Notes under the pieces: model-generated
Database searches by the model: none
Told to the model about the DNA's origin: nothing
Seen by the model: the letters and a program-made list of their open reading frames with translations, nothing else
DNA from: Reyranella humidisoli
GTDB lineage: Bacteria; Pseudomonadota; Alphaproteobacteria; Reyranellales; Reyranellaceae
Direction of reading: 5' to 3'
Assembly: GCF_019039055.1 (NCBI RefSeq)
Contig: NZ_JAHOPB010000001.1
Span: forward strand, 868,001-932,000
DNA: 64,000 bases
Translations under genes and position numbers: made by a program
In this document: positions 1-64,000 of the stretch, in pieces
Numbering within the stretch: position 1 is the first letter of the stretch
Layout: every line of letters begins with the position of its first letter

Positions 1-10
1 CGGTAAGCCC

Positions 11-32
11 CGGATTTGCAAGCGGAAATCCG
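11..32. other. Small hairpin at the left edge of the window
   Basis: A 7-bp stem (CGGATTT paired with AAATCCG) encloses an 8-base loop. It lies 18 bases beyond the stop codon of the leftward mesaconyl-CoA hydratase gene. No T-run follows on either strand, so a role as terminator is only a guess. The first 49 bases hold nothing else I can name. Confidence 0.25.
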
Positions 33-49
33 CCTGCCGAGCGGTATCT

Positions 50-1108
50 CTATGCAAGGCGCCTGGGCATGAGCACCCAGTAGTCGAGATCGAGCACGAC
101 CGCGGGATGATACTTGCCGTCCGCACCCTTGCCCGGCCACTCGCCGCACGGGCAGTCCTTCGCGGCAATGCTTCTCATTCGCAAAGCACCAACATCCCGG
201 CGACCCGGCAGCGGCGCGGTCTCGAGCACCTCCGACCAGGCATAGATGGTGTCACCGCCGAAGGTCGGGCCGACATGGCTGCCGGCGTTGAAGGCGGCGA
301 CCCGGAAGCCGTTGGCCAACCCATTGAACGACAGCGCCCGCATCAGCGAAATCACGTGGCCGCCATAGGCCAGGCGCCGGCCGAAGCGCGTGTTCTTCCC
401 GGCGAAGGCGTCGAAATGGACGCGCGCGGTATTCTGGTAGAGCCGCGTCGAGAACATGTGGTCGGAGTCTTCGAGCGTGATGCCGCTCACATGATCGATC
501 CGCTCGCCCGGCGCATAGTCCTCCCAACGATGCGACGAACCGGCGGCGCCATCGTCGTAGCCGGCAATGGAGAGACCGGCCGGCACGACGAGATCCTCCG
601 GCTTCACCGCCGGCGCGGTCGTCGGCACGACAGTGGGCTGGACCGGTGCCTGCGGATCGCGCTTGTGCACCATCACCCAGCGCACATAGTCGAGCACCAT
701 CTCGCCGCGTTGGTTGACGCCGGTGGAGCGCACCCAGACGACGCCGCTCGCCTTGTTGGAATTCTCGCGCAGGCCCAGCACCGTCGAATGCGCCGACAGC
801 GTGTCGCCGGGATAGACCGGCACCCCCCAGCGGAATTCGGCATAGCCGAGATTGGCGACGGCGTTCAGCGAGATGTCCGGCACCGTCTTGCCGATGACGA
901 CATGGAAGACGAGAAGGTCGTCGAGCGGGGCGCGCGGCAGGCCGATCCCCTGCGCGAATACGTCCGACGAATTGATGGCGAAGCGCGATCCGTAGAGCGC
1001 GATGTTCAGTGCCGCATCGGCCTCCGTCAGCGTGCGCGGGGTGGCATGGCGGAATTCCTGCCCGACCCGGAAATCCTCGAAGAAATTGCCGTTGCTGGTC
1101 TTGTTCAT
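50..1108 (-). CDS. Mesaconyl-CoA hydratase / MaoC-family dehydratase
   Basis: A 352-residue cytosolic protein with two hot-dog (MaoC-like) halves, about residues 10-150 and 190-345, the usual length of the mesaconyl-CoA hydratases of the ethylmalonyl-CoA pathway. The N-terminal stretch with FFEDFRVGQ, HATPRT and SLNAVANLGYAEFRW matches my memory of that family closely; those enzymes interconvert mesaconyl-CoA and beta-methylmalyl-CoA. The ATG overlaps the stop of the upstream CoA-ester lyase gene by four bases, so the two are translationally coupled and probably catalyse consecutive steps (hydration, then cleavage to glyoxylate and propionyl-CoA). The rest of the pathway is not visible here, so a role in another branched acyl-CoA route remains possible. 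Confidence 0.85.
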   Translation of the reverse strand: MNKTSNGNFFEDFRVGQEFRHATPRTLTEADAALNIALYGSRFAINSSDVFAQGIGLPRAPLDDLLVFHVVIGKTVPDISLNAVANLGYAEFRWGVPVYPGDTLSAHSTVLGLRENSNKASGVVWVRSTGVNQRGEMVLDYVRWVMVHKRDPQAPVQPTVVPTTAPAVKPEDLVVPAGLSIAGYDDGAAGSSHRWEDYAPGERIDHVSGITLEDSDHMFSTRLYQNTARVHFDAFAGKNTRFGRRLAYGGHVISLMRALSFNGLANGFRVAAFNAGSHVGPTFGGDTIYAWSEVLETAPLPGRRDVGALRMRSIAAKDCPCGEWPGKGADGKYHPAVVLDLDYWVLMPRRLA

Positions 1109-1986
1109 GTGCCCGCCTGCAGTTCCTTGATCGCAGAGGCCAGCGCCAAGGCACGCTCGGCCTGCTCGACGTGAAGGTTCTCGATCATGCGTCCGTCGAC
1201 GGTGACGACACCCTTGCCCTCGGCCTGCGCGGCCTTGAAGGCGGTGACGATCTTCGCCGCCATGTCGAGTTCGGCGTTCGAGGGCGCAAACACCTCGTTG
1301 CAGGGCTCGACCTGGCTGGGATGGATCAGCGTCTTGCCGTCGAAGCCCATCTCCAGCCCCTGCTGGCAGACAGCGCGGAAACCTTCGGCGTCCTGGATGT
1401 CGTTGTAGACGCCATCCAGTATGGTGAGGCCGTGCGCACGGGCCGCAAGCATGCCAAGGCCCAGCGCCGTCAGCATCGGCAGGCGCATCGGCGTGTGGCG
1501 CGCGCGCATGTCCTTCACCAGATCGTTGGTGCCCATGATGAACAAAGTGAGCCGCGGATGCGAACCCGCGACTTCTTCGGCGCGCAGGATGCCCCTGGGC
1601 GTCTCCATCATCGCCCAGACCGCCATCGACGCGGGCGCGCCGGCCGCATCGAGCAGGCCGACGACGCTCGCCACCTCGGCCGCGCTCTCGACCTTCGGGA
1701 CCACCACGGCGTCCGCGCCCGATTTTGCGATCGCGGCAATGTCGGCCTTGCCCCAGGGCGTGCCGAGACCGTTGCAGCGGATCGCGATCTCGCGCTTGCC
1801 GTAACCCTTGCTCTGCGCCGCCGCAACGACGTTGGCGCGGGCGGCTTCCTTGGCATCGGGCGCGACCGCGTCCTCGAGATCGAAGATCAGCGCGTCGGCC
1901 GGCAGGGTCCGCGCCTTCTCCAGCGCGCGCGTGTTGGCACCCGGCATGTAGAGAACGCTGCGGCGCGGACGGACGGTCATCGACAT
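1105..1986 (-). CDS. CoA-ester lyase of the CitE/HpcH family (malyl-CoA or beta-methylmalyl-CoA lyase type)
   Basis: A 293-residue TIM-barrel lyase. Visible family marks are RRSVLYMPG near the N-terminus, the acidic metal-binding stretch FDLEDAV at about residue 40, the MMETPRG segment carrying the metal-ligand Glu, and IHPSQV near residue 235. The family cleaves or forms 3-hydroxyacyl-CoA esters such as malyl-CoA and beta-methylmalyl-CoA, or hydrolyses them (Mcl2 type). The size is nearer the CitE/Mcl2 group than the longer Mcl1 enzymes. The start chosen is the ATG at 1986, which has GGGGAG about seven bases upstream; an ATG six bases further in is the alternative. It overlaps the hydratase gene by ATGA. 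Substrate choice cannot be fixed from sequence alone. Confidence 0.8.
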   Translation of the reverse strand: MSMTVRPRRSVLYMPGANTRALEKARTLPADALIFDLEDAVAPDAKEAARANVVAAAQSKGYGKREIAIRCNGLGTPWGKADIAAIAKSGADAVVVPKVESAAEVASVVGLLDAAGAPASMAVWAMMETPRGILRAEEVAGSHPRLTLFIMGTNDLVKDMRARHTPMRLPMLTALGLGMLAARAHGLTILDGVYNDIQDAEGFRAVCQQGLEMGFDGKTLIHPSQVEPCNEVFAPSNAELDMAAKIVTAFKAAQAEGKGVVTVDGRMIENLHVEQAERALALASAIKELQAGT

Positions 1987-2054
1987 CTGAAGGTCTCCCC
2001 GAAAACGCGGCGGACTATAATGACGGTCCTCCTTGTGGCAAGGTGGGGGCGGCC

Positions 2055-2906
2055 ATGCGCTTCCTGTCCCTCCAGAGCCATGTCGCCTACGGCTACGTCG
2101 GCAATCGTGCGGCAACTTTTCCCCTGCAACGATTGGGCCACGAGGTCTGGGCGGTGAACACGGTCGAATTCTCGAACCACACAGGCTATGGCGCCTGGCG
2201 CGGCCGCGCCGCCTCGGCCGAACAGGTGGGCGAGATCGTCCAGGGCATCGAGGCGCTGGGCCTGTTCTCGCGCTGCGACGGGCTGCTGACCGGCTATGTC
2301 GGCGACGCGGCACTGGCCGACGTCGTCCTCGATACCGCAGGCCGCGTGCGAGCCGCCAACCCGCGCGCCGTCTGGTGCTGCGATCCCGTGCTGGGCGACA
2401 TCGACACCGGCGTCTACGTGAAGCCGGGCATCGAGGCCTTCTTTCGCGAACGCGCCATCCCGGCGGCGGACCTCGTCACGCCGAATCATTTCGAGCTGGA
2501 GCTGTTGACCGGCCGCAAGGTGTCGACCCTCGACGAGGCGCTGGCGGCGGCGCGCCTGCTGCTCCAGGGACCGCGGCTTGCCCTGATCACCAGCCTGCGC
2601 CGCGCCGATGCGCCTGGCGACACGATCGAAATGGTCGCCGTGACCCACGAGGCAGCCTGGCGCATTGAGACACCGATGATCGGTTTCCCCATCGCACCCA
2701 ACGGCACCGGCGACGCCGTCGCCGCCCTGTTCACCGCCCACTGGATCTCGGGCGACGAGATCCCCGAGGCGCTGGGCAAGGCCGCCTCGTCGATCTTTGC
2801 GGTTCTCGAAGCCACGCAGGCGATGGGCGAGCGCGAACTGCAGCTCGTGGCAGCGCAGGACCGGCTGGTCGCGCCGCCGCGCGTCTTCAGGGCCGAGAGG
2901 CTATAG
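2055..2906 (+). CDS. pdxY: Pyridoxal kinase PdxY
   Basis: A 283-residue ribokinase-fold enzyme that phosphorylates pyridoxal to pyridoxal 5'-phosphate in vitamin B6 salvage. It begins with the typical SLQSHVAYGYVGN, has the CDPVLGD segment at about residue 117 and ends the catalytic core with PNGTGDAVAALF, which carries the catalytic Asp. Length matches PdxY (about 287). The ATG at 2055 is preceded by AAGGTGGGGG and gives the canonical N-terminus; longer versions of the frame run into the divergent lyase gene. It is divergent from the CoA-ester lyase, with a 68-base promoter gap, and followed 21 bases later by a LysE-type exporter. Confidence 0.92.
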   Translation: MRFLSLQSHVAYGYVGNRAATFPLQRLGHEVWAVNTVEFSNHTGYGAWRGRAASAEQVGEIVQGIEALGLFSRCDGLLTGYVGDAALADVVLDTAGRVRAANPRAVWCCDPVLGDIDTGVYVKPGIEAFFRERAIPAADLVTPNHFELELLTGRKVSTLDEALAAARLLLQGPRLALITSLRRADAPGDTIEMVAVTHEAAWRIETPMIGFPIAPNGTGDAVAALFTAHWISGDEIPEALGKAASSIFAVLEATQAMGERELQLVAAQDRLVAPPRVFRAERL

Positions 2907-2927
2907 GCGCGCGATGACCGTGCCCCC

Positions 2928-3623
2928 ATGAACGTGCCCGGCTTCGCCTTCAATCCCATCGCGCTCGCCATCGAGGGCGCGGCCATCGGCTTCCTCATCG
3001 CCGTTCCCGTGGGACCGGCCGCCGCGCTCTGCATCCGCCGCTCGATCACCGTCGGCGCCATGGCGGGCTACATGACGGGCATCGGTGCGGCGCTGGGCGA
3101 CGCGGTGTTCGGCGCCGTGGCCGCGTTCGGCCTCTCGTTCGTGCAGAAGTTCGTGATCGAACGCGAAGCCTGGCTGCTCGGCATCGGCGGGCTCGTGCTG
3201 GTGATCATGGGCTGGACCACGATGCGTCATCGCCCGCGCAACGTCGGCGATCCCGTCGCCGACGATCGCGAGCACACGTTCTCGACGCACTTCCACTATG
3301 CCAGTTCGAGCTTCTTCATCACGGTGTTCAATCCGCTCACCGTGATGGCCTTCGGCGCGGCCTTCGCCGGCCGCAACCTGGCCGGTGTCGGCGCCAGCCT
3401 CCCCGACGCCACCCTGCTGGTCGCGTCGGTGTTCTGCGGCGCGCTCGCCTGGTGGACGATCATCTGCACCGCGTCGGTGTCGCTGCGCGCGCGCTTCACC
3501 GGCACCGGCCTGCTGTGGCTGAACCGCGGCTCGGGCGCCGTCATCCTGGGCTTCGGGCTGGCGGCCCTGATCTCGCTGCTGCCGCTGCCCTGGAAGAAGA
3601 TCGGCGCTTTCTTCGGGCTCTGA
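2928..3623 (+). CDS. LysE-family amino-acid/metabolite exporter
   Basis: A 231-residue inner-membrane protein with about six hydrophobic segments. The first contains the family signature region IAVPVGPAAALCIRRS. LysE/RhtB proteins export amino acids or similar small molecules by proton exchange. It is slightly longer than usual (about 205-215) because of a polar loop near residues 100-115. The gene sits 21 bases after pdxY on the same strand and probably shares its transcript; a functional link to B6 is not implied. No good Shine-Dalgarno sequence precedes the ATG, consistent with reinitiation after pdxY. Substrate unknown. Confidence 0.8.
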   Translation: MNVPGFAFNPIALAIEGAAIGFLIAVPVGPAAALCIRRSITVGAMAGYMTGIGAALGDAVFGAVAAFGLSFVQKFVIEREAWLLGIGGLVLVIMGWTTMRHRPRNVGDPVADDREHTFSTHFHYASSSFFITVFNPLTVMAFGAAFAGRNLAGVGASLPDATLLVASVFCGALAWWTIICTASVSLRARFTGTGLLWLNRGSGAVILGFGLAALISLLPLPWKKIGAFFGL

Positions 3624-3629
3624 ACGCGC

Positions 3630-4211
3630 TCAGGCGAGCGCGCAGACCTCGTCGAACCCGAAGCGCGGGCTGCGCGCGAACACCTTGCCGTGATCGCCGT
3701 AGCCGATGTTGCACAGGAAGTTCGTCTTGAACTTGCCGTCGGGGAAGAAGGCCGCGTCGACCTTGGCGTTGTCGAAGCCGCTCATGGCGCCGCAATCGAG
3801 GCCGAGCGCCCGCGCGGCGACGATCAGGTAGGCGCCCTGCAAGGTGCCGTTGCGGAAGGCGGTCGGCTCGGCCGACGGCTTGCCCTTGAACCAGTGGATC
3901 GCTGTCTGGTCGTGCGGGAACATCCGCGGCAGGTGCTCGAAGAATTCCGGGTCGTAGGCGAGGATCGCCGTCACAGGCGCCGTCATAGTCTTCTCGGTAT
4001 TGCCTGCGCTCAGCGCCGGCTTGAGCTTCTCCTTGCCCTCCTTGGTGCGCACGAAGACGATTCGCGCGGGCTGGCAGTTGGCCGAGGTCGGACCCCATTT
4101 CATGAGGTCGTAGATTTCGTGGAGCTGCTTGTCGGTCACCGGCTTGTCCAGCCAGCCATTGTGCGTGCGGGCCTCGCGGAAGATGGTGGCAAGCGCCTTG
4201 TCGTCGAGCAT
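3630..4211 (-). CDS. rutE: Malonic semialdehyde reductase RutE-type nitroreductase
   Basis: A 193-residue flavoprotein of the nitroreductase fold. It carries the RutE/HadB/Nfn subgroup marks: an N-terminal ARTHNGW segment, then [21 protein letters not shown] at residues 34-54 (FMN binding), and [11 protein letters not shown] near residue 140. Length matches E. coli RutE (196). In the pyrimidine Rut pathway this enzyme reduces malonic semialdehyde to 3-hydroxypropionate. No other rut genes are nearby, so it is an orphan copy and may reduce another aldehyde or nitro compound. It is convergent with the LysE gene, with a 6-base gap. Confidence 0.82.
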
Positions 4212-4358
4212 TCGATTCCCCTTGTGTTGAGCGACCGTAGCGAAGCTTCACCGCACGGTCGAGACGCGCACATGTGATCGAGTTACCGCCCGGAACCCGC
4301 CTTCCATTGCACGAACTGTGCTAGGCTTCGCCGTCAACGTGCGTACAGGCTTCAATCG

Positions 4359-5300
4359 ATGCTGCCGGTCCTGCTCGACCCCGCGAAATTCAAGGATGCC
4401 TGGATCACGGCCAAGGGCGAGACGCGGGCGCATGTCGAGTTGAAGGCGCTGGAGACGCTGTGGTTCAACACGGGCACGCTGTGCAACCTCACCTGCCGGA
4501 ACTGCTACATCGAATCCTCGCCGCGCAACGACCGGCTGGTCTACCTGGAGGCGGCGGAGGTCGCCGGCTATCTCGACGAGATCGAGCGCGACGGCCACGC
4601 CACGAAGCTGATCGGCTTCACGGGGGGCGAGCCCTTCATGAATCCCGACCTGCCGGCGATGCTCGACGACGTGTTGGGGCGCGGCCTGAAAGCCATGGTG
4701 CTGACCAACGCCATGCAGCCGATGCACAAAATGAAGCCTGCCCTGCTCGACCTGCTGGTGCGCCACGGAAGGGACAATCTCACGATCCGCGTCTCGGTCG
4801 ACCACCATGAGAGAGACCTGCACGAAGAAGAGCGCGGCCTCCGAAGCTGGAAGCCGACGATCGACGGGCTGGTCTGGCTCGCCGAGGCGGGCTTCGACGT
4901 CCACGTCGCCGGCCGCCACTTCTCGAATGAGACCGACGAGGAGGTTCGAGCGGGCTATGCGCGCCTGTTTGCGCGGCTGGGCGTTCCCATCGATGCGCTC
5001 GATCCCGCGACCCTGGTCCTGTTCCCGGAGATGGACCCGACCGTCGACGTGCCCGAGATCACGACGGCCTGCTGGGGCATCCTGAAGAAGTCGCCCGACA
5101 GCGTGATGTGCGCCTCGGCGCGCATGGTGATGAAGCGCAAGGGCGCCGAACGTCCCGCTGTCGTCGCCTGCACCTTGCTGCCCTACGATCCGCAGTTCGA
5201 GATGGGCGAGACGCTGGCGGAGAGTGTCGGTGCGGTGCGCCTGAACCATCCCCATTGCGCCAAGTTCTGCGTGCTGGGCGGAGCTGCCTGCAGCGCGTGA
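4359..5300 (+). CDS. Radical SAM enzyme, first gene of a trio with two arsenosugar-type glycosyltransferases
   Basis: A 313-residue radical S-adenosylmethionine protein. CNLTCRNC at residues 42-49 is the CxxxCxxC motif that binds the catalytic [4Fe-4S] cluster; GGEP at 89-92 is the SAM-binding motif. A second cysteine set lies at the C-terminus (C271, C300, C304, C311), suggesting an auxiliary cluster, with two more cysteines just before it. The stop overlaps the GTG start of the next gene, and that gene overlaps a third, so the three products are probably made together. The second and third belong to glycosyltransferase families named for arsenosugar synthesis, usually found with ArsM and the radical SAM protein ArsS. 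This protein is not clearly ArsS, and no arsM is visible. Reaction unknown. Confidence 0.75.
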   Translation: MLPVLLDPAKFKDAWITAKGETRAHVELKALETLWFNTGTLCNLTCRNCYIESSPRNDRLVYLEAAEVAGYLDEIERDGHATKLIGFTGGEPFMNPDLPAMLDDVLGRGLKAMVLTNAMQPMHKMKPALLDLLVRHGRDNLTIRVSVDHHERDLHEEERGLRSWKPTIDGLVWLAEAGFDVHVAGRHFSNETDEEVRAGYARLFARLGVPIDALDPATLVLFPEMDPTVDVPEITTACWGILKKSPDSVMCASARMVMKRKGAERPAVVACTLLPYDPQFEMGETLAESVGAVRLNHPHCAKFCVLGGAACSA

Positions 5301-5980
5301 CGACGACACTCGACATCGTCATCCCGACACTGAACGCTGGTCGCACGCTCGGCCGGACCCTAGCGGCGCTTCCCGCTCCTCCCGGCTTCGCGATCTCGAC
5401 GACCGTCTGCGACGGCGGTTCCGGCGACGATACGGTGGCGATCGCGCGCGAAGCCGGCGCCCGGATCGTGACCGCACCACCGGGGCGCGGCGGACAACTG
5501 GGCGTCGGCGCCGCGGCGGGCGATGCGCCGTGGCTTCTGTTTCTCCATGCCGACACGCGACTGGGGCCCAGCGCCGGCGCGACCATCGCGCGCTTCGTTT
5601 CTTCCGGCGCCAACGACGACAAGGCCGGTTACTTCCGGCTGCGCTTCGACAGTGCCGACCCGCGCGCGCGACGGGTCGAGCGCCTCGCCACCTGGCGCTG
5701 TCGGATATTCGGCCTGCCCTACGGCGACCAGGGCTTGCTGATCGCGCGTGCTCGCTACGAACGTCTTGGAGGATTCCGCCCCCTGCCGCTGATGGAAGAC
5801 GTCGACCTCATGCGCCGCATCGGCCGCGGCGATCTGGTGGCTCTCGACGCCGACGCGCTCACTTCCGCCGCACGTTACCAGCGCGACGGCTGGGTCGCTC
5901 GCCCGCTGCGGAACCTGAGCTGCCTCGCACTCTACTTTGCCGGCGCCTCGCCCCACTTCCTGCGGAGACTGTACGGGTGA
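5297..5980 (+). CDS. Family 2 glycosyltransferase of the TIGR04283 (arsenosugar-associated) type
   Basis: A 227-residue GT-A-fold enzyme. It starts TLDIVIPTLNAG, has CDGGSGDDTVAIA, then the subgroup marks GRGGQLGVGA and LLFLHADTRLG (the DxD-type nucleotide-sugar/metal site) and LPLMEDVDLMRR near residue 175. These match the TIGR04283 family as I know it. The start is a GTG at 5297 overlapping the stop of the radical SAM gene (GTGA); longer frames run back through that gene and are rejected. Its own stop overlaps the next start in the same way. It probably transfers a sugar to a product of the radical SAM step, but donor and acceptor are unknown. Confidence 0.83.
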   Translation: MTTTLDIVIPTLNAGRTLGRTLAALPAPPGFAISTTVCDGGSGDDTVAIAREAGARIVTAPPGRGGQLGVGAAAGDAPWLLFLHADTRLGPSAGATIARFVSSGANDDKAGYFRLRFDSADPRARRVERLATWRCRIFGLPYGDQGLLIARARYERLGGFRPLPLMEDVDLMRRIGRGDLVALDADALTSAARYQRDGWVARPLRNLSCLALYFAGASPHFLRRLYG

Positions 5981-6573
5981 CGAAGCGCCACCTCGTCATC
6001 TTCGCGCGCGCGCCTCAGACCGGTCGCGTGAAGCGCCGCCTCGGGGCGGAGATCGGCCTGGGGGAAGCGGCCCGTTTCTATCGCCGGATTCTCTCTGCGC
6101 AGATCGAGCGTATGGCGCGCGACCCGCGCTGGACGGTCTGGCTGTTCGTCACGCCCAACAGCGGACTCACCCACCCCGCCTGGCGCCTCGTGCCGATGTC
6201 GCGCCGACGGCCGCAGCGCGAGGGCGATCTCGGCCGGCGCATGAAACGGCCTTTCGAGACCTTGCCGCCGGGCCCCGTCGTGCTGGTCGGCAGCGATATC
6301 CCGGCGATGCGCCCATATCACATCGCACGCGCCTTCGATCTGTTGGGCCGGCACGATCTCGTCTTCGGGCCGGCACGCGACGGTGGCTTCTGGCTGGTCG
6401 GCGCGAAGCGCTTGCGGCCCCTGCCCTGCACGCTATTCGACACGGTGCTCTGGTCGACGCCAACGGTGCTGGCCGACACGCTGGCCAGCATTCCCTCGCA
6501 CGTCACGACGGCATTGGCCGACACGCTCGACGATGTCGACGATGCCGAAGCGCTGCGGCGGCTAACGCTCTAA
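5977..6573 (+). CDS. TIGR04282/DUF2064-type glycosyltransferase-like protein
   Basis: A 198-residue protein of the DUF2064 group, a nucleotidyl-/glycosyltransferase A-like fold. Diagnostic stretches are LVIFARAPQTGRVKRRLG at the N-terminus (usual form KxPxPGxVKTRL), VVLVGSDIPAM at about residue 100 (metal/nucleotide site) and LVFGPARDGGFWLVG near residue 130. It starts with GTG at 5977, overlapping the previous stop (GTGA), so the trio is one translational unit. Its family is repeatedly paired with the preceding family in arsenosugar-type loci. It overlaps the convergent TPR gene by four bases at the 3' end, so no terminator fits between them. Confidence 0.83.
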   Translation: MTKRHLVIFARAPQTGRVKRRLGAEIGLGEAARFYRRILSAQIERMARDPRWTVWLFVTPNSGLTHPAWRLVPMSRRRPQREGDLGRRMKRPFETLPPGPVVLVGSDIPAMRPYHIARAFDLLGRHDLVFGPARDGGFWLVGAKRLRPLPCTLFDTVLWSTPTVLADTLASIPSHVTTALADTLDDVDDAEALRRLTL

Positions 6574-8018
6574 GCGACCACCTTCTTCAAGCCGTCGAGT
6601 TCGCGCCGCACATGGGCGAAGACATCGTTCCAGCTTCCGCCGACCGTCTGCTTGAAGAGGCGCGCCGAGGGATACCAGGGGGCGTCGGCGCCGCCGAGCT
6701 GCCAGCGCCAGTCGGCGGTCGCGGGAAGCAGCACCCAGGTCTTCACACCCATCGCCGCGGCGAGGTGCGCGACCGGCGCGTCGATCGAGATCAGCAGGTC
6801 GAGTTGGGAGAGCGCCGTGGCGGCCTCGGCGAAATCGAAGATGCCGCGGCCGACATCGTGCACCAGCCCGTTCGCGCCGAAGGTCTGGATGTCCTTCTGA
6901 TGGACGCCGCCCTGCAGGCTGAAGATCAGCAATTCCGGATCGCCCGAAAGCGCCAGGAACTGCTCGAACGGGACCGAGCGCTGCCGGTCCTGTGCCTGGC
7001 CGGGCATCGCCGCCCAGTAGATGCCGATGCGCAGTTTCGCCGCGTCGAGGTGGCCGAGCTTGATGCGGCTTTCCTCCGGCGCACGAAGATAGGGCGGCGC
7101 GCCCGGCAAGGTCGCGAAATCGGGCCTGCAGAGATGCGGCAGCGACACCATCGAGGCATGGACGTCGAACGCCGGCAGCTTCTCGCCCTCGGCCACGACC
7201 TCGTCGACATAGTCGACGGCGCGCAGCAATTCCTTCAGCAGCGCCTGGCAGAGCACGACGACCGTGGCGCCGCGCCGCTTCAGGTCGCGGGCGAAGCGGA
7301 CGAACAGCAGCGCGTCGCTCAGGCCCTGCTCGGGATAGAGCAGGATGCGCTTGCCCTCGAGCGGCCCGCCGTCCCAGGCCGGCTGCGCGAACTCGGGCGC
7401 CGGCGTCTCGGGCAGGCGCTTGCGCGTCTCGTATGCCGCGAACCCCTCCGCCAGGTCGCCGCGCATCAGCAGCGCGAGGGCGAATTCGACCCTCATCCGG
7501 CGGCCGTCGGGATTGAGGGTCAGCGCACGGCTGAAGCAGCCGACGGCCTCGTCGAGGCGGCCGAGATCGCGCAGGCAAAGCGCCAGATTGAAGAAACCTT
7601 CGGCGTAGTCGCGGCTGAGCGCGATCGACTGGTAGTGATGCTTCACCGCCTCGTCGAACTGGTGCGCGGCGCGAAGCGCATTGCCGAGGTTGGAATGCAG
7701 GGCGGGGTTGGCGGGATCGGCCGCCAGCGAAAGGCGATGATGCGACACCGAGGCTTCGAGCTTGCCCGCGAGGCGCAGCGCGACGCCGAGATTGTTGTGC
7801 AGCTCGGCGTGATCAGGGCGCACCGAGAGCAGGCGCAGGTAGGATGCGATCGCCTCGTCGAGCCGGCCGGCGCGATGGGCCTGCGACGCCAGGCGCAGCT
7901 GCTGCACGAAGCTGTCGGCCGCACTGCCGAACAACGGCGTCGGCGCGCTGGAAGCCGCCGATTCCCGCTTCGTCGGGTGGAAGTTGGGCGTGTCGTTCAC
8001 GGAACTCGCTCGGGACAA
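6570..8018 (-). CDS. Tetratricopeptide-repeat protein with a glycosyltransferase-like C-terminal half
   Basis: A 482-residue soluble protein. About residues 35-200 hold four to five TPR units; recurring marks are GRLDEAIASYLRLL, HAELHNNLGVALRLAGK and HSNLGNALRAAHQFDEAV. The C-terminal half (about 205-480) resembles heptosyltransferase/GT-B domains attached to TPRs: ILLYPEQGLSDALLFVRFA, then ISIDAPVAHLAAAMGVKTWVLLP, the nucleotide-sugar-binding segment. Such proteins are usually annotated simply as TPR proteins and may glycosylate surface polymers or proteins. The acceptor is unknown. It is convergent with the radical SAM/glycosyltransferase trio and may or may not be related to it. Confidence 0.8.
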   Translation of the reverse strand: MSRASSVNDTPNFHPTKRESAASSAPTPLFGSAADSFVQQLRLASQAHRAGRLDEAIASYLRLLSVRPDHAELHNNLGVALRLAGKLEASVSHHRLSLAADPANPALHSNLGNALRAAHQFDEAVKHHYQSIALSRDYAEGFFNLALCLRDLGRLDEAVGCFSRALTLNPDGRRMRVEFALALLMRGDLAEGFAAYETRKRLPETPAPEFAQPAWDGGPLEGKRILLYPEQGLSDALLFVRFARDLKRRGATVVVLCQALLKELLRAVDYVDEVVAEGEKLPAFDVHASMVSLPHLCRPDFATLPGAPPYLRAPEESRIKLGHLDAAKLRIGIYWAAMPGQAQDRQRSVPFEQFLALSGDPELLIFSLQGGVHQKDIQTFGANGLVHDVGRGIFDFAEAATALSQLDLLISIDAPVAHLAAAMGVKTWVLLPATADWRWQLGGADAPWYPSARLFKQTVGGSWNDVFAHVRRELDGLKKVVA

Positions 8019-8075
8019 TGCGGTGCAGGCAGTCTAGCCCAGCCGCGCGTCACAAGCATCCGTCCTCGCATGAAA

Positions 8076-8103
8076 ATGGCGCGGACCGGGAGGTCCACGC
8101 CAT
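8076..8103 (-). terminator. Rho-independent terminator of asd
   Basis: On the minus strand a 12-bp stem (ATGGCGTGGACC with GGTCCGCGCCAT, one G-T pair) with a 4-base loop is followed by TTTTC. It lies 32 bases past the asd stop and before the TPR gene start, so it separates the two leftward genes. Confidence 0.75.
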
Positions 8104-8134
8104 TCGTTTCACCGCGCGTCGATGGCGCGTGGCT

Positions 8135-9148
<1,014 letters not shown>

Positions 9149-9243
9149 GACAATATGCGCCTAACGTGCGCGCACCCCTGATTGAATGACAGGGGGAGAT
9201 ACGCGCACCGCTCCGCTTTGGCAAGAATGGGGCCGGGTGGCGC

Positions 9244-10215
9244 CTATTCGGCCGACGCGCCCGAGGCCTTGATGATGGGGAGCCAAACTGCGAGGTCGTC
9301 GCGAACCAGCTTCTGCGCCGCTGCCGGCGAGCCTGGCGGCAGCATCTCGATGCCCTGGCCCATCATCTTCTCGCGCACCTGCGGCAACTGGCCGATGCGG
9401 TTGATCTCGGCATTGAGACGCGTGATCACCGGCTCGGGCACGCCGGCCGGGACCGCGAAGCCCATCCAGGTGTTCACGACGTATTCCTTGACCCCGGCCT
9501 CGATCATCGTCGGCGCGTCTGGCAGGAGGGTGGAGCGCGACTCGCTGGTCACGGCCAGCGCCTTGAGCTTGCCGCCCTTGATCAGGCCGATGACCGTCGG
9601 CGTGTTGAACAAGCCCATCGCCACCTCGCCGTTGGCGACGGCCTGGATGCCGGCCGGCGTCGCGCGATAGGGCACGTGCTGCAGCTTCACGCCGGTCCGC
9701 AACTCCAGCAGCACGCCGGACATGTGGTGGCTGGTGCCGACGCCGCCCGACGAGTAGGTGAGCTCGCCAGGCTTGGCGCGGGCCTGCGCCAGCAGGTCGG
9801 CCACGGTTCTGGCAGGATTGTCGGGTGAAACGATCAGGACGTTGGAGACCCCGCCGGTCACCGCGACCATCGAGAGGTCCTTCAGCGGATCGTAGCCCGG
9901 AGTCTTGTAGAGGCCGATGTTGAACACCATCGTGCCCTGCGAGACCAGGCCCATCGTGTAGCCGTCGGCCGGGGCGCGGGCCAGCTCGGCGGTGGCGATC
10001 GTCCCGCCCGCGCCGGTCTTGTTGTCGACCACGATGGTCTGGCCAAGCGCCTTGCCGAGTTCATCGGCGAACAGGCGCGCGACGATGTCGGCCGTGGCGC
10101 CGGGGGCCAGCGGCACGATCATGCGGATCGGCTTGGCCGGCCAGGACTGGGCCATCGCCCTCGTCGAAGCGGCGGCCAGCGCGGCCGCGAGCAGGGTTCT
10201 CTTCGTAAGGATCAT
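9244..10215 (-). CDS. Bug/TctC-family periplasmic substrate-binding protein
   Basis: A 323-residue exported receptor. A signal peptide (KRTLLAAALAAASTRAMA) is cleaved before QSWPAKPIRMIVP, the usual Bug start. PLAPGATADIVARL and VDNKTGAGG are family marks that shape the carboxylate-binding pocket, and the ADGYT segment follows. Bug proteins deliver small carboxylates or other solutes to tripartite tricarboxylate transporters; most lack an adjacent membrane pair, as here. It lies 10 bases downstream of the sulfatase gene, probably in one operon, so a ligand related to sulfate-ester breakdown is possible but unproven. Confidence 0.88.
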   Translation of the reverse strand: MILTKRTLLAAALAAASTRAMAQSWPAKPIRMIVPLAPGATADIVARLFADELGKALGQTIVVDNKTGAGGTIATAELARAPADGYTMGLVSQGTMVFNIGLYKTPGYDPLKDLSMVAVTGGVSNVLIVSPDNPARTVADLLAQARAKPGELTYSSGGVGTSHHMSGVLLELRTGVKLQHVPYRATPAGIQAVANGEVAMGLFNTPTVIGLIKGGKLKALAVTSESRSTLLPDAPTMIEAGVKEYVVNTWMGFAVPAGVPEPVITRLNAEINRIGQLPQVREKMMGQGIEMLPPGSPAAAQKLVRDDLAVWLPIIKASGASAE

Positions 10216-10225
10216 GCATGCCTCC

Positions 10226-11626
10226 TCAAAGCCCGACAGACCTGGCGACCAAAGCGGCGAGTTGCTTGCGCAAGCGCGCGACCAGCCCCTGCTCCGATCG
10301 CTTGCCGATCAGATTGCGCATTTCGTAGGGATCGCTCTTGAGGTCGTAGAGTTCGTCGCATGCGACGCCGTCGAGCGACTTCTGCGTCCAGTGGATGTAC
10401 TTGTGACGCTTCGTGCGGATCGCCTTGTAGCTCATGCCCACGAGCCACGGCATGGCGTTCTCGCTGAAGTATTCGCACATGAAGGAGGTGCGCCAACCCT
10501 TGGGCTTGGCCCCTTTGGCGAGCGGCTTGAGCGACTGGCCCTGCATCGTCTTGAAGTCAGCCGCCTTGCCGCCTGCCAAATCGACGAGCGTCGGCGCGAT
10601 ATCGAGCGCCAGCACAAGCTCGTCGTTCATTGTGCCCGGCTTGAACCAGGCGGGATAGCGGATGAGGAACGGCGACTTGATGCCTTCCTCGTAGGCGAAG
10701 CGCCGCTCCGGCCCGAGACCGTGCTCGCCGAAGAAGTAGCCATTGTCTCCAAAGAACAGGATGAAGGTATTGTCGAGTTCGCCGTTCTGCTCGAGCACCT
10801 TGAAAATGTCGCCCATGCCCTCGTCGACCGAGGCCATCATGGCGGCGCGAAGCCGGATTTCCTCGTCCGTGCCGGCGAGGATCCCGTCCAGTACCTTGCG
10901 CGACGCCTCGTTGACGCGCATCGCGTGGGCTTCCGTCCAGGCCGGCTTGTCCTTCACCACGTCGGCCGCAGGAAGCGCATTGGGCCGGCGCGGGAAGTGT
11001 TCGCCCTTGTAGAGGTCGGCGTGGCGCGGCGCCGGACGGTAGCCGCCGTCGGTGAAGTCGATCGTGCCGTCGGCCGCCTGGAAGGCGTCGGGATGCACGG
11101 CCTTGTGCGCGAAGAACAGCGCGAAAGGCTTGTCGCGCTTCTTCTTCAGGAAATCGACGGCGTGACCGTTCAGCAGGTCGGTGATGTAGCCTTCGTACTT
11201 CTTCTCCTTGCCGTCGATGTTCAGCACCGGATCGATGATCGACCCATGGCCGGGAAAGCTCACCCACTTGTCGTAGCCCGGTCGCGGCCCGCCGGAGTTG
11301 CCCATGTGCCACTTGCCGATATGGGCGGTCTCGTAGCCCAGACGCTGCAGAATCACGTGGTAGTTCGGCAGGCGATGGCTGTGCGCGTCGCGCGCGACGT
11401 TGTCGATGATGCCGTGGCGGCTCGCATACTGGCCGGTCAGGATCGAGGCGCGGTTGGGCGAGCAGAGCGGCGTGGTGTGGAACGCCGAGGTGAACATCGC
11501 GCCTTCGTGGCCGATCCGGTCGATATGCGGCGTCTTCATGTAGGGATGGCCGCAGATCCCCAGCTCGTCGAACCGGAGGTCGTCGATCAGCACGACCAGG
11601 AAATTGGGTTTACGCTTCTTTGCCAC
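10226..11626 (-). CDS. Type I sulfatase
   Basis: A 466-residue alkaline-phosphatase-superfamily hydrolase for sulfate esters. NFLVVLIDDLR at residues 8-18 carries the metal Asp pair, and CSPNRASILTG at 55-65 is the CxPxR formylglycine site, with C55 the nucleophile precursor. Further marks are HIGKWHMGN at about residue 112 and FFGDNGYFFGEHG, which completes the metal site. No signal peptide is seen, so it is probably cytosolic. I chose the GTG at 11626 because GGGGA lies seven bases upstream and MAKKRKPN is the usual kind of N-terminus; a GTG at 11662 would extend it by 12 residues without a ribosome-binding site. No maturase gene is recognised nearby. It is divergent from the CoA-transferase pair. 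Confidence 0.88.
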   Translation of the reverse strand: MAKKRKPNFLVVLIDDLRFDELGICGHPYMKTPHIDRIGHEGAMFTSAFHTTPLCSPNRASILTGQYASRHGIIDNVARDAHSHRLPNYHVILQRLGYETAHIGKWHMGNSGGPRPGYDKWVSFPGHGSIIDPVLNIDGKEKKYEGYITDLLNGHAVDFLKKKRDKPFALFFAHKAVHPDAFQAADGTIDFTDGGYRPAPRHADLYKGEHFPRRPNALPAADVVKDKPAWTEAHAMRVNEASRKVLDGILAGTDEEIRLRAAMMASVDEGMGDIFKVLEQNGELDNTFILFFGDNGYFFGEHGLGPERRFAYEEGIKSPFLIRYPAWFKPGTMNDELVLALDIAPTLVDLAGGKAADFKTMQGQSLKPLAKGAKPKGWRTSFMCEYFSENAMPWLVGMSYKAIRTKRHKYIHWTQKSLDGVACDELYDLKSDPYEMRNLIGKRSEQGLVARLRKQLAALVARSVGL

Positions 11627-11744
11627 GATGAGGTCCCCGCACTTAATTTCCGGCAAGCACACCGCGTGCCGAAATCAGGCTAGCGAGCCCTGTTGACGGA
11701 GACCAGAGCCCCGCGCCCATATCGGCCGCGAAAGGGAAAAATCC

Positions 11745-12956
11745 ATGACCGAGACTGCCCTGCCTCTGGCGGGATTGCGCGTACTGGACATCAGCTCGTT
11801 CATCGCCGCACCGGCCGCAGCCGTCGTGCTGGGCGACTGGGGCGCCGACGTGATCAAGGTCGAAGGACCGGAGGGCGATCCCAACCGCCGGATCATGCAC
11901 GATTCGTCGAACTATCCGAAAAGCGAGGTCAACTATCCCTGGCAGATGGATTCGCGCAACAAGCGCTCCATCGTGCTCGATCTGAAGCAGGCGGACGCGC
12001 GCGCGGCGCTGGACCGGCTGATCGCGGTCTCCGACATCCTGATCTGCAACTTCCCGCCGCCGGTGCGCGACAAGCTCAAGCTCGCCTACGAGGATGTGAA
12101 GCAGGTCAACCCGAAGCTGATCTACGCGTCCCTCACCGGCTATGGCGAGAGCGGCCCCGATCGCGACCGGCCCGGCTTCGATGCCACTGCTTATTTCGCC
12201 CGCTCAGGCCTCCTCGATGCGCAGCGCTACGAAGGCGGGCCGCCGGGCGTGCCCGGTCCCGCGCAAGGCGACCGCGCCACGGCGATGTCGCTCGTGTCGG
12301 CGATCCTGATGGCACTGATGCACCGCATGAAGACCGGCGAAGGCTCGTGGGTCGGCACGTCGCTGCTGGGCAACGGTCTGTGGTCGTGCGGCGTGATCGC
12401 GCAAGCAGCACTGGTCGGCGCCTTCCTGCCGCACCGGCCGCCCCCCGACCGTCCGCGGTCGGCGCTGGGCAACATCTACCGCACCGCCGACGACCGGTGG
12501 CTCCAGCTCACCATCGTGCGCGCCGACAAGCTGTGGGCGCCGCTCTGCCGGGCGATGGGGCTGGAATCGCTGATCGACGATCCGCGCTTCGCCACCGAAC
12601 CCGAGCGTCGCGCCCGCGCCGGCGAACTCGCCGGCCTCCTCAGCGACACCTTCGCCACGCAGCCCTACGAGCACTGGCGCGAGGCGCTGGCGGCGCACAG
12701 CGTCACCTTCGGCGTCATCAGCCGGCCGCAGGACGTGCCGGACGATGCGCAGGCCGTGGCCTGCGGGGCGGTGGTCGACACGGCCATCCCCGACATGCCG
12801 CGCACCCTGGCCGATCCCATTCGCCTGGGCTTCGCCAGCCCGCGCGTGGCGCACCCAGCCCCGGCGCTTGGCGAGCATGGCGAGGAAGTGCTGCGCGAGG
12901 TCGGCGTCAGCCCGCAGGAAGTGGCGGCGCTCAAGGCAAGCGGTGCGCTGCGATGA
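11745..12956 (+). CDS. CaiB/BaiF-family (class III) CoA-transferase, first of a tandem pair
   Basis: A 403-residue enzyme that moves CoA between carboxylic acids through an aspartyl-CoA anhydride. LRVLDISSFIAAPAAAVVLGDWGADVIKVE is the classical N-terminus. The likely catalytic Asp is D176 in AQGDRATA, and LTGYGESGPDRDRPGFD precedes it. The next gene encodes a close paralogue and overlaps this one by ATGA, so the two may form a heteromer, as in two-gene class III transferases, or work on related acids. Acid substrates cannot be deduced. Divergent from the sulfatase, with a 118-base shared promoter gap. Confidence 0.88.
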   Translation: MTETALPLAGLRVLDISSFIAAPAAAVVLGDWGADVIKVEGPEGDPNRRIMHDSSNYPKSEVNYPWQMDSRNKRSIVLDLKQADARAALDRLIAVSDILICNFPPPVRDKLKLAYEDVKQVNPKLIYASLTGYGESGPDRDRPGFDATAYFARSGLLDAQRYEGGPPGVPGPAQGDRATAMSLVSAILMALMHRMKTGEGSWVGTSLLGNGLWSCGVIAQAALVGAFLPHRPPPDRPRSALGNIYRTADDRWLQLTIVRADKLWAPLCRAMGLESLIDDPRFATEPERRARAGELAGLLSDTFATQPYEHWREALAAHSVTFGVISRPQDVPDDAQAVACGAVVDTAIPDMPRTLADPIRLGFASPRVAHPAPALGEHGEEVLREVGVSPQEVAALKASGALR

Positions 12957-14167
12957 TACCGGAAGAGCCGTTGCCGCTTGCCGGCCTCACCGTCCTCGAC
13001 ATCAGCTCCTTCATCGCAGCCCCGGCCGCGGCGGCGGCGCTCGGCGACTACGGCGCCGACGTCATCAAGATCGAACCACCGGTCGACGGCGACCCGCATC
13101 GCAACAGCTTCCGCAACGCCGGCTACCCGCAGAGCGACCGGAACTTCCCGTGGCAGCTCGACGGCCGCCACAAGCGCTCGCTGGCGCTCGACCTGAAGAC
13201 CGACGGCGCCCGCACGATTCTCGAACGGCTGCTGAAGCGGGCCGACGTGATGATCGTGAACTTCCCGCCGCCGGCGCGCGAACGGCTGCGGCTGCGCTGG
13301 GAAGACATCGAGCCGATCAACCCGCGCCTCGTCTACTGCTCGCTCACCGGCTACGGCGAGAGCGGCCCCGACCGCGACCGGCCGGGCTTCGACATCACCG
13401 CCTACTTCGGCCGCTCCGGCATCCTCGACGCGGCGCGCTACGACGGCGGGCCGCCTGGCGTCTCGCTGCCGGCGCAGGGCGACCGCGCGACCGCGATGAC
13501 GCTCGTCGCCGCGATCCTGATGGGCCTGCGGCGGCGCGACCAGACCGGCAAGGGCGGCTGGGTCGGCACGTCGCTCTACGCCAACGGCGTCTGGGCCAAT
13601 GGCACGACGGCCGCCGGCGCGCTGGTCGGCGCGGAACTCCCGGTGCGTCCGCCCCCCGACAAGCCGCGCAACGCGCTGACCAATCTCTACCGCACGCGCG
13701 ACGATCGCTGGCTGCAGCTCCTGATGGTCCGCGACGACCGGCTGTGGGACACGTTCTGCGGCATCGTGGAGCGCCCCGACCTGATGGCCGATCCGCGCTT
13801 CAGCGGACGGCCGGAACGGCGCGCCCATGCCCAGGAATTGCACGACTTGCTGGCGCCGGTATTCGCCAGCCGCCCCTATGCGGACTGGGAGAAGCTCCTG
13901 TCGGGGACCGGCATCCCCTTCGGCGTGATCGGCCGGCTGGCCGACGTGGTCGACGACGAGCAGGCCGAGCATGCCGGAATCTTCGCGGATACAGACAACC
14001 CCGCGATCCCGCGGACCGTGAACACACCGATCCGCCTGGGCTTCGCCGTGCCGCGCAAGGCCGGGCCGCCGCCCGAGGTCGGCCAGCACAATGACGAGGT
14101 GCTGCGCGAGACCGGGTTCAGCGAAAGCGAGATCGAGGCCCTCAAAAAGGCCGGCGCTTTGGGGTAG
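12953..14167 (+). CDS. CaiB/BaiF-family CoA-transferase, second of a tandem pair
   Basis: A 404-residue paralogue of the preceding protein, aligning along its whole length with conserved blocks such as LTVLDISSFIAAPAAAAALG, YGESGPDRDRPGFD and AQGDRATAM (likely catalytic D177). It starts at the ATG overlapping the upstream stop (ATGA). The pair looks like an old duplication: both keep the active-site Asp, so neither is an obvious dead subunit. A DUF962 gene begins nine bases downstream. Function in a two-subunit CoA-transferase is inferred from coupling only. Confidence 0.88.
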   Translation: MIPEEPLPLAGLTVLDISSFIAAPAAAAALGDYGADVIKIEPPVDGDPHRNSFRNAGYPQSDRNFPWQLDGRHKRSLALDLKTDGARTILERLLKRADVMIVNFPPPARERLRLRWEDIEPINPRLVYCSLTGYGESGPDRDRPGFDITAYFGRSGILDAARYDGGPPGVSLPAQGDRATAMTLVAAILMGLRRRDQTGKGGWVGTSLYANGVWANGTTAAGALVGAELPVRPPPDKPRNALTNLYRTRDDRWLQLLMVRDDRLWDTFCGIVERPDLMADPRFSGRPERRAHAQELHDLLAPVFASRPYADWEKLLSGTGIPFGVIGRLADVVDDEQAEHAGIFADTDNPAIPRTVNTPIRLGFAVPRKAGPPPEVGQHNDEVLRETGFSESEIEALKKAGALG

Positions 14168-14176
14168 GCTCCCCGG

Positions 14177-14512
14177 ATGGCCTCCCGCTTCCGGACCTAT
14201 GCCGAGTTCTGGCCGTTCTACCTGCGTGAGCACGCGAAGCCCTCGACGCGCGCCGTGCACTATGTCGGCACCATCGCTTCGGCCGCGCTGCTCGTCTGGG
14301 CGATCGTCACCCAGAACTGGTGGTGGCTGCTGGGCGTTCCCGTGTTCGGCTACGGACCGGCCTGGTTCGGGCACTTCTTCATCGAAAAGAACAAGCCCGC
14401 CACCTTCGAGGCGCCCTTCTGGTCGCTGATCAGCGACTACAGGATGTGCGGCCTGTTCCTGACTGGCCGGCTGGGTGACGAGCTGATGAAACATCAGGTC
14501 CGCGCGCCCTGA
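14177..14512 (+). CDS. DUF962 / Mpo1-like membrane protein
   Basis: A 111-residue protein with two or three membrane segments. It has the full DUF962 pattern: FWPFYLREH, then HYVGT, then the segment WFGHFFIEKNKPATFEAPFW with its conserved His, Glu and Asn, and SDYRM. The yeast relative Mpo1 is an Fe(II) dioxygenase that alpha-oxidises 2-hydroxy fatty acids, and its metal-binding histidines lie in the blocks conserved here. The activity of bacterial members is not settled. Probably cotranscribed with the CoA-transferase pair (9-base gap). Confidence 0.82.
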   Translation: MASRFRTYAEFWPFYLREHAKPSTRAVHYVGTIASAALLVWAIVTQNWWWLLGVPVFGYGPAWFGHFFIEKNKPATFEAPFWSLISDYRMCGLFLTGRLGDELMKHQVRAP

Positions 14513-14592
14513 AACAGGGGTCGGACTGGCCCTTGCTTCCCCGGGGGGCCGACGCCACATTGCAGGCGAACCCCAATTCCGCTTGAGGACCT

Positions 14593-15525
14593 ATGGAAAC
14601 GATGCTGCAGGGCGCCGCGCCGCAGGCTGCCCCCGCCGACCTGATCAAGGACAGCGACCAGACGAAGTTCGCCAAGGACGTGCTCGAAGCCTCGCGTACC
14701 GTACCGGTCATCGTCGACTTCTGGGCGCCGTGGTGCGGGCCGTGCAAGACGCTCCAGCCGATGATCGAAAAGGTCGTCAAGGAGGCCAAGGGCGCGGTCA
14801 AGCTGGTCAAGATCGACATCGACAAGAACCAGATGCTGGCCCAGCAGCTGCGCATCCAGTCGATTCCGGCCGTCTATGCCTTCTTCGGCGGCCGTCCGGT
14901 CGACGGCTTCATGGGCGCGGTGCCCGAGAGCCAGCTGAAGGAATTCGTGGCCCGCCTCATCCAGGTGTCCGGCGGCGCCACCGGCGACCCGGCGGCCGCG
15001 GAGCTTGCCGAACTGCTCGAACAGGCCAAGGCCGCGGTCGCGCAGAACGACATGGACACCGCCGCGCAGCTCTACAGCGAGATCCTGGGCGTCGAGCCGA
15101 CCAACGTCGTCGCCCTGGCCGGCCTCGCGCGCTACCAGGTCTCGCTGGGCGACGTCGAGCAGGCTAGGGAGCTGCTCGAGCAGATTCCGGCCAAGGAGCG
15201 CACCGGCGCCGACGTCGTGGCCGCCCAGGCCGCGATCGATCTGGCCGAGAAGGCCAAGGACGCCGGCCCGATCGGCGACCTCAAGGCCAAGGCCGAGGCC
15301 GACCCCAAGGACTTCCAGACCCGTCTCGATCTCGCGATGGCCTACTGGGCCGGCAACCAGAAGCAGGAAGCCGTCGACGAGCTCCTCGCGATGATCAAGG
15401 CCGACCGCAACTGGAACGAGGCGGCCGCGCGCCAGCAGCTCCTCAAGTTCTTCGAGGCCTTGGGCTTCACCGATCCCATCTCGGTCGACGGCCGCAAGCG
15501 CCTGTCGACGATCCTGTTCTCGTGA
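14593..15525 (+). CDS. cnoX: Thioredoxin-TPR co-chaperone CnoX (YbbN type)
   Basis: A 310-residue protein with a thioredoxin domain (about residues 20-130) and four TPR-like helical repeats. The active site is WCGPC at residues 47-51, so unlike E. coli CnoX both cysteines remain and the protein can act as an oxidoreductase as well as a holdase. Family members protect unfolded proteins from oxidation and pass them to GroEL or DnaK. The start has GAGGACCT upstream. The LonN-domain gene follows after 10 bases, the common alphaproteobacterial arrangement. Confidence 0.88.
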   Translation: METMLQGAAPQAAPADLIKDSDQTKFAKDVLEASRTVPVIVDFWAPWCGPCKTLQPMIEKVVKEAKGAVKLVKIDIDKNQMLAQQLRIQSIPAVYAFFGGRPVDGFMGAVPESQLKEFVARLIQVSGGATGDPAAAELAELLEQAKAAVAQNDMDTAAQLYSEILGVEPTNVVALAGLARYQVSLGDVEQARELLEQIPAKERTGADVVAAQAAIDLAEKAKDAGPIGDLKAKAEADPKDFQTRLDLAMAYWAGNQKQEAVDELLAMIKADRNWNEAAARQQLLKFFEALGFTDPISVDGRKRLSTILFS

Positions 15526-15535
15526 GTGGCGCCTC

Positions 15536-16264
15536 GTGAGTGACAAGGCGCCCTCTTCCCTAAGTCCGGGGCGCAATCCGTTCGAGCCGAGCTTCGAGCA
15601 GCTGCCCGAGACGCTGCCGATCTTCCCGTTGTCGGGCGTGCTGCTGCTGCCGGGCGGCAAGCTGCCGCTCAACATCTTCGAGCCGCGCTACCTCGCCATG
15701 ATCTCCGACGCGCTGGCCGGGCACCGCATGATCGGCATGGTGCAGCCGGTCCAGCCCGGCGGCTTCGCCGGTGACGGGATGCCGACCGACGACGGCCGGC
15801 CCAAGGTCCACCGGGTCGGCTGCGCGGGCCGTATCACCAATTTCAACGAGACCGAGGACGGCCGGCTGATGCTCGTGTTGAGCGGCGTCTGCCGCTTCGA
15901 CATCGTGCGCGAGCTCGATCTCGCCCAGGGCGGCTACCGCCGCGTCTCCTCGGTCTTCTCGCCCTACCGCGCCGACCTCGACCATGCCGACGACGTCGTC
16001 GAACTCGACCGCGACCGGCTGATGGCCGCGCTGGCCGCCTTCTTCCGTGGCCGCCAGCTCTCGACCGACTGGGATGCGGTGAACAAGGCGGCCGACGCCA
16101 ACCTCGTCACGTCGCTGTCGATGGTGCTGCCGTTCGGCCCGGCCGAGAAGCAGGCGCTGCTGGAAGCCGCCGACAGCACCGCCCGTGCCAAGCTGCTGAT
16201 CGCGTTCCTGGAGATGAACGCCTTCGGCGATCCGTCCGACACACCGCCCAGCCGCAAGAACTAA
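15536..16264 (+). CDS. LON-protease N-terminal-domain protein
   Basis: A 242-residue soluble protein with only the substrate-binding N-domain of Lon, and no ATPase or peptidase domain. LPIFPLSGVLLLPGGKLPLNIFEPRY is the typical beginning of the fold, with FEPRYLAMI conserved. Its partner protease and role are unknown; a part in protein quality control is suggested by the CnoX gene 10 bases upstream. It starts with GTG at 15536. Confidence 0.88.
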   Translation: MSDKAPSSLSPGRNPFEPSFEQLPETLPIFPLSGVLLLPGGKLPLNIFEPRYLAMISDALAGHRMIGMVQPVQPGGFAGDGMPTDDGRPKVHRVGCAGRITNFNETEDGRLMLVLSGVCRFDIVRELDLAQGGYRRVSSVFSPYRADLDHADDVVELDRDRLMAALAAFFRGRQLSTDWDAVNKAADANLVTSLSMVLPFGPAEKQALLEAADSTARAKLLIAFLEMNAFGDPSDTPPSRKN

Positions 16265-16290
16265 GGGCGTTCGGCCTCAAATTGAAGACG

Positions 16291-16403
16291 ACCTCATCCT
16301 GAGGAGGCTGCGCAGCAGCCGTCTCGAAGGATGGGCAACGGGCCTGGTGCTGATGCCCATGCTTCGAGACGCGCTCCTGTGGAGCGCTCCTCAGCATGAG
16401 GTT
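16291..16403. repeat. Palindromic intergenic repeat, family A
   Basis: About 113 bases made of two facing hairpin units: ACCTCATCCTGAGGAG with TCTCGAAGGATGGGC, then GCCCATGCTTCGAGACG with CTCCTCAGCATGAGGTT. Within it are local palindromes such as GGCTGCGCAGCAGCC. The same design recurs at 51211-51324 and 56796-56907. It lies between convergent genes. Confidence 0.85.
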
Positions 16404-16443
16404 GGTGTGGGCGGTACCAGCATGCTTGGAGAGACCCTTGGCG

Positions 16444-17400
16444 TCAGTCGGCGTAGGGCACGGGCGTCGAAAGTGCCGGCTCCTCGTGGCGCGCCCAATA
16501 GAGTTCCTCGATACGGCGCGTCAGCGGGCCGGGCCGGCCGTCACCGACGGGACGGCCTTCGTAGTTCACGACCGGCATGATGCCGCCGGCCGTGCTGCTG
16601 ATGAAGATCTCGTCCGCCTCGGCCACCTCGCGCGCCTGCACGCCCCGCACCTCGACGCGCATCTGCAGCGCGTCGGCGATCTCCATCACCGTTCGGCGCG
16701 TGATGCCCTCGAACATGCCGCGTGCCGGCGTCGCGAGCGCGCCGTTGCGGACGACGAAGACGTTGAAGCCCGGCCCCTCCGTCACCGTACCGTCGGCAGC
16801 CGGCAGCAGCGCAATGGTCGCATCGCGGTCGTAGGCCTCGAAGATTCCCATGGTCAGGTCGAGCCAGTGAAAATTCTTGATCCTCTGGTCGAGCGACTCC
16901 GGCGGAATACGCTGTGTGTGCGACAGGATCATGCGCAGGCCATCGCGCCGCTGGGCCTCGTCGGCGATCCAGACGAAGGGCTGCGCGAAAGCATAGAGCC
17001 GATTGCGGCACAGGCGCGGGTCGCGCGTACCGGCGGGCGGCAGCCCACGGGTACACGTCACCTGCACGTAGGCATCGCGCAGGCCCGAACGGCTGGCACA
17101 CTCGATCATGATGTCCGCGATCTGTTGGCCCGTCAGCGGCAGCGACATGCGGAGGCCGGCCATCGACGCCTGGAAGCGTTCGACATGGTCCATGAGCCGG
17201 AAGAAGCGTCCCTTCCAGACGTGCGCGACATCGTAGGTCGCATCGGAACGGACGAAGCCGCGATCGAGAATCGGGACCGCAGCCTCCGACAGCTTCATCC
17301 AGCGCCCGTCCATGTAGGCCACGCCTCTGATGGCGGCTGTCTCGCTGTCGACGTCCATCGCCAGATCCTCGGTCGATTTGGGCTCTTTAGGATCGACCAT
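16444..17400 (-). CDS. Class IV aminotransferase (branched-chain / D-amino-acid type)
   Basis: A 318-residue PLP enzyme of fold type IV. The Schiff-base lysine is K175 in RIKNFHWLD, TEGPGFNVFVV carries the conserved Glu near residue 212, and IFISSTAGGIMPV closes the phosphate-binding region. The family includes IlvE, D-alanine transaminase and aminodeoxychorismate lyase; the residues seen fit a D-amino-acid or BCAT-like transaminase, and substrate is not certain. I chose the ATG at 17400; a GTG at 17439 would add 13 unconserved residues and an internal ATG at 17358 is also possible. It points against its neighbours, interrupting the LonN-Trm112 neighbourhood. Confidence 0.85.
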   Translation of the reverse strand: MVDPKEPKSTEDLAMDVDSETAAIRGVAYMDGRWMKLSEAAVPILDRGFVRSDATYDVAHVWKGRFFRLMDHVERFQASMAGLRMSLPLTGQQIADIMIECASRSGLRDAYVQVTCTRGLPPAGTRDPRLCRNRLYAFAQPFVWIADEAQRRDGLRMILSHTQRIPPESLDQRIKNFHWLDLTMGIFEAYDRDATIALLPAADGTVTEGPGFNVFVVRNGALATPARGMFEGITRRTVMEIADALQMRVEVRGVQAREVAEADEIFISSTAGGIMPVVNYEGRPVGDGRPGPLTRRIEELYWARHEEPALSTPVPYAD

Positions 17401-17505
17401 TAGCAACGGACCGACAACCGAAGAAGTCCGGGTCGCCACGGGCTAGGGCGGGTATCGGGCTCCATGCTATAAGGAGCGCAAAGGAATTCAGGGAAACCCC
17501 GCACG

Positions 17506-17724
17506 ATGAGCCCTCCATCGGACGACGCCGCCGTCCCCCGCCGCGCGGGCGTCGACCCCAAGCTGCTCGAAATCCTCGTCTGCCCGGCGACGCATGGCAC
17601 GCTGGAATATGACGCGGCGGCCGGCGAACTGATCAGCCGCAAGGCCGGTCTTGCCTACCCGATCCGCGACGGCATTCCGATCATGCTGGTGAGCGAGGCG
17701 CGTCCGCTTCGCGACGTGCCATGA
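17506..17724 (+). CDS. Trm112-family small protein
   Basis: A 72-residue protein matching the Trm112p/YcaR family: [17 protein letters not shown], then [15 protein letters not shown]. Eukaryotic and archaeal Trm112 activates RNA and protein methyltransferases; bacterial partners are mostly undefined. Of the zinc-knuckle cysteines usual in some members only one is obvious, as in most bacterial forms. It overlaps the following DUF971 gene by ATGA, so the two are coupled. Confidence 0.88.
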
Positions 17725-18131
17725 CCGCCGAGTTCGCCAAGGCCGTGCCCGACGAGGGCAACTACGAATCGACCACCGCGCCGTGGCCGACCGAGCTGCG
17801 CGTGTTCAAGGAAGAAGGCCGGCTGGAAGTCGATTTCTCCGACGGCCACGCCTGCGCGCTCTCCGCCGAGTATCTGCGCGTCGAGAGTCCTTCCGCCGAA
17901 GTGCAGGGGCACGGGCCGAACCAGAAGAAGATCGTGGCCGGCCGGCGTCACGTGAAGATCGTCTCTGTCGAGCCGGTGGGACACTACGCGATCCGCATCG
18001 TGTTCGACGACCGCCACGACAGCGGCATCTACAGCTGGGCCTACCTGCGCGAGCTCAGCGAGACCCACACCACGCGCTGGGCGGATTACGAGGCGGCGCT
18101 CGCGAAGCGCGGCCTCAATCGCGACACCTGA
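17721..18131 (+). CDS. DUF971 domain protein
   Basis: A 136-residue protein with a single DUF971 domain, the fold also found at the N-terminus of gamma-butyrobetaine hydroxylases. Marks are [40 protein letters not shown], then [18 protein letters not shown]. It binds no catalytic iron by itself. Function in bacteria is unclear, though the domain also occurs in iron-sulfur-related proteins. Translationally coupled to the Trm112 gene. Confidence 0.87.
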
Positions 18132-18140
18132 GGCCACACC

Positions 18141-19394
18141 ATGAAGATCGTCATTGCCGGCGCCGGGATCGGCGGATTGACCGCCGCGATGTGCCTGCAT
18201 CGCGCAGGTCACGACGTGCATGTGTTCGAGGCCGTGTCGGAGATGCGGCCGCTGGGCGTGGGAATCAACATCCAGGCTGGTGCCGTCCGCATCCTGTGTA
18301 ACCTGGGGCTCGAACCGGCGCTCGCCGCCACGGCCATCGAGACGCGGGAGCTGCGCTACGCCAACCGCCATGGGCAGACGATCTGGGCCGACCCGCGAGG
18401 TCGTCATGCCGGCCTGCCCTGGCCGCAATTCTCGATCCATCGCGGCGAGCTGCAGATGATCCTGCTGGACGCCGCGAAGGCGATGCTGGGCGCGGACCGC
18501 ATCCGCCTCGGCCGGCGCATCGCACGTTTCGCGCAGCATCACGGCAAGGTCTCCGCACACTTCGTCGATCGCGACGGCATGCCTGTCGAAAACGCCGAGG
18601 CCGACCTCCTGATCGGCGCCGACGGCATCCACTCCGCGGTGCGTGCGCATTTCTATCCCGACGAAGGCCCGCCCAAGTGGCAGGGCATCCTGATGTGGCG
18701 CGGCGTCACCGTGGGCAAGCCCTATTTGGGCGGCAACACGATGGTCCAGGCGGGCCATCACAATCAGAAATTCGTCTGCTACCCGATCAGCCGTGCCCAT
18801 GCCGAGCGTGGCGAGGCGCTGATCAACTGGATCTGCGACCTCCACATGGGCGACGGCGCGTTGCCGTCCCGCGAGGACTGGAACAAGCCGGGACGGCTGG
18901 AAGACTTCCTGCCGCGCTTCGCCGACTGGAACTTCGGCTGGCTCGACGTGCCCGAGGTAATCCGCACCGCGCACACGATCCTCGAATTCCCCATGATCGA
19001 CCGCGATCCGCTGCCGCGCTGGAGCCACGGGCGGATCACGCTGCTGGGCGATGCGGCGCACCCCATGTATCCGATCGGCTCGAACGGCGCCTCGCAGGCG
19101 ATCCTCGACGGCGAGGCGATCACGCAAGAGCTTGCCGTGGGCGACGATCCCGAGAAGGCGCTGCGCCGCTACGAGGAGCGGCGCCTGCCGCCGACCGCGC
19201 GGATCGTCGAGAGCAACCGGCGCAAGGGCATCGACGTGATGCTCGACATCGTCGAGCAGCGCGCGCCCCAGGGCTTCACCGACCTCGAAAGCGTGCTGCC
19301 GGCGGATGAACTCGAAAAGATCGTCGGCGACTACAAGAAGCTCGTGACCCAGGATCGCGAGACGCTTCTGAAACTGGCTGCCGCCCCGCCGTGA
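18141..19394 (+). CDS. FAD-dependent aromatic-ring monooxygenase (salicylate hydroxylase-like)
   Basis: A 417-residue group A flavoprotein monooxygenase. IVIAGAGIGGLTAAM at residues 3-17 is the dinucleotide-binding motif, DLLIGADGIHSAVR at about 155 is the DG motif, and ITLLGDAAHPMYPIGSNGA near 300 is the GD motif contacting FAD ribityl and pyrophosphate. It probably hydroxylates an aromatic acid or a quinolone-like substrate with NAD(P)H and O2. It lies nine bases after DUF971 but has no obvious pathway partners. Confidence 0.85.
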   Translation: MKIVIAGAGIGGLTAAMCLHRAGHDVHVFEAVSEMRPLGVGINIQAGAVRILCNLGLEPALAATAIETRELRYANRHGQTIWADPRGRHAGLPWPQFSIHRGELQMILLDAAKAMLGADRIRLGRRIARFAQHHGKVSAHFVDRDGMPVENAEADLLIGADGIHSAVRAHFYPDEGPPKWQGILMWRGVTVGKPYLGGNTMVQAGHHNQKFVCYPISRAHAERGEALINWICDLHMGDGALPSREDWNKPGRLEDFLPRFADWNFGWLDVPEVIRTAHTILEFPMIDRDPLPRWSHGRITLLGDAAHPMYPIGSNGASQAILDGEAITQELAVGDDPEKALRRYEERRLPPTARIVESNRRKGIDVMLDIVEQRAPQGFTDLESVLPADELEKIVGDYKKLVTQDRETLLKLAAAPP

Positions 19395-19410
19395 GGGGCA
19401 CAAAAGAAAA

Positions 19411-19430
19411 CCGGCCCCTCTCGGGACCGG
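19411..19430 (+). terminator. Possible terminator after the flavin monooxygenase gene
   Basis: A hairpin CCGGCCC-ctct-GGGACCGG with one extra A lies 17 bases past the stop, with an A-rich stretch before it and no good T-run after it. It is weak as a rho-independent terminator for the + strand but could work for the other strand, where the A-run becomes T-rich. Confidence 0.35.
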
Positions 19431-19535
19431 CCGTGGCAGCGGTTTAAACCGACCATCACATCGCCGGCCGCTACCGAGGAAGAATATGCCCGAGTGCGAT
19501 GACAGAATTATGGCTTTCCCATCAACTCTTCCATT

Positions 19536-19624
19536 CCTCTCCCCCGTTGGGGGAAGAGGTCGGGCGAGGGGGAATCGACGTGCGTAACCCCCTCACCCAT
19601 CCTCTTCCCCCAGCGGGGGAGAGG
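19536..19624. repeat. Palindromic intergenic repeat, family B variant
   Basis: Two perfect or near-perfect palindromes, CCTCTCCCCCGTTGGGGGAAGAGG in two halves at 19536-19559 and a matching unit at 19601-19624, flank a GAGGGGG...CCCCCTC pair. A similar copy lies at 55348-55441 and related GGGGAGG types at 35848, 40535 and 43864. It precedes murJ by 17 bases. Confidence 0.85.
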
Positions 19625-19641
19625 AGAAAGAGGAAAACGGC

Positions 19642-21228
19642 ATGAGTCTCGCGCGGGCCATCGCGACGGTCGGCGGCTTCACGCTGCTCAGCCGCGTCGT
19701 GGGCTTCGTGCGCGATATCGTGCTGTCGGCGGTGCTGGGTTCCGGGGCGGTGGCGGACGCTTTCTTCGTCGCGTTCAAGCTGCCGAACTTCTTCCGCCGC
19801 CTGTTCGCCGAGGGCGCTTTCTCCGCCGCCTTCGTGCCACTGTTCGCGCGCGAGCTGCAGGGCGGCGGCCGCGCGGAGGCGATGGCCTTTGCGCGGCAGG
19901 CGCAGGCCGCGCTGCTGCTGGTACTGATCCCCTTCACCGCGATCCTGATCGTGGCGATGCCCTGGGTGATGGCACTGCTGGCGCCGGGCATGCGCGACGA
20001 CCTGCCGACCTTCGCCATGGCCGTCGAGTTCGGCCGCATCACCTTTCCCTATCTCCTCTTCATCTCGCTCGCCTCGCTCTATGGCGGCGTGCTGAACAGC
20101 ATCGATCGCTTCGCGCATGTCGCCGCGACGCCGGTGCTGCTGAACCTCACTCTGATCGCCGCCGTGCTGGGGCTGACGCCTCTGCTGCCCAACGCGGGCT
20201 ATGCCGCCTCGATCGGCGTGGCGATCGCGGGCGTCCTGCAATGGGTCTGGCTGCTGGTCGCCTGCGCGCGCGACGAGGTCGGCATGGCGCTGGTGCGGCC
20301 GCGCTGGACACCGCGGGTGGCGCGCCTGGTGAAGCTCGCGACGCCGGTGGCGATCGGCGGCGGCGTGCAACAGATCAGCGTCGTACTCGACGTGGTCTGG
20401 GCGTCGCTGCTCCCCGTCGGCACGATCTCGGCGCTCTACTATGCCGACCGAATCGCGCAATTGCCGCTGGGCGTCGTCGGCATCGCCATCGGCACGGCGC
20501 TGCTGCCACTGCTGGCGCGCGAGCTGCGCGACGGCAACACGCAGTCGGCCATGACCAATCAGAACCGCGCCCTCGAATTCGGCCTGCTGTTCAGCCTGCC
20601 GGCCGCGGTCGCCTTGTGGTTTCTGGCCGATCCGATCATCCGCGTGCTGTTCGAGCGCGGTCGCTTCACCTCCGAGGACACCTGGCGCACGGCCGGTGCG
20701 CTGGCCGCCTTCGCGGTCGGCCTGCCGGCCTTCGTGCTGGTGAAGGCGCTGGCCCCCGGCTTCTTCGCCCGCGAGGACACGCGGACGCCGCTCTACATCG
20801 CGCTGGCGGCGATCACGGCCAATATCCTGCTCAACGTCTATTTCCTGTTCGCCACGACACTGGCCCATGTCGGCATCGCGCTCGCTTCCTCGCTCTCGGG
20901 CTGGCTGAACGCGGCGCTGCTGGCGATCGTGCTGGGACGGCGGGAGCAGTGGATACCGGACGGACGTCTGGTCTCGCGGGCGGTCCGCATTGCCGGCGCG
21001 ACGGCGGGCATGGGTGTCGCGCTGTGGCTCGGCCTCCTCTGGCTGGCCAAACCACTGTCGCGCGCCGACGTCGAGGGTGGCATCGCGCTCGCGGGAATCT
21101 GCCTGATCGGCATGGTCGTCTATGCCGTGCTCGGCGCGGCGCTCGGCGTCGTGAGGATCTCGGAACTGCGCTATGTGATGCGCCGCCCGCCGGGCGTCAG
21201 GTCAGCCGACCCAGGCGAACAACCGTAA
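19642..21228 (+). CDS. murJ: Lipid II flippase MurJ (MviN)
   Basis: A 528-residue polytopic membrane protein with about 14 segments. It opens with FTLLSRVVGFVRDIVLSAVLG and then FFVAFKLPNFFRRLFAEGAFSAAFVP, the signature of MurJ, and keeps the Arg residues in these segments that are needed for flipping. It moves lipid II across the inner membrane for peptidoglycan synthesis. The start at 19642 follows GGAGAGGAG within the flanking repeat. Its last 32 bases overlap the convergent M14-family gene. Confidence 0.93.
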   Translation: MSLARAIATVGGFTLLSRVVGFVRDIVLSAVLGSGAVADAFFVAFKLPNFFRRLFAEGAFSAAFVPLFARELQGGGRAEAMAFARQAQAALLLVLIPFTAILIVAMPWVMALLAPGMRDDLPTFAMAVEFGRITFPYLLFISLASLYGGVLNSIDRFAHVAATPVLLNLTLIAAVLGLTPLLPNAGYAASIGVAIAGVLQWVWLLVACARDEVGMALVRPRWTPRVARLVKLATPVAIGGGVQQISVVLDVVWASLLPVGTISALYYADRIAQLPLGVVGIAIGTALLPLLARELRDGNTQSAMTNQNRALEFGLLFSLPAAVALWFLADPIIRVLFERGRFTSEDTWRTAGALAAFAVGLPAFVLVKALAPGFFAREDTRTPLYIALAAITANILLNVYFLFATTLAHVGIALASSLSGWLNAALLAIVLGRREQWIPDGRLVSRAVRIAGATAGMGVALWLGLLWLAKPLSRADVEGGIALAGICLIGMVVYAVLGAALGVVRISELRYVMRRPPGVRSADPGEQP

Positions 21229-22150
21229 CGCCGGGCCGCAGCGGGCGGCTCGACGAGGGCATTACCAGCACGCAATCGTCGTAGGGCGTGGTCACCGGCT
21301 CGTCGTCGTCGTGGCCCAGCACGGTGCCCGCCTTGGCGATCACGTCCTGGCCCTCGAAGCGTTGCGCCGGCGTGAAGTTGCCGCGCTTGGTCGCCACGGC
21401 ATGAGTCACCTCGACGACGCGCTGGCTCGAAGGCGTCGGCTGGCGCCAGCCGGCGGGCAGGTCGCCCTCCTCCAGAACACCCGTCTCGACGAGGAAGCGG
21501 GCCGTCACGTCCTTGGCCACGACGACCGAGGAGGCCCGCCAGTGCTGACCGGTCTCGATCAGCAGCGCGTTCTTCGGGCTCTCCGGGTCGCCGAACCCAC
21601 CATAGTCGCGCATGCGCATGCCCGCGGCGTGGCCGGCATCGCGCACGATGTCGACCGGCGTGCCGATCTTCTTTGCAAAGGCGACGCCCTTGTCGAGCGG
21701 GCCCGACAGCATCAGCGGCACGCAATCGTCATGCATGGAATGAAGGTCGAGCAGCAGGTCGGCGCGCTCGACGAACGGCTTCAGCACCTGCGCCCGCTTC
21801 GTCTCGACCGTCGTCGCGGGCTCGTCGACGCGGCCCCAGACGCGGTTGAAGTCCTCGTCGACAAGGCGCGACTTGAACGGCGTCCGGCGATCGAACGAGT
21901 GATAGGCCTCGATGTTGTTGAAGGAGAGGATCAGCGTCCCCTTGCGCGGCTTCACGCCGGCGGTCAGCAGCGCATCGACCACGATGGCGCCCGAGACTTC
22001 GTTGCCATGCGTCAGCGAGGCGACCATCACCGTCGGCCCGGGCTTGCCGCTCTCCAGGACGTGAATGTAGGGCGCGGCGCCCTTCTCCCATTTGCGCAGG
22101 TCGGGGAAGGCGAATTCGATCGGCGGGGTATCGGACATGTTCTTGACCAT
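21197..22150 (-). CDS. Succinylglutamate desuccinylase/aspartoacylase-family (M14-like) zinc hydrolase
   Basis: A 317-residue protein of the AstE/AspA group. HGNE at residues 48-51 gives the first zinc ligands, the DEDFNRVW segment at about 98-105 carries the substrate-binding Asn-Arg, and H137 in DLHSMHDD is the third ligand. Such enzymes remove acyl groups from N-acylated amino acids or ectoine precursors. Substrate unknown. The ATG at 22150 is used; a second in-frame ATG at 22138 is equally plausible. It is divergent from an MFS carrier gene by 55 bases, which may supply the substrate. Confidence 0.82.
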   Translation of the reverse strand: MVKNMSDTPPIEFAFPDLRKWEKGAAPYIHVLESGKPGPTVMVASLTHGNEVSGAIVVDALLTAGVKPRKGTLILSFNNIEAYHSFDRRTPFKSRLVDEDFNRVWGRVDEPATTVETKRAQVLKPFVERADLLLDLHSMHDDCVPLMLSGPLDKGVAFAKKIGTPVDIVRDAGHAAGMRMRDYGGFGDPESPKNALLIETGQHWRASSVVVAKDVTARFLVETGVLEEGDLPAGWRQPTPSSQRVVEVTHAVATKRGNFTPAQRFEGQDVIAKAGTVLGHDDDEPVTTPYDDCVLVMPSSSRPLRPGVTVVRLGRLT

Positions 22151-22205
22151 CAGCAGTTTGTGCCGATCCTTCGCATGCTAGTTTGTCGCGGACAAGGAGA
22201 AGCCA

Positions 22206-23492
22206 ATGGCGCGCAGCCGGTATCGCTGGTTCATCGTCTTCCTGCTGTTCGCGATCACCGTCGTGAACTACATCGACCGGGCGGCCCTCTCCTACGCCAT
22301 CCCCCTGATCCAGCGGGACCTCGGCCTCTCGCCGGAGGCAACGGGCGCCATCCTCGGCGCGTTCGGCCTGGGTTATGCCGTGACGACCCTGATCGGCGGC
22401 TTCGCCGTGGATCGCTACGGCGCGCGGCTGGTTCTCACCGTTGCAGCCGTGCTGTGGAGTCTGTCCATCGGCGCAACCGCGCTCGCGACCAGCGTTACCA
22501 TCCTCTATGCCGCCCGTGTGCTGCTGGGCGTCTCGGAAGGCCCCAACTTCCCGGCGCTCACCGGGGCGGTCAGCCACTGGCTGTCGCCGCACGAGCGGGC
22601 GACGGCACTGGCCAACGCCCTGCTGGCGGTGCCGCTGGCGCTGGCCATTGGCGGTCCCCTGGTGACTCAGCTTCTCGGGTGGCTGGACTGGCGGCTCACC
22701 TTCGGCGTGCTGTTCGTCCTGTCTGCCGCCTGGATTCCCCTCTGGTACTTCTGCTTCCGGGACGACCCGTCGCAATCGCGCTTCGTGAACGCGGACGAAC
22801 TCGCGCATATCCGCAAGGTCGATCCCGGCGTCACCGCGGCGCCGCACGCGGTGCTGAAATCCTGGCCGGAGCCCGGCGTCCTCAAGGCGCTGCTGACCAA
22901 TCGCACGCTGCTCGCCAACACCTGGGCCTTCTTCGTCTTCGGCTATTTCCTGTTCTTCTTCATGAGCTGGCTGCCGAGCTATCTCGAGCGCAAGTACGGG
23001 CTGAACCTGGCGGCCGTCGGGCTTTTCTCGGTGCTGCCCTGGCTGTCCGCCGCCTTCCTGCTGTGGGCCATGGGCCGCTGGTCGGACCATCTGCTCAAGA
23101 CCACCGGCAGCATGCGGATCTCGCGGTCCTGGCTGATCGCCGGGAGCCAGTTCGTGGCCGCTCTTGCCGTCATCCCGGTTGCCCTCACCGACAATCTCAC
23201 CGTGGCGATCGCCGGCATCACCGTAGCCGTCGCATCGTCGATGGGCGCCAACGCCGCCTACTATGCAGTGAACGTGGACATCGTGCCCGAGCGTGCCGCC
23301 ACGGCGCTGGGCATCATGGATTTCGCCTTCGCCATCGCGGGCTTCCTCGCGCCGGCGATCACCGGCTGGGTGCTGAACCTCCGCGGCTCGTTCGCCGACG
23401 GCTTCCTGCTGATGACGGTGCTTGCCCTCTCCTCGGTGCTGGTGGTCCTGCTGTTCCACCATCCCGACCGGGATCGCGAAAAGGCCGCCTGA
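22206..23492 (+). CDS. MFS transporter, anion:cation symporter (ACS) type
   Basis: A 428-residue carrier with 12 predicted membrane segments. NYIDRAALSYAIPLIQRDLGLS near the N-terminus is the ACS-family hallmark, and GGFAVDRYGARLVL follows as the loop 2-3 motif. Relatives import organic anions such as hexuronates, galactonate, phthalate or tartrate with protons. It has AAGGAGAAGCCA just before the ATG. The divergent M14-type hydrolase may process the imported compound; this is inferred from position only. Confidence 0.87.
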   Translation: MARSRYRWFIVFLLFAITVVNYIDRAALSYAIPLIQRDLGLSPEATGAILGAFGLGYAVTTLIGGFAVDRYGARLVLTVAAVLWSLSIGATALATSVTILYAARVLLGVSEGPNFPALTGAVSHWLSPHERATALANALLAVPLALAIGGPLVTQLLGWLDWRLTFGVLFVLSAAWIPLWYFCFRDDPSQSRFVNADELAHIRKVDPGVTAAPHAVLKSWPEPGVLKALLTNRTLLANTWAFFVFGYFLFFFMSWLPSYLERKYGLNLAAVGLFSVLPWLSAAFLLWAMGRWSDHLLKTTGSMRISRSWLIAGSQFVAALAVIPVALTDNLTVAIAGITVAVASSMGANAAYYAVNVDIVPERAATALGIMDFAFAIAGFLAPAITGWVLNLRGSFADGFLLMTVLALSSVLVVLLFHHPDRDREKAA

Positions 23493-23495
23493 CGA

Positions 23496-25286
23496 TCAGC
23501 CGTCGAGGTACCAGTTCGCGATATCCCAGGTGTTGTTGTCCCAGCCGCTGATCTCGGCGACCAGCCTGTTGTTCATGGCGACGGCGCTGGGTCGCATCAC
23601 CAGCGGAATGGTGACCTGGTTGTTGACGACCAGCTCGTTGCATTTGATCAGCATCGCCGCGCGCTTCACCGGGTCGAGTTCGACCTGGGCCGCCTTGTGG
23701 GTGTCGTCGTACTCCTGGTTCTGCCAGCGCGTGACGTTGCGGCCCTGCCACTTGTTCTCCTTGGTGGCAACCTCCCACGAGCAGAACTGACGCAGGAAGG
23801 TCTCGGGGTCGGGCGCTTCCATGCCGTTGCTGTATTCCTGAAGGTCGGCATAAAACTTGGTGTAGGTGTCGGGATTGGCGACATCGGACGAAAAGAACAC
23901 CGACGATGTCACCGACTTCAGGTCCATCTCGATGCCCGCCTTCTGGGCCGCCTGCTTGATGATCGCCTGCGTCTTCTGCCGCGGCTGGTTGATCGAGGTC
24001 TGGTAGACGAACTTCAGCCGCTTGCCGTCCTTGGCGCGAATGCCATCCGCTCCACGGACCCAGCCGGCCTTGTCGAGAAGCGCGTTGGCCTTGTCGACGT
24101 TGAACTCGAATGTTGTGGTCTTCGAGCGGAAACGCTCGGGATTATTGATGTAGTTGGCCGTGGCGATGCCGATGCGGCCGTAGATGTGATCCTGGATCGA
24201 CTTCTTGTCGACCAGCAGCGAGATCGCCTGGCGCACGGCGGGGTCGGACAGGCTCGGATGCTTCGTCTTCAGGCTGGAGCGCTCGCCGTCGACTTCCGTC
24301 CACGGGTCGGTGTTGTTGAGCTGCATGTGCTCGATGCCGCCGCCCGGCGTGATGACGATCTTTCCCTTGCCGCCCTTCTCCATGCGCACGAGGATCTCGT
24401 CCTCGACCTGCATGTTCCAGGCGAAGTGGAACTCGCCGGTCTGCAGCACCGCGCGCGCCGCCGAGACCGCGTCGCCGCCGCCCTTCATCTCGACGGCGTC
24501 GAAGTAGGGCCGGTTGGGCACATGGTAGTCGAGGTTGATCTCGCCGGTGACGAGATCGCCTGGCTTGAAGTCCTTGAACTTGTAGGGGCCGGTGCCGATC
24601 GGCTTGAGGTTGGTGGGTGCGTCGCGCGATTTCGCGCCGACATACTCGCCGAACAGATGCTTCGGAATGATGCAGCCCATCCACCCGACGAAGGTGTCCG
24701 CCCAAAAGGGTGTGGCCTGCTTGAACTTCACGACCACGGTGAAGTCGTCGATCTTCTCGACCACGACATCCTTGTACGAGCCGCTGGTCACGGTCGCCGT
24801 CGCGGGGTCGTTGGAATAAGCCCATGTGAAGACGACATCGTCGGCGGTGAAGGGCTTGCCATCGTGCCACTTCACGCCCTGCTTGATCTTCCAGATCACC
24901 GATTTGCCGTCGGCGGCGAGCGAGCCGTCCTCGCGGTTCGGGATCGAAGCGGCCAGCTTGGGTCGCAGGTTGCCGTCACGGTCCCAGGCCGCCAGCGGTT
25001 CGTAGAACAGGCGCGAACCGTCCCGATCCTTGGTACCGACGGCAAAATGCGGATTGAGCAGGGTCGGGCCCTGCCACCACAGGACCTTCAGCAGGCCGCC
25101 GCCGCCGCGTTTGGTGGGTTTGTAGACCGGCGTCGACTGGGCCATCGCCACGCCGGAGACCGCGAGGAGCTGGGTCGCCATCGGTGCGGTCAGCCCCACC
25201 GTCGCCAGCCGTTGCACGAAGCGCCGGCGGGACAGGTCGCCCGCCTTCACCCGGTCGATCAAACCACGCAAGCCACGCTCGTCCAT
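23496..25286 (-). CDS. Peptide/opine-type ABC transporter substrate-binding protein (family 5)
   Basis: A 596-residue exported receptor of the DppA/OppA type. LSRRRFVQRLA at the N-terminus is a twin-arginine motif and the signal ends at VAMA before QSTPVYK, so Tat export is likely. The mature protein has GVKWHDGKPFTADDVVFTW and PIGTGPYKFKDFKPGD, standard family blocks. The start at 25286 has GGAGG upstream; a longer open frame to 25544 is not supported. No permease or ATPase gene is adjacent, so it is an orphan receptor. Ligand could be a peptide, opine or other solute. Confidence 0.86.
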   Translation of the reverse strand: MDERGLRGLIDRVKAGDLSRRRFVQRLATVGLTAPMATQLLAVSGVAMAQSTPVYKPTKRGGGGLLKVLWWQGPTLLNPHFAVGTKDRDGSRLFYEPLAAWDRDGNLRPKLAASIPNREDGSLAADGKSVIWKIKQGVKWHDGKPFTADDVVFTWAYSNDPATATVTSGSYKDVVVEKIDDFTVVVKFKQATPFWADTFVGWMGCIIPKHLFGEYVGAKSRDAPTNLKPIGTGPYKFKDFKPGDLVTGEINLDYHVPNRPYFDAVEMKGGGDAVSAARAVLQTGEFHFAWNMQVEDEILVRMEKGGKGKIVITPGGGIEHMQLNNTDPWTEVDGERSSLKTKHPSLSDPAVRQAISLLVDKKSIQDHIYGRIGIATANYINNPERFRSKTTTFEFNVDKANALLDKAGWVRGADGIRAKDGKRLKFVYQTSINQPRQKTQAIIKQAAQKAGIEMDLKSVTSSVFFSSDVANPDTYTKFYADLQEYSNGMEAPDPETFLRQFCSWEVATKENKWQGRNVTRWQNQEYDDTHKAAQVELDPVKRAAMLIKCNELVVNNQVTIPLVMRPSAVAMNNRLVAEISGWDNNTWDIANWYLDG

Positions 25287-25506
25287 CGGATGCCTCCATC
25301 CAGAGTGTCGAAGCCGGTCCCTGACGCTCCCGCTATGTTGCAAGATGCGTGCAATTCGATCGGAGCAGCCGCGCCGGCCGCCGTCAATGCCACCGCCTTG
25401 ATTATCGCGGCGGCCTGCGCGATACCCGCCCGCCCCCAGCCTTCCACCGGCGGGGTGCGCGGAGGTCCAAACCCCGCGCCATCGACCGCATACGGAGTCC
25501 ACATCC

Positions 25507-26580
25507 ATGACCGACACGACCACCGGCGCCGCCCAGGCGCCCAACCCGCACCTCGCCGCCTACAACACGCGCGGCCTCAAGGGTCGGATCCTTTCCGGGG
25601 TGCAGCCAACCGGCAATCTCCATCTCGGCAACTATCTCGGCGCCATCCGCAACTTCGCGCGCCTGCAGAACGATTACGAATGCCTCTACTGCGTGGTCGA
25701 CCAGCACGCGATCACCGTATGGCAGGATCCCGCCCAGCTCGCCGCGCAGACGCGCGAGATCGCCTCGGCCTTCCTCGCGGCCGGCGTCGACGGCAACAAG
25801 CAGATCATCTTCAACCAGTCGATGGTGCCCGAGCACGCGCAGCTCGCCTGGATCTTCAACTGCGTCGCCCGCATGGGGTGGATGAGCCGCATGACGCAGT
25901 TCAAGGAGAAGGCCGGCAAGGACCGCGAGAACGTCTCGCTGGGCCTGTTCGCCTATCCGGCGCTGATGGCCGCCGACATCCTGATCTACAAGGCTACGCA
26001 CGTGCCGGTCGGCGAGGACCAGAAGCAGCATCTCGAGCTGACGCGCGACATCGCCATCAAGTTCAACAACGATTTCAGCCAGCCCGACTTCTTCCCGATC
26101 ACCGAGCCGCTGATCTTCGGTGCGGCGACGCGCGTCATGAGCCTGCGCGACGGCACCAAGAAGATGAGCAAGTCCGACCCGTCGGACTATTCACGCATCA
26201 ACCTCACCGACGACGCCGATGCGATCGCCCAGAAGATCCGCCGGGCCAAGACCGATCCGCTGCCGATGCCGGACACGCTAGAGGATGCGGAGAAGCGGCC
26301 CGACGCCGACAACCTGCTGGGCATCTATGCCGCCCTCGCCGACCAGGAGAAGGACGCCGTCGTCGCCCAGTTCGCCGGCAGGCAGTTCTCCGAGTTCAAG
26401 ACGGCGCTGACCGAACTCGCCGTCGCCAAGCTCGGCCCGATCGGCGCGGAGATGCAGCGGCTGATGAAGGATCCGGGCCATGTCGACGGCGTGCTGCGCA
26501 ACGGCGCCCAGCGCGCCCGTGCCATCGCCGCGCCGATCCTCGACGAGGTTTATCGGACGGTGGGATTCCTCAGGCCGTAA
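25507..26580 (+). CDS. trpS: Tryptophanyl-tRNA synthetase
   Basis: A 357-residue class I aminoacyl-tRNA synthetase. [12 protein letters not shown] at about residues 34-45 contains the HIGH-equivalent and KMSKS is at 219-223. VDQHAITV and [18 protein letters not shown] form the tryptophan pocket region. The first 25 residues are a short extension common in alphaproteobacteria. It stands alone, with the 220-base upstream gap containing no other recognisable gene, and abuts the convergent heparinase-like gene by three bases. Confidence 0.95.
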
Positions 26581-26583
26581 GCC

Positions 26584-28338
26584 TCAGCCTTCCATGCGCG
26601 TGAGGGCCCACTTCACCGTGGTGCCCTCCGGCGGGACCTGGCCGACCAGCACGATCTGCTCGGTGCGGCGCACGCGGCCCTCTTCGCCGAGATAGATGCT
26701 CTCGGCGAGGCCGATGCCGGCGCCGGTCGCGCGCAGGCGCCAGCCGCGGCCGCTCGGCAGGCGCATCAGCACCGCCTGGCCGCTCTGGGCGAGGGTGGCC
26801 TTCACCGTCGGATGCAGGTGGAAGCGCACGATGTAGCGCTGGTCCGGCACCGTCACGGGGCGGCCCTCGTAGCCCAGGAACGAGTCTTCGCCGCGCAGGT
26901 CGCCGCCGTCGGGCGAGAGCCAGAGGCGACGGCGGTGGATGATGCCATAGAGCGAGCGATAGCCGTCGTGGCACATGTCGAGCCATTGCGCGCCGCCATC
27001 GTCGGCGCGATCGATCAGCACGTTGCCAGCGCGATATTCGAGCGCGCCATGATTGGTGATCTCGGTCGAGTTCACGTCGTCGACCACCGCCGTCGAATGC
27101 GCGGCGGTGAAGCGCATGAAATGCTGCCAGTCGCGCGGAGCCCCCGGATAGGTGCCGCAGTTCACGATCAGCCGCTCGTGCGCCGCGCTCATCTCGAAGC
27201 TCAGCGTGCCAGCGTGCGCGATGCCGTCCATCCCGCGCCCCGGCGGGCTCCCGGCATCGGCGATCACCAGCGAGGTACCGGCCGACAGCCGCTGGAAACC
27301 GCTCGCCAGTGCCATGGTCGGCGCGACTTCGCCCGAACCCGAGCGCGCCAGCACGAGGTCGATCAGGCGGCGGTCGCCTTCCCAGGTGCCGTTGAACAGC
27401 GACAGGCCGCCGTCGCCGTGGCGGAAGAAGCGCAGCATCGGCGCCATGCGATCGATCGCGGCAACCAGTTCGGCGGGCGCCCGGCGTTCGGCCGAGGCCA
27501 GCGCCGCGCGCACGTCGATCAGGTGGCGCAGCACCGCGAGTTGCAGGTGGGGCGCGCGTTCGGAAACGATGCCGTCGTGCAGCACGTAGCGCTTCACGAA
27601 CTTCGCCAGCCGCGACAGCGACTGGTCGAGGCTCTTCTCGAAGTGCTTGCCGTCACGGATGAAGGCCAGGTCGGCGAAGATCAGCGCCTTGTAGACGGCG
27701 ACGGCCTCGTGGCCGACCATGCCGCGGCGCGCGACGCGGCGCAGATGGACGCGCTGGCGGCCTAGCGAGAAGACGAAACGCGCGGCGAAGCCGGGGTCGG
27801 CCGCCGAGGCCAGCCATTCGTAGTGGCGGATCCAGGCGACCATGCGGGCCGCGAGCACGTCGCGCTTCCACGTCACCGGCGACCAGCGCCATTCGCGATT
27901 GGTCCAGTCGTCGACCAGCTTGGCGGCCAGCATCGCGCCGTGCGGGTCGCCATTGTCGCGCAGGTCGCGCAGCCAGGCGAAGCCGTTAAGCGCATCGAGC
28001 CAGAGCGGGGCGGCGCCGGGGCGCTGCCAGGGGGGATCGTCCGATTCGGGCAGGACCGTCCCGACGCTGCCGGCGGCGGCAAATTCACCGGCCTGGAGCA
28101 ACCGCTGGCCCAGCACCGGATCGCCCGGCCAGGAATCGGAGGCGACCGCGAAGAAGCTACGCGGCGTGTTGTAGCCCAGCGTGAGCGAATAGAGGGAGGA
28201 GCCGAGGAGCCAGCGTCCGAATGCCTGCCGCTCCCGCTTCGCGGCCGCGGAGGGGCGTGCCGGCACCGAGCGGATCGGCCGGGCTCCGGAAACCAAAGGC
28301 TCACCGGGCCGTCTTGTGTCAGAGGCGACCAGCGTCAT
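26584..28338 (-). CDS. Heparinase II/III-family protein
   Basis: A 584-residue protein with an N-terminal alpha/alpha barrel (about residues 60-310, including NGFAWLRDLRDNGD and the GLRRVARRGMVGHEA-like region) and a C-terminal beta-rich heparinase II/III domain (about 330-575) with TAAHSTAVVDDVNSTE. Members are polysaccharide lyases, but many alphaproteobacterial copies sit alone and their substrate (alginate, heparosan or envelope glycan) is unknown. No clear signal peptide is seen. The 201-base gap upstream is shared with the divergent hsp20 promoter. Confidence 0.82.
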   Translation of the reverse strand: MTLVASDTRRPGEPLVSGARPIRSVPARPSAAAKRERQAFGRWLLGSSLYSLTLGYNTPRSFFAVASDSWPGDPVLGQRLLQAGEFAAAGSVGTVLPESDDPPWQRPGAAPLWLDALNGFAWLRDLRDNGDPHGAMLAAKLVDDWTNREWRWSPVTWKRDVLAARMVAWIRHYEWLASAADPGFAARFVFSLGRQRVHLRRVARRGMVGHEAVAVYKALIFADLAFIRDGKHFEKSLDQSLSRLAKFVKRYVLHDGIVSERAPHLQLAVLRHLIDVRAALASAERRAPAELVAAIDRMAPMLRFFRHGDGGLSLFNGTWEGDRRLIDLVLARSGSGEVAPTMALASGFQRLSAGTSLVIADAGSPPGRGMDGIAHAGTLSFEMSAAHERLIVNCGTYPGAPRDWQHFMRFTAAHSTAVVDDVNSTEITNHGALEYRAGNVLIDRADDGGAQWLDMCHDGYRSLYGIIHRRRLWLSPDGGDLRGEDSFLGYEGRPVTVPDQRYIVRFHLHPTVKATLAQSGQAVLMRLPSGRGWRLRATGAGIGLAESIYLGEEGRVRRTEQIVLVGQVPPEGTTVKWALTRMEG

Positions 28339-28488
28339 CGTTTCTGTTCTTTGGCCCGGGAGGCTCGAGCGGCCGGGCGGTGGAGGGGTTTTTTTGTATT
28401 TTAGCCCAGTCGGAGCCCGGTGGCGATGGGCAGCAGGGCCCGCGACCAGCCCTTGAACCGCAGATCACGCACACCAGATTCATTCCAA

Positions 28489-28535
28489 GGGAACGCCCGA
28501 ACGGGGTTCCCGGCCACTCGCTCCACGGAGGAGGG
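28489..28535 (+). promoter_or_regulatory. ROSE-like RNA thermometer in the hsp20 leader
   Basis: Two hairpins precede the ATG at 28540. The first pairs GGGAAC and CCC (28489-28498) with GGG and GTTCCC (28503-28511). The second folds TCGCT (28518-28522) onto AGGA (28529-28532) inside the Shine-Dalgarno sequence, leaving G28520 bulged, with C28523-G28528 closing a CACG loop. U(U/C)GCU opposite the ribosome site with a bulged G is the hallmark of ROSE elements, which melt on heat shock. A CTTGAA at 28452-28457 could be a sigma-32 -35 box; the -10 is unclear. Confidence 0.55.
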
Positions 28536-28539
28536 TTAC

Positions 28540-29001
28540 ATGAGTCGCGTAACGATGTTCAATTCGCCCTTGTTACTGGGCTTCGACCAGCTCGAGCGGA
28601 CGCTCGACCGGCTGGCCAAGAACGCCGAGGGCTATCCCCCCTACAATATCGAGCGGATCGGCGAGAACGGACTGCGAATCACGCTTGCGGTTGCCGGCTT
28701 CACCAGCGACGGCCTGACGATCGAACTGGTCGAGAATCAGCTCACGGTGCGCGGCAAGCAGACTGACGACAGCGACCGGATTTATCTCCATCGCGGCATA
28801 GCGGCCCGCCAGTTCCAGAAGGCGTTCATGCTCGCCGACGGGATCGAGGTGGTCGGTGCCCGGCTCGACAACGGCCTTTTGTCGATCGACCTGGTCCGGC
28901 CCGTCGTGGAGCCCCGAATTCGAACCATTCGCATCGATGCTGGCCAGGCGGCCGGTGCTGCGGATCAGACGATCGATATTACCGCGCGTCGCAGCCGTTG
29001 A
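28540..29001 (+). CDS. Small heat-shock protein, Hsp20/IbpA family
   Basis: A 153-residue alpha-crystallin-domain chaperone. PPYNIERIGENGLRITLAVAGF opens the domain at about residue 33, LTVRGKQ is in the middle, and GIAARQFQKAFMLADGIEV with NGLLSIDLVRP closes it. It lacks the usual IxI tail, as do several class A rhizobial IbpA-like proteins, ending instead in RRSR. It holds unfolding proteins for refolding by ATP-dependent chaperones. The ATG at 28540 follows GGAGGAGGG; an upstream in-frame start at 28420 would run through the thermometer and is rejected. A DUF1150 gene follows. Confidence 0.92.
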   Translation: MSRVTMFNSPLLLGFDQLERTLDRLAKNAEGYPPYNIERIGENGLRITLAVAGFTSDGLTIELVENQLTVRGKQTDDSDRIYLHRGIAARQFQKAFMLADGIEVVGARLDNGLLSIDLVRPVVEPRIRTIRIDAGQAAGAADQTIDITARRSR

Positions 29002-29035
29002 GGCGGAGCGCGTTGATGCTGCCAAGGAGGTAGCC

Positions 29036-29257
29036 ATGGAAAACAATGTTCTGAGCTTCACGCCGCTCGCCGACGAGGCTTTCCTCAGCCTGGGCGCGGA
29101 GCAGATCGCCTACGTGAAGGCCATCAACCTGCCCGACGGCGCCCATGCGGTCGGCATTTTCTCGGCGGACGGCAAACCGATGGCGTCGGTGCCTTCAATC
29201 GAGATCGCGCAGGCGCTCATCCGCCAGCACGAGCTGGAGCCCGCGCTGGTCCACTGA
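29036..29257 (+). CDS. DUF1150 family protein
   Basis: A 73-residue acidic protein with IAYVKAINLPDGAHAVGIFSADG and a final helix, the DUF1150 pattern. These genes directly follow Hsp20 genes in many alphaproteobacteria, so a role in the heat-shock response is likely, but no activity is known. AAGGAGG lies six bases before the ATG. Cotranscribed with hsp20 (34-base gap). Confidence 0.9.
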   Translation: MENNVLSFTPLADEAFLSLGAEQIAYVKAINLPDGAHAVGIFSADGKPMASVPSIEIAQALIRQHELEPALVH

Positions 29258-29279
29258 GGAAAAGTCGGCGGAAAGCGGT

Positions 29280-29750
29280 TCAGGCCGCGCTTTGGGTCTG
29301 GACCGTCTCGATGAGCAGCGCATACAGCGCCTCGGCATTCTCGGTCGCGCGCAGCTTCTCGACGAGGCTGCGATCACGCAGCAGACGTGAAACGCGGGCC
29401 AGCGCCTTCAAATGGTCGGCGCCGGCACCTTCCGGCGTGACCAGCAGGAACACGATGTCCACGGGCCGCTCGTCGATCGCATCGAAGTCGACGGGATGCG
29501 CCAGGCGGGCAAACAGGCCGAGCGGCCGGGTCATGGTCGAGAGCCGCCCATGCGGGATCGCGATGCCGCCACCGATACCGGTCGACCCGAGGCGTTCGCG
29601 CTCGAGCAGACGGTCGAACAGCCTGCGCTCGTCGATCTGGAAGAGACCGGCCGCGCGGCTGGCGATCTCGGCCAGCAGCGCCTTCTTGCCGGTCGCCTTG
29701 GCGCTGGCCAGAACGGCATCCGGGCCGGTCAGCAAATCGGCGATTTCCAC
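29280..29750 (-). CDS. ptsN: PTS IIA-like nitrogen-regulatory protein PtsN (EIIA-Ntr)
   Basis: A 156-residue IIA domain of the mannitol/fructose type. H67 in GIAIPHGRL is the phosphorylated histidine. In the PTS-Ntr relay (PtsP-NPr-PtsN) the phosphorylation state adjusts potassium uptake, sensor kinases and stringent-response proteins to nitrogen and carbon supply. It lies downstream of rpoN on the same strand, 129 bases away. In most alphaproteobacteria hpf lies between the two; here it does not. Confidence 0.92.
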   Translation of the reverse strand: MEIADLLTGPDAVLASAKATGKKALLAEIASRAAGLFQIDERRLFDRLLERERLGSTGIGGGIAIPHGRLSTMTRPLGLFARLAHPVDFDAIDERPVDIVFLLVTPEGAGADHLKALARVSRLLRDRSLVEKLRATENAEALYALLIETVQTQSAA

Positions 29751-29879
29751 AATGTCACCAATGGGTTAGCAAGCGCGAACTTGAATCCGCCCTGCGAGGG
29801 GTGCGCCCCTATAAGCGCCTCCCCCGACCGGGTCAAGCCATCGCTCGGCAGCACGGGTGAGCCCGCCGCGCGTGGCGTG

Positions 29880-31415
29880 TCAGTCGGCCGGACCGGTCAT
29901 CGCCTCGATGGCGACGGCGGCGGACGAGAGGCCCGGCATCGGGCGGTTCATCCCGAGGCGGCCCAGTCGGCGGCGCTCAGCCGACGAGGGGATGCGCATG
30001 GCTTCGCGATACTTGGCGACCGTGCGTCGCGCGATCTCGACGCCCTCGCCCTTCAGCAGATCGACGATGCGATCGTCGCTGAGCGGCTGGTGCGCATTCT
30101 CGCCGCCAACCAGGTGACGGATGCGCGAGCGCACCGACTCAGAGGAGACGACCACGCCCGGCGTGCGCGCCGGCAGGGACGAGGTGAAGAAATATTTCAG
30201 CTCGAAGATGCCCCGCGGCGTGTTGATGTACTTGTTCGAGGTGACGCGGCTCACCGTGCTCTCGTGCAGCTCGGTGGCGATGGCGATGTCGCGCAGCACC
30301 AGCGGCTTCAGCGCGCTGACGCCGTGGCGGAAGAAGCCGTCCTGCTGGCGCACGATCTCGCGCGCAACCTTGAGGATCGTGGTGGCGCGCTGCTCCAGTG
30401 TCTTCACCAGCCAGTTGGCCGACTGGAAACGCTCGGCGACGAAATCGCGATCGGGCTTGGCGCGCGCGCCCTTCATGAGCGTGGCGTGATAGTTGCGGTC
30501 GACCAGGACCTTGGGCAGCGCATCGGTGTTGAGTTCGATGTGCCAACCGTCCTCGCCGGTCTCGGGATCCTTGGCCGGCGTCAGATAGAGGTCGGGCTGC
30601 ACGGGCTGGATCGGTTCGAAATCGAAGGCCTGGCCGGGGCGCGGATCGAGCGTGCGCAGCTCGGAGAGCATGTCGCGCAGGTCCTCGTCGTCGACGCCGC
30701 AGCGGCGGCGGAGCTGGCCGAGTTCGCCGGCAGCGACGAGTTCCAGATTGTCGAGCAGGGCCTTCATCGCCGGATCGAGCCGGTTGCGCTCGGCGAGCTG
30801 GGCGCCCAGGCATTCGGCGACGGTGCGCGAGAACAGACCGGCCGGCTCCATCTGGCGCAGGCGCGCCCAGATCTTCTCGACCAGCGCGATATCGGTCGCG
30901 ACGGCTTCGGCCACCGCCGCCGCCTCGAGACGGCAGTAGCCGGCCTCGTCGAGCCCTTCGGCGATCTTCAGGGCGATGCGGCGTTCGGCCGGGTCCTCGA
31001 ACATGAGTTCGAGCTGCTCCAGTACATGGACGGCCATCGACCGCGGACGCTCGGCCACGAAATCGAGGGCGTCGGGCGCATCCTCGCGCTGGCCGACGCG
31101 GCTGGCCGATGCATCGCCGCCGCGATCGGCGTGTTCGCGGGTCCAGCGATCGTCGGCGTCCGCGAGGGCCGGCGCCGCGGCCTGCAGGGCTTCGGCGGTG
31201 TCGCGGGGCGCTTCGACGGGAGGCGCCTCGTATTCGGCGGCGGCGCCATCGTCCGCGGCGCCCTCGGACAGCAATGGGTTCTTTTCCAGCTCCTGCTGGA
31301 TGAAAGCCGCAAGCTCCAGATGCGAAAACTGCAGCAGCTTGATGGCCTGCTGGAGCTGGGGCGTCATCGCCAGGGTCTGGCGCGACGCAAGAATGAGACT
31401 CGGACCGATACGCAT
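29880..31415 (-). CDS. rpoN: RNA polymerase sigma-54 factor
   Basis: A 511-residue sigma-54. Region I, which contacts the activator and holds the polymerase silent, starts RQTLAMTPQLQQAIKLLQFSHLEL; an acidic region II (about 55-120) follows; region III has the core-binding and HTH parts; ARRTVAKYRE at about 462-471 is the RpoN box that reads the -24 element. A 40-residue tail follows the box, longer than usual. It directs nitrogen-related and other genes through enhancer-binding activators. A -24/-12 promoter match lies about 50 bases upstream, suggesting self-regulation. The ribosome site is GGGGTGA. Confidence 0.94.
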   Translation of the reverse strand: MRIGPSLILASRQTLAMTPQLQQAIKLLQFSHLELAAFIQQELEKNPLLSEGAADDGAAAEYEAPPVEAPRDTAEALQAAAPALADADDRWTREHADRGGDASASRVGQREDAPDALDFVAERPRSMAVHVLEQLELMFEDPAERRIALKIAEGLDEAGYCRLEAAAVAEAVATDIALVEKIWARLRQMEPAGLFSRTVAECLGAQLAERNRLDPAMKALLDNLELVAAGELGQLRRRCGVDDEDLRDMLSELRTLDPRPGQAFDFEPIQPVQPDLYLTPAKDPETGEDGWHIELNTDALPKVLVDRNYHATLMKGARAKPDRDFVAERFQSANWLVKTLEQRATTILKVAREIVRQQDGFFRHGVSALKPLVLRDIAIATELHESTVSRVTSNKYINTPRGIFELKYFFTSSLPARTPGVVVSSESVRSRIRHLVGGENAHQPLSDDRIVDLLKGEGVEIARRTVAKYREAMRIPSSAERRRLGRLGMNRPMPGLSSAAVAIEAMTGPAD

Positions 31416-31461
31416 GTCACCCCGCCCCGAAGGTCGTTGGACCTCCCCGATGGGCAGTCTT

Positions 31462-31478
31462 ATGCAAAAACCATGCCA
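31462..31478 (-). promoter_or_regulatory. Sigma-54 (-24/-12) promoter match upstream of rpoN
   Basis: On the minus strand TGGCATGGTTTTTGCAT fits the TGGCACN5TTGCA consensus with one change (T for the second C of the -24 element). GG at 31477-31476 and GC at 31465-31464 are exactly 10 bases apart, as sigma-54 needs. Expected transcription start is near 31452, giving a leader of about 37 bases before the rpoN ATG. Confidence 0.6.
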
Positions 31479-31492
31479 ATGTCAGCATGGTT
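31466..31492 (-). terminator. Hairpin with T-run after the RNase D-like gene
   Basis: On the minus strand AACCATGC pairs with GCATGGTT (8 bp, 8-base loop) and is followed by TTT. It could end transcription of the upstream exonuclease gene. It overlaps the sigma-54 promoter match, so the dyad may equally be an operator or chance. Confidence 0.35.
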
Positions 31493-31499
31493 CATCTTA

Positions 31500-32123
31500 T
31501 CAGTGAGCGAAAATATCCGTTTCGGGCCAGCCGGCGACGTCCAGGCGCGCGCGGGTGGGCAAGAACCGGAAGGCGGCGTCCGCCAGTTCGCGACGGCCCT
31601 CGCGCTCGAGAAGCGCGTCCAGTCGGGCTTTCAGCGCGTGCAAATGCAGCACGTCGGAAGCGGCATAGGCAAGCTGCTCGTCGGTCAGGCTGTCGGCACC
31701 CCAGTCGGAGGTCTGCTGCTGCTTGGACAGGTCGACGCCCAGCAGCTCGCGACACAGGTCCTTGAGGCCGAAACGATCGGTGAAGGTGCGCACCAGCTTG
31801 GCCGCGATCTTGGTGCAGTAGACCGGCTCGCAGCGCACGCCCAGCGAATGCTCCAGAACGGCAATGTCGAAACGGCCGAAATGAAAGAGTTTCAGCACCT
31901 TAGGATCGGCGATCAGGGCGGCCAGCCGCGGCGCCTTGGCCGCGCCTTTGGGCGCCCCACGCGGGATCTGGACCAGATGGGCGTTGCCGTCGCCGCCCGA
32001 GAGCTGGACCAGGCAGAGCCGGTCGCGATGGGGGTTGAGACCCATGGTCTCGGTATCGATGGCCACGACGGACCCAAACGAAACGTCCGCGGGAAGATCG
32101 CCGCGGTGAAGGCTGATCGCCAT
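31500..32123 (-). CDS. RNase D-like 3'-5' exonuclease
   Basis: A 207-residue DEDDy exonuclease consisting of only the catalytic domain, without the HRDC domains of full-length RNase D. Catalytic acids are D23 and E25 in AIDTETMGL (Exo I), D86 in HFGRFD (Exo II) and Y153/D157 in YAASD (Exo III). Short forms of this kind are common in alphaproteobacteria and lie upstream of lptC. They trim RNA 3' ends such as tRNA precursors. It starts 26 bases after the tRNA-Leu gene and could be expressed from the same transcript. Confidence 0.9.
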   Translation of the reverse strand: MAISLHRGDLPADVSFGSVVAIDTETMGLNPHRDRLCLVQLSGGDGNAHLVQIPRGAPKGAAKAPRLAALIADPKVLKLFHFGRFDIAVLEHSLGVRCEPVYCTKIAAKLVRTFTDRFGLKDLCRELLGVDLSKQQQTSDWGADSLTDEQLAYAASDVLHLHALKARLDALLEREGRRELADAAFRFLPTRARLDVAGWPETDIFAH

Positions 32124-32148
32124 TAGGGGGTGCTCCGACTGACCTGCA

Positions 32149-32233
<85 letters not shown>

Positions 32234-32366
32234 ACGGCATGCGGTCTAGTGCGGGCGCTGAGTTAGGGCTGTGCCGCCCGGATGTCAACCGCGCTGCGCT
32301 CCCCAAGGTCACGCCAGGGCGCTACACCCCTTGCGCCGTCGTGGCTTTGGGCTATAGGCAGCTTCC

Positions 32367-33320
32367 ATGAACATCAAGCAGGTCACGGTCTTTGGTGGCA
32401 GCGGCTTCGTCGGCCGCGCCATCGTACGAGCGCTCGCGCAGCAGGGCTATCAGGTCCGCGTGGCCTGCCGGCGCATCGAACTGGCGGAACGCATCAAGAC
32501 GGCCGGCGATGTCGGCCAGATTACCATTATGCGAACCAATTTGCGCGTGCCCGCGTCCGTGGCGGCAGCCATCGCCGGCAGCCACGCCGTGGTCAATGCC
32601 TCGGGCATCGCCTTCCAGCGCGGCCGGCAGAATTACCGGAGCGTCCATGTCGACGGCGCCAGGGCGATCGCGGAAGCCGCGAAGGCCGCCGGGGTGCAGC
32701 GCCTCGTGCACATGTCGGGGATCGGCGCGGACCAGCGCAATTCGACCAACAAGTACATTCGCTCCAAGGTCGACGCCGAGGATGCGATCGTCGCGGGCTT
32801 CACCGACGCCACGATCCTGCGGCCCAGCGTGATCTTCGGGCCCGAGGACGCGATGTTCAACCGCATGGCCCAGATCGCGGCCAAGGCTCCATTCGTGCCC
32901 GTGGTTGGCAACGGATCGGCCAAGGTCCAGCCGGTCTATGTCGGCGATGTCGGCAGCGCCGTCGTGGCCGTGCTGGCGCGACCCGACACCGCCAAGACGG
33001 TTTTCGAGCTGGGCGGCCCGCACGTCTACACCTATCGCGAGATCGCGGCGCTGGTGCTGCGCGAGATCGATCGCAACAAGCGGATCGTCGGCGTGCCGGC
33101 CGGCCTGATGCGGGTGGCCGGCTTCTTCGCGGAATTCCTGCCGGTGCCGCCGCTGACGCACGACCAGGTGGATCTGCTGATCACCGACAACGTCGCCCGC
33201 CCCGGCGCGCCCGGCCTTGCCGCCCTCGGCATCGAGCCGACCGCCGCCGAGGCCATCCTGCCGATGTACCTCGACCGCTATCGCGTCGGCGGTCGCTACA
33301 ACCTGCACGCCCCGGCCTAA
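32367..33320 (+). CDS. NDUFA9-like complex I NAD-dependent epimerase/dehydratase
   Basis: A 317-residue extended short-chain dehydrogenase. GGSGFVG at residues 10-16 binds NAD(P)H; VHVDGARAIAEAAKAAGVQRLVHMSGIGAD and TILRPSVIFGPED are typical of the alphaproteobacterial and mitochondrial 39-kDa (NDUFA9) group, which sits on complex I and holds a structural nucleotide. The usual Tyr-x3-Lys is seen as KYIRSK. It is divergent from the tRNA-Leu gene. Confidence 0.9.
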   Translation: MNIKQVTVFGGSGFVGRAIVRALAQQGYQVRVACRRIELAERIKTAGDVGQITIMRTNLRVPASVAAAIAGSHAVVNASGIAFQRGRQNYRSVHVDGARAIAEAAKAAGVQRLVHMSGIGADQRNSTNKYIRSKVDAEDAIVAGFTDATILRPSVIFGPEDAMFNRMAQIAAKAPFVPVVGNGSAKVQPVYVGDVGSAVVAVLARPDTAKTVFELGGPHVYTYREIAALVLREIDRNKRIVGVPAGLMRVAGFFAEFLPVPPLTHDQVDLLITDNVARPGAPGLAALGIEPTAAEAILPMYLDRYRVGGRYNLHAPA

Positions 33321-33467
33321 GCACCCCAAATCACGGCGTCACAAGCGGCCATTATGCTCGCCTGAATCATATAGTCCGAAATCGGTAATATATTTTGAGA
33401 AATAGATCCTCATCGGGGTGTTCAAAATAGTAATGGGACCGCCCTCGTTATAATTAGGTCAGTATAG

Positions 33468-33496
33468 TTGACTATCGTCCATTGGCATGGTTAAAC
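33468..33496 (+). promoter_or_regulatory. Possible sigma-70 promoter of gltD in an AT-rich leader
   Basis: TTGACT (33468-33473) and TTAAAC (33491-33496) are 17 bases apart. The whole 33321-33576 gap is AT-rich in a GC-rich window and holds no gene. The spacer contains a 13-base match, CATTGGCATGGTT (33480-33492), to the rpoN upstream region. No -24/-12 spacing is present here. Confidence 0.4.
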
Positions 33497-33576
33497 ACGC
33501 CAACAAAGCAGCAAAGGCGCGATCGGCGCGCTTCTTGCGTAATAAAATTTCACAAAATATTCCGAGGAGGCCGGGG

Positions 33577-35019
33577 ATGGCCGAGAGGATGCTGAAGTTC
33601 GTCGGAACGCCGCAAGCCATGCCCGACAAGCGGCCGGCAGCCGAGCGCCGTCGCGACTTCGACGAGATCTATCAGAGCTATGCCCAGCAGAAGGCCGGCG
33701 AACAGGCGTCCCGCTGCTCGCAGTGCGGCGTGCCCTTCTGTCAGATCCATTGCCCGCTGCACAACAACATCCCGGACTGGCTGAAGCTGACGGCCGAGGG
33801 CCGGCTCGACGAGGCCTATGAACTCTCCTCGGCGACCAACAACTTCCCGGAGATCTGCGGCCGCATCTGCCCCCAGGACCGGCTGTGCGAGGGCAACTGC
33901 GTCATCGAGAAGGGCTTCGAAGCGGTCACCATCGGTTCGGTCGAGAAGTACATCACCGACACCGCATGGGAGCGCGGCTGGGTGAAGCCGATCCAGCCGC
34001 GGCGCGAGCGGCCCGAAAGCGTCGGCATCGTCGGCGCCGGTCCCGCCGGTCTGGCGGCCGCCGAGCAGCTTCGACGCAAGGGCTACCAGGTCGCGATCTA
34101 CGATCGCTACGATCGGGTCGGCGGCCTGCTGATCTACGGCATCCCGAACTTCAAGCTCGAGAAGGAGATCGTGCAGCGCCGCGAGACGCTGTTGCGCGAC
34201 TCCAAGGTGACCTTCCATCTGAACTGCGAAGTCGGCCGCGACGTCACGCTGGAGGAATTGCGCGCACGCCACGGCGCGGTCCTGATCGCAACGGGCGTCT
34301 ACAAGGCGCGCGACATCGCGGCTCCCGGCGTCGGCCTCGCGGGCATCGCGCCGGCGCTCGACTATCTCACGGCTTCGAACCGCCAGGGTCTGGGCGACAC
34401 CGTGCCTGCGTTCGAGTCGGGCGTGCTGAACGCGGCGGGCAAGAACGTCGTGGTGATCGGCGGCGGCGACACGGCGATGGATTGCGTGCGCACGGCGGTG
34501 CGCCAGGGCGCCAAGTCTGTGAAGTGCCTCTATCGCCGTGACCGCGCCAACATGCCGGGCTCGCAGCGCGAGGTGAAGCACGCCGAGGAGGAAGGCGTCG
34601 AGTTCGTGTGGCTGGCCGCACCGCAGGCCTTCCTCGGCAACGAAAAGGTGAGCCACGTCCGCACCGTGCGCATCCATCTCGGCATGCCCGACGCCTCGGG
34701 CCGCCAGACACCGCAGGAGATTCCCAACAGCCATATCAACATCGAGGCCGATCTCGTGCTGATGGCGCTGGGCTTCGATCCCGAGGACCTGCCGGCCGCG
34801 ATGAACGCGCCGGACCTCGGCGTAACCGGCTGGAACACGCTCAAGATCGACTGGAAGAGCATGATGACGAGCCTCGACGGCGTGTTCGCCGCCGGCGACA
34901 TCGTGCGCGGCGCGTCCCTCGTCGTGTGGGCGGTGCGCGACGGGCGCGATGCCGCGGAGCGCATCCACACCCATCTGACCACCAAGGCGCTGGCCGCCCA
35001 GCGCATCGCGGCCGAGTGA
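33577..35019 (+). CDS. gltD: Glutamate synthase [NADPH], small subunit
   Basis: A 480-residue flavoprotein that passes electrons from NADPH through FAD and Fe-S clusters to GltB for glutamate formation from glutamine and 2-oxoglutarate. Cysteines C47, C50, C55, C59 and C94, C98, C104, C108 form the N-terminal [4Fe-4S] motifs; GAGPAG at 153-158 binds FAD and GGGDTAMDC at 294-302 is the NADPH domain motif. The ATG at 33577 follows GAGGAGG by six bases; a longer frame from 33487 runs through the AT-rich leader and is rejected. It comes before, not after, gltB, and two small genes separate them. Confidence 0.94.
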   Translation: MAERMLKFVGTPQAMPDKRPAAERRRDFDEIYQSYAQQKAGEQASRCSQCGVPFCQIHCPLHNNIPDWLKLTAEGRLDEAYELSSATNNFPEICGRICPQDRLCEGNCVIEKGFEAVTIGSVEKYITDTAWERGWVKPIQPRRERPESVGIVGAGPAGLAAAEQLRRKGYQVAIYDRYDRVGGLLIYGIPNFKLEKEIVQRRETLLRDSKVTFHLNCEVGRDVTLEELRARHGAVLIATGVYKARDIAAPGVGLAGIAPALDYLTASNRQGLGDTVPAFESGVLNAAGKNVVVIGGGDTAMDCVRTAVRQGAKSVKCLYRRDRANMPGSQREVKHAEEEGVEFVWLAAPQAFLGNEKVSHVRTVRIHLGMPDASGRQTPQEIPNSHINIEADLVLMALGFDPEDLPAAMNAPDLGVTGWNTLKIDWKSMMTSLDGVFAAGDIVRGASLVVWAVRDGRDAAERIHTHLTTKALAAQRIAAE

Positions 35020-35026
35020 GGATCCG

Positions 35027-35638
35027 ATGCTCAAGGTTTACGACTTCACCGGATCGGGCAACGGCTACAAGGTCTGGCTGCTGCTGTCGCAGCTCGGCGT
35101 GCCATTCGAGCGCATCGAGCGCGACATCCTGAAGGGCGAGACGCGCACCCAGGAGTTCCTGAAGAAGAACCCGAACGGCCGCATCCCGACCCTCGAACTC
35201 GCGGACGGTACCTTCCTCTTCGAGTCGGGCGCGATCGTCTGGTATCTCGCCGAGGGCACTGAATTCGCGCCGAAGGACCGGCTGGCGCGCGCGCAGACGC
35301 TGCAGTGGATGTTCTTCGAGCAGTACAGCCACGAACCCTATATCGCCGTCGCGCGCTTCTGGAAGCACTTCCTCGACAGGCTCACGCCGCAGCAGGAAGC
35401 CAACCTGCCCGACATCATGAAGAAGGGCTATGCCGCGCTCGACGTGATGGAGAAGCATCTCGCGACGCGGCAGTTCTTCGTCGACGACCGCTACGGCCTC
35501 GCCGACATCGCGCTCTATGCCTACACACATGTCGCCGACGAGGGTGGGTTCGACCTGTCGGATTACCCGAACCTCACGGCCTGGCTCGCGCGCGTGAAGG
35601 CGCAGCCCGGCCATGTCGCGATCGACCACAAGTTCTAA
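35027..35638 (+). CDS. Glutathione S-transferase family protein
   Basis: A 203-residue two-domain GST. The thioredoxin-like half (1-80) has SGNGYKVWLLLSQLGVPFERIE, NPNGRIPTLEL with the cis-Pro, and LFESGAIVWYLAE with the Glu-Ser glutathione site; the helical half follows. Ser11 or Ser/Tyr nearby would be the catalytic residue. Substrate unknown. It starts seven bases after gltD, so it is cotranscribed with the glutamate synthase subunit, which is unusual. Confidence 0.9.
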   Translation: MLKVYDFTGSGNGYKVWLLLSQLGVPFERIERDILKGETRTQEFLKKNPNGRIPTLELADGTFLFESGAIVWYLAEGTEFAPKDRLARAQTLQWMFFEQYSHEPYIAVARFWKHFLDRLTPQQEANLPDIMKKGYAALDVMEKHLATRQFFVDDRYGLADIALYAYTHVADEGGFDLSDYPNLTAWLARVKAQPGHVAIDHKF

Positions 35639-35656
35639 CCAAGGGAGAAGAAGAAG

Positions 35657-35842
35657 ATGCCGATGATCAACGTCCAGATGTTCGAGGGCCGCACCATCGA
35701 GCAGCGCCGTGCGCTGGCGAAAGAGCTGACCGAAGGCACCTGCCGCGCGCTGGGCTGCACGCCGGACGCCGTGCAGATCGTCCTGACCGACATCAAGAAA
35801 GAGAACTGGGCCGAGGCCGGCAAGCTGTTCTCAGACACGTAG
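35657..35842 (+). CDS. 4-oxalocrotonate tautomerase-family protein
   Basis: A 61-residue tautomerase subunit. The second residue is proline (MPMINVQMFEGR), which becomes the N-terminal catalytic base after Met removal; RTIEQRRALAKELT and the IVLTDIKKENWAEAG end match the family. Such proteins form hexamers and isomerise 2-hydroxymuconate-type acids. AAGGGAGAAGAAG precedes the ATG. It sits between the GST gene and gltB. Confidence 0.9.
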   Translation: MPMINVQMFEGRTIEQRRALAKELTEGTCRALGCTPDAVQIVLTDIKKENWAEAGKLFSDT

Positions 35843-35847
35843 CAACA

Positions 35848-35952
35848 TGACCCCTCCGCCCGCGTAAGACGCGGGCACCTCCCCCGCTGACGGGGGAGGA
35901 AAGCTTCCTCCCCATTCAAATGGGGAGGTGGCGCGAAGCGCCGGAGGGGTCA
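35848..35952. repeat. Palindromic intergenic repeat, family B
   Basis: Begins TGACCCCTCCGCC and ends GGAGGGGTCA as an outer inverted repeat; inside are CCTCCCCCGCTGACGGGGGAGG and CCTCCCCATTCAAATGGGGAGG palindromes and a GGCGCGAAGCGCC hairpin. Close copies lie at 40535-40639 and 43864-43980, so gltB is flanked by two copies. Confidence 0.88.
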
Positions 35953-35974
35953 GGAGCCAAAGGAAGATCGTCCC

Positions 35975-40519
<4,545 letters not shown>

Positions 40520-40534
40520 GCTCGACGAAGGATT

Positions 40535-40639
40535 TGACCTCTCCGCCCCTGCGGGGCACCTCCCCATCTGAATGGGGAGGAACGAAGAACCTTTGCCTCC
40601 CCATTCAAATGGGGAGGTGGCCGAAGGCCGGAGGGGTCA
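40535..40639. repeat. Palindromic intergenic repeat, family B
   Basis: The outer ends TGACCTCTCCGCC and CCGGAGGGGTCA form an inverted repeat; CCTCCCCATCTGAATGGGGAGG and CCTCCCCATTCAAATGGGGAGG palindromes lie inside, the latter identical to the copy before gltB. It may also act as a transcription end for gltB. Confidence 0.88.
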
Positions 40640-40719
40640 AAGGGACGAACGCAGTATCAGCCGACGCGCCGGGCAATGAATAGTTGCGCGCCAAGCGCGC
40701 ACCACAGGAGGAAACGTCC

Positions 40720-41610
40720 ATGAGCGACGCGCGGCCCTCGCGCGTGGCCTGGCTGCAGCTCGGCCTCGTCGTCGTGCTGTTCGGCCTCGCCTGGCCGGTC
40801 ATCAAGATCGGCCTCAGCGCCGGCACGCCGATCTGGTTGGCGGCGGCGCGCGCCACGCTGTCGGCCGCGACCGCCTTCGTGCTGGTCGCGGCGCTGAAGC
40901 GGCTCGCCTGGCCGGGCCGCGCCGACTGGCCGATCATCCTCTCGGTCGGCGCGCTGCAACTCACCTGCTTCTTCGCCTTCGCCAATCTCGGCGTGCAGAT
41001 CGTGCCGCCGGGCCGCTCGGGCGTGCTGGCCTACACGACCATGCTCTGGATGGTGCCGCTCTCCTGGATGATCGGCGAGAAGGTCGGCCGCCGCGGCTTC
41101 GCGGGTGCCGCGCTGGGTGTCGCCGGCATCGTCGTGCTGGTCGATCCGGTGCGCTTCGACTGGAACGATCGCCGGGTGATGCTGGGCCATGCCTGGCTGC
41201 TGGCCGCGGGCTTCACCTGGGCGCTCGCCATCCTGCACGCGCGCCGCCATTCCTGGCGCATGCCACCGCTCGACGTGCTGCCGTGGCAGATGGGCGTCGC
41301 GACCGTGCTGCTCTGGATCCTGGCGTTCACGCTCGAACCGACCGGCCATCTCGACCTGCAGCAACCCTCGCTGTGGATCGCGCTGCTCTATCTCGGCGTG
41401 CTGGCCGGTCCGACCGCGACCTGGGCCGCCGTCTCGGTGGCCCGCGCCCTGCCACCGGTCACCGGCTCGCTCGGCATGCTGGGCGTTCCGCTGCTCGCCA
41501 TCGCCAGTTCGATCGTGCTGGTCGGCGAGCCCGTGACCTGGCCGCTGGCGATCGGCACCGCGCTGGTGATCGCGGGAATTGCCATCGTGATCCTGGACAG
41601 GAACAATTGA
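40720..41610 (+). CDS. DMT-family transporter (EamA domains)
   Basis: A 296-residue membrane protein with about 10 segments in two EamA repeats. GLAWPVIKIGLSAGTPIWLAAARA opens the first repeat and AWLLAAGFTWALAILHAR the second. Members export metabolites such as amino acids or purines. Substrate unknown. AGGAGG lies seven bases before the ATG at 40720, better than the upstream start at 40684. The enoyl-CoA hydratase gene begins four bases after its stop. Confidence 0.87.
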   Translation: MSDARPSRVAWLQLGLVVVLFGLAWPVIKIGLSAGTPIWLAAARATLSAATAFVLVAALKRLAWPGRADWPIILSVGALQLTCFFAFANLGVQIVPPGRSGVLAYTTMLWMVPLSWMIGEKVGRRGFAGAALGVAGIVVLVDPVRFDWNDRRVMLGHAWLLAAGFTWALAILHARRHSWRMPPLDVLPWQMGVATVLLWILAFTLEPTGHLDLQQPSLWIALLYLGVLAGPTATWAAVSVARALPPVTGSLGMLGVPLLAIASSIVLVGEPVTWPLAIGTALVIAGIAIVILDRNN

Positions 41611-41614
41611 GCCC

Positions 41615-42412
41615 ATGTCCCTGATCGAAATCGAACGGCGCGACGCCGTCGCCATCGTCCGCTTCAACAACCCGCCCAAGGGCTACATGAACGCCGCGAT
41701 GGTCGGCGAGCTCGACGAGGCGGTCGACCGCCTGCTGACCGACGAGGCCGTGCGTGTGCTGGTGTTCACCGGCGCGCTGAAAGGCGTGTTCATCGAGCAT
41801 TACGACGTCTCGGAACTGCTCGGCCTCTCGGAGAAGCTGCGCGCCAAGGGCGCGAGCTTCTCGCTCGACCGGCTCTCACCCGAGAGCACCTATCACAGGA
41901 TCCTGACGCGGCTCGAAGCGGCGCCCAAGCCGGTGATCGCCGCCATCAACGGCACGGCGATGGGCGGCGGCTTCGAATTCTGTATGGCCTGCGACATCCG
42001 CCTCGCCGAGCGCGGGCCCTATTGGCTGGGCCAGCCCGAGATCAACATCGGCATCCTGGCCGGGGCCGGCGGGACGCAGCGCCTCGCCCGGCTGGTCGGC
42101 GAGGCCCGCGCCCTCGAATTGTCGCTGATGGGCCGCACGGTGTCGCCCGACGAAGCCGCGTCCCTCGGCATGGTTCATGCAGCGGTGGACGGGCCGGTGC
42201 TCGACCACGCGCTGGCGATGGCGCAGCGGCTGGCGACGCAACCGCCCAAGGCGGTGGCACACATCAAGCGGCTGGTCCGCTCGGCGGCTGAAACGCCTTT
42301 GTCACAAGGTCTGGCCCACGAGCGGACGCTGTTCATGGACCTCGCGGTGAGCGACGATGGACACCGGTTGATGGGCGAATTCGTCACCGGAAAGCGCACG
42401 ATTCGCGACTGA
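41615..42412 (+). CDS. Enoyl-CoA hydratase/isomerase-family protein
   Basis: A 265-residue crotonase. AAINGTAMGGGFEFCMACDIRLAE (about 109-132) forms the oxyanion hole, and IGILAGAGGTQRLARLVG the second active-site loop. In place of the first catalytic Glu pair of true hydratases there are Ala-Gly/Gly residues (ILAGAGG), so another crotonase reaction (isomerase, hydrolase or decarboxylase) is possible. Placed between a DMT carrier and a CoA-transferase pair, it may act in ketone-body or branched acyl-CoA breakdown. Confidence 0.85.
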   Translation: MSLIEIERRDAVAIVRFNNPPKGYMNAAMVGELDEAVDRLLTDEAVRVLVFTGALKGVFIEHYDVSELLGLSEKLRAKGASFSLDRLSPESTYHRILTRLEAAPKPVIAAINGTAMGGGFEFCMACDIRLAERGPYWLGQPEINIGILAGAGGTQRLARLVGEARALELSLMGRTVSPDEAASLGMVHAAVDGPVLDHALAMAQRLATQPPKAVAHIKRLVRSAAETPLSQGLAHERTLFMDLAVSDDGHRLMGEFVTGKRTIRD

Positions 42413-42489
42413 TTGACAGGCAAGCGCCAGCCCTTCCATATGCCGACACCCCCAGAGTGATTACGGGCCCGCGAGGACGGAACACAGCG

Positions 42490-43191
42490 ATGGCGAACAA
42501 GGTCTACAAGGATGCGAAGTCGGCCCTCGACGGCCTGCTGCGCGACGATCTGATGCTGATGTGCGGCGGCTTCGGCCTGGTCGGCATCCCCGACAAGCTG
42601 ATCCGCGCGGTGCGCGACTCCGGCGTGAAGGGCCTCACCTGCGTCTCGAACAATGCCGGCATCGACGGCGCGGGCCTCGGCCTGCTGCTCGAGACCGGGC
42701 AGGTCAAGAAGATGATCAGTTCGTACGTCGGCGAGAACAAGACCTTCGCCAAGCTGTACCTCGACGGAAAGCTCGAACTCGAATTCAACCCGCAGGGCAC
42801 GCTGGCCGAACGCTGCCGCGCCGGCGGCGCGGGCATCCCGGCCTTCTATACCAAGACCGGCGTCGGCACGCTGGTCGCCGAGGGCAAGGAGACCAAGGTC
42901 TTCGACGGCGAGGAATATGTGATGGAGCGCGGCCTGTTCGGCGACATCGCGCTGGTGAAGGCCTGGAAGGGCGACACTTCGGGAAACCTGATCTACCGGA
43001 AGGCCGCGCGGAACTTCAATCCGATGATGGCGACGGCCGCGAAGATGTGCGTTGCCGAAGTCGAGGAACTCGTGCCGGTCGGCGAGCTCGATCCCGATCA
43101 CATCCACACGCCGGCGGTCTTCGTGAAGCGCATCTTCTGCGGTGCGCCCTACGACAAGCAGATCGAACAGCGCACAATCCGCAAGGCTTGA
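42490..43191 (+). CDS. scoA: 3-oxoacid CoA-transferase, subunit A
   Basis: A 233-residue class I CoA-transferase alpha subunit. [15 protein letters not shown] (24-38) and SNNAG are the family marks; [24 protein letters not shown] is in the C-terminal half. With subunit B it exchanges CoA between succinyl-CoA and acetoacetate, allowing ketone-body or polyhydroxybutyrate use. The start is the ATG at 42490, giving the usual N-terminus. The next gene begins 10 bases on. Confidence 0.92.
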
Positions 43192-43201
43192 GGAGAGAAC
43201 G

Positions 43202-43861
43202 ATGGCCTGGACCCGCGATCAGATGGCGGCGCGCGCCGCCAAGGAACTGGAAGACGGCTTCTACGTGAACCTCGGCATCGGCATTCCGACCTTGGTGTCG
43301 AACTATGTGCCCGAGGATGTCGACATCACGCTGCAGAGCGAGAACGGCATGCTGGGCGTCGGCCCCTTCCCCTATGACAACGAAGTCGACGCCGACATCA
43401 TCAATGCCGGCAAGCAGACCGTGACCGAGGTCAAGGGCACGTCCTACTTCAGCTCGGCCGACAGCTTCGCGATGATCCGCGGCGGCCATATCGACCTGTC
43501 CATCCTGGGCGCCATGGAAGTGGCGGAGAACGGCGACCTCGCCAACTGGATGATCCCCGGCAAGATGGTGAAGGGCATGGGCGGCGCCATGGACCTGGTC
43601 GCCGGCGTGAAGCGCGTGATCGTCACCATGGAGCATGTCTCCAAGGACGGCGCGTCGAAGCTGCTGGCCGAATGCACCCTGCCGCTCACCGGCCGGCGCG
43701 TCGTCGACATGGTGATCTCCGAACTGGGAGTCTTCAGCGTCGACAAGAAGGGCACCGGCGGCGTGACGCTGATCCAGCTCGCCGACGGCGTCACCGTCGA
43801 CGAGGTCAAGGCGAAGACGAAGGCCAAGCTCTCGATCGCCGCGGGCCTGAAGGTCGCTTAA
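43202..43861 (+). CDS. scoB: 3-oxoacid CoA-transferase, subunit B
   Basis: A 219-residue beta subunit. E47 in QSENGMLG is the catalytic glutamate that forms the CoA thioester; [11 protein letters not shown] and [21 protein letters not shown] are also standard. GAGGAGAGAACG precedes the ATG at 43202. Together with the upstream gene it forms a complete SCOT enzyme. A palindromic repeat follows immediately. Confidence 0.93.
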
Positions 43862-43863
43862 GT

Positions 43864-43980
43864 CCTCCTCCCCATTCACATGGGGAGGTGTCGCGCTTTG
43901 CGCGACGGAGGGGTCATGACCCCATCGCCCTCGCAAGACGAGTGCACTTCCCCTTTGCGGAGTCCGCAAAGGGGAAGGGA
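43864..43980. repeat. Palindromic intergenic repeat, family B
   Basis: CCTCCCCATTCACATGGGGAGG, then GTCGCGCTTTGCGCGAC, GGAGGGGTCATGACCCC and CCCTTTGCGGAGTCCGCAAAGGGG are stacked palindromes. It fills the gap between scoB and the convergent SYLF gene and could end transcription of both. Confidence 0.87.
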
Positions 43981-43985
43981 TCAGA

Positions 43986-44672
43986 TCACCACTTCGACAG
44001 ATATTGCCGCAGCGGCTCGGCGCCCGGGTTGGTGTAGCGGCGGTCGAGGATGACGCCCTTCGCGTTCGCGCCGCCACCGTAGTAGAGCGCGTTCCAGTCG
44101 TTGTCGGCGTCGATGTAGGAGCCCTCGATCGAGGCGCCGGCGAACAGGCCCTGCGAGTTCGCGAAGGCCACGATGTCGGCACCGCCGGCGCCCGTCGTGG
44201 CGCCTTCGAGGCCGATGCCGACCGCGACCATGGTCACGCCCGCTTCCGCACCGACCTTGAACTTGTGGTCGATGATCGCCTGCAGGCCCTTCTCGGTCCG
44301 GATGATGAACACGATCTCCGAGACCTTGCCACCGACCTGGAGGCCGACGCTGCCGGAACCCATGATGTAGAAGGCCGGGAAGCTCCAGTTGTTCGGCGAG
44401 TTGCGGCCTATCAGGACACCGCGGCCACCGGCGGCGCCGAAGATGAAGCCGCCCTGCACCAGCTCGGGGATGATCAGGACGCCGCGCGCCGTGGTCATGA
44501 GCTTGGCCGCGTCGGGAAAGTCCGGCCCCCCCAGGACCTTGCGCGCCGTGGCGAGACAGGAATCGACCAGCGACTGGCGCTTGGCGTCGGCGCGGGCCGG
44601 CATGGACGTGAGAAACGGCGCGGCGAACGCGGCCGCAGTCCCCGAAAGGACGGTTCGGCGATCGAGCTTCAT
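43986..44672 (-). CDS. SYLF/Ysc84-domain lipid-binding protein
   Basis: A 228-residue exported protein. The N-terminus MKLDRRTVLSGTAAAFAAPF resembles a Tat signal (DRRTVL) ending at ARA-DA. The rest is a SYLF domain: TARGVLIIPELVQGGFIFGAAGGRGVL, GSGSVGLQVGGKVSEIVFII and GAEAGVTMVAVG. Eukaryotic relatives bind phosphoinositides; bacterial exported forms are of unknown role, perhaps envelope lipid binding. It stands alone. Confidence 0.88.
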   Translation of the reverse strand: MKLDRRTVLSGTAAAFAAPFLTSMPARADAKRQSLVDSCLATARKVLGGPDFPDAAKLMTTARGVLIIPELVQGGFIFGAAGGRGVLIGRNSPNNWSFPAFYIMGSGSVGLQVGGKVSEIVFIIRTEKGLQAIIDHKFKVGAEAGVTMVAVGIGLEGATTGAGGADIVAFANSQGLFAGASIEGSYIDADNDWNALYYGGGANAKGVILDRRYTNPGAEPLRQYLSKW

Positions 44673-44780
44673 TTTATGCTCCGTGTGGCTGGCGACCGAC
44701 GCCGAGGGAGCGCCTTGATGGTCACAAGAGCTGAATCATACCATGTTTCGGGCCGCGATTCCCGGGCCCAATTGCGGTGT

Positions 44781-45350
44781 TCAGCGACCGGAGGCCGGCC
44801 GGTCCTTCATCACCAGGGGCAGTCCGGCGGCCATAAAGATCACCCGGTCCGAGCGCTCGGCAATGCGCATGTTCATGCGGCCCATCGCGTCCCGGAAGGA
44901 TCGGCCGAGCGGCGTCTCCGGTACCAGTCCGAGACCCAGTTCGTTGCTCACGAACACCACCGGCTGGTTGTGATCATCCAGTGACTGCACCAGTTCGTCG
45001 GTCGCCTGGTCGACGTCCTCGCCGGCATGCATGAGGTTGGAGAGCCAGAGCGTCAGGCAGTCGACCAGGATCGGCTGGCCGTGCGAGGCGGCCTGCTCCA
45101 GCACCTCGGCAAGCTTCAGCGGCTCCTCGATGGTGGTCCAGCCGACGCCGCGACGGGCACGGTGCGCCATGATGCGGGTCGCCATCTCGACGTCGCCCGC
45201 CTCCGCCGTCGCGATATAGACCGCCGGCCGCGGCGATGCGCCGTGCAGGGTGCCGGCGACCATCCGCTCGGCATGGGTGCTCTTGCCCGAGCGCGCGCCG
45301 CCCAGGACGAGGCTCACCGGCGGCAGCGGAAAGGTCGAGACGTGTTCCAT
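44781..45350 (-). CDS. cobU: Adenosylcobinamide kinase / adenosylcobinamide-phosphate guanylyltransferase
   Basis: A 189-residue bifunctional enzyme (CobU/CobP) that phosphorylates adenosylcobinamide and attaches GMP. GGARSGKS at residues 17-24 is the P-loop; ATAEAGDVEMATRIMAHRARR contains the His that carries GMP, followed by W and TIEEP typical of the family. It is part of the nucleotide-loop assembly set with cobS, cobT and cobC nearby. A repeat-filled gap of 159 bases separates it from cobC; no cobalamin riboswitch was recognised in it. Confidence 0.93.
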   Translation of the reverse strand: MEHVSTFPLPPVSLVLGGARSGKSTHAERMVAGTLHGASPRPAVYIATAEAGDVEMATRIMAHRARRGVGWTTIEEPLKLAEVLEQAASHGQPILVDCLTLWLSNLMHAGEDVDQATDELVQSLDDHNQPVVFVSNELGLGLVPETPLGRSFRDAMGRMNMRIAERSDRVIFMAAGLPLVMKDRPASGR

Positions 45351-45383
45351 CAGCCGCGCGTCGTGCTCGCCAAGCCAGGAAGC

Positions 45384-45483
45384 GAAGGATCCCTCACTGC
45401 GTTCGGGATGACACTGTTGGGGAGATGGATGCCGTGCGCCAATGCAGAAATCGGTGTCATCCCGAACGCAGTGAGGGATCCTT
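45384..45483. repeat. Palindromic intergenic repeat, family C (inverted pair)
   Basis: AAGGATCCCTCACTGCGTTCGGGATGACA at 45384-45412 is repeated in inverse orientation at 45455-45483, giving a stem of nearly 30 bases around a 42-base loop. A diverged single unit lies at 58564-58596. It sits between cobC and cobU. Confidence 0.88.
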
Positions 45484-45509
45484 GAGTCATGTGCGATAGC
45501 CCAAGGCGG

Positions 45510-46178
45510 TCACGCAGGCCCGCCGCGGGCGAAGGCGAGGGCGCGCGGCATGTAGTTCACGAAGGCCACGCGCCAGGCATGTTCGGGATTGGCCTGCTCG
45601 AAATGCTCGATCATCGTGATCGAGACATTGTCGATCTCGAAGCGCACCGCCGCCTCGGGATGCAGGTCGAAGGCGTGCGCCAGCGCCGCGCGGATCGTGC
45701 CGCCATGCGCCGTCGCCACGATGTCGCGGCCCTTATGCTCGGCGGTCAGTCGGTCGATGCTGCGCACGGTGCGGTCGCGCAGGTCGACGAAACTCTCGCC
45801 GCCCTCGGGCCGGAACTCCGGCGGTCCCAGCCAGAACAGATGGTTGTCGGCATGGTTCTCGGCGATCTCGACATAGGTGAGGCCCTGCCACTTGCCGAAA
45901 TGCTGCTCGGCGAGATCGGGATCGATGTGGAGCTTGTCCATCTCGGCGCCGGCCCTGGCGAGATGCTCGGCGGTCTTGCGCGCGCGCAACAGGTTGGAGG
46001 CGTACCAGACCGCGCCCTTGGGCAGCAGCTTCGCCTGGTGACGGAACAGTTCCTCGTTGCTCACGTCGCAGTCCATGTCCGACTGGCCGTAGCAGCGGCG
46101 CTCCGGATTGGGGACCACGGCATGCCGCACCCACCACCACCGCGTGACCGCACCCGTGATCTTGGCGCCCGTCGCCAT
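45510..46178 (-). CDS. cobC: Histidine phosphatase, probable alpha-ribazole phosphatase
   Basis: A 222-residue phosphoglycerate-mutase-fold enzyme. R18-H19 in WVRHA carries the phosphorylated His; ERRCYGQSDMDCD follows, and HFGKWQGLTY and ATAHGGTIRAAL supply the remaining active-site Arg/Glu/His. CobC-type enzymes remove the phosphate from alpha-ribazole 5'-phosphate or cobalamin phosphate. The assignment rests on fold and position between cobU and cobS; a general phosphatase is the alternative. RHG is replaced by RHA, which is tolerated in the family. Confidence 0.82.
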   Translation of the reverse strand: MATGAKITGAVTRWWWVRHAVVPNPERRCYGQSDMDCDVSNEELFRHQAKLLPKGAVWYASNLLRARKTAEHLARAGAEMDKLHIDPDLAEQHFGKWQGLTYVEIAENHADNHLFWLGPPEFRPEGGESFVDLRDRTVRSIDRLTAEHKGRDIVATAHGGTIRAALAHAFDLHPEAAVRFEIDNVSITMIEHFEQANPEHAWRVAFVNYMPRALAFARGGPA

Positions 46179-46213
46179 GCTCGTCCTCCGATCCCTTTAC
46201 AGCGGCCGCCTTC

Positions 46214-47041
46214 TTAGCGGCCGATGAAGAGCGCCGCCACCACGAGGAAGACGATCTCGGCCTTCTGCTGGACCGCGCCCAGCGTGTCGCCGGTGTAGCC
46301 GCCGAGCCGCTTGGCGATCCAGTGCGTGGCGAACCAGGCCGAGGCCATGACCGCGAGCGGCGCCAGGATCGCCACGAACAGGCCCTTGCCCAGCATCAGC
46401 AGGAAGGCGAGCCCCGCGCCGATGGCGATGGTGAGCCAGACGTCGTTGTCGGTCGGCTTGCCGGCCTTCGAGCCAAGCCCGTTGTCATGGACGGGCGAGA
46501 AGGCGAGCAGCGGATAGGCCAGCACCGACCGCGACAAAGCATGCGCCGAGATCAGGACGACGAGGCCGGTCGCGGCGCCGAACTGCGCCAGGCAGGCGAC
46601 CTTGATCAGCACGCCGAGCGCCAGGGCCAGCACGCCGAAGGTGCCGTTGCGGCTGTCGCGCATGATCTCCAGCCGCCGCGCCGGCTCCAGCGCGTGCGGC
46701 CCCAGCCCGTCGGCGGTGTCCGCCAGCCCGTCTTCATGCAGGGCACGCGTCAGGATCACCGCCGCTCCCACCGCCAGAACCGCTGCCAGCCAGCCCGGCC
46801 CGGCGATGCCGCGCACGATGGCGAAGACCAGACCGGAGGCCAGCCCGATCGCGGCGCCCACGAAGGGCAGCACCGGCAGGACGTCGGCCAGCGGCCAGCG
46901 CGGCAGGCCGACATCGAGCTTAAGCCCGGTGAAGAACGTCATCTGCTCCTTGAAGGCCTGCAGCCATTCGTCGAACGAGGTGGGCCGGTTTGCGCCGCCG
47001 CTCTCGAAGGAAGGGGAAGAGGGTTCGTTGGGACTGGTCAT
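46214..47041 (-). CDS. cobS: Adenosylcobinamide-GDP ribazoletransferase
   Basis: A 275-residue membrane enzyme with about seven segments that joins alpha-ribazole to adenosylcobinamide-GDP in the last step of the nucleotide loop. RALHEDGLADTADGLG at about residue 102 is the conserved metal-binding acidic motif and MRDSRNGTFGVLAL follows. The ATG at 47041 has GGGGGATC just upstream; longer frames cross the divergent cobT gene and are rejected. A 35-base gap separates it from cobC downstream. Confidence 0.93.
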   Translation of the reverse strand: MTSPNEPSSPSFESGGANRPTSFDEWLQAFKEQMTFFTGLKLDVGLPRWPLADVLPVLPFVGAAIGLASGLVFAIVRGIAGPGWLAAVLAVGAAVILTRALHEDGLADTADGLGPHALEPARRLEIMRDSRNGTFGVLALALGVLIKVACLAQFGAATGLVVLISAHALSRSVLAYPLLAFSPVHDNGLGSKAGKPTDNDVWLTIAIGAGLAFLLMLGKGLFVAILAPLAVMASAWFATHWIAKRLGGYTGDTLGAVQQKAEIVFLVVAALFIGR

Positions 47042-47095
47042 GATCCCCCGAATATAGGATGGTCCGGCCCCTTCCAGAATGCCCCCGGACGAACA

Positions 47096-48118
47096 ATGTC
47101 GGCTGCCTCCTTCGACGAAATACGCCGGATCCTGCGCGAACTGCCGGGACCCGACCTCACCGCCCAGACCGAGGTGGTCCGCCGCCAGTCCGAACTGACC
47201 AAGCCGCAGGGCTCGCTCGGCCGGCTGGAGGAGATCGCCGAATGGCTGGCCTGCTGGCAGGGCCGCGCCCAGCCGCGGGTCGAGCGGCCGCGCGTCGCGG
47301 TGTTTGCCGGCACCCATGGCGTCGCCGCGCGCGGCGTCTCGGCCTATCCGCCCGAAGTCACCCAGCAGATGGTGAAGAACTTCCTGAACGGCGGCGCGGC
47401 GATCAACCAGCTCGCCGCCGCCATCGACGCCGACCTGCGCATCTACGAACTCGACCTCGACCATCCGACCGCCGACTTCACGCAGGGCCCGGCGATGGAC
47501 GAGACGCGTGCCGCCAACGCCATGGCCTACGGCATGATGGCGGCCGAGCCCGGCATCGACGTGCTGTGCCTGGGCGAAATGGGCATCGCCAACACCACCG
47601 CCGCCGCCACTTTGTGCGCCGCGCTCTATGGCGGCACGGGCGCCGACTGGGCCGGCCCCGGCACCGGCGTCACCGGCAAGGCGCTGGCGCACAAGATCGC
47701 GGTGATCGATGAGGCGCTGGCCCGCCACAAGGACGCGATCGCACGCCGAGATCCGCTCGAACTGCTGGCTGCGGTCGGCGGCGAGGAGTTCGCGGCCCTG
47801 ACCGGCGCCATCGTCGCTGCCCGCATGGGCCGCATCCCGGTGCTGCTCGACGGCTATGCCTGCACCACCGCCGCCGCGGTGCTGCACTCCGTGGACCGCC
47901 GCGCGCTCGACCATTGCCTGGTGGCGCATCGTTCGGCCGAGCCCGGCCACACGCGCCTGCTCGACGCGCTGAAGATGCGCCCGCTGCTCGACCTCGACAT
48001 GCGCCTGGGCGAAGCCTCGGCCGCCGCGCTGGCCGTGCCGCTGCTCAAGGCCGCCGCCGCCTGCCACAACGGCATGGCGACCTTCGCCGAGGCCGGCGTA
48101 TCCTCGAAGGATGCGTAG
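47096..48118 (+). CDS. cobT: Nicotinate-nucleotide-dimethylbenzimidazole phosphoribosyltransferase
   Basis: A 340-residue enzyme making alpha-ribazole 5'-phosphate from nicotinate mononucleotide and the lower-ligand base. TKPQGSLGRLEEIA near residue 35, CLGEMGIANTTAAATL with its substrate-binding Glu at about 160, and the C-terminal DMRLGEASAAALA with the probable catalytic Glu match the family. It is divergent from cobS, with only 54 bases between starts. The stop lies inside the next gene (8-base overlap). Confidence 0.93.
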   Translation: MSAASFDEIRRILRELPGPDLTAQTEVVRRQSELTKPQGSLGRLEEIAEWLACWQGRAQPRVERPRVAVFAGTHGVAARGVSAYPPEVTQQMVKNFLNGGAAINQLAAAIDADLRIYELDLDHPTADFTQGPAMDETRAANAMAYGMMAAEPGIDVLCLGEMGIANTTAAATLCAALYGGTGADWAGPGTGVTGKALAHKIAVIDEALARHKDAIARRDPLELLAAVGGEEFAALTGAIVAARMGRIPVLLDGYACTTAAAVLHSVDRRALDHCLVAHRSAEPGHTRLLDALKMRPLLDLDMRLGEASAAALAVPLLKAAAACHNGMATFAEAGVSSKDA

Positions 48119-48572
48119 ACGCACCCTGCTCGCGGGTCTCCCGTTTCTACTCCTGGCTCCTGAAGCCTTCGCCCATCCGCCGCGCCAACCCGATTCGGCG
48201 GAAGCGAAGAAGTTCATCCAGGAAGTCACCGACTTCCGCAGCAAACTCGCGAAGGCCGTCCTCGCCAAGGACTTCGCCGCGATGCGCCCGCTCTATGCCG
48301 ACAGCTTCACGCACACGCACGACTCGGGGAAACTCGACAACAAGGATGCACGCCTGGTCGCCGCGATGGCCGGCGAACCGCTGATCGAAGCCGCTCCCGT
48401 CTCCGACCTCGTCTTCCGCGTCTTCGCCGGTCCGACTGTGATCGTGACCGGCAAGAGCCCGATCCTGAACGTCAAGGAACAGAAGACCTACGACTTCCGC
48501 TGGGTGAGCGTTTACGTGACAGCGCAGGACGGCTGGCAGCTGGCGGTGAGTCAGGCGACGCGGCTATCCTGA
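48111..48572 (+). CDS. Exported NTF2-like (SnoaL/DUF4440-type) protein
   Basis: A 153-residue protein with a signal peptide (RRRTLLAGLPFLLLAPEAFA, cleaved before HPPRQ) and a single NTF2-like domain: KAVLAKDFAAMRPLYADSFTHTHDSGKLDNK and YDFRWVSVYVTAQDGWQLAVSQATRL. The domain may bind a small ligand or have simple lyase activity; here no function can be assigned. It overlaps cobT by eight bases, so it is translated from the same mRNA; a link with cobalamin is not otherwise supported. Confidence 0.82.
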   Translation: MRRRTLLAGLPFLLLAPEAFAHPPRQPDSAEAKKFIQEVTDFRSKLAKAVLAKDFAAMRPLYADSFTHTHDSGKLDNKDARLVAAMAGEPLIEAAPVSDLVFRVFAGPTVIVTGKSPILNVKEQKTYDFRWVSVYVTAQDGWQLAVSQATRLS

Positions 48573-48592
48573 CCACGTCGAAGAGCAAGGTC

Positions 48593-49117
48593 GTGAAAAT
48601 AGCACTCGCCATCCTTACCCTCCTCTCAAGCTTTTCACTTCTCTATTTCTTTGTGGTGGCCGCCCTTGCGATCGTCGGCGCCCGGCTGGAGGTGAAGCTT
48701 CCTTCGTCTCAATCGTCGCTTCTTCGCGGCTCGCGGGACGGCGGCCCGTATACGGAGCGCGGCAAGGAACTGATGGCGCGCTACTATCGCAGCCTCTTTC
48801 TCGTCTTCGCTTCCGGCGCAGTCATGGTCGCATCGGGTGCCGGCTATGTTTACCTGCGGGACGGCGCAGTTGGACCATCTCCGTTCAAGTCTCCAGCCTT
48901 CATCGCAGCACCGGCGATTGTGTTTGGCAATGCGCTGATAGCCTTTCTTGGTTGTGCCGTATGGTTGCTGGTGTGCTTGGCCGGTGCCACCCTTCGAAAG
49001 CGGCGCAGCCAGCCAACGAGCGACGCTCAACGCCGACAGATCATCAAGAGCTTGCAATGGACGGCCGGCTGCTTTGTCGTTGCGGCGTTGTCGCTCGTGA
49101 TAATGCGGCACCAGTAG
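48593..49117 (+). CDS. Small integral membrane protein of unknown function
   Basis: A 174-residue protein with four hydrophobic segments, about residues 3-30, 67-90, 103-130 and 152-170, and a polar loop at 35-62. I recognise no family. Its base composition is clearly less GC-rich than its neighbours and its third positions less biased, which suggests later acquisition or weak selection. It starts with GTG at 48593 behind AGAGCAAGG. Twenty bases separate it from the NTF2-like gene. Confidence 0.6.
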   Translation: MKIALAILTLLSSFSLLYFFVVAALAIVGARLEVKLPSSQSSLLRGSRDGGPYTERGKELMARYYRSLFLVFASGAVMVASGAGYVYLRDGAVGPSPFKSPAFIAAPAIVFGNALIAFLGCAVWLLVCLAGATLRKRRSQPTSDAQRRQIIKSLQWTAGCFVVAALSLVIMRHQ

Positions 49118-49224
49118 GACCAATCCGCCAGGCAAATCAGACGTCTCACTGGCGGCCAGCTTCTGTTGACACCGCCCCACCCCGCCCGCTTCATCGACGC
49201 AACGAATAATGTCGGGCAGAAACA

Positions 49225-50172
49225 ATGGATCTTCTCAAGACCCTGTCGGCGGCGGGTGAGTTCGCGACGCCGATCGTCGATGCGCATCATCATCTGTGGG
49301 ACCTGAAGGCCGGGCACTATCCGACCAAGACGGACCAGTACGACAAGAACTTCTTCCTCGGCGACTATCGCGCGATCTGCCGCGACTACATGCCGTCGGA
49401 TTATGTCGCGGCGCTCAAAGGCTTCAACGTCGTCGGCAGCGTGCACATCCAGGCGGCGCGCGCGATGGACGAGCAGGTGGCCGAGACGGAATGGCTCGGG
49501 ACGATGAACGAGCAGTTCGGCCTGCCCTCCGTCGTGGTGGGTCACGTCTCGTTCGTCCAGCCCGATTGCGCGGCGATCCTCGAAGGCCATGCGAAGTCGC
49601 CGTTGATGCGCGGCATCCGTTCGCGGCCCACGACGTCGCCGGGGCCGCACGCCTCGGTCGCGGGCGCGCCGGGCACGATGCAGGACGATCACTGGCGGCG
49701 GAACTTCGCGCTGCTGGAGAAGCACGGCATGTCGTGGGACATGCGCATTCCCTACTGGCATCTCGAGGAAGGCGCCGAGGTCGCGCGCTCGTTCCCGGGC
49801 ATTCCCATGGTGGTCAACCATACCGGCCTGCCGCTCGACCGCTCCGAGGAAGGGCTCGCGATCTGGCGCAAGGGGCTGGCGGCGCTGGCCGACTGTCCGA
49901 ACGTCGTGATCAAGATCTCGGAACTCGGCCTACCGCACGGCAAGTGGGACGTGCCGAGCAACGTCCGCGTGGTGCGCGAGGCCGCGTCGATCTTCGGGCC
50001 GGACCGCATCATCTTCGCGAGCAATCTTCCCGTCGCGAGCCTCAGCACGACCTTCGGCGGCATCGTCGCGGTCATGCGCGAGGCGCTGGCGAAGGAGACA
50101 CCGGAGACGCTCGCGAAGTTCTTCGCGCGCAACGCCATCCGTTTCTATCGAATTCCGATCCAACTGCCCTGA
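49225..50172 (+). CDS. Amidohydrolase-family (2-pyrone-4,6-dicarboxylate lactonase-like) hydrolase
   Basis: A 315-residue TIM-barrel hydrolase. VDAHHHLWD (18-26) supplies the HxH metal site, RIPYWHLEE and VVNHTGLPLD the next ligands, and IFASNLPVASLS stands where relatives have a GSDWP-type Asp; here the Asp is replaced by Asn, so the chemistry may differ. Relatives hydrolyse lactones or sulfolactones. The Bug receptor gene follows after 40 bases, a common pairing that suggests uptake and opening of one small acid or lactone. Confidence 0.83.
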   Translation: MDLLKTLSAAGEFATPIVDAHHHLWDLKAGHYPTKTDQYDKNFFLGDYRAICRDYMPSDYVAALKGFNVVGSVHIQAARAMDEQVAETEWLGTMNEQFGLPSVVVGHVSFVQPDCAAILEGHAKSPLMRGIRSRPTTSPGPHASVAGAPGTMQDDHWRRNFALLEKHGMSWDMRIPYWHLEEGAEVARSFPGIPMVVNHTGLPLDRSEEGLAIWRKGLAALADCPNVVIKISELGLPHGKWDVPSNVRVVREAASIFGPDRIIFASNLPVASLSTTFGGIVAVMREALAKETPETLAKFFARNAIRFYRIPIQLP

Positions 50173-50212
50173 AGGCAGGCCGACACAACAACCAGTCCCG
50201 GGAGGACGAACG

Positions 50213-51202
50213 ATGGCCCATCGAGTGACGAGACGAAACCTGCTGGCCACCACGGCCGGCGGCCTCCTGGCGACTGCTGTGCCACTCGCCGGCGCGAACG
50301 CCCAGGATGCCTGGCCCAACAAGCCGATCAAGGTGATCATGCCGTTCGGCGCCGGCGGCTCGATGGACGTGCTGTCCCGCCTGCTCGCGCCGATCGTGTC
50401 GGAATCGCTCGGACAACAGGTCGTGGTCGAGAACCGGCCCGGCGCCACCGGCACGGTGGCGATGGCGGCGGTCGCCGCGGCACCGGCCGACGGCTACACG
50501 CTGATGTTCACCGGCAGCAGCTACTCTATCATCGCGCTGCTGATGCCCAACCTGCCCTTCAAGATGGACGCCTTCACGCCCCTGTCGCGGCTCACCGTCG
50601 GACCGACGTTGATGGCAGTACCGGCGCAGCTCGGCATCAAGACGATGGCCGAGTTCGTGGCGGCGGCGAAGAAGCAACCGGGCAAATGGTCGTACGGCAG
50701 CTCGGGCATCGGCACATCGGTGCATCTGGGCGGCGAGCTGTTCAAGATGGCGGCGGGCGTCGACCTGGCGCACGTCCCCTATCGCGCCACGCCCGCGATC
50801 GTCGCAGACCTGCTGGAGAACCGCCTGCAGATGTCGGTGCTGGGCGTGGCGGATTGCCGGCAGTACGTCGCCTCGGGACAGCTGCGCGCGCTGGCGGTCA
50901 GCTACACCGAGCGGATGCCGGAATTCCCCGACGTCCCGACCTTCGCGGAAGTGGGCTATCCCAACGTCCGGGCGAGCAACGACTTCGGCATCTCGATCCG
51001 CGCCGACACCCCGGCCCCGATCAAGGCGCGGCTTGAGGAAGCCTACCGGTCGGCGGTGCGCCGGCCGGAGATCGTGCAGCGGCTGAAGGACTTCGGCCTG
51101 ATCGTCGTGGCCACGTCCTCGGCCGACTTCACCCGCGTGCTCGCCGAAGACGCCGCGCGGTACAGCGAGGTCATTCGGGTGGCCAACGTGAAGCTGGAGT
51201 AG
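50213..51202 (+). CDS. Bug/TctC-family periplasmic substrate-binding protein
   Basis: A 329-residue receptor. VTRRNLLATTAGGLLA is a Tat-like signal, cleaved near GANA-QD; AWPNKPIKVIMPFGAGGSMDVLSRLL, VENRPGATGTVAM and ADGYTLMF are the family marks. It has no adjacent TctA/TctB membrane pair, so it is another orphan receptor. Likely cotranscribed with the amidohydrolase gene. GGGAGGACGA precedes the ATG. Confidence 0.88.
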   Translation: MAHRVTRRNLLATTAGGLLATAVPLAGANAQDAWPNKPIKVIMPFGAGGSMDVLSRLLAPIVSESLGQQVVVENRPGATGTVAMAAVAAAPADGYTLMFTGSSYSIIALLMPNLPFKMDAFTPLSRLTVGPTLMAVPAQLGIKTMAEFVAAAKKQPGKWSYGSSGIGTSVHLGGELFKMAAGVDLAHVPYRATPAIVADLLENRLQMSVLGVADCRQYVASGQLRALAVSYTERMPEFPDVPTFAEVGYPNVRASNDFGISIRADTPAPIKARLEEAYRSAVRRPEIVQRLKDFGLIVVATSSADFTRVLAEDAARYSEVIRVANVKLE

Positions 51203-51210
51203 ACCCACCC

Positions 51211-51324
51211 ACCTCATCCTGAGGAGACGTGCGCAGCACGTCGTCTCGAAGGATGGGCAACAGGCGTGGTGCGCGTGCCGACCCTTCGAGACGCACTGCT
51301 ACGCAGCGCTCCTCAGGGTGAGGT
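51211..51324. repeat. Palindromic intergenic repeat, family A
   Basis: ACCTCATCCTGAGGAG, TCTCGAAGGATGGGCAA, then CCCTTCGAGACG and CTCCTCAGGGTGAGGT, the same facing-hairpin design as 16291-16403. Internal ACGTGCGCAGCACGT is a further palindrome. It fills the gap between the Bug gene and the katG terminator. Confidence 0.87.
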
Positions 51325-51339
51325 GATTGTTGAAAACAA

Positions 51340-51372
51340 AAAGCCCGCCACGGTTTTCACCGGGCGGGCTTT
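51340..51372 (-). terminator. Rho-independent terminator of katG
   Basis: AAAGCCCGCC (minus strand 51372-51363) pairs with GGCGGGCTTT (51349-51340) around a CGGT-GAAA-ACCG inner hairpin, and TTGTTTTC follows on the minus strand. It starts 21 bases past the katG stop. The strongest terminator in the window. Confidence 0.9.
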
Positions 51373-51392
51373 CCGTTCTCTGGTGACGCGGC

Positions 51393-55338
<3,946 letters not shown>

Positions 55339-55347
55339 GACTCATGT

Positions 55348-55441
55348 TCCTCTCCCCCGATCGGGGGAGAGGTTAGGTGAGGGGGTTACAGGGGGTGCGT
55401 CGCCCCCTCACCCAGCCTCTCCCTCTGACGGAGGCGAGGAG
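55348..55441. repeat. Palindromic intergenic repeat, family B variant
   Basis: CCTCTCCCCCGATCGGGGGAGAGG, then GTGAGGGGGT facing CCCCCTCAC, then CCTCTCCCTCTGACGGAGGCGAGG. Same design as 19536-19624. It lies between two convergent genes. Confidence 0.85.
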
Positions 55442-55450
55442 CATGAAAGC

Positions 55451-56782
55451 TCAAGCCCGCACCCGATCCCACCAGTCGCGGGTGCGGTACCAGGCGCCGA
55501 CGAAGGGGAGCACCCATTCGGGGTTGCCGCTGTAGAAGGGGACGGTCGGGAAATCCTGGCCGTCGAAGGCGTTGACCGGCGCATTCGAGCCGCCGGCGAT
55601 CTTCCGGGCGGTCTGGTAGCCGAGATAGGACATCATCGCGACGCCCGAGCCGTTGCACGCCATCAGGTAATGCATGCCCTGCTCCATGCCCATGTGCGGC
55701 AGGAAGTCGAAGGCGAAAGCGACGTTGCCGGTCCAGGCGTGGGTCACCTTCACGCCCTTGAGCTGCGGCCAGCGCTCCAGCATGTAGCCGTGCAGCACCG
55801 GCGCGCTGACCTCGGGCGTCACCTGGGTGAAGCGGGCGCGGCCGCCGAAGATCACGCGCTTGTTGTCGGGCGATTGCCGGTAGTAGCAGAGCACCCGCTT
55901 GGTGTCGGAGACGACGCGGTTCTTCGGGATCAGGCTCTGCACCAGATCCTCGGGCAGTTCCTCGGTCGCGATGATGTGGCTGGCGACCGGCACCACCTTG
56001 CGGCGCAAGGTCGGCGTCAGCTCGGTCGTGTAGCCGTTGGTGGCGATCACCACTTCGCGCGCCTCGATCGGCCCCTTGCTTGTCAGCACCCGGAAGCCGC
56101 CGGGCTTGCGTTCGATCTTCTCGGCGTCGCAGTTGGCGCAGAGCTTCGCCCCGGCGCGATGGGCCGCTTTCAGCAGGCCGCCATAGTAGAGCGCGGGATG
56201 GAGCTGGCCGGTGCGCTCCACGACCATGCCGCCATAGTAGTAATCCGAGGCGATCTCCTCGCGCTGGCGCTCGCGCGGGATCATGTAAGTGCCGAGTGCG
56301 GCCTTCTCGTTGTAGGTCGCGACCTTGGCCTGCTGCTCGGCGAAATGGCGGGGCGTGTAGGCGCCGCTGAAGCGGCCGTTCATGCGCCAATGGCACTCGA
56401 TGCCCTCGCGCTGGATCACCGTCTCGACCTGGCTGAGCGAATCGGCGGCGTCGCTCAGCATGCGCGCCATCACCTTCTTCCAGGCCTCTGGATCGCCGCC
56501 GACGCCCTTGCCGGAGAAGCCCTTGCCCATGGTCGTGCCGCCGCTGACGCCGCCCCCGTTGCGCGTCGAGGCGCCAACGCCGAAATCGCCGCGCTCCAGC
56601 ACCGTGACGTCGACGCCCGAGCGCGCCAGTTCCAGTCCGGTCGACAGGCCGCCATAGCCGGCGCCCACCACCAGCACGTCTGTCTTGAGCGGCGGATCCT
56701 GGCTCAGCTCGTTGGAGGGATGCCACCATTCCCACCACCAGGGCATCGCCTTGAAATCCTTGTGGAAGACGCTGTCAGCCAT
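55451..56782 (-). CDS. FAD-dependent amine oxidase of the DAO family (PuuB/glycine-oxidase-like)
   Basis: A 443-residue flavoprotein. TDVLVVGAGYGGLSTGLELARSG (about 34-56) is the dinucleotide-binding fold, GASTRNGGGVSGG the flavin-contacting segment, and VIATNGYTTELTP, then GNVAFAFDFLPHMG are typical of gamma-glutamylputrescine oxidase and sarcosine-oxidase relatives. It oxidises a secondary or primary amine, releasing H2O2. GGAG lies six bases before the ATG at 56782 and three before the ATG at 56785; I prefer the former. Downstream of the polyamine-type ABC genes on the same strand, it probably oxidises the imported amine. Confidence 0.85.
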   Translation of the reverse strand: MADSVFHKDFKAMPWWWEWWHPSNELSQDPPLKTDVLVVGAGYGGLSTGLELARSGVDVTVLERGDFGVGASTRNGGGVSGGTTMGKGFSGKGVGGDPEAWKKVMARMLSDAADSLSQVETVIQREGIECHWRMNGRFSGAYTPRHFAEQQAKVATYNEKAALGTYMIPRERQREEIASDYYYGGMVVERTGQLHPALYYGGLLKAAHRAGAKLCANCDAEKIERKPGGFRVLTSKGPIEAREVVIATNGYTTELTPTLRRKVVPVASHIIATEELPEDLVQSLIPKNRVVSDTKRVLCYYRQSPDNKRVIFGGRARFTQVTPEVSAPVLHGYMLERWPQLKGVKVTHAWTGNVAFAFDFLPHMGMEQGMHYLMACNGSGVAMMSYLGYQTARKIAGGSNAPVNAFDGQDFPTVPFYSGNPEWVLPFVGAWYRTRDWWDRVRA

Positions 56783-56795
56783 CATCTGCTCCTCG

Positions 56796-56907
56796 GCCCA
56801 TCCTTCGAGACGCGGTCCTTCGGACCGCTCCTCAGGATGAGGGTTTCACTACACTCCCACCTCACCCTGAGGAGGCCGCACCGCGGCCATCTCGAAGGGT
56901 GGGCAAC
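56796..56907. repeat. Palindromic intergenic repeat, family A
   Basis: GCCCATCCTTCGAGACG, CGGTCCTTCGGACCG and CTCCTCAGGATGAGG face CCTCACCCTGAGGAGG, GGCCGCACCGCGGCC and CTCGAAGGGTGGGC. Third family A copy, in the opposite arrangement to the other two. It separates the permease gene from the oxidase gene on the same strand. Confidence 0.87.
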
Positions 56908-56911
56908 ATCG

Positions 56912-57691
56912 TCATCTCGCACTATCCTTGAGGCCGCGGCCGAAGCGGCCGATCAGCACCAGCACGACCGACACCAGAAGGATCTGCATCACCGACACGG
57001 CCGCGATGGTGGGGTCGATCTCCATCATGATGTTGTCGAACATCTTCTTGGGCAGCGTCATGTTCGCGCCGGCCAGGAACAGCGCCACCACGACCTCGTC
57101 GAACGAGGAGATGAACGCCAGCAGCCCGGCCGAGACGAGGCTGGGCCGCAGCAGCGGCAGGGTGATGCGCGTGAGCGTGTTCCAGCGGCTGGCGCCCAGA
57201 CCTTCGGCCGCCTGCTCCAGCGAACGGTCGAAGTCGCGCAGGCCGGCAGCAATCACCAGCACCACAAAAGGTAGCGCCAGCACGGTGTGGCCGACCACCA
57301 GCCCGTACCAGGTGCCGATCAGCTTGAGCTTGGCGAAGAGGCCATAGACCGCAACGGCGAAGATGATGTGCGGCACGATGATGGGCGCAAGCGCCACGCG
57401 ATCGAGGATCGTGCGGCCGAAGAAACGGCCGCGCACCAGCGCGAACGCCAGCGGCACGCCGAGCGCCAGGGCAAGGACCGCGGTGGCGCCGCCGATATAG
57501 AGCGAGCGCCAGGTCGCATCGATCCATTGCGGATCGTCGAGATAGCGCTCGTACCACTGCCAGGAGAGGCCCGGCGGTGGGAACTGCATGTAGGGCGCCG
57601 ACGAGAGCGAGATCGGAAAGACGACCAGCAACGGCAGCATCAGGAAGAAGTAGATCAGGCCGCAGGAGACGACGAGAAGACGACGGCTCAT
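56912..57691 (-). CDS. ABC transporter permease, PotC type
   Basis: A 259-residue inner-membrane protein with six segments. The cytoplasmic EAA loop, EQAAEGLGASRWNTLTRITL at about residue 160, contacts the ATPase. Forms the second half of the channel for a putrescine/spermidine/opine-type importer. It overlaps the first permease gene by four bases (ATGA), and both follow the ATPase and receptor genes. Confidence 0.9.
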   Translation of the reverse strand: MSRRLLVVSCGLIYFFLMLPLLVVFPISLSSAPYMQFPPPGLSWQWYERYLDDPQWIDATWRSLYIGGATAVLALALGVPLAFALVRGRFFGRTILDRVALAPIIVPHIIFAVAVYGLFAKLKLIGTWYGLVVGHTVLALPFVVLVIAAGLRDFDRSLEQAAEGLGASRWNTLTRITLPLLRPSLVSAGLLAFISSFDEVVVALFLAGANMTLPKKMFDNIMMEIDPTIAAVSVMQILLVSVVLVLIGRFGRGLKDSAR

Positions 57692-58500
57692 CGCGTCGCC
57701 TCCACCGGCTGGCTGTAGCGTTGCGCCAGCGCGTAGACGGCGAAGGTCGCGGCCAGCAGCACGGCCGACAGGGCCGCGGCGAACGGCCAGTTCAACGCCT
57801 CACGGACCTGCTGCTCGATCAGCACGGCGATCATGATCACGCGACCGCCCCCCAGCAGGGCGGGCGTTATGTAGAAACCCAGCGACAGCACGAACACCAG
57901 GACCGAGCCCGCGAAGATGCCGTTCAGGGTGAGCGGCAGATAGATGCGCCGGAAGATGGCGAAGCTCGAAGCGCCGAGGCCGGCGGCGGCGGCCGGAATG
58001 GCGGGATCGACCTTGCGGACGGCGCTGTAGATCGGCAGCACCATGTAGGGCAGCAGCACATGCACCATGCCGATCAGCACGCCGGTGAAATTGTGCAGCA
58101 TCGGGATCGGATCGGCGATGATGCCGGACTCGATCAGCGTGCGGTTGAAGACGCCGTTGCGGCCCAGCAGCACCATCCAGGCATAGGTGCGCACCAGGAC
58201 CGAGGTCCAGAGCGGCAGCAGCACGAAGATGAAGCCCATCGTCGCCCAGAAGGGCGTCGTCGTGGCCATCAGGAAGCCGAGCGGATAGCCCAGAAGCAGG
58301 CAAAAGAAGGTGACCAGCAGCGCGATCTCGAACGTGTTCCAGAAGACGCGGAGATAGAGCTGCTCGCCCAGCGCCTTGGCATACCAGTCGAACGTGCCGC
58401 CCTCGACACTGAAGCCCAGCATGCGCACGACCGGGAACAGGAAGAACACGAACAGCAGGATCAGCGCCGGCAGCGCGGGGAGGAAGCCGCGGGCCTTCAT
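57688..58500 (-). CDS. ABC transporter permease, PotB type
   Basis: A 270-residue membrane protein with six segments; PAAAAGLGASSFAIFRRIYLPL is the EAA loop, in an Ala-rich form. Pairs with the downstream PotC-type permease. Its first 13 codons are duplicated, in degraded form, just upstream (58661-58699), part of a small tandem duplication. The true start at 58500 is followed by an intact frame. Confidence 0.9.
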   Translation of the reverse strand: MKARGFLPALPALILLFVFFLFPVVRMLGFSVEGGTFDWYAKALGEQLYLRVFWNTFEIALLVTFFCLLLGYPLGFLMATTTPFWATMGFIFVLLPLWTSVLVRTYAWMVLLGRNGVFNRTLIESGIIADPIPMLHNFTGVLIGMVHVLLPYMVLPIYSAVRKVDPAIPAAAAGLGASSFAIFRRIYLPLTLNGIFAGSVLVFVLSLGFYITPALLGGGRVIMIAVLIEQQVREALNWPFAAALSAVLLAATFAVYALAQRYSQPVEATR

Positions 58501-58764
58501 GGCGCGACGCCTCTCGACCCCAATCGTGTCATCGCGCGCGGAGTAGTCTCCGCGCTGGAGCGAGCGAAGGATCCTTCGCTGCGCTCAGGATGACACGGAA
58601 AGCAATTGAGCGAGCCGTGCGTCCCAGAACCCATGAATCGGCTCAAGCGCGATGCCGACTGCAGTGCATAGAGGAAGCTATGGGGTTTCATGGCGCGACT
58701 CGCCTCAAAACCACCGGTGTCGTGCGTCCTAGAACACATGGATCGACTCGGGGTCGATGCCGAC
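58470..58764. repeat. Degraded tandem duplication at the ATPase-permease junction
   Basis: The ATPase 3' end (58721-58764) matches 58616-58659 at about 35 of 44 bases, and the permease 5' end (58470-58508) matches 58661-58699 at about 30 of 39. The order on the minus strand is ATPase end, spacer, permease start copy, ATPase end copy, spacer, permease start, so one unit was duplicated in tandem with the junction at 58660. A family C repeat (58564-58596) interrupts the second spacer only. The 228-base gap holds no functional gene. Confidence 0.75.
58564..58596. repeat. Palindromic intergenic repeat, family C (single unit)
   Basis: GCGAAGGATCCTTCGCTGCGCTCAGGATGACAC, a diverged copy of the units at 45384-45483, with a perfect GCGAAGGATCCTTCGC palindrome. 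It is flanked by GTGTCATCC/GATGACAC-like sequence and sits in one copy of the duplicated spacer. Confidence 0.8.
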
Positions 58765-59772
58765 CGTCACGCGCGTGCCGGCGGCGGGCAACGTACCGCG
58801 GGCGGGCTGGCGGACCAGCAGTTCGAGGCCGCCGTCGCAGGCCAGCCGCAGCTTGAACGACGTGCCGAGATAGACCGATTCGATCACCTCGCCGCCGAAC
58901 GCGTTGGCGCCCGACGGTGCGAAACGCTCGGGGCGCATCAGCACGCCGACCTTCGCCCCCGCCGGCCTGTCGCTGCGCACCTGCAATGCCCGGCCGCCAT
59001 CCAGCGTTACCGTGCCGGGCGCGCTCATCGTGCCGTGGAAGATGTTGCTCTCGCCCACGAAGTCGGCGACGAAATCGTTGGCCGGGCGTTCGTAGATCTC
59101 GGTCGTCGTGGCGATCTGCTGGATCGTGCCCCTATTCATCACCGCGATGCGGTCGGACAGGACCAGCGCCTCCTCCTGATCATGAGTGATGAAGATGGTC
59201 GTCAGGCCGAGGCGACGCTGCAGGCGGCGCACCTCGAGCTGCATCGTCTCGCGCAGCTTGCGGTCGAGCGCGCCGAATGGCTCGTCGAGCAGCAGGAGCC
59301 GCGGGTTGAACACGATGGCACGCGCCAGCGCCACGCGCTGCTGCTGGCCGCCGGAGAGCTGCCGCGGCAGCCGCGCCTCGTAGCCTTTCAACTCGACCAT
59401 CGCCAACGCCTCGGCGACGCGACGCTCGATCTCGGGCTTGGCGACGTTTCGCATTTCCAGCGGAAACGCCACGTTGGCCGCGACGCTGAGATGGGGGAAC
59501 AGCGCGTAGTTCTGGAACACCATGCCGATGTCCCGCTTCGCGGGCGGCAGCGCGGTGATCTCGGTACCGCCTACCGTCACCCTGCCGCCGTCGGGCGTCT
59601 CGAACCCCGCGACGACCTTCAGCAACGTGGTTTTCCCCGAGCCGCTGGGACCCAGGATGGTCAGCAGCTCGCCCTGGGCTACCTGCAGCGAGACGTGGTC
59701 GAGCGCGACCACGTCCCCGAAACGCTTTCCGACACCCTCGATGAGCAGGTCGGCCGATCCGCTTGCACTCAA
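58729..59772 (-). CDS. ABC transporter ATP-binding protein, PotA type
   Basis: A 347-residue ATPase. Walker A is GPSGSGKTT (41-49), signature LSGGQQQ (139-145), Walker B LLLLDEP with D163-E164, and a TOBE domain fills the last 100 residues. It powers the PotB/PotC-type permeases encoded downstream. The start is a TTG at 59772, six bases past the stop of the receptor gene; an in-frame stop just upstream and absence of a better start leave it as the likely one. Expressed with the receptor by coupling. Confidence 0.9.
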
Positions 59773-59778
59773 GGGAGG

Positions 59779-60843
59779 TCAGCCCTTCTTCAGCATCCAG
59801 GCATTCCACAGCTCGGCGGCCTTGGTGCCGTTCTCGGCATACCATGCGTCGCTGACCCAGAATTGCTGGTCGAGATACGCGGTCGGCAGGAACGGCTTCA
59901 CCTTCGGGTCGACGAAATTCAGCGATTCGAGGTTGAGGCCGGGATAGCCGAGTTCCGACGCATAGACCGCCTGCTGCTGCGGCACGGCGAGTTCGGCCAG
60001 CATCTTGTTCGCCCAGTAGGGGCTCTTGGCGCCGCGCGGGATCGCGAAGCTGCCCTGCTTCAGGGCGCCTTCGTTCCATTCGATACCGACCGGCGCGCCC
60101 TTCTTGATGATGTCGTAGAAGCGGCCGTTCCATCCGGTCGCCAGCACGACTTCCTTGTCCAGGAGAAGCTGAGCCGGCTGCTGCCCGGTCGACCACCAGA
60201 CGGTGACGTGCGGCTTGATCTGGTCAAGCTTCTTGAAGGCGCGGTCGAAATCGATCGGATAGAGCTTGTCCTTCGGCACGCCGTCGGCGATCAGCGCGAA
60301 CTCGAGATTGTCGGTCGGATGGTTGCGCATCGAGCGCGCGCCCGGGAACTTCTTCACGTCCCACCAGTCGGCCCAGCTCTTGGGCTGGCTGCCGTTCTTG
60401 AAGACGTCGTTCCGGAATCCCATGATGGTCGTATAGACGGACGAGGCGAAGACATAGGGATTCTGCGCCGTCGCCGGATACTTCGAGCGGTCGACCACCT
60501 TCGTGTCGATCTTCTCGAGGAGGTTCGCCTTGCCGGCGCGGATCGCGTCCTGGCCGCCGATCTCGGTCAGGTCCCATTCGACGTTGCCGGAGTCGACCAT
60601 GGCGCGCAGCTTGCCGAAGTCAACCGGGCTCGTCTCGACGACCTTGATCCCGTACTTCTTCTCGAAGCCGTTGAAGAAGGCCTTGCGCATGGCCGTGCCC
60701 ATCGAACCGCCGGAATGGTTGACCACGAGCTGCGCGGGTTTCGGCGGCTCGGCCTGTGCGAAGGCCGAGCCCGTGGCGCCGACGGCGGCGGCACCTCCCA
60801 GCAGCGAAAGAGCGTGGCGGCGGTGCAGGCGCTTGATGTCCAT
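59779..60843 (-). CDS. Polyamine/opine-type ABC transporter substrate-binding protein, PotD-like
   Basis: A 354-residue exported receptor of the PotD/family 1 group. RLHRRHALSLLGGAAAVGATGSAFA is a Tat-like signal, cleaved before QAEPPKPAQLV. Further marks are WDLTEIGGQDAIRAG, PKSWADWWDVKKFPGARSMR and LATGWNGRFYDI. It heads a complete minus-strand set: receptor, ATPase, two permeases, and the amine oxidase beyond a repeat. It is divergent from a second receptor gene. AGGGGA precedes the ATG. Confidence 0.9.
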   Translation of the reverse strand: MDIKRLHRRHALSLLGGAAAVGATGSAFAQAEPPKPAQLVVNHSGGSMGTAMRKAFFNGFEKKYGIKVVETSPVDFGKLRAMVDSGNVEWDLTEIGGQDAIRAGKANLLEKIDTKVVDRSKYPATAQNPYVFASSVYTTIMGFRNDVFKNGSQPKSWADWWDVKKFPGARSMRNHPTDNLEFALIADGVPKDKLYPIDFDRAFKKLDQIKPHVTVWWSTGQQPAQLLLDKEVVLATGWNGRFYDIIKKGAPVGIEWNEGALKQGSFAIPRGAKSPYWANKMLAELAVPQQQAVYASELGYPGLNLESLNFVDPKVKPFLPTAYLDQQFWVSDAWYAENGTKAAELWNAWMLKKG

Positions 60844-61008
60844 GGCAGTCCCCTTCGAAATCCCCGCACCGACTGTAGAAGTGAGTTTCAAGCAGAGCAA
60901 CAACCAAGCCCATAACTTTCCGGAATGACCAGAAGGGACGAATGAATTTCTCTCGCAATGCAGGAGGCGTCTAACGTTGCGGTAACGAGACAACGGCGGG
61001 GGCCTGCG

Positions 61009-62058
61009 ATGATGAACCGTTTGAAGGCGCTTATCTGCGGCGCGATTCTCGCCTGCACGGGCGCGGGGGCCGCGACGGCCCAGGAACTCACCATGGCGGT
61101 GTGGGGCGGTGGTGGCGCGAACACCTGGCGCGAGGCCTTCATCAAGCAGTTCAATCCGGGCAACGGTTCCACCATCAAGATGGTCGAGGTGCCGAATCCG
61201 GCCGGCGCGCTTCGCTCTCCGGCGGCGGCCAACCAGTACAACCTGGCGCTGGTCACCTATTTCGAGGCGATCGCGCTCTCCAATGCGGGCCTGATCGAGA
61301 GCTTCGACGACAAGCAGCTGCCAGGCATCGGCGACGTCGATCCGAAGTACCTGACCAAGGACAAGGCCGGTCGCCATGTCGGCCTGCCGGTCTACTTCAC
61401 CTACTACGGCATCGCCTACAACACCGACCTCGCCAAGGCGGAGGACTTTGCCTCGTGGCAGGGGCTCGCCGACCCGAAGTGGAAGGGCAAGCTGTCGCTG
61501 ACGCGGCCGGTCTATCTCGCCCCCTACGACGCGGTGATCATGGCCAAGGCGATGGGCGGCAGCGAGAAGGATATCGATCCCGGCTTCAAGCTGCTCGAGA
61601 AGATCGTGCCGAACGTGCTGGCGACCTACACCTCGCTCGCCCACATGAACACGCTGCTGACGCGCGGCGAGGTGGCCGCCGTGCCGTTCTACGCCTCGCG
61701 CGTCTGGGCGCTGCGCCGCCAGGGCGCCGCCAATGTCGGCATCGTGATCCCCAAGGAGGGCGCGCTGATGCTGCCCTACGTGGTGGTCGTGCCGAAGGCC
61801 GCCAAGAACCAGGACAAGTCGCTGGTCTGGATGAACTACATCGCCGGCGCCGAGCCGCAACTGCGCGCCGCCCTGCTCGACGGCTGGCTGCCGATGAACG
61901 CGAAGGTCAAGCTGCCCGAGGACTTGCAGAAGACGCTGGGCCAGCCCTACGAGCAGATCGTGAAGTCGCTCTATTCCCCCGACTGGCGGATCGTCGTCGA
62001 GCACAACGAAGCCCGCGTCGACCGCGCCGAGAAGCTGCTGTCCGGCGTCAAGCAGTGA
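61009..62058 (+). CDS. Second polyamine/opine-type ABC transporter substrate-binding protein
   Basis: A 349-residue exported receptor with signal peptide LKALICGAILACTGAGAATA cleaved before QELTMAVWGGGG. LPVYFTYYGIAYNTDLAKAEDFASWQGLADPKWKGKL is the PotD-like core and SLTRPVYLAPYDAV the ligand hinge region. It overlaps the following ATPase gene (GTGA) but no permease genes follow; an amidase does. An upstream start at 60958 would add 17 residues without a signal; rejected. Confidence 0.88.
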   Translation: MMNRLKALICGAILACTGAGAATAQELTMAVWGGGGANTWREAFIKQFNPGNGSTIKMVEVPNPAGALRSPAAANQYNLALVTYFEAIALSNAGLIESFDDKQLPGIGDVDPKYLTKDKAGRHVGLPVYFTYYGIAYNTDLAKAEDFASWQGLADPKWKGKLSLTRPVYLAPYDAVIMAKAMGGSEKDIDPGFKLLEKIVPNVLATYTSLAHMNTLLTRGEVAAVPFYASRVWALRRQGAANVGIVIPKEGALMLPYVVVVPKAAKNQDKSLVWMNYIAGAEPQLRAALLDGWLPMNAKVKLPEDLQKTLGQPYEQIVKSLYSPDWRIVVEHNEARVDRAEKLLSGVKQ

Positions 62059-63140
62059 GCCGAGGCACCATCCAGGTCGCCGGCATCGGCAAGGAGTTCG
62101 GCGCCGCTACGGTCCTCGACGGGGTGGATCTCACCATCGCCGGCGGCAGCTTCGTCACCCTGCTCGGCCCCTCGGGCTGCGGAAAGACGACGCTGCTGCG
62201 CCTGATCGCCGGGTTCCTCGAGCCGAGCCGTGGCAGCATCGCCATCGACGGCGCGCCCATGGGGGGCGTGCCGCCGCGCCGGCGCCCTCTCGGCATGGTG
62301 TTCCAGAACCTGGCACTATTCCCCCATCTCGACGTGTTCGAGAACGTGGCCTACGGCATGCGAATCCGTGGCATGGCGGCGGCCGAGATTTCCGGCCGCG
62401 TCTCCAAGTTCCTGGCCCTCGTCGGCCTCGCCGGATTCGAGAGCCGCCGCATCGGCCAGCTCTCCGGCGGCCAGAAACAGCGCGTGGCGCTGGCGCGATC
62501 GCTGGCCCTCGAACCCGCCATCCTGCTGCTCGACGAGCCGCTGAGCGCCCTGGACCTGCAGCTCCGCCGCCAGCTCCAGGTCGAGCTGAAATCGATCCAG
62601 CGCCAGCTCGCCACGACCTTCGTCTTCGTCACGCACGACCAGGAAGAAGCGACAATGCTGTCGGACACGATCGTCGTGATGAACGGTGGCCGTGTGCAGC
62701 AGGTCGGCACACCCGGCGAGATCTATCGCCGCCCCGCCTCGCCGTTCGTCGCGCGATTCGTGGGCGACATCAACATGCTGGACGGCCGGATCTCCGCCGT
62801 CGACGCGACTTCAGTTGCCGTCTCTCTCGGCGGCACGAAGATCTCGGTGCCACGCTCGACGTTGGTGGGCACGCCCGGCATCGGCGCCGCCTGCCAGATC
62901 GCCTGCCGCCCCGAAGCGGTGCGCCTCGGCCATGCCGCCGAGGGTGCGCTGTCGCTCGACGCCCGCATCTCCGCCCTGCATCGCCTCGGGCCCACGGTAA
63001 AGGCCGTACTCGACACGCCGCTGGGGCCGCTCACCGCGCTGTCCATGGCCGACACGCCCCAGGGTGCGGAACTCGCCGAAGGAAAGACCGTGCGTCTTTC
63101 CGTGCCCTCCGACAGTTTCACCGTCTTCGCTTCAACCTGA
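62055..63140 (+). CDS. ABC transporter ATP-binding protein with no adjacent permease
   Basis: A 361-residue PotA-type ATPase. Walker A is GPSGCGKTT (38-46), signature LSGGQKQ (136-142), Walker B D160-E161, with a C-terminal TOBE-like domain. The start is a GTG at 62055 overlapping the receptor stop. As no permease pair follows before the amidase gene, it must use the permeases of the divergent set or ones further to the right; within this window neither can be confirmed. Confidence 0.88.
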   Translation: MSRGTIQVAGIGKEFGAATVLDGVDLTIAGGSFVTLLGPSGCGKTTLLRLIAGFLEPSRGSIAIDGAPMGGVPPRRRPLGMVFQNLALFPHLDVFENVAYGMRIRGMAAAEISGRVSKFLALVGLAGFESRRIGQLSGGQKQRVALARSLALEPAILLLDEPLSALDLQLRRQLQVELKSIQRQLATTFVFVTHDQEEATMLSDTIVVMNGGRVQQVGTPGEIYRRPASPFVARFVGDINMLDGRISAVDATSVAVSLGGTKISVPRSTLVGTPGIGAACQIACRPEAVRLGHAAEGALSLDARISALHRLGPTVKAVLDTPLGPLTALSMADTPQGAELAEGKTVRLSVPSDSFTVFAST

Positions 63141-63150
63141 AAGACCGATC

Positions 63151-64000
63151 ATGCCCGCTCAGGATTTCGCCGGCCGCACCGTCGCGGACCACGTAGAAGC
63201 CTTCACCTCCGGCAAGGTCGCCGCGCGCGACATCGTCGAGGGCCTGCTGGAACGCACGAAGAAGGCCGAGCCGTTCAACCCCATCGCGACACTCGACGCA
63301 GACGGAGCCCGCGCCGCGGCCGATGCGCTCGATGCGCGGCGAAAGAACGGCGGCTCGTTCGGCGCGCTGGCCGGCGTGCCGGTCTCGGCCAAGGACCTGA
63401 TTCTGACCAAGGGCCTGCGCACCGCCTTCGCCTCGATCACGATGAAGGACAACGTGCCGTCGATGGACGCCGAGGCCATCGCCCAGTGGCGCGCCGCCGA
63501 CGCCGTCCTGTTCGCCAAGACGACGACGCCGGAGTTCGGCCACAAGGTGCTGACGGACAGCCCCCTGCACGGCATCACGCGCAACCCCTGGAACCGCGAG
63601 CATACGAGCGGCGGGTCGAGCGGCGGCGCAGCCGTCTCGGTGGCGCTGGGCCTCGGCCCGATCGCCATGTCGACCGACGGCGCGGGCTCGGGCCGCATCC
63701 CGGCCGCCTGCTGCGGTGTCTACGGGCTGAAGGCGACGCTCGGCCGCGTGCCGCACGAAGTGCCGCCGGACCAGTTCGGCCAGCTCACCTATCTCGGCGT
63801 CATGGCGCGCCATCCGGGCGATCTCGGCGCCGGCCTCGCCTCGATGTCGCGCAGCCACCCCAACGATCCGTGGACGCTGGCCATCGGCCGCGAGCCTTTC
63901 GCCTGGCCCGACAAAGCGGGCGGGCATCCCATCGCCGGCAAGCGGATCACCGTGATCCGCCGCATGACCGGCGGCTATCTCGATCCGGACACCGAGGCCC
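63151..64000 (+). CDS. Amidase-signature-family hydrolase (right end cut by the window)
   Basis: At least 283 residues of an amidase. K81 in VSAKD is the catalytic lysine, S156 in HTSGGSSGGA the cis-serine and S180 in DGAGSGRIPA the nucleophile. The nucleophile block reads GAGSGR where the family usually has GGGSIR, so some change in the substrate pocket is likely. It follows the ATPase by 10 bases. A role in hydrolysing an imported amide fits the operon. The 3' end lies outside the window. Confidence 0.88.
   Translation, partial: MPAQDFAGRTVADHVEAFTSGKVAARDIVEGLLERTKKAEPFNPIATLDADGARAAADALDARRKNGGSFGALAGVPVSAKDLILTKGLRTAFASITMKDNVPSMDAEAIAQWRAADAVLFAKTTTPEFGHKVLTDSPLHGITRNPWNREHTSGGSSGGAAVSVALGLGPIAMSTDGAGSGRIPAACCGVYGLKATLGRVPHEVPPDQFGQLTYLGVMARHPGDLGAGLASMSRSHPNDPWTLAIGREPFAWPDKAGGHPIAGKRITVIRRMTGGYLDPDTEA

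Follow-up and report, generated by a model that had tools for sequence, protein, structure and literature searches.

A Non-ArsS Radical SAM Protein in a Conserved Reyranella Gene Trio, Candidate Core of an Arsenosugar-Type Pathway

Introduction

It is, to our knowledge, an open question which organisms produce arsenosugars in terrestrial and freshwater settings. In the established pathway the substrate of the radical SAM enzyme ArsS is DMAs(III), and an MTAP step removes adenine. The adenosylation of arsenic by ArsS is described in one report (PMC12159101). The stretch of Reyranella humidisoli DNA analyzed here (the window, 64,000 nucleotides) contains a radical SAM gene followed by two genes of families named for arsenosugar synthesis. 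A sequence-only reading of the window proposed that these three genes are coupled, that the radical SAM protein (RS) differs from ArsS, that no arsenic methyltransferase (ArsM) lies nearby, and that the trio may be an undescribed system making a small glycosylated product. The locus raises the question of whether an arsenosugar-type pathway can be built around a radical SAM protein other than ArsS, and whether its product would contain arsenic at all.

The Trio Is a Conserved Translational Unit

All three genes lie on the forward strand. The first (positions 4359..5300, ATG start) encodes RS, a 313-residue protein that matches the radical SAM domain PF04055 with 60.7 bits. The second (5297..5980, GTG start) encodes a 227-residue glycosyltransferase (GT2) of family TIGR04283 (196.9 bits, cut-off 182), and the third (5977..6573, GTG start) a 198-residue TIGR04282/DUF2064 protein (153.2 bits, cut-off 134) that also matches PF09837 (104.1 bits) and CofC (PF01983, 24 bits) and is a predicted CofC-like nucleotidyl or glycosyl transferase. 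The RS stop codon overlaps the GT2 start by the four bases GTGA (5297..5300, forward strand), as does the GT2 stop codon the DUF2064 start (5977..5980, forward strand). Among 17 Reyranella-type loci (L002-L018), GTGA is kept at the first junction in 15, and the second junction reads ATGA in 16. The trio is therefore confirmed as a single translational unit that is conserved beyond this genome, in agreement with the sequence-only reading. A promoter scan at the trio gave no candidate, and all four of the terminator-like sites detected there fall inside genes. The closest named relative of RS among the matches listed is from Reyranella aquatilis (93% identity), and a cultured strain of that species, KCTC 52223, has the trio in locus L002. 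Carriage by a phage or plasmid was considered as an origin of the trio and rejected; no phage record carried RS at 1e-10 and two plasmid records did at 1e-20.

The two downstream proteins thus score above the cut-offs of both families called "arsenosugar biosynthesis glycosyltransferases," as had been claimed for them. These names seem to rest on association, and PMC13077682 repeats them.

The Radical SAM Protein Is Not ArsS

RS scores 56.7 bits against the ArsS profile TIGR04167, far below the cut-off of 300, and it exceeds no NCBIfam cut-off among the matches listed (25 of 46 families). The best named family in those matches is the Rv1681 family (NF049973), which is also the best for a distant branch of RS homologues (92.8 and 121.5 bits); however, the RS score (85.3 bits) is far below that family's cut-off of 380, and the match stops near residue 193. 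RS also has no match at 0.01 to DUF3641 (PF12345), a domain that the ArsS of locus L148 matches with 184.8 bits.

The cysteines of RS fall into two groups. The CX3CX2C motif of the radical SAM cluster (Cys42, 46, and 49; 4482..4505, forward strand) is present in all 132 rows of the RS alignment. A C-terminal region (5109..5291, forward strand) contains Cys251, 271, 300, 304, and 311, with Cys238 just before them, each conserved in 99-100% of the 132 rows, near-copies included; this region is a possible auxiliary cluster or metalloid site. Nine cysteines are invariant among 15 diverse RS proteins. Cys271, 300, 304, and 311 had been taken as a second set that distinguishes RS from ArsS, a distinction that does not hold, since five C-terminal cysteines, arranged in a similar order, are invariant across nine ArsS proteins. 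The two proteins do differ elsewhere, in that RS lacks counterparts of ArsS Cys102 and Cys132 and has its own Cys238.

HHalign comparison of RS with the nine ArsS proteins gave a probability of 98.3% over 269 columns with realignment, and the C-terminal cysteines line up; without realignment the match spans only residues 31-188, so that these cysteines are not covered. A MoaA control reached 96.8%, in the core. When the C-terminal halves were compared by themselves, RS and ArsS matched weakly (16%, vs. 0.7% for the MoaA control). In a phylogenetic tree, RS and ArsS are far apart, with stem lengths of 6.85 and 3.15, long branches that meet, and a long-branch warning. Since the profile scores and the tree place RS far from ArsS, we conclude that RS is not ArsS.

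The predicted RS structure (pLDDT 87.5, with residues 309-313 under 50) is closest to BlsE (Z 19.0, rmsd 3.3, 241 aligned residues, over 29-313), and it is also near the peptide enzymes SuiB (Z 18.8) and SkfB (Z 17.8). As modeled, the protein adopts a general auxiliary-cluster radical SAM fold, matched over nearly its full length. No ArsS entry appeared among the structure matches listed, which excludes nothing.

The Genome Encodes One RS and No Detectable ArsM

The genome that carries the trio (5.5 Mb, 99.6% complete) has one copy of RS. Its only TIGR04283 protein over the cut-off is the GT2 of the trio, next to 11 weaker matches, and a profile search found no ArsS over the cut-off. The absence of ArsM from the vicinity of the trio, observed earlier, was borne out and extends to the genome, in which ArsM was found neither with NF008823 at 1e-25 nor with NF038099 at 1e-15; the best match to an ArsM query reached 57 bits (38% identity). 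These searches led us to reject an ArsM elsewhere in this genome. An MTAP homologue (59% identity) is encoded 2.2 Mb from the trio (G000:C1:3107925-3108782) and may be a housekeeping gene.

RS and TIGR04283 Occur Together

Among 101 relatives, RS is present in 56 (45 of 61 within the genus and 11 of 40 others), and TIGR04283 at 1e-25 is likewise present in 56, in 52 of them over the cut-off. Both occur in 53 relatives and neither in 42. Three have RS only (G034, G060, and G097), and in G034 and G060 the contig ends beside RS, at the flank where the following gene would be. Three have TIGR04283 only (G065, G075, and G089); the G065 and G075 matches fall short of the cut-off, and the ArsS operon of locus L148 comes from G075. 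Joint loss is to be expected within the genus, where the genes for RS and GT2 are mostly linked. The telling cases are 10 members of the class, from 10 families, that have both genes in non-adjacent positions, either on different contigs or 227 kb (G095) or 287 kb (G070) apart on the same contig; beyond G095 and G070, draft contigs leave some doubt about non-adjacency.

A second sample of 398 genomes of the same phylum, which overlaps the first in the RS genomes G000 and G083, was searched with thresholds of 328 bits or more for RS proper, 1e-40 for TIGR04283, 1e-50 for ArsS, and 1e-15 for ArsM-like proteins (NF038099), scoring at most five candidates per genome (seven for TIGR04283). RS was detected in 30 genomes, and 29 of these have TIGR04283. 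In the one RS genome without it (G453, 1.2 Mb), a VTT-type gene lies next to RS. ArsS was detected in 116 genomes, 102 of them with TIGR04283, and in none of the 398 together with RS. This mutual exclusion may in part reflect taxonomy, since the 30 RS genomes all belong to the trio's own group or the same class and the 116 ArsS genomes all come from outside that class. With ArsS genomes left out, the RS/TIGR04283 table reads 29/1/23/229 (Fisher 3e-24, uncorrected for phylogeny). TIGR04283 occurs without either ArsS or RS in 20 of the 398, and the distant RS branch (33-36% identity) adds four further genomes, three with TIGR04283.

ArsM and Other Partners of RS

The relation of RS to ArsM depends on the set of genomes considered. 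ArsM-like genes, none of whose matches exceeds the NF038099 cut-off of 400, occur in 120 of the 398 genomes (93 of 116 with ArsS, 12 of 30 with RS, three of four with the distant branch, and 12 others). Across the full sample of 398, RS and ArsM show no association (12/30 vs. 108/368, p 0.15). Among ArsS-negative genomes, ArsM is present in 12 of 30 with RS vs. 15 of 252 others, and RS is present in each of this sample's 12 "same class" genomes that have an ArsM match. In the sample of 101 relatives, nine of the 56 with RS have an ArsM match; 44 of the other 47 have TIGR04283, and ArsM also occurs in three relatives that lack RS (G005, G064, and G076). MTAP matches are found in 46 of the 56 RS relatives vs. 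24 of 45 others; within the genus the proportions are 36/45 vs. 13/16, and thus MTAP and RS are not linked there.

Where RS and ArsM are both present they can be close neighbors. The two lie within 2 kb of each other in six of the 15 genomes that have RS or its distant branch plus ArsM (G222, G490, G226, G474, G197, and G107), and the RS proteins of these six are 59-61% identical to that of the trio in four cases and 35-36% in two. Loci with ArsM within 2 kb of RS are L157-L162, L080, and L020. In arsenosugar-type clusters, RS homologues (59-67% identity; distant branch 33-36%) are found with several of the partners ArsM, MTAP-like, MerA-like, VTT, DUF547, and metallophosphoesterase proteins. 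L157-L159 combine genes for DUF2064-like, GT2-like, ArsM, MerA-like, and RS proteins in mixed orientation, with the GT2 under the TIGR04283 cut-off wherever a score is listed, and MTAP adjoins RS in L158 and L160. On one strand, L161 reads DUF2064, GT2, ArsM, RS, and a VTT/MerA fusion, and L162 reads MTAP, RS, ArsM, DUF2064, and DUF547; in these two loci TIGR04282 is below and DUF2064 above the cut-off. The ArsM-like proteins of the clusters score 151-184 bits against NF008823 (cut-off 263), the ArsM of L020 scores above that cut-off, and for the ArsM of L160 the best matches are arsenic methyltransferases with solved structures (1.5e-101).

A plasmid of Roseomonas haemaphysalidis carries a row of genes for TIGR04282, DUF547, a second radical SAM protein, RS, a PhnD/PhnE/ATPase importer, and a metallophosphoesterase; further genes for DUF547, FAD-oxidoreductase, and VTT proteins are found nearby. 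A PhnD/PhnE-type importer lies near RS in six related clusters; methylated arsenicals resemble phosphonates. The match on a Marinobacter plasmid (H2; 34% identity, in two pieces) coincides with no annotated gene, and its annotated surroundings include no neighbor of the arsenic type. The true ArsS operon of L148 (ArsS, 445.7 bits) provides a comparison, as it contains DUF2064, VTT/MerA, MTAP-like, GT2, metallophosphoesterase, and PhnD-like genes. In the ArsM-containing clusters of some other bacteria, RS thus takes the place that ArsS holds in its own operon.

How common such clusters are can be gauged from 63 loci (L019-L081) chosen without regard to context, from the best 80 of at least 573 matches and with flanks of up to 6 kb. 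At least one of eight core partners lies near RS in 14 of them, at least two in 11, and ArsM in two, and the GT2/DUF2064 pair is away from RS in 58. Partner counts in 20 further fetched RS loci are not a fair sample because these were partly chosen for RS-ArsM linkage. In the 17 Reyranella-type loci the partners are GT2 and DUF2064 and none of the other core partners. On the tree, ArsM-linked RS proteins appear in three places: the distant branch, an Erythrobacter/Blastomonas clade, and L020, which falls in a nine-row group (support 93/83, not starred) together with Reyranella rows. This placement is compatible with, but no proof of, an ancient association with arsenic in which many lineages lost ArsM or never required it.

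Some RS loci also contain genes with selenium-related names. A TIGR03169 (Nterm_to_SelD) oxidoreductase, below the cut-off, is encoded in L178, L167, and L130, and also in the ArsS locus L148. L178 and L131 each encode an additional radical SAM protein that is TrsS-like (about 100 bits, cut-off 490).

A Proposed Pathway and Its Alternatives

That RS, GT2, and the DUF2064 protein act in one pathway is very probable. That this pathway is of the arsenosugar type, with the trio as its core and RS in the ArsS position from outside the ArsS family, is in our judgment about an even proposition. Its support consists of gene associations: the conservation of the trio, the co-occurrence of RS with TIGR04283, RS genomes free of ArsS, and the clusters with ArsM. 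RS most likely stands in for ArsS without being its ortholog, and the other two proteins would activate and glycosylate the product of RS. By analogy with ArsS, RS would cleave SAM and transfer the 5′-deoxyadenosyl group to a methylated arsenical in the trivalent state, which the C-terminal cysteines of RS may hold. An MTAP-type phosphorylase, possibly the homologue encoded elsewhere in the genome, would then remove adenine to leave a 5-modified ribose-1-phosphate. Judging from their families, the DUF2064/CofC-like protein may activate this sugar phosphate with a nucleotide, and GT2 may pass the sugar on to an acceptor (glycerol, lipid, or polyprenyl). Given that the searches of this genome found no ArsM, uptake from outside the cell would have to supply the methylated arsenical.

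This scheme shares features with known systems. RS and ArsS have in common the radical SAM core and a cluster place beside TIGR04283, TIGR04282, MerA-like/VTT, MTAP-like, and metallophosphoesterase genes, but RS is less often accompanied by ArsM. Both have C-terminal cysteines in a similar order, which may or may not go back to a common ancestor. ArsL, which forms a C-As bond in arsinothricin synthesis, is likewise an arsenic-tied radical SAM enzyme with a CX3CX2C motif. Unlike RS, ArsL is described in PMC8552651 as a 428-residue protein with only three conserved cysteines that transfers a 3-amino-3-carboxypropyl group. In the portions of the open-access literature that were searched, neither the RS family nor a non-ArsS arsenosugar enzyme was found described, which is no proof of absence in print. 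The idea of an undescribed system stands in one part, in that the RS family has no name among the NCBIfam matches listed; in the other it gives way, since RS belongs to the arsenosugar kind of cluster.

For R. humidisoli itself, arsenic could equally well be or not be the atom that accepts the adenosyl group, and the case is weakest in this genus, whose members mostly lack ArsM. A different acceptor is the strongest competing explanation, and one that we regard as doubtful but serious. RS would keep the same logic while adenosylating a selenium, sulfur, phosphorus, or carbon acceptor, at least in the lineages without ArsM, and the downstream pair would complete a non-arsenic 5-deoxy-5-substituted riboside or lipid. 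The retention of TIGR04283 in nearly all RS relatives without an ArsM match, a set that includes this genome, would be explained in this way, and the two core cysteines of ArsS that RS lacks and the selenium-related names in L178, L167, L130, and L131, all below cut-off, point in the same direction. However, the enrichment of ArsM with RS in ArsS-negative genomes and the short distances between the two genes in six of 15 argue for arsenic, and the presence of the TIGR03169 gene beside a true ArsS weakens the selenium argument.

An improbable alternative is that RS matures a RiPP, another peptide, or a protein, or acts on lipids, and merely shares an operon in this genus with an unrelated glycosyltransferase pair. 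The similarity of the RS model to SuiB and SkfB as well as BlsE, and the distance of the GT2/DUF2064 pair from RS in most context-blind loci, speak for such an enzyme, but RS and TIGR04283 are present or absent together across genomes even when they lie apart, arsenosugar-type partners recur in several lineages, and incidental inspection showed no precursor peptide. Least likely by far is an ordinary arsenosugar locus in which RS is ArsS and ArsM lies elsewhere, a reading that the family names of the downstream proteins invite but that the TIGR04167 score and the searches of this nearly complete genome for ArsS and ArsM contradict. The sequence-only reading had named a TIGR04167-level match plus an arsM elsewhere in the genome as the combination that would overturn it, and neither turned up.

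Returning to RS as a counterpart of ArsS, a broader and more tentative extension, which we consider less likely than not, would make RS the founder of another class of metalloid adenosyltransferase, recruited independently of ArsS. Such an enzyme could operate without ArsM, in Reyranella as in many alphaproteobacteria, by capturing methylated arsenic released from neighbors, with the PhnD/PhnE-type importers near RS in six related clusters as a possible route, by adenosylating inorganic arsenite directly, or by building an undescribed, arsenic-free 5-deoxyribosyl lipid or sugar.

Implications

If RS does the job of ArsS, surveys that count ArsS would overlook the bacteria that carry RS, and the split between RS and ArsS provides a list of genomes in which this can be tested. 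What databases call the two downstream genes is not in itself proof of arsenic metabolism, and the RS genomes free of ArsM pose the question of whether methylated arsenic is shared within a community or the glycosyltransferases serve another product. The trio resembles the core of an arsenosugar-type pathway, yet its radical enzyme is not the usual one and the genome searches found no ArsM, so this type of chemistry may be more widespread in ordinary bacteria than one would guess from the names of genes.

The Glycosyltransferase Pair Apart From ArsS and RS

Of the 398 same-phylum genomes, 20 carry a TIGR04283 glycosyltransferase gene but lack both ArsS and RS, the radical SAM protein outside the ArsS family, and in all six examined of those 20 genomes (loci L169-L174) the glycosyltransferase adjoins the DUF2064 protein. 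The only CX3CX2C protein noticed near the pair across these six loci was a different one, in L173, and the pair of L169 lies beside a VTT/MerA fusion.

Neighbors of RS

Divergent from RS in the window is a malonic semialdehyde reductase-type nitroreductase (3630-4211; 304.8 bits), and an ORF of the same cluster (c27) is also present in RS loci L021 and L046. At 13 loci in the range L019 to L058, RS has on its opposite-strand side an adjoining ORF of a conserved cluster, c8; many of these loci are titled Acetobacteraceae, and by eye the c8 ORFs appear AlgJ/MBOAT-like. RS clusters of a Roseomonas plasmid and one same-genus genome contain a second radical SAM protein that is TrsS-like (L178:7595-8974 and L131:1946-3370), scoring ~100 bits against a cut-off of 490. 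A PhnD/PhnE-type importer lies near RS at six loci (L049, L053, L054, L060, L078, and L178), and one is likewise present in the true ArsS operon L148. Elsewhere in the window, two consecutive similar ORFs (11745-12956 and ~12950-14167) have, by eye, the look of CaiB/BaiF CoA-transferases.

ArsM-Like Genes With an In-Frame TGA

In several Reyranella-type genomes (G032, G011, G008, and G006), the genes for ArsM-like methyltransferases (L180-L183) contain a single in-frame TGA (LWTA-TGA-IAGG). The ArsM of L185 has a cysteine at the corresponding position, which suggests that this TGA is a selenocysteine codon.
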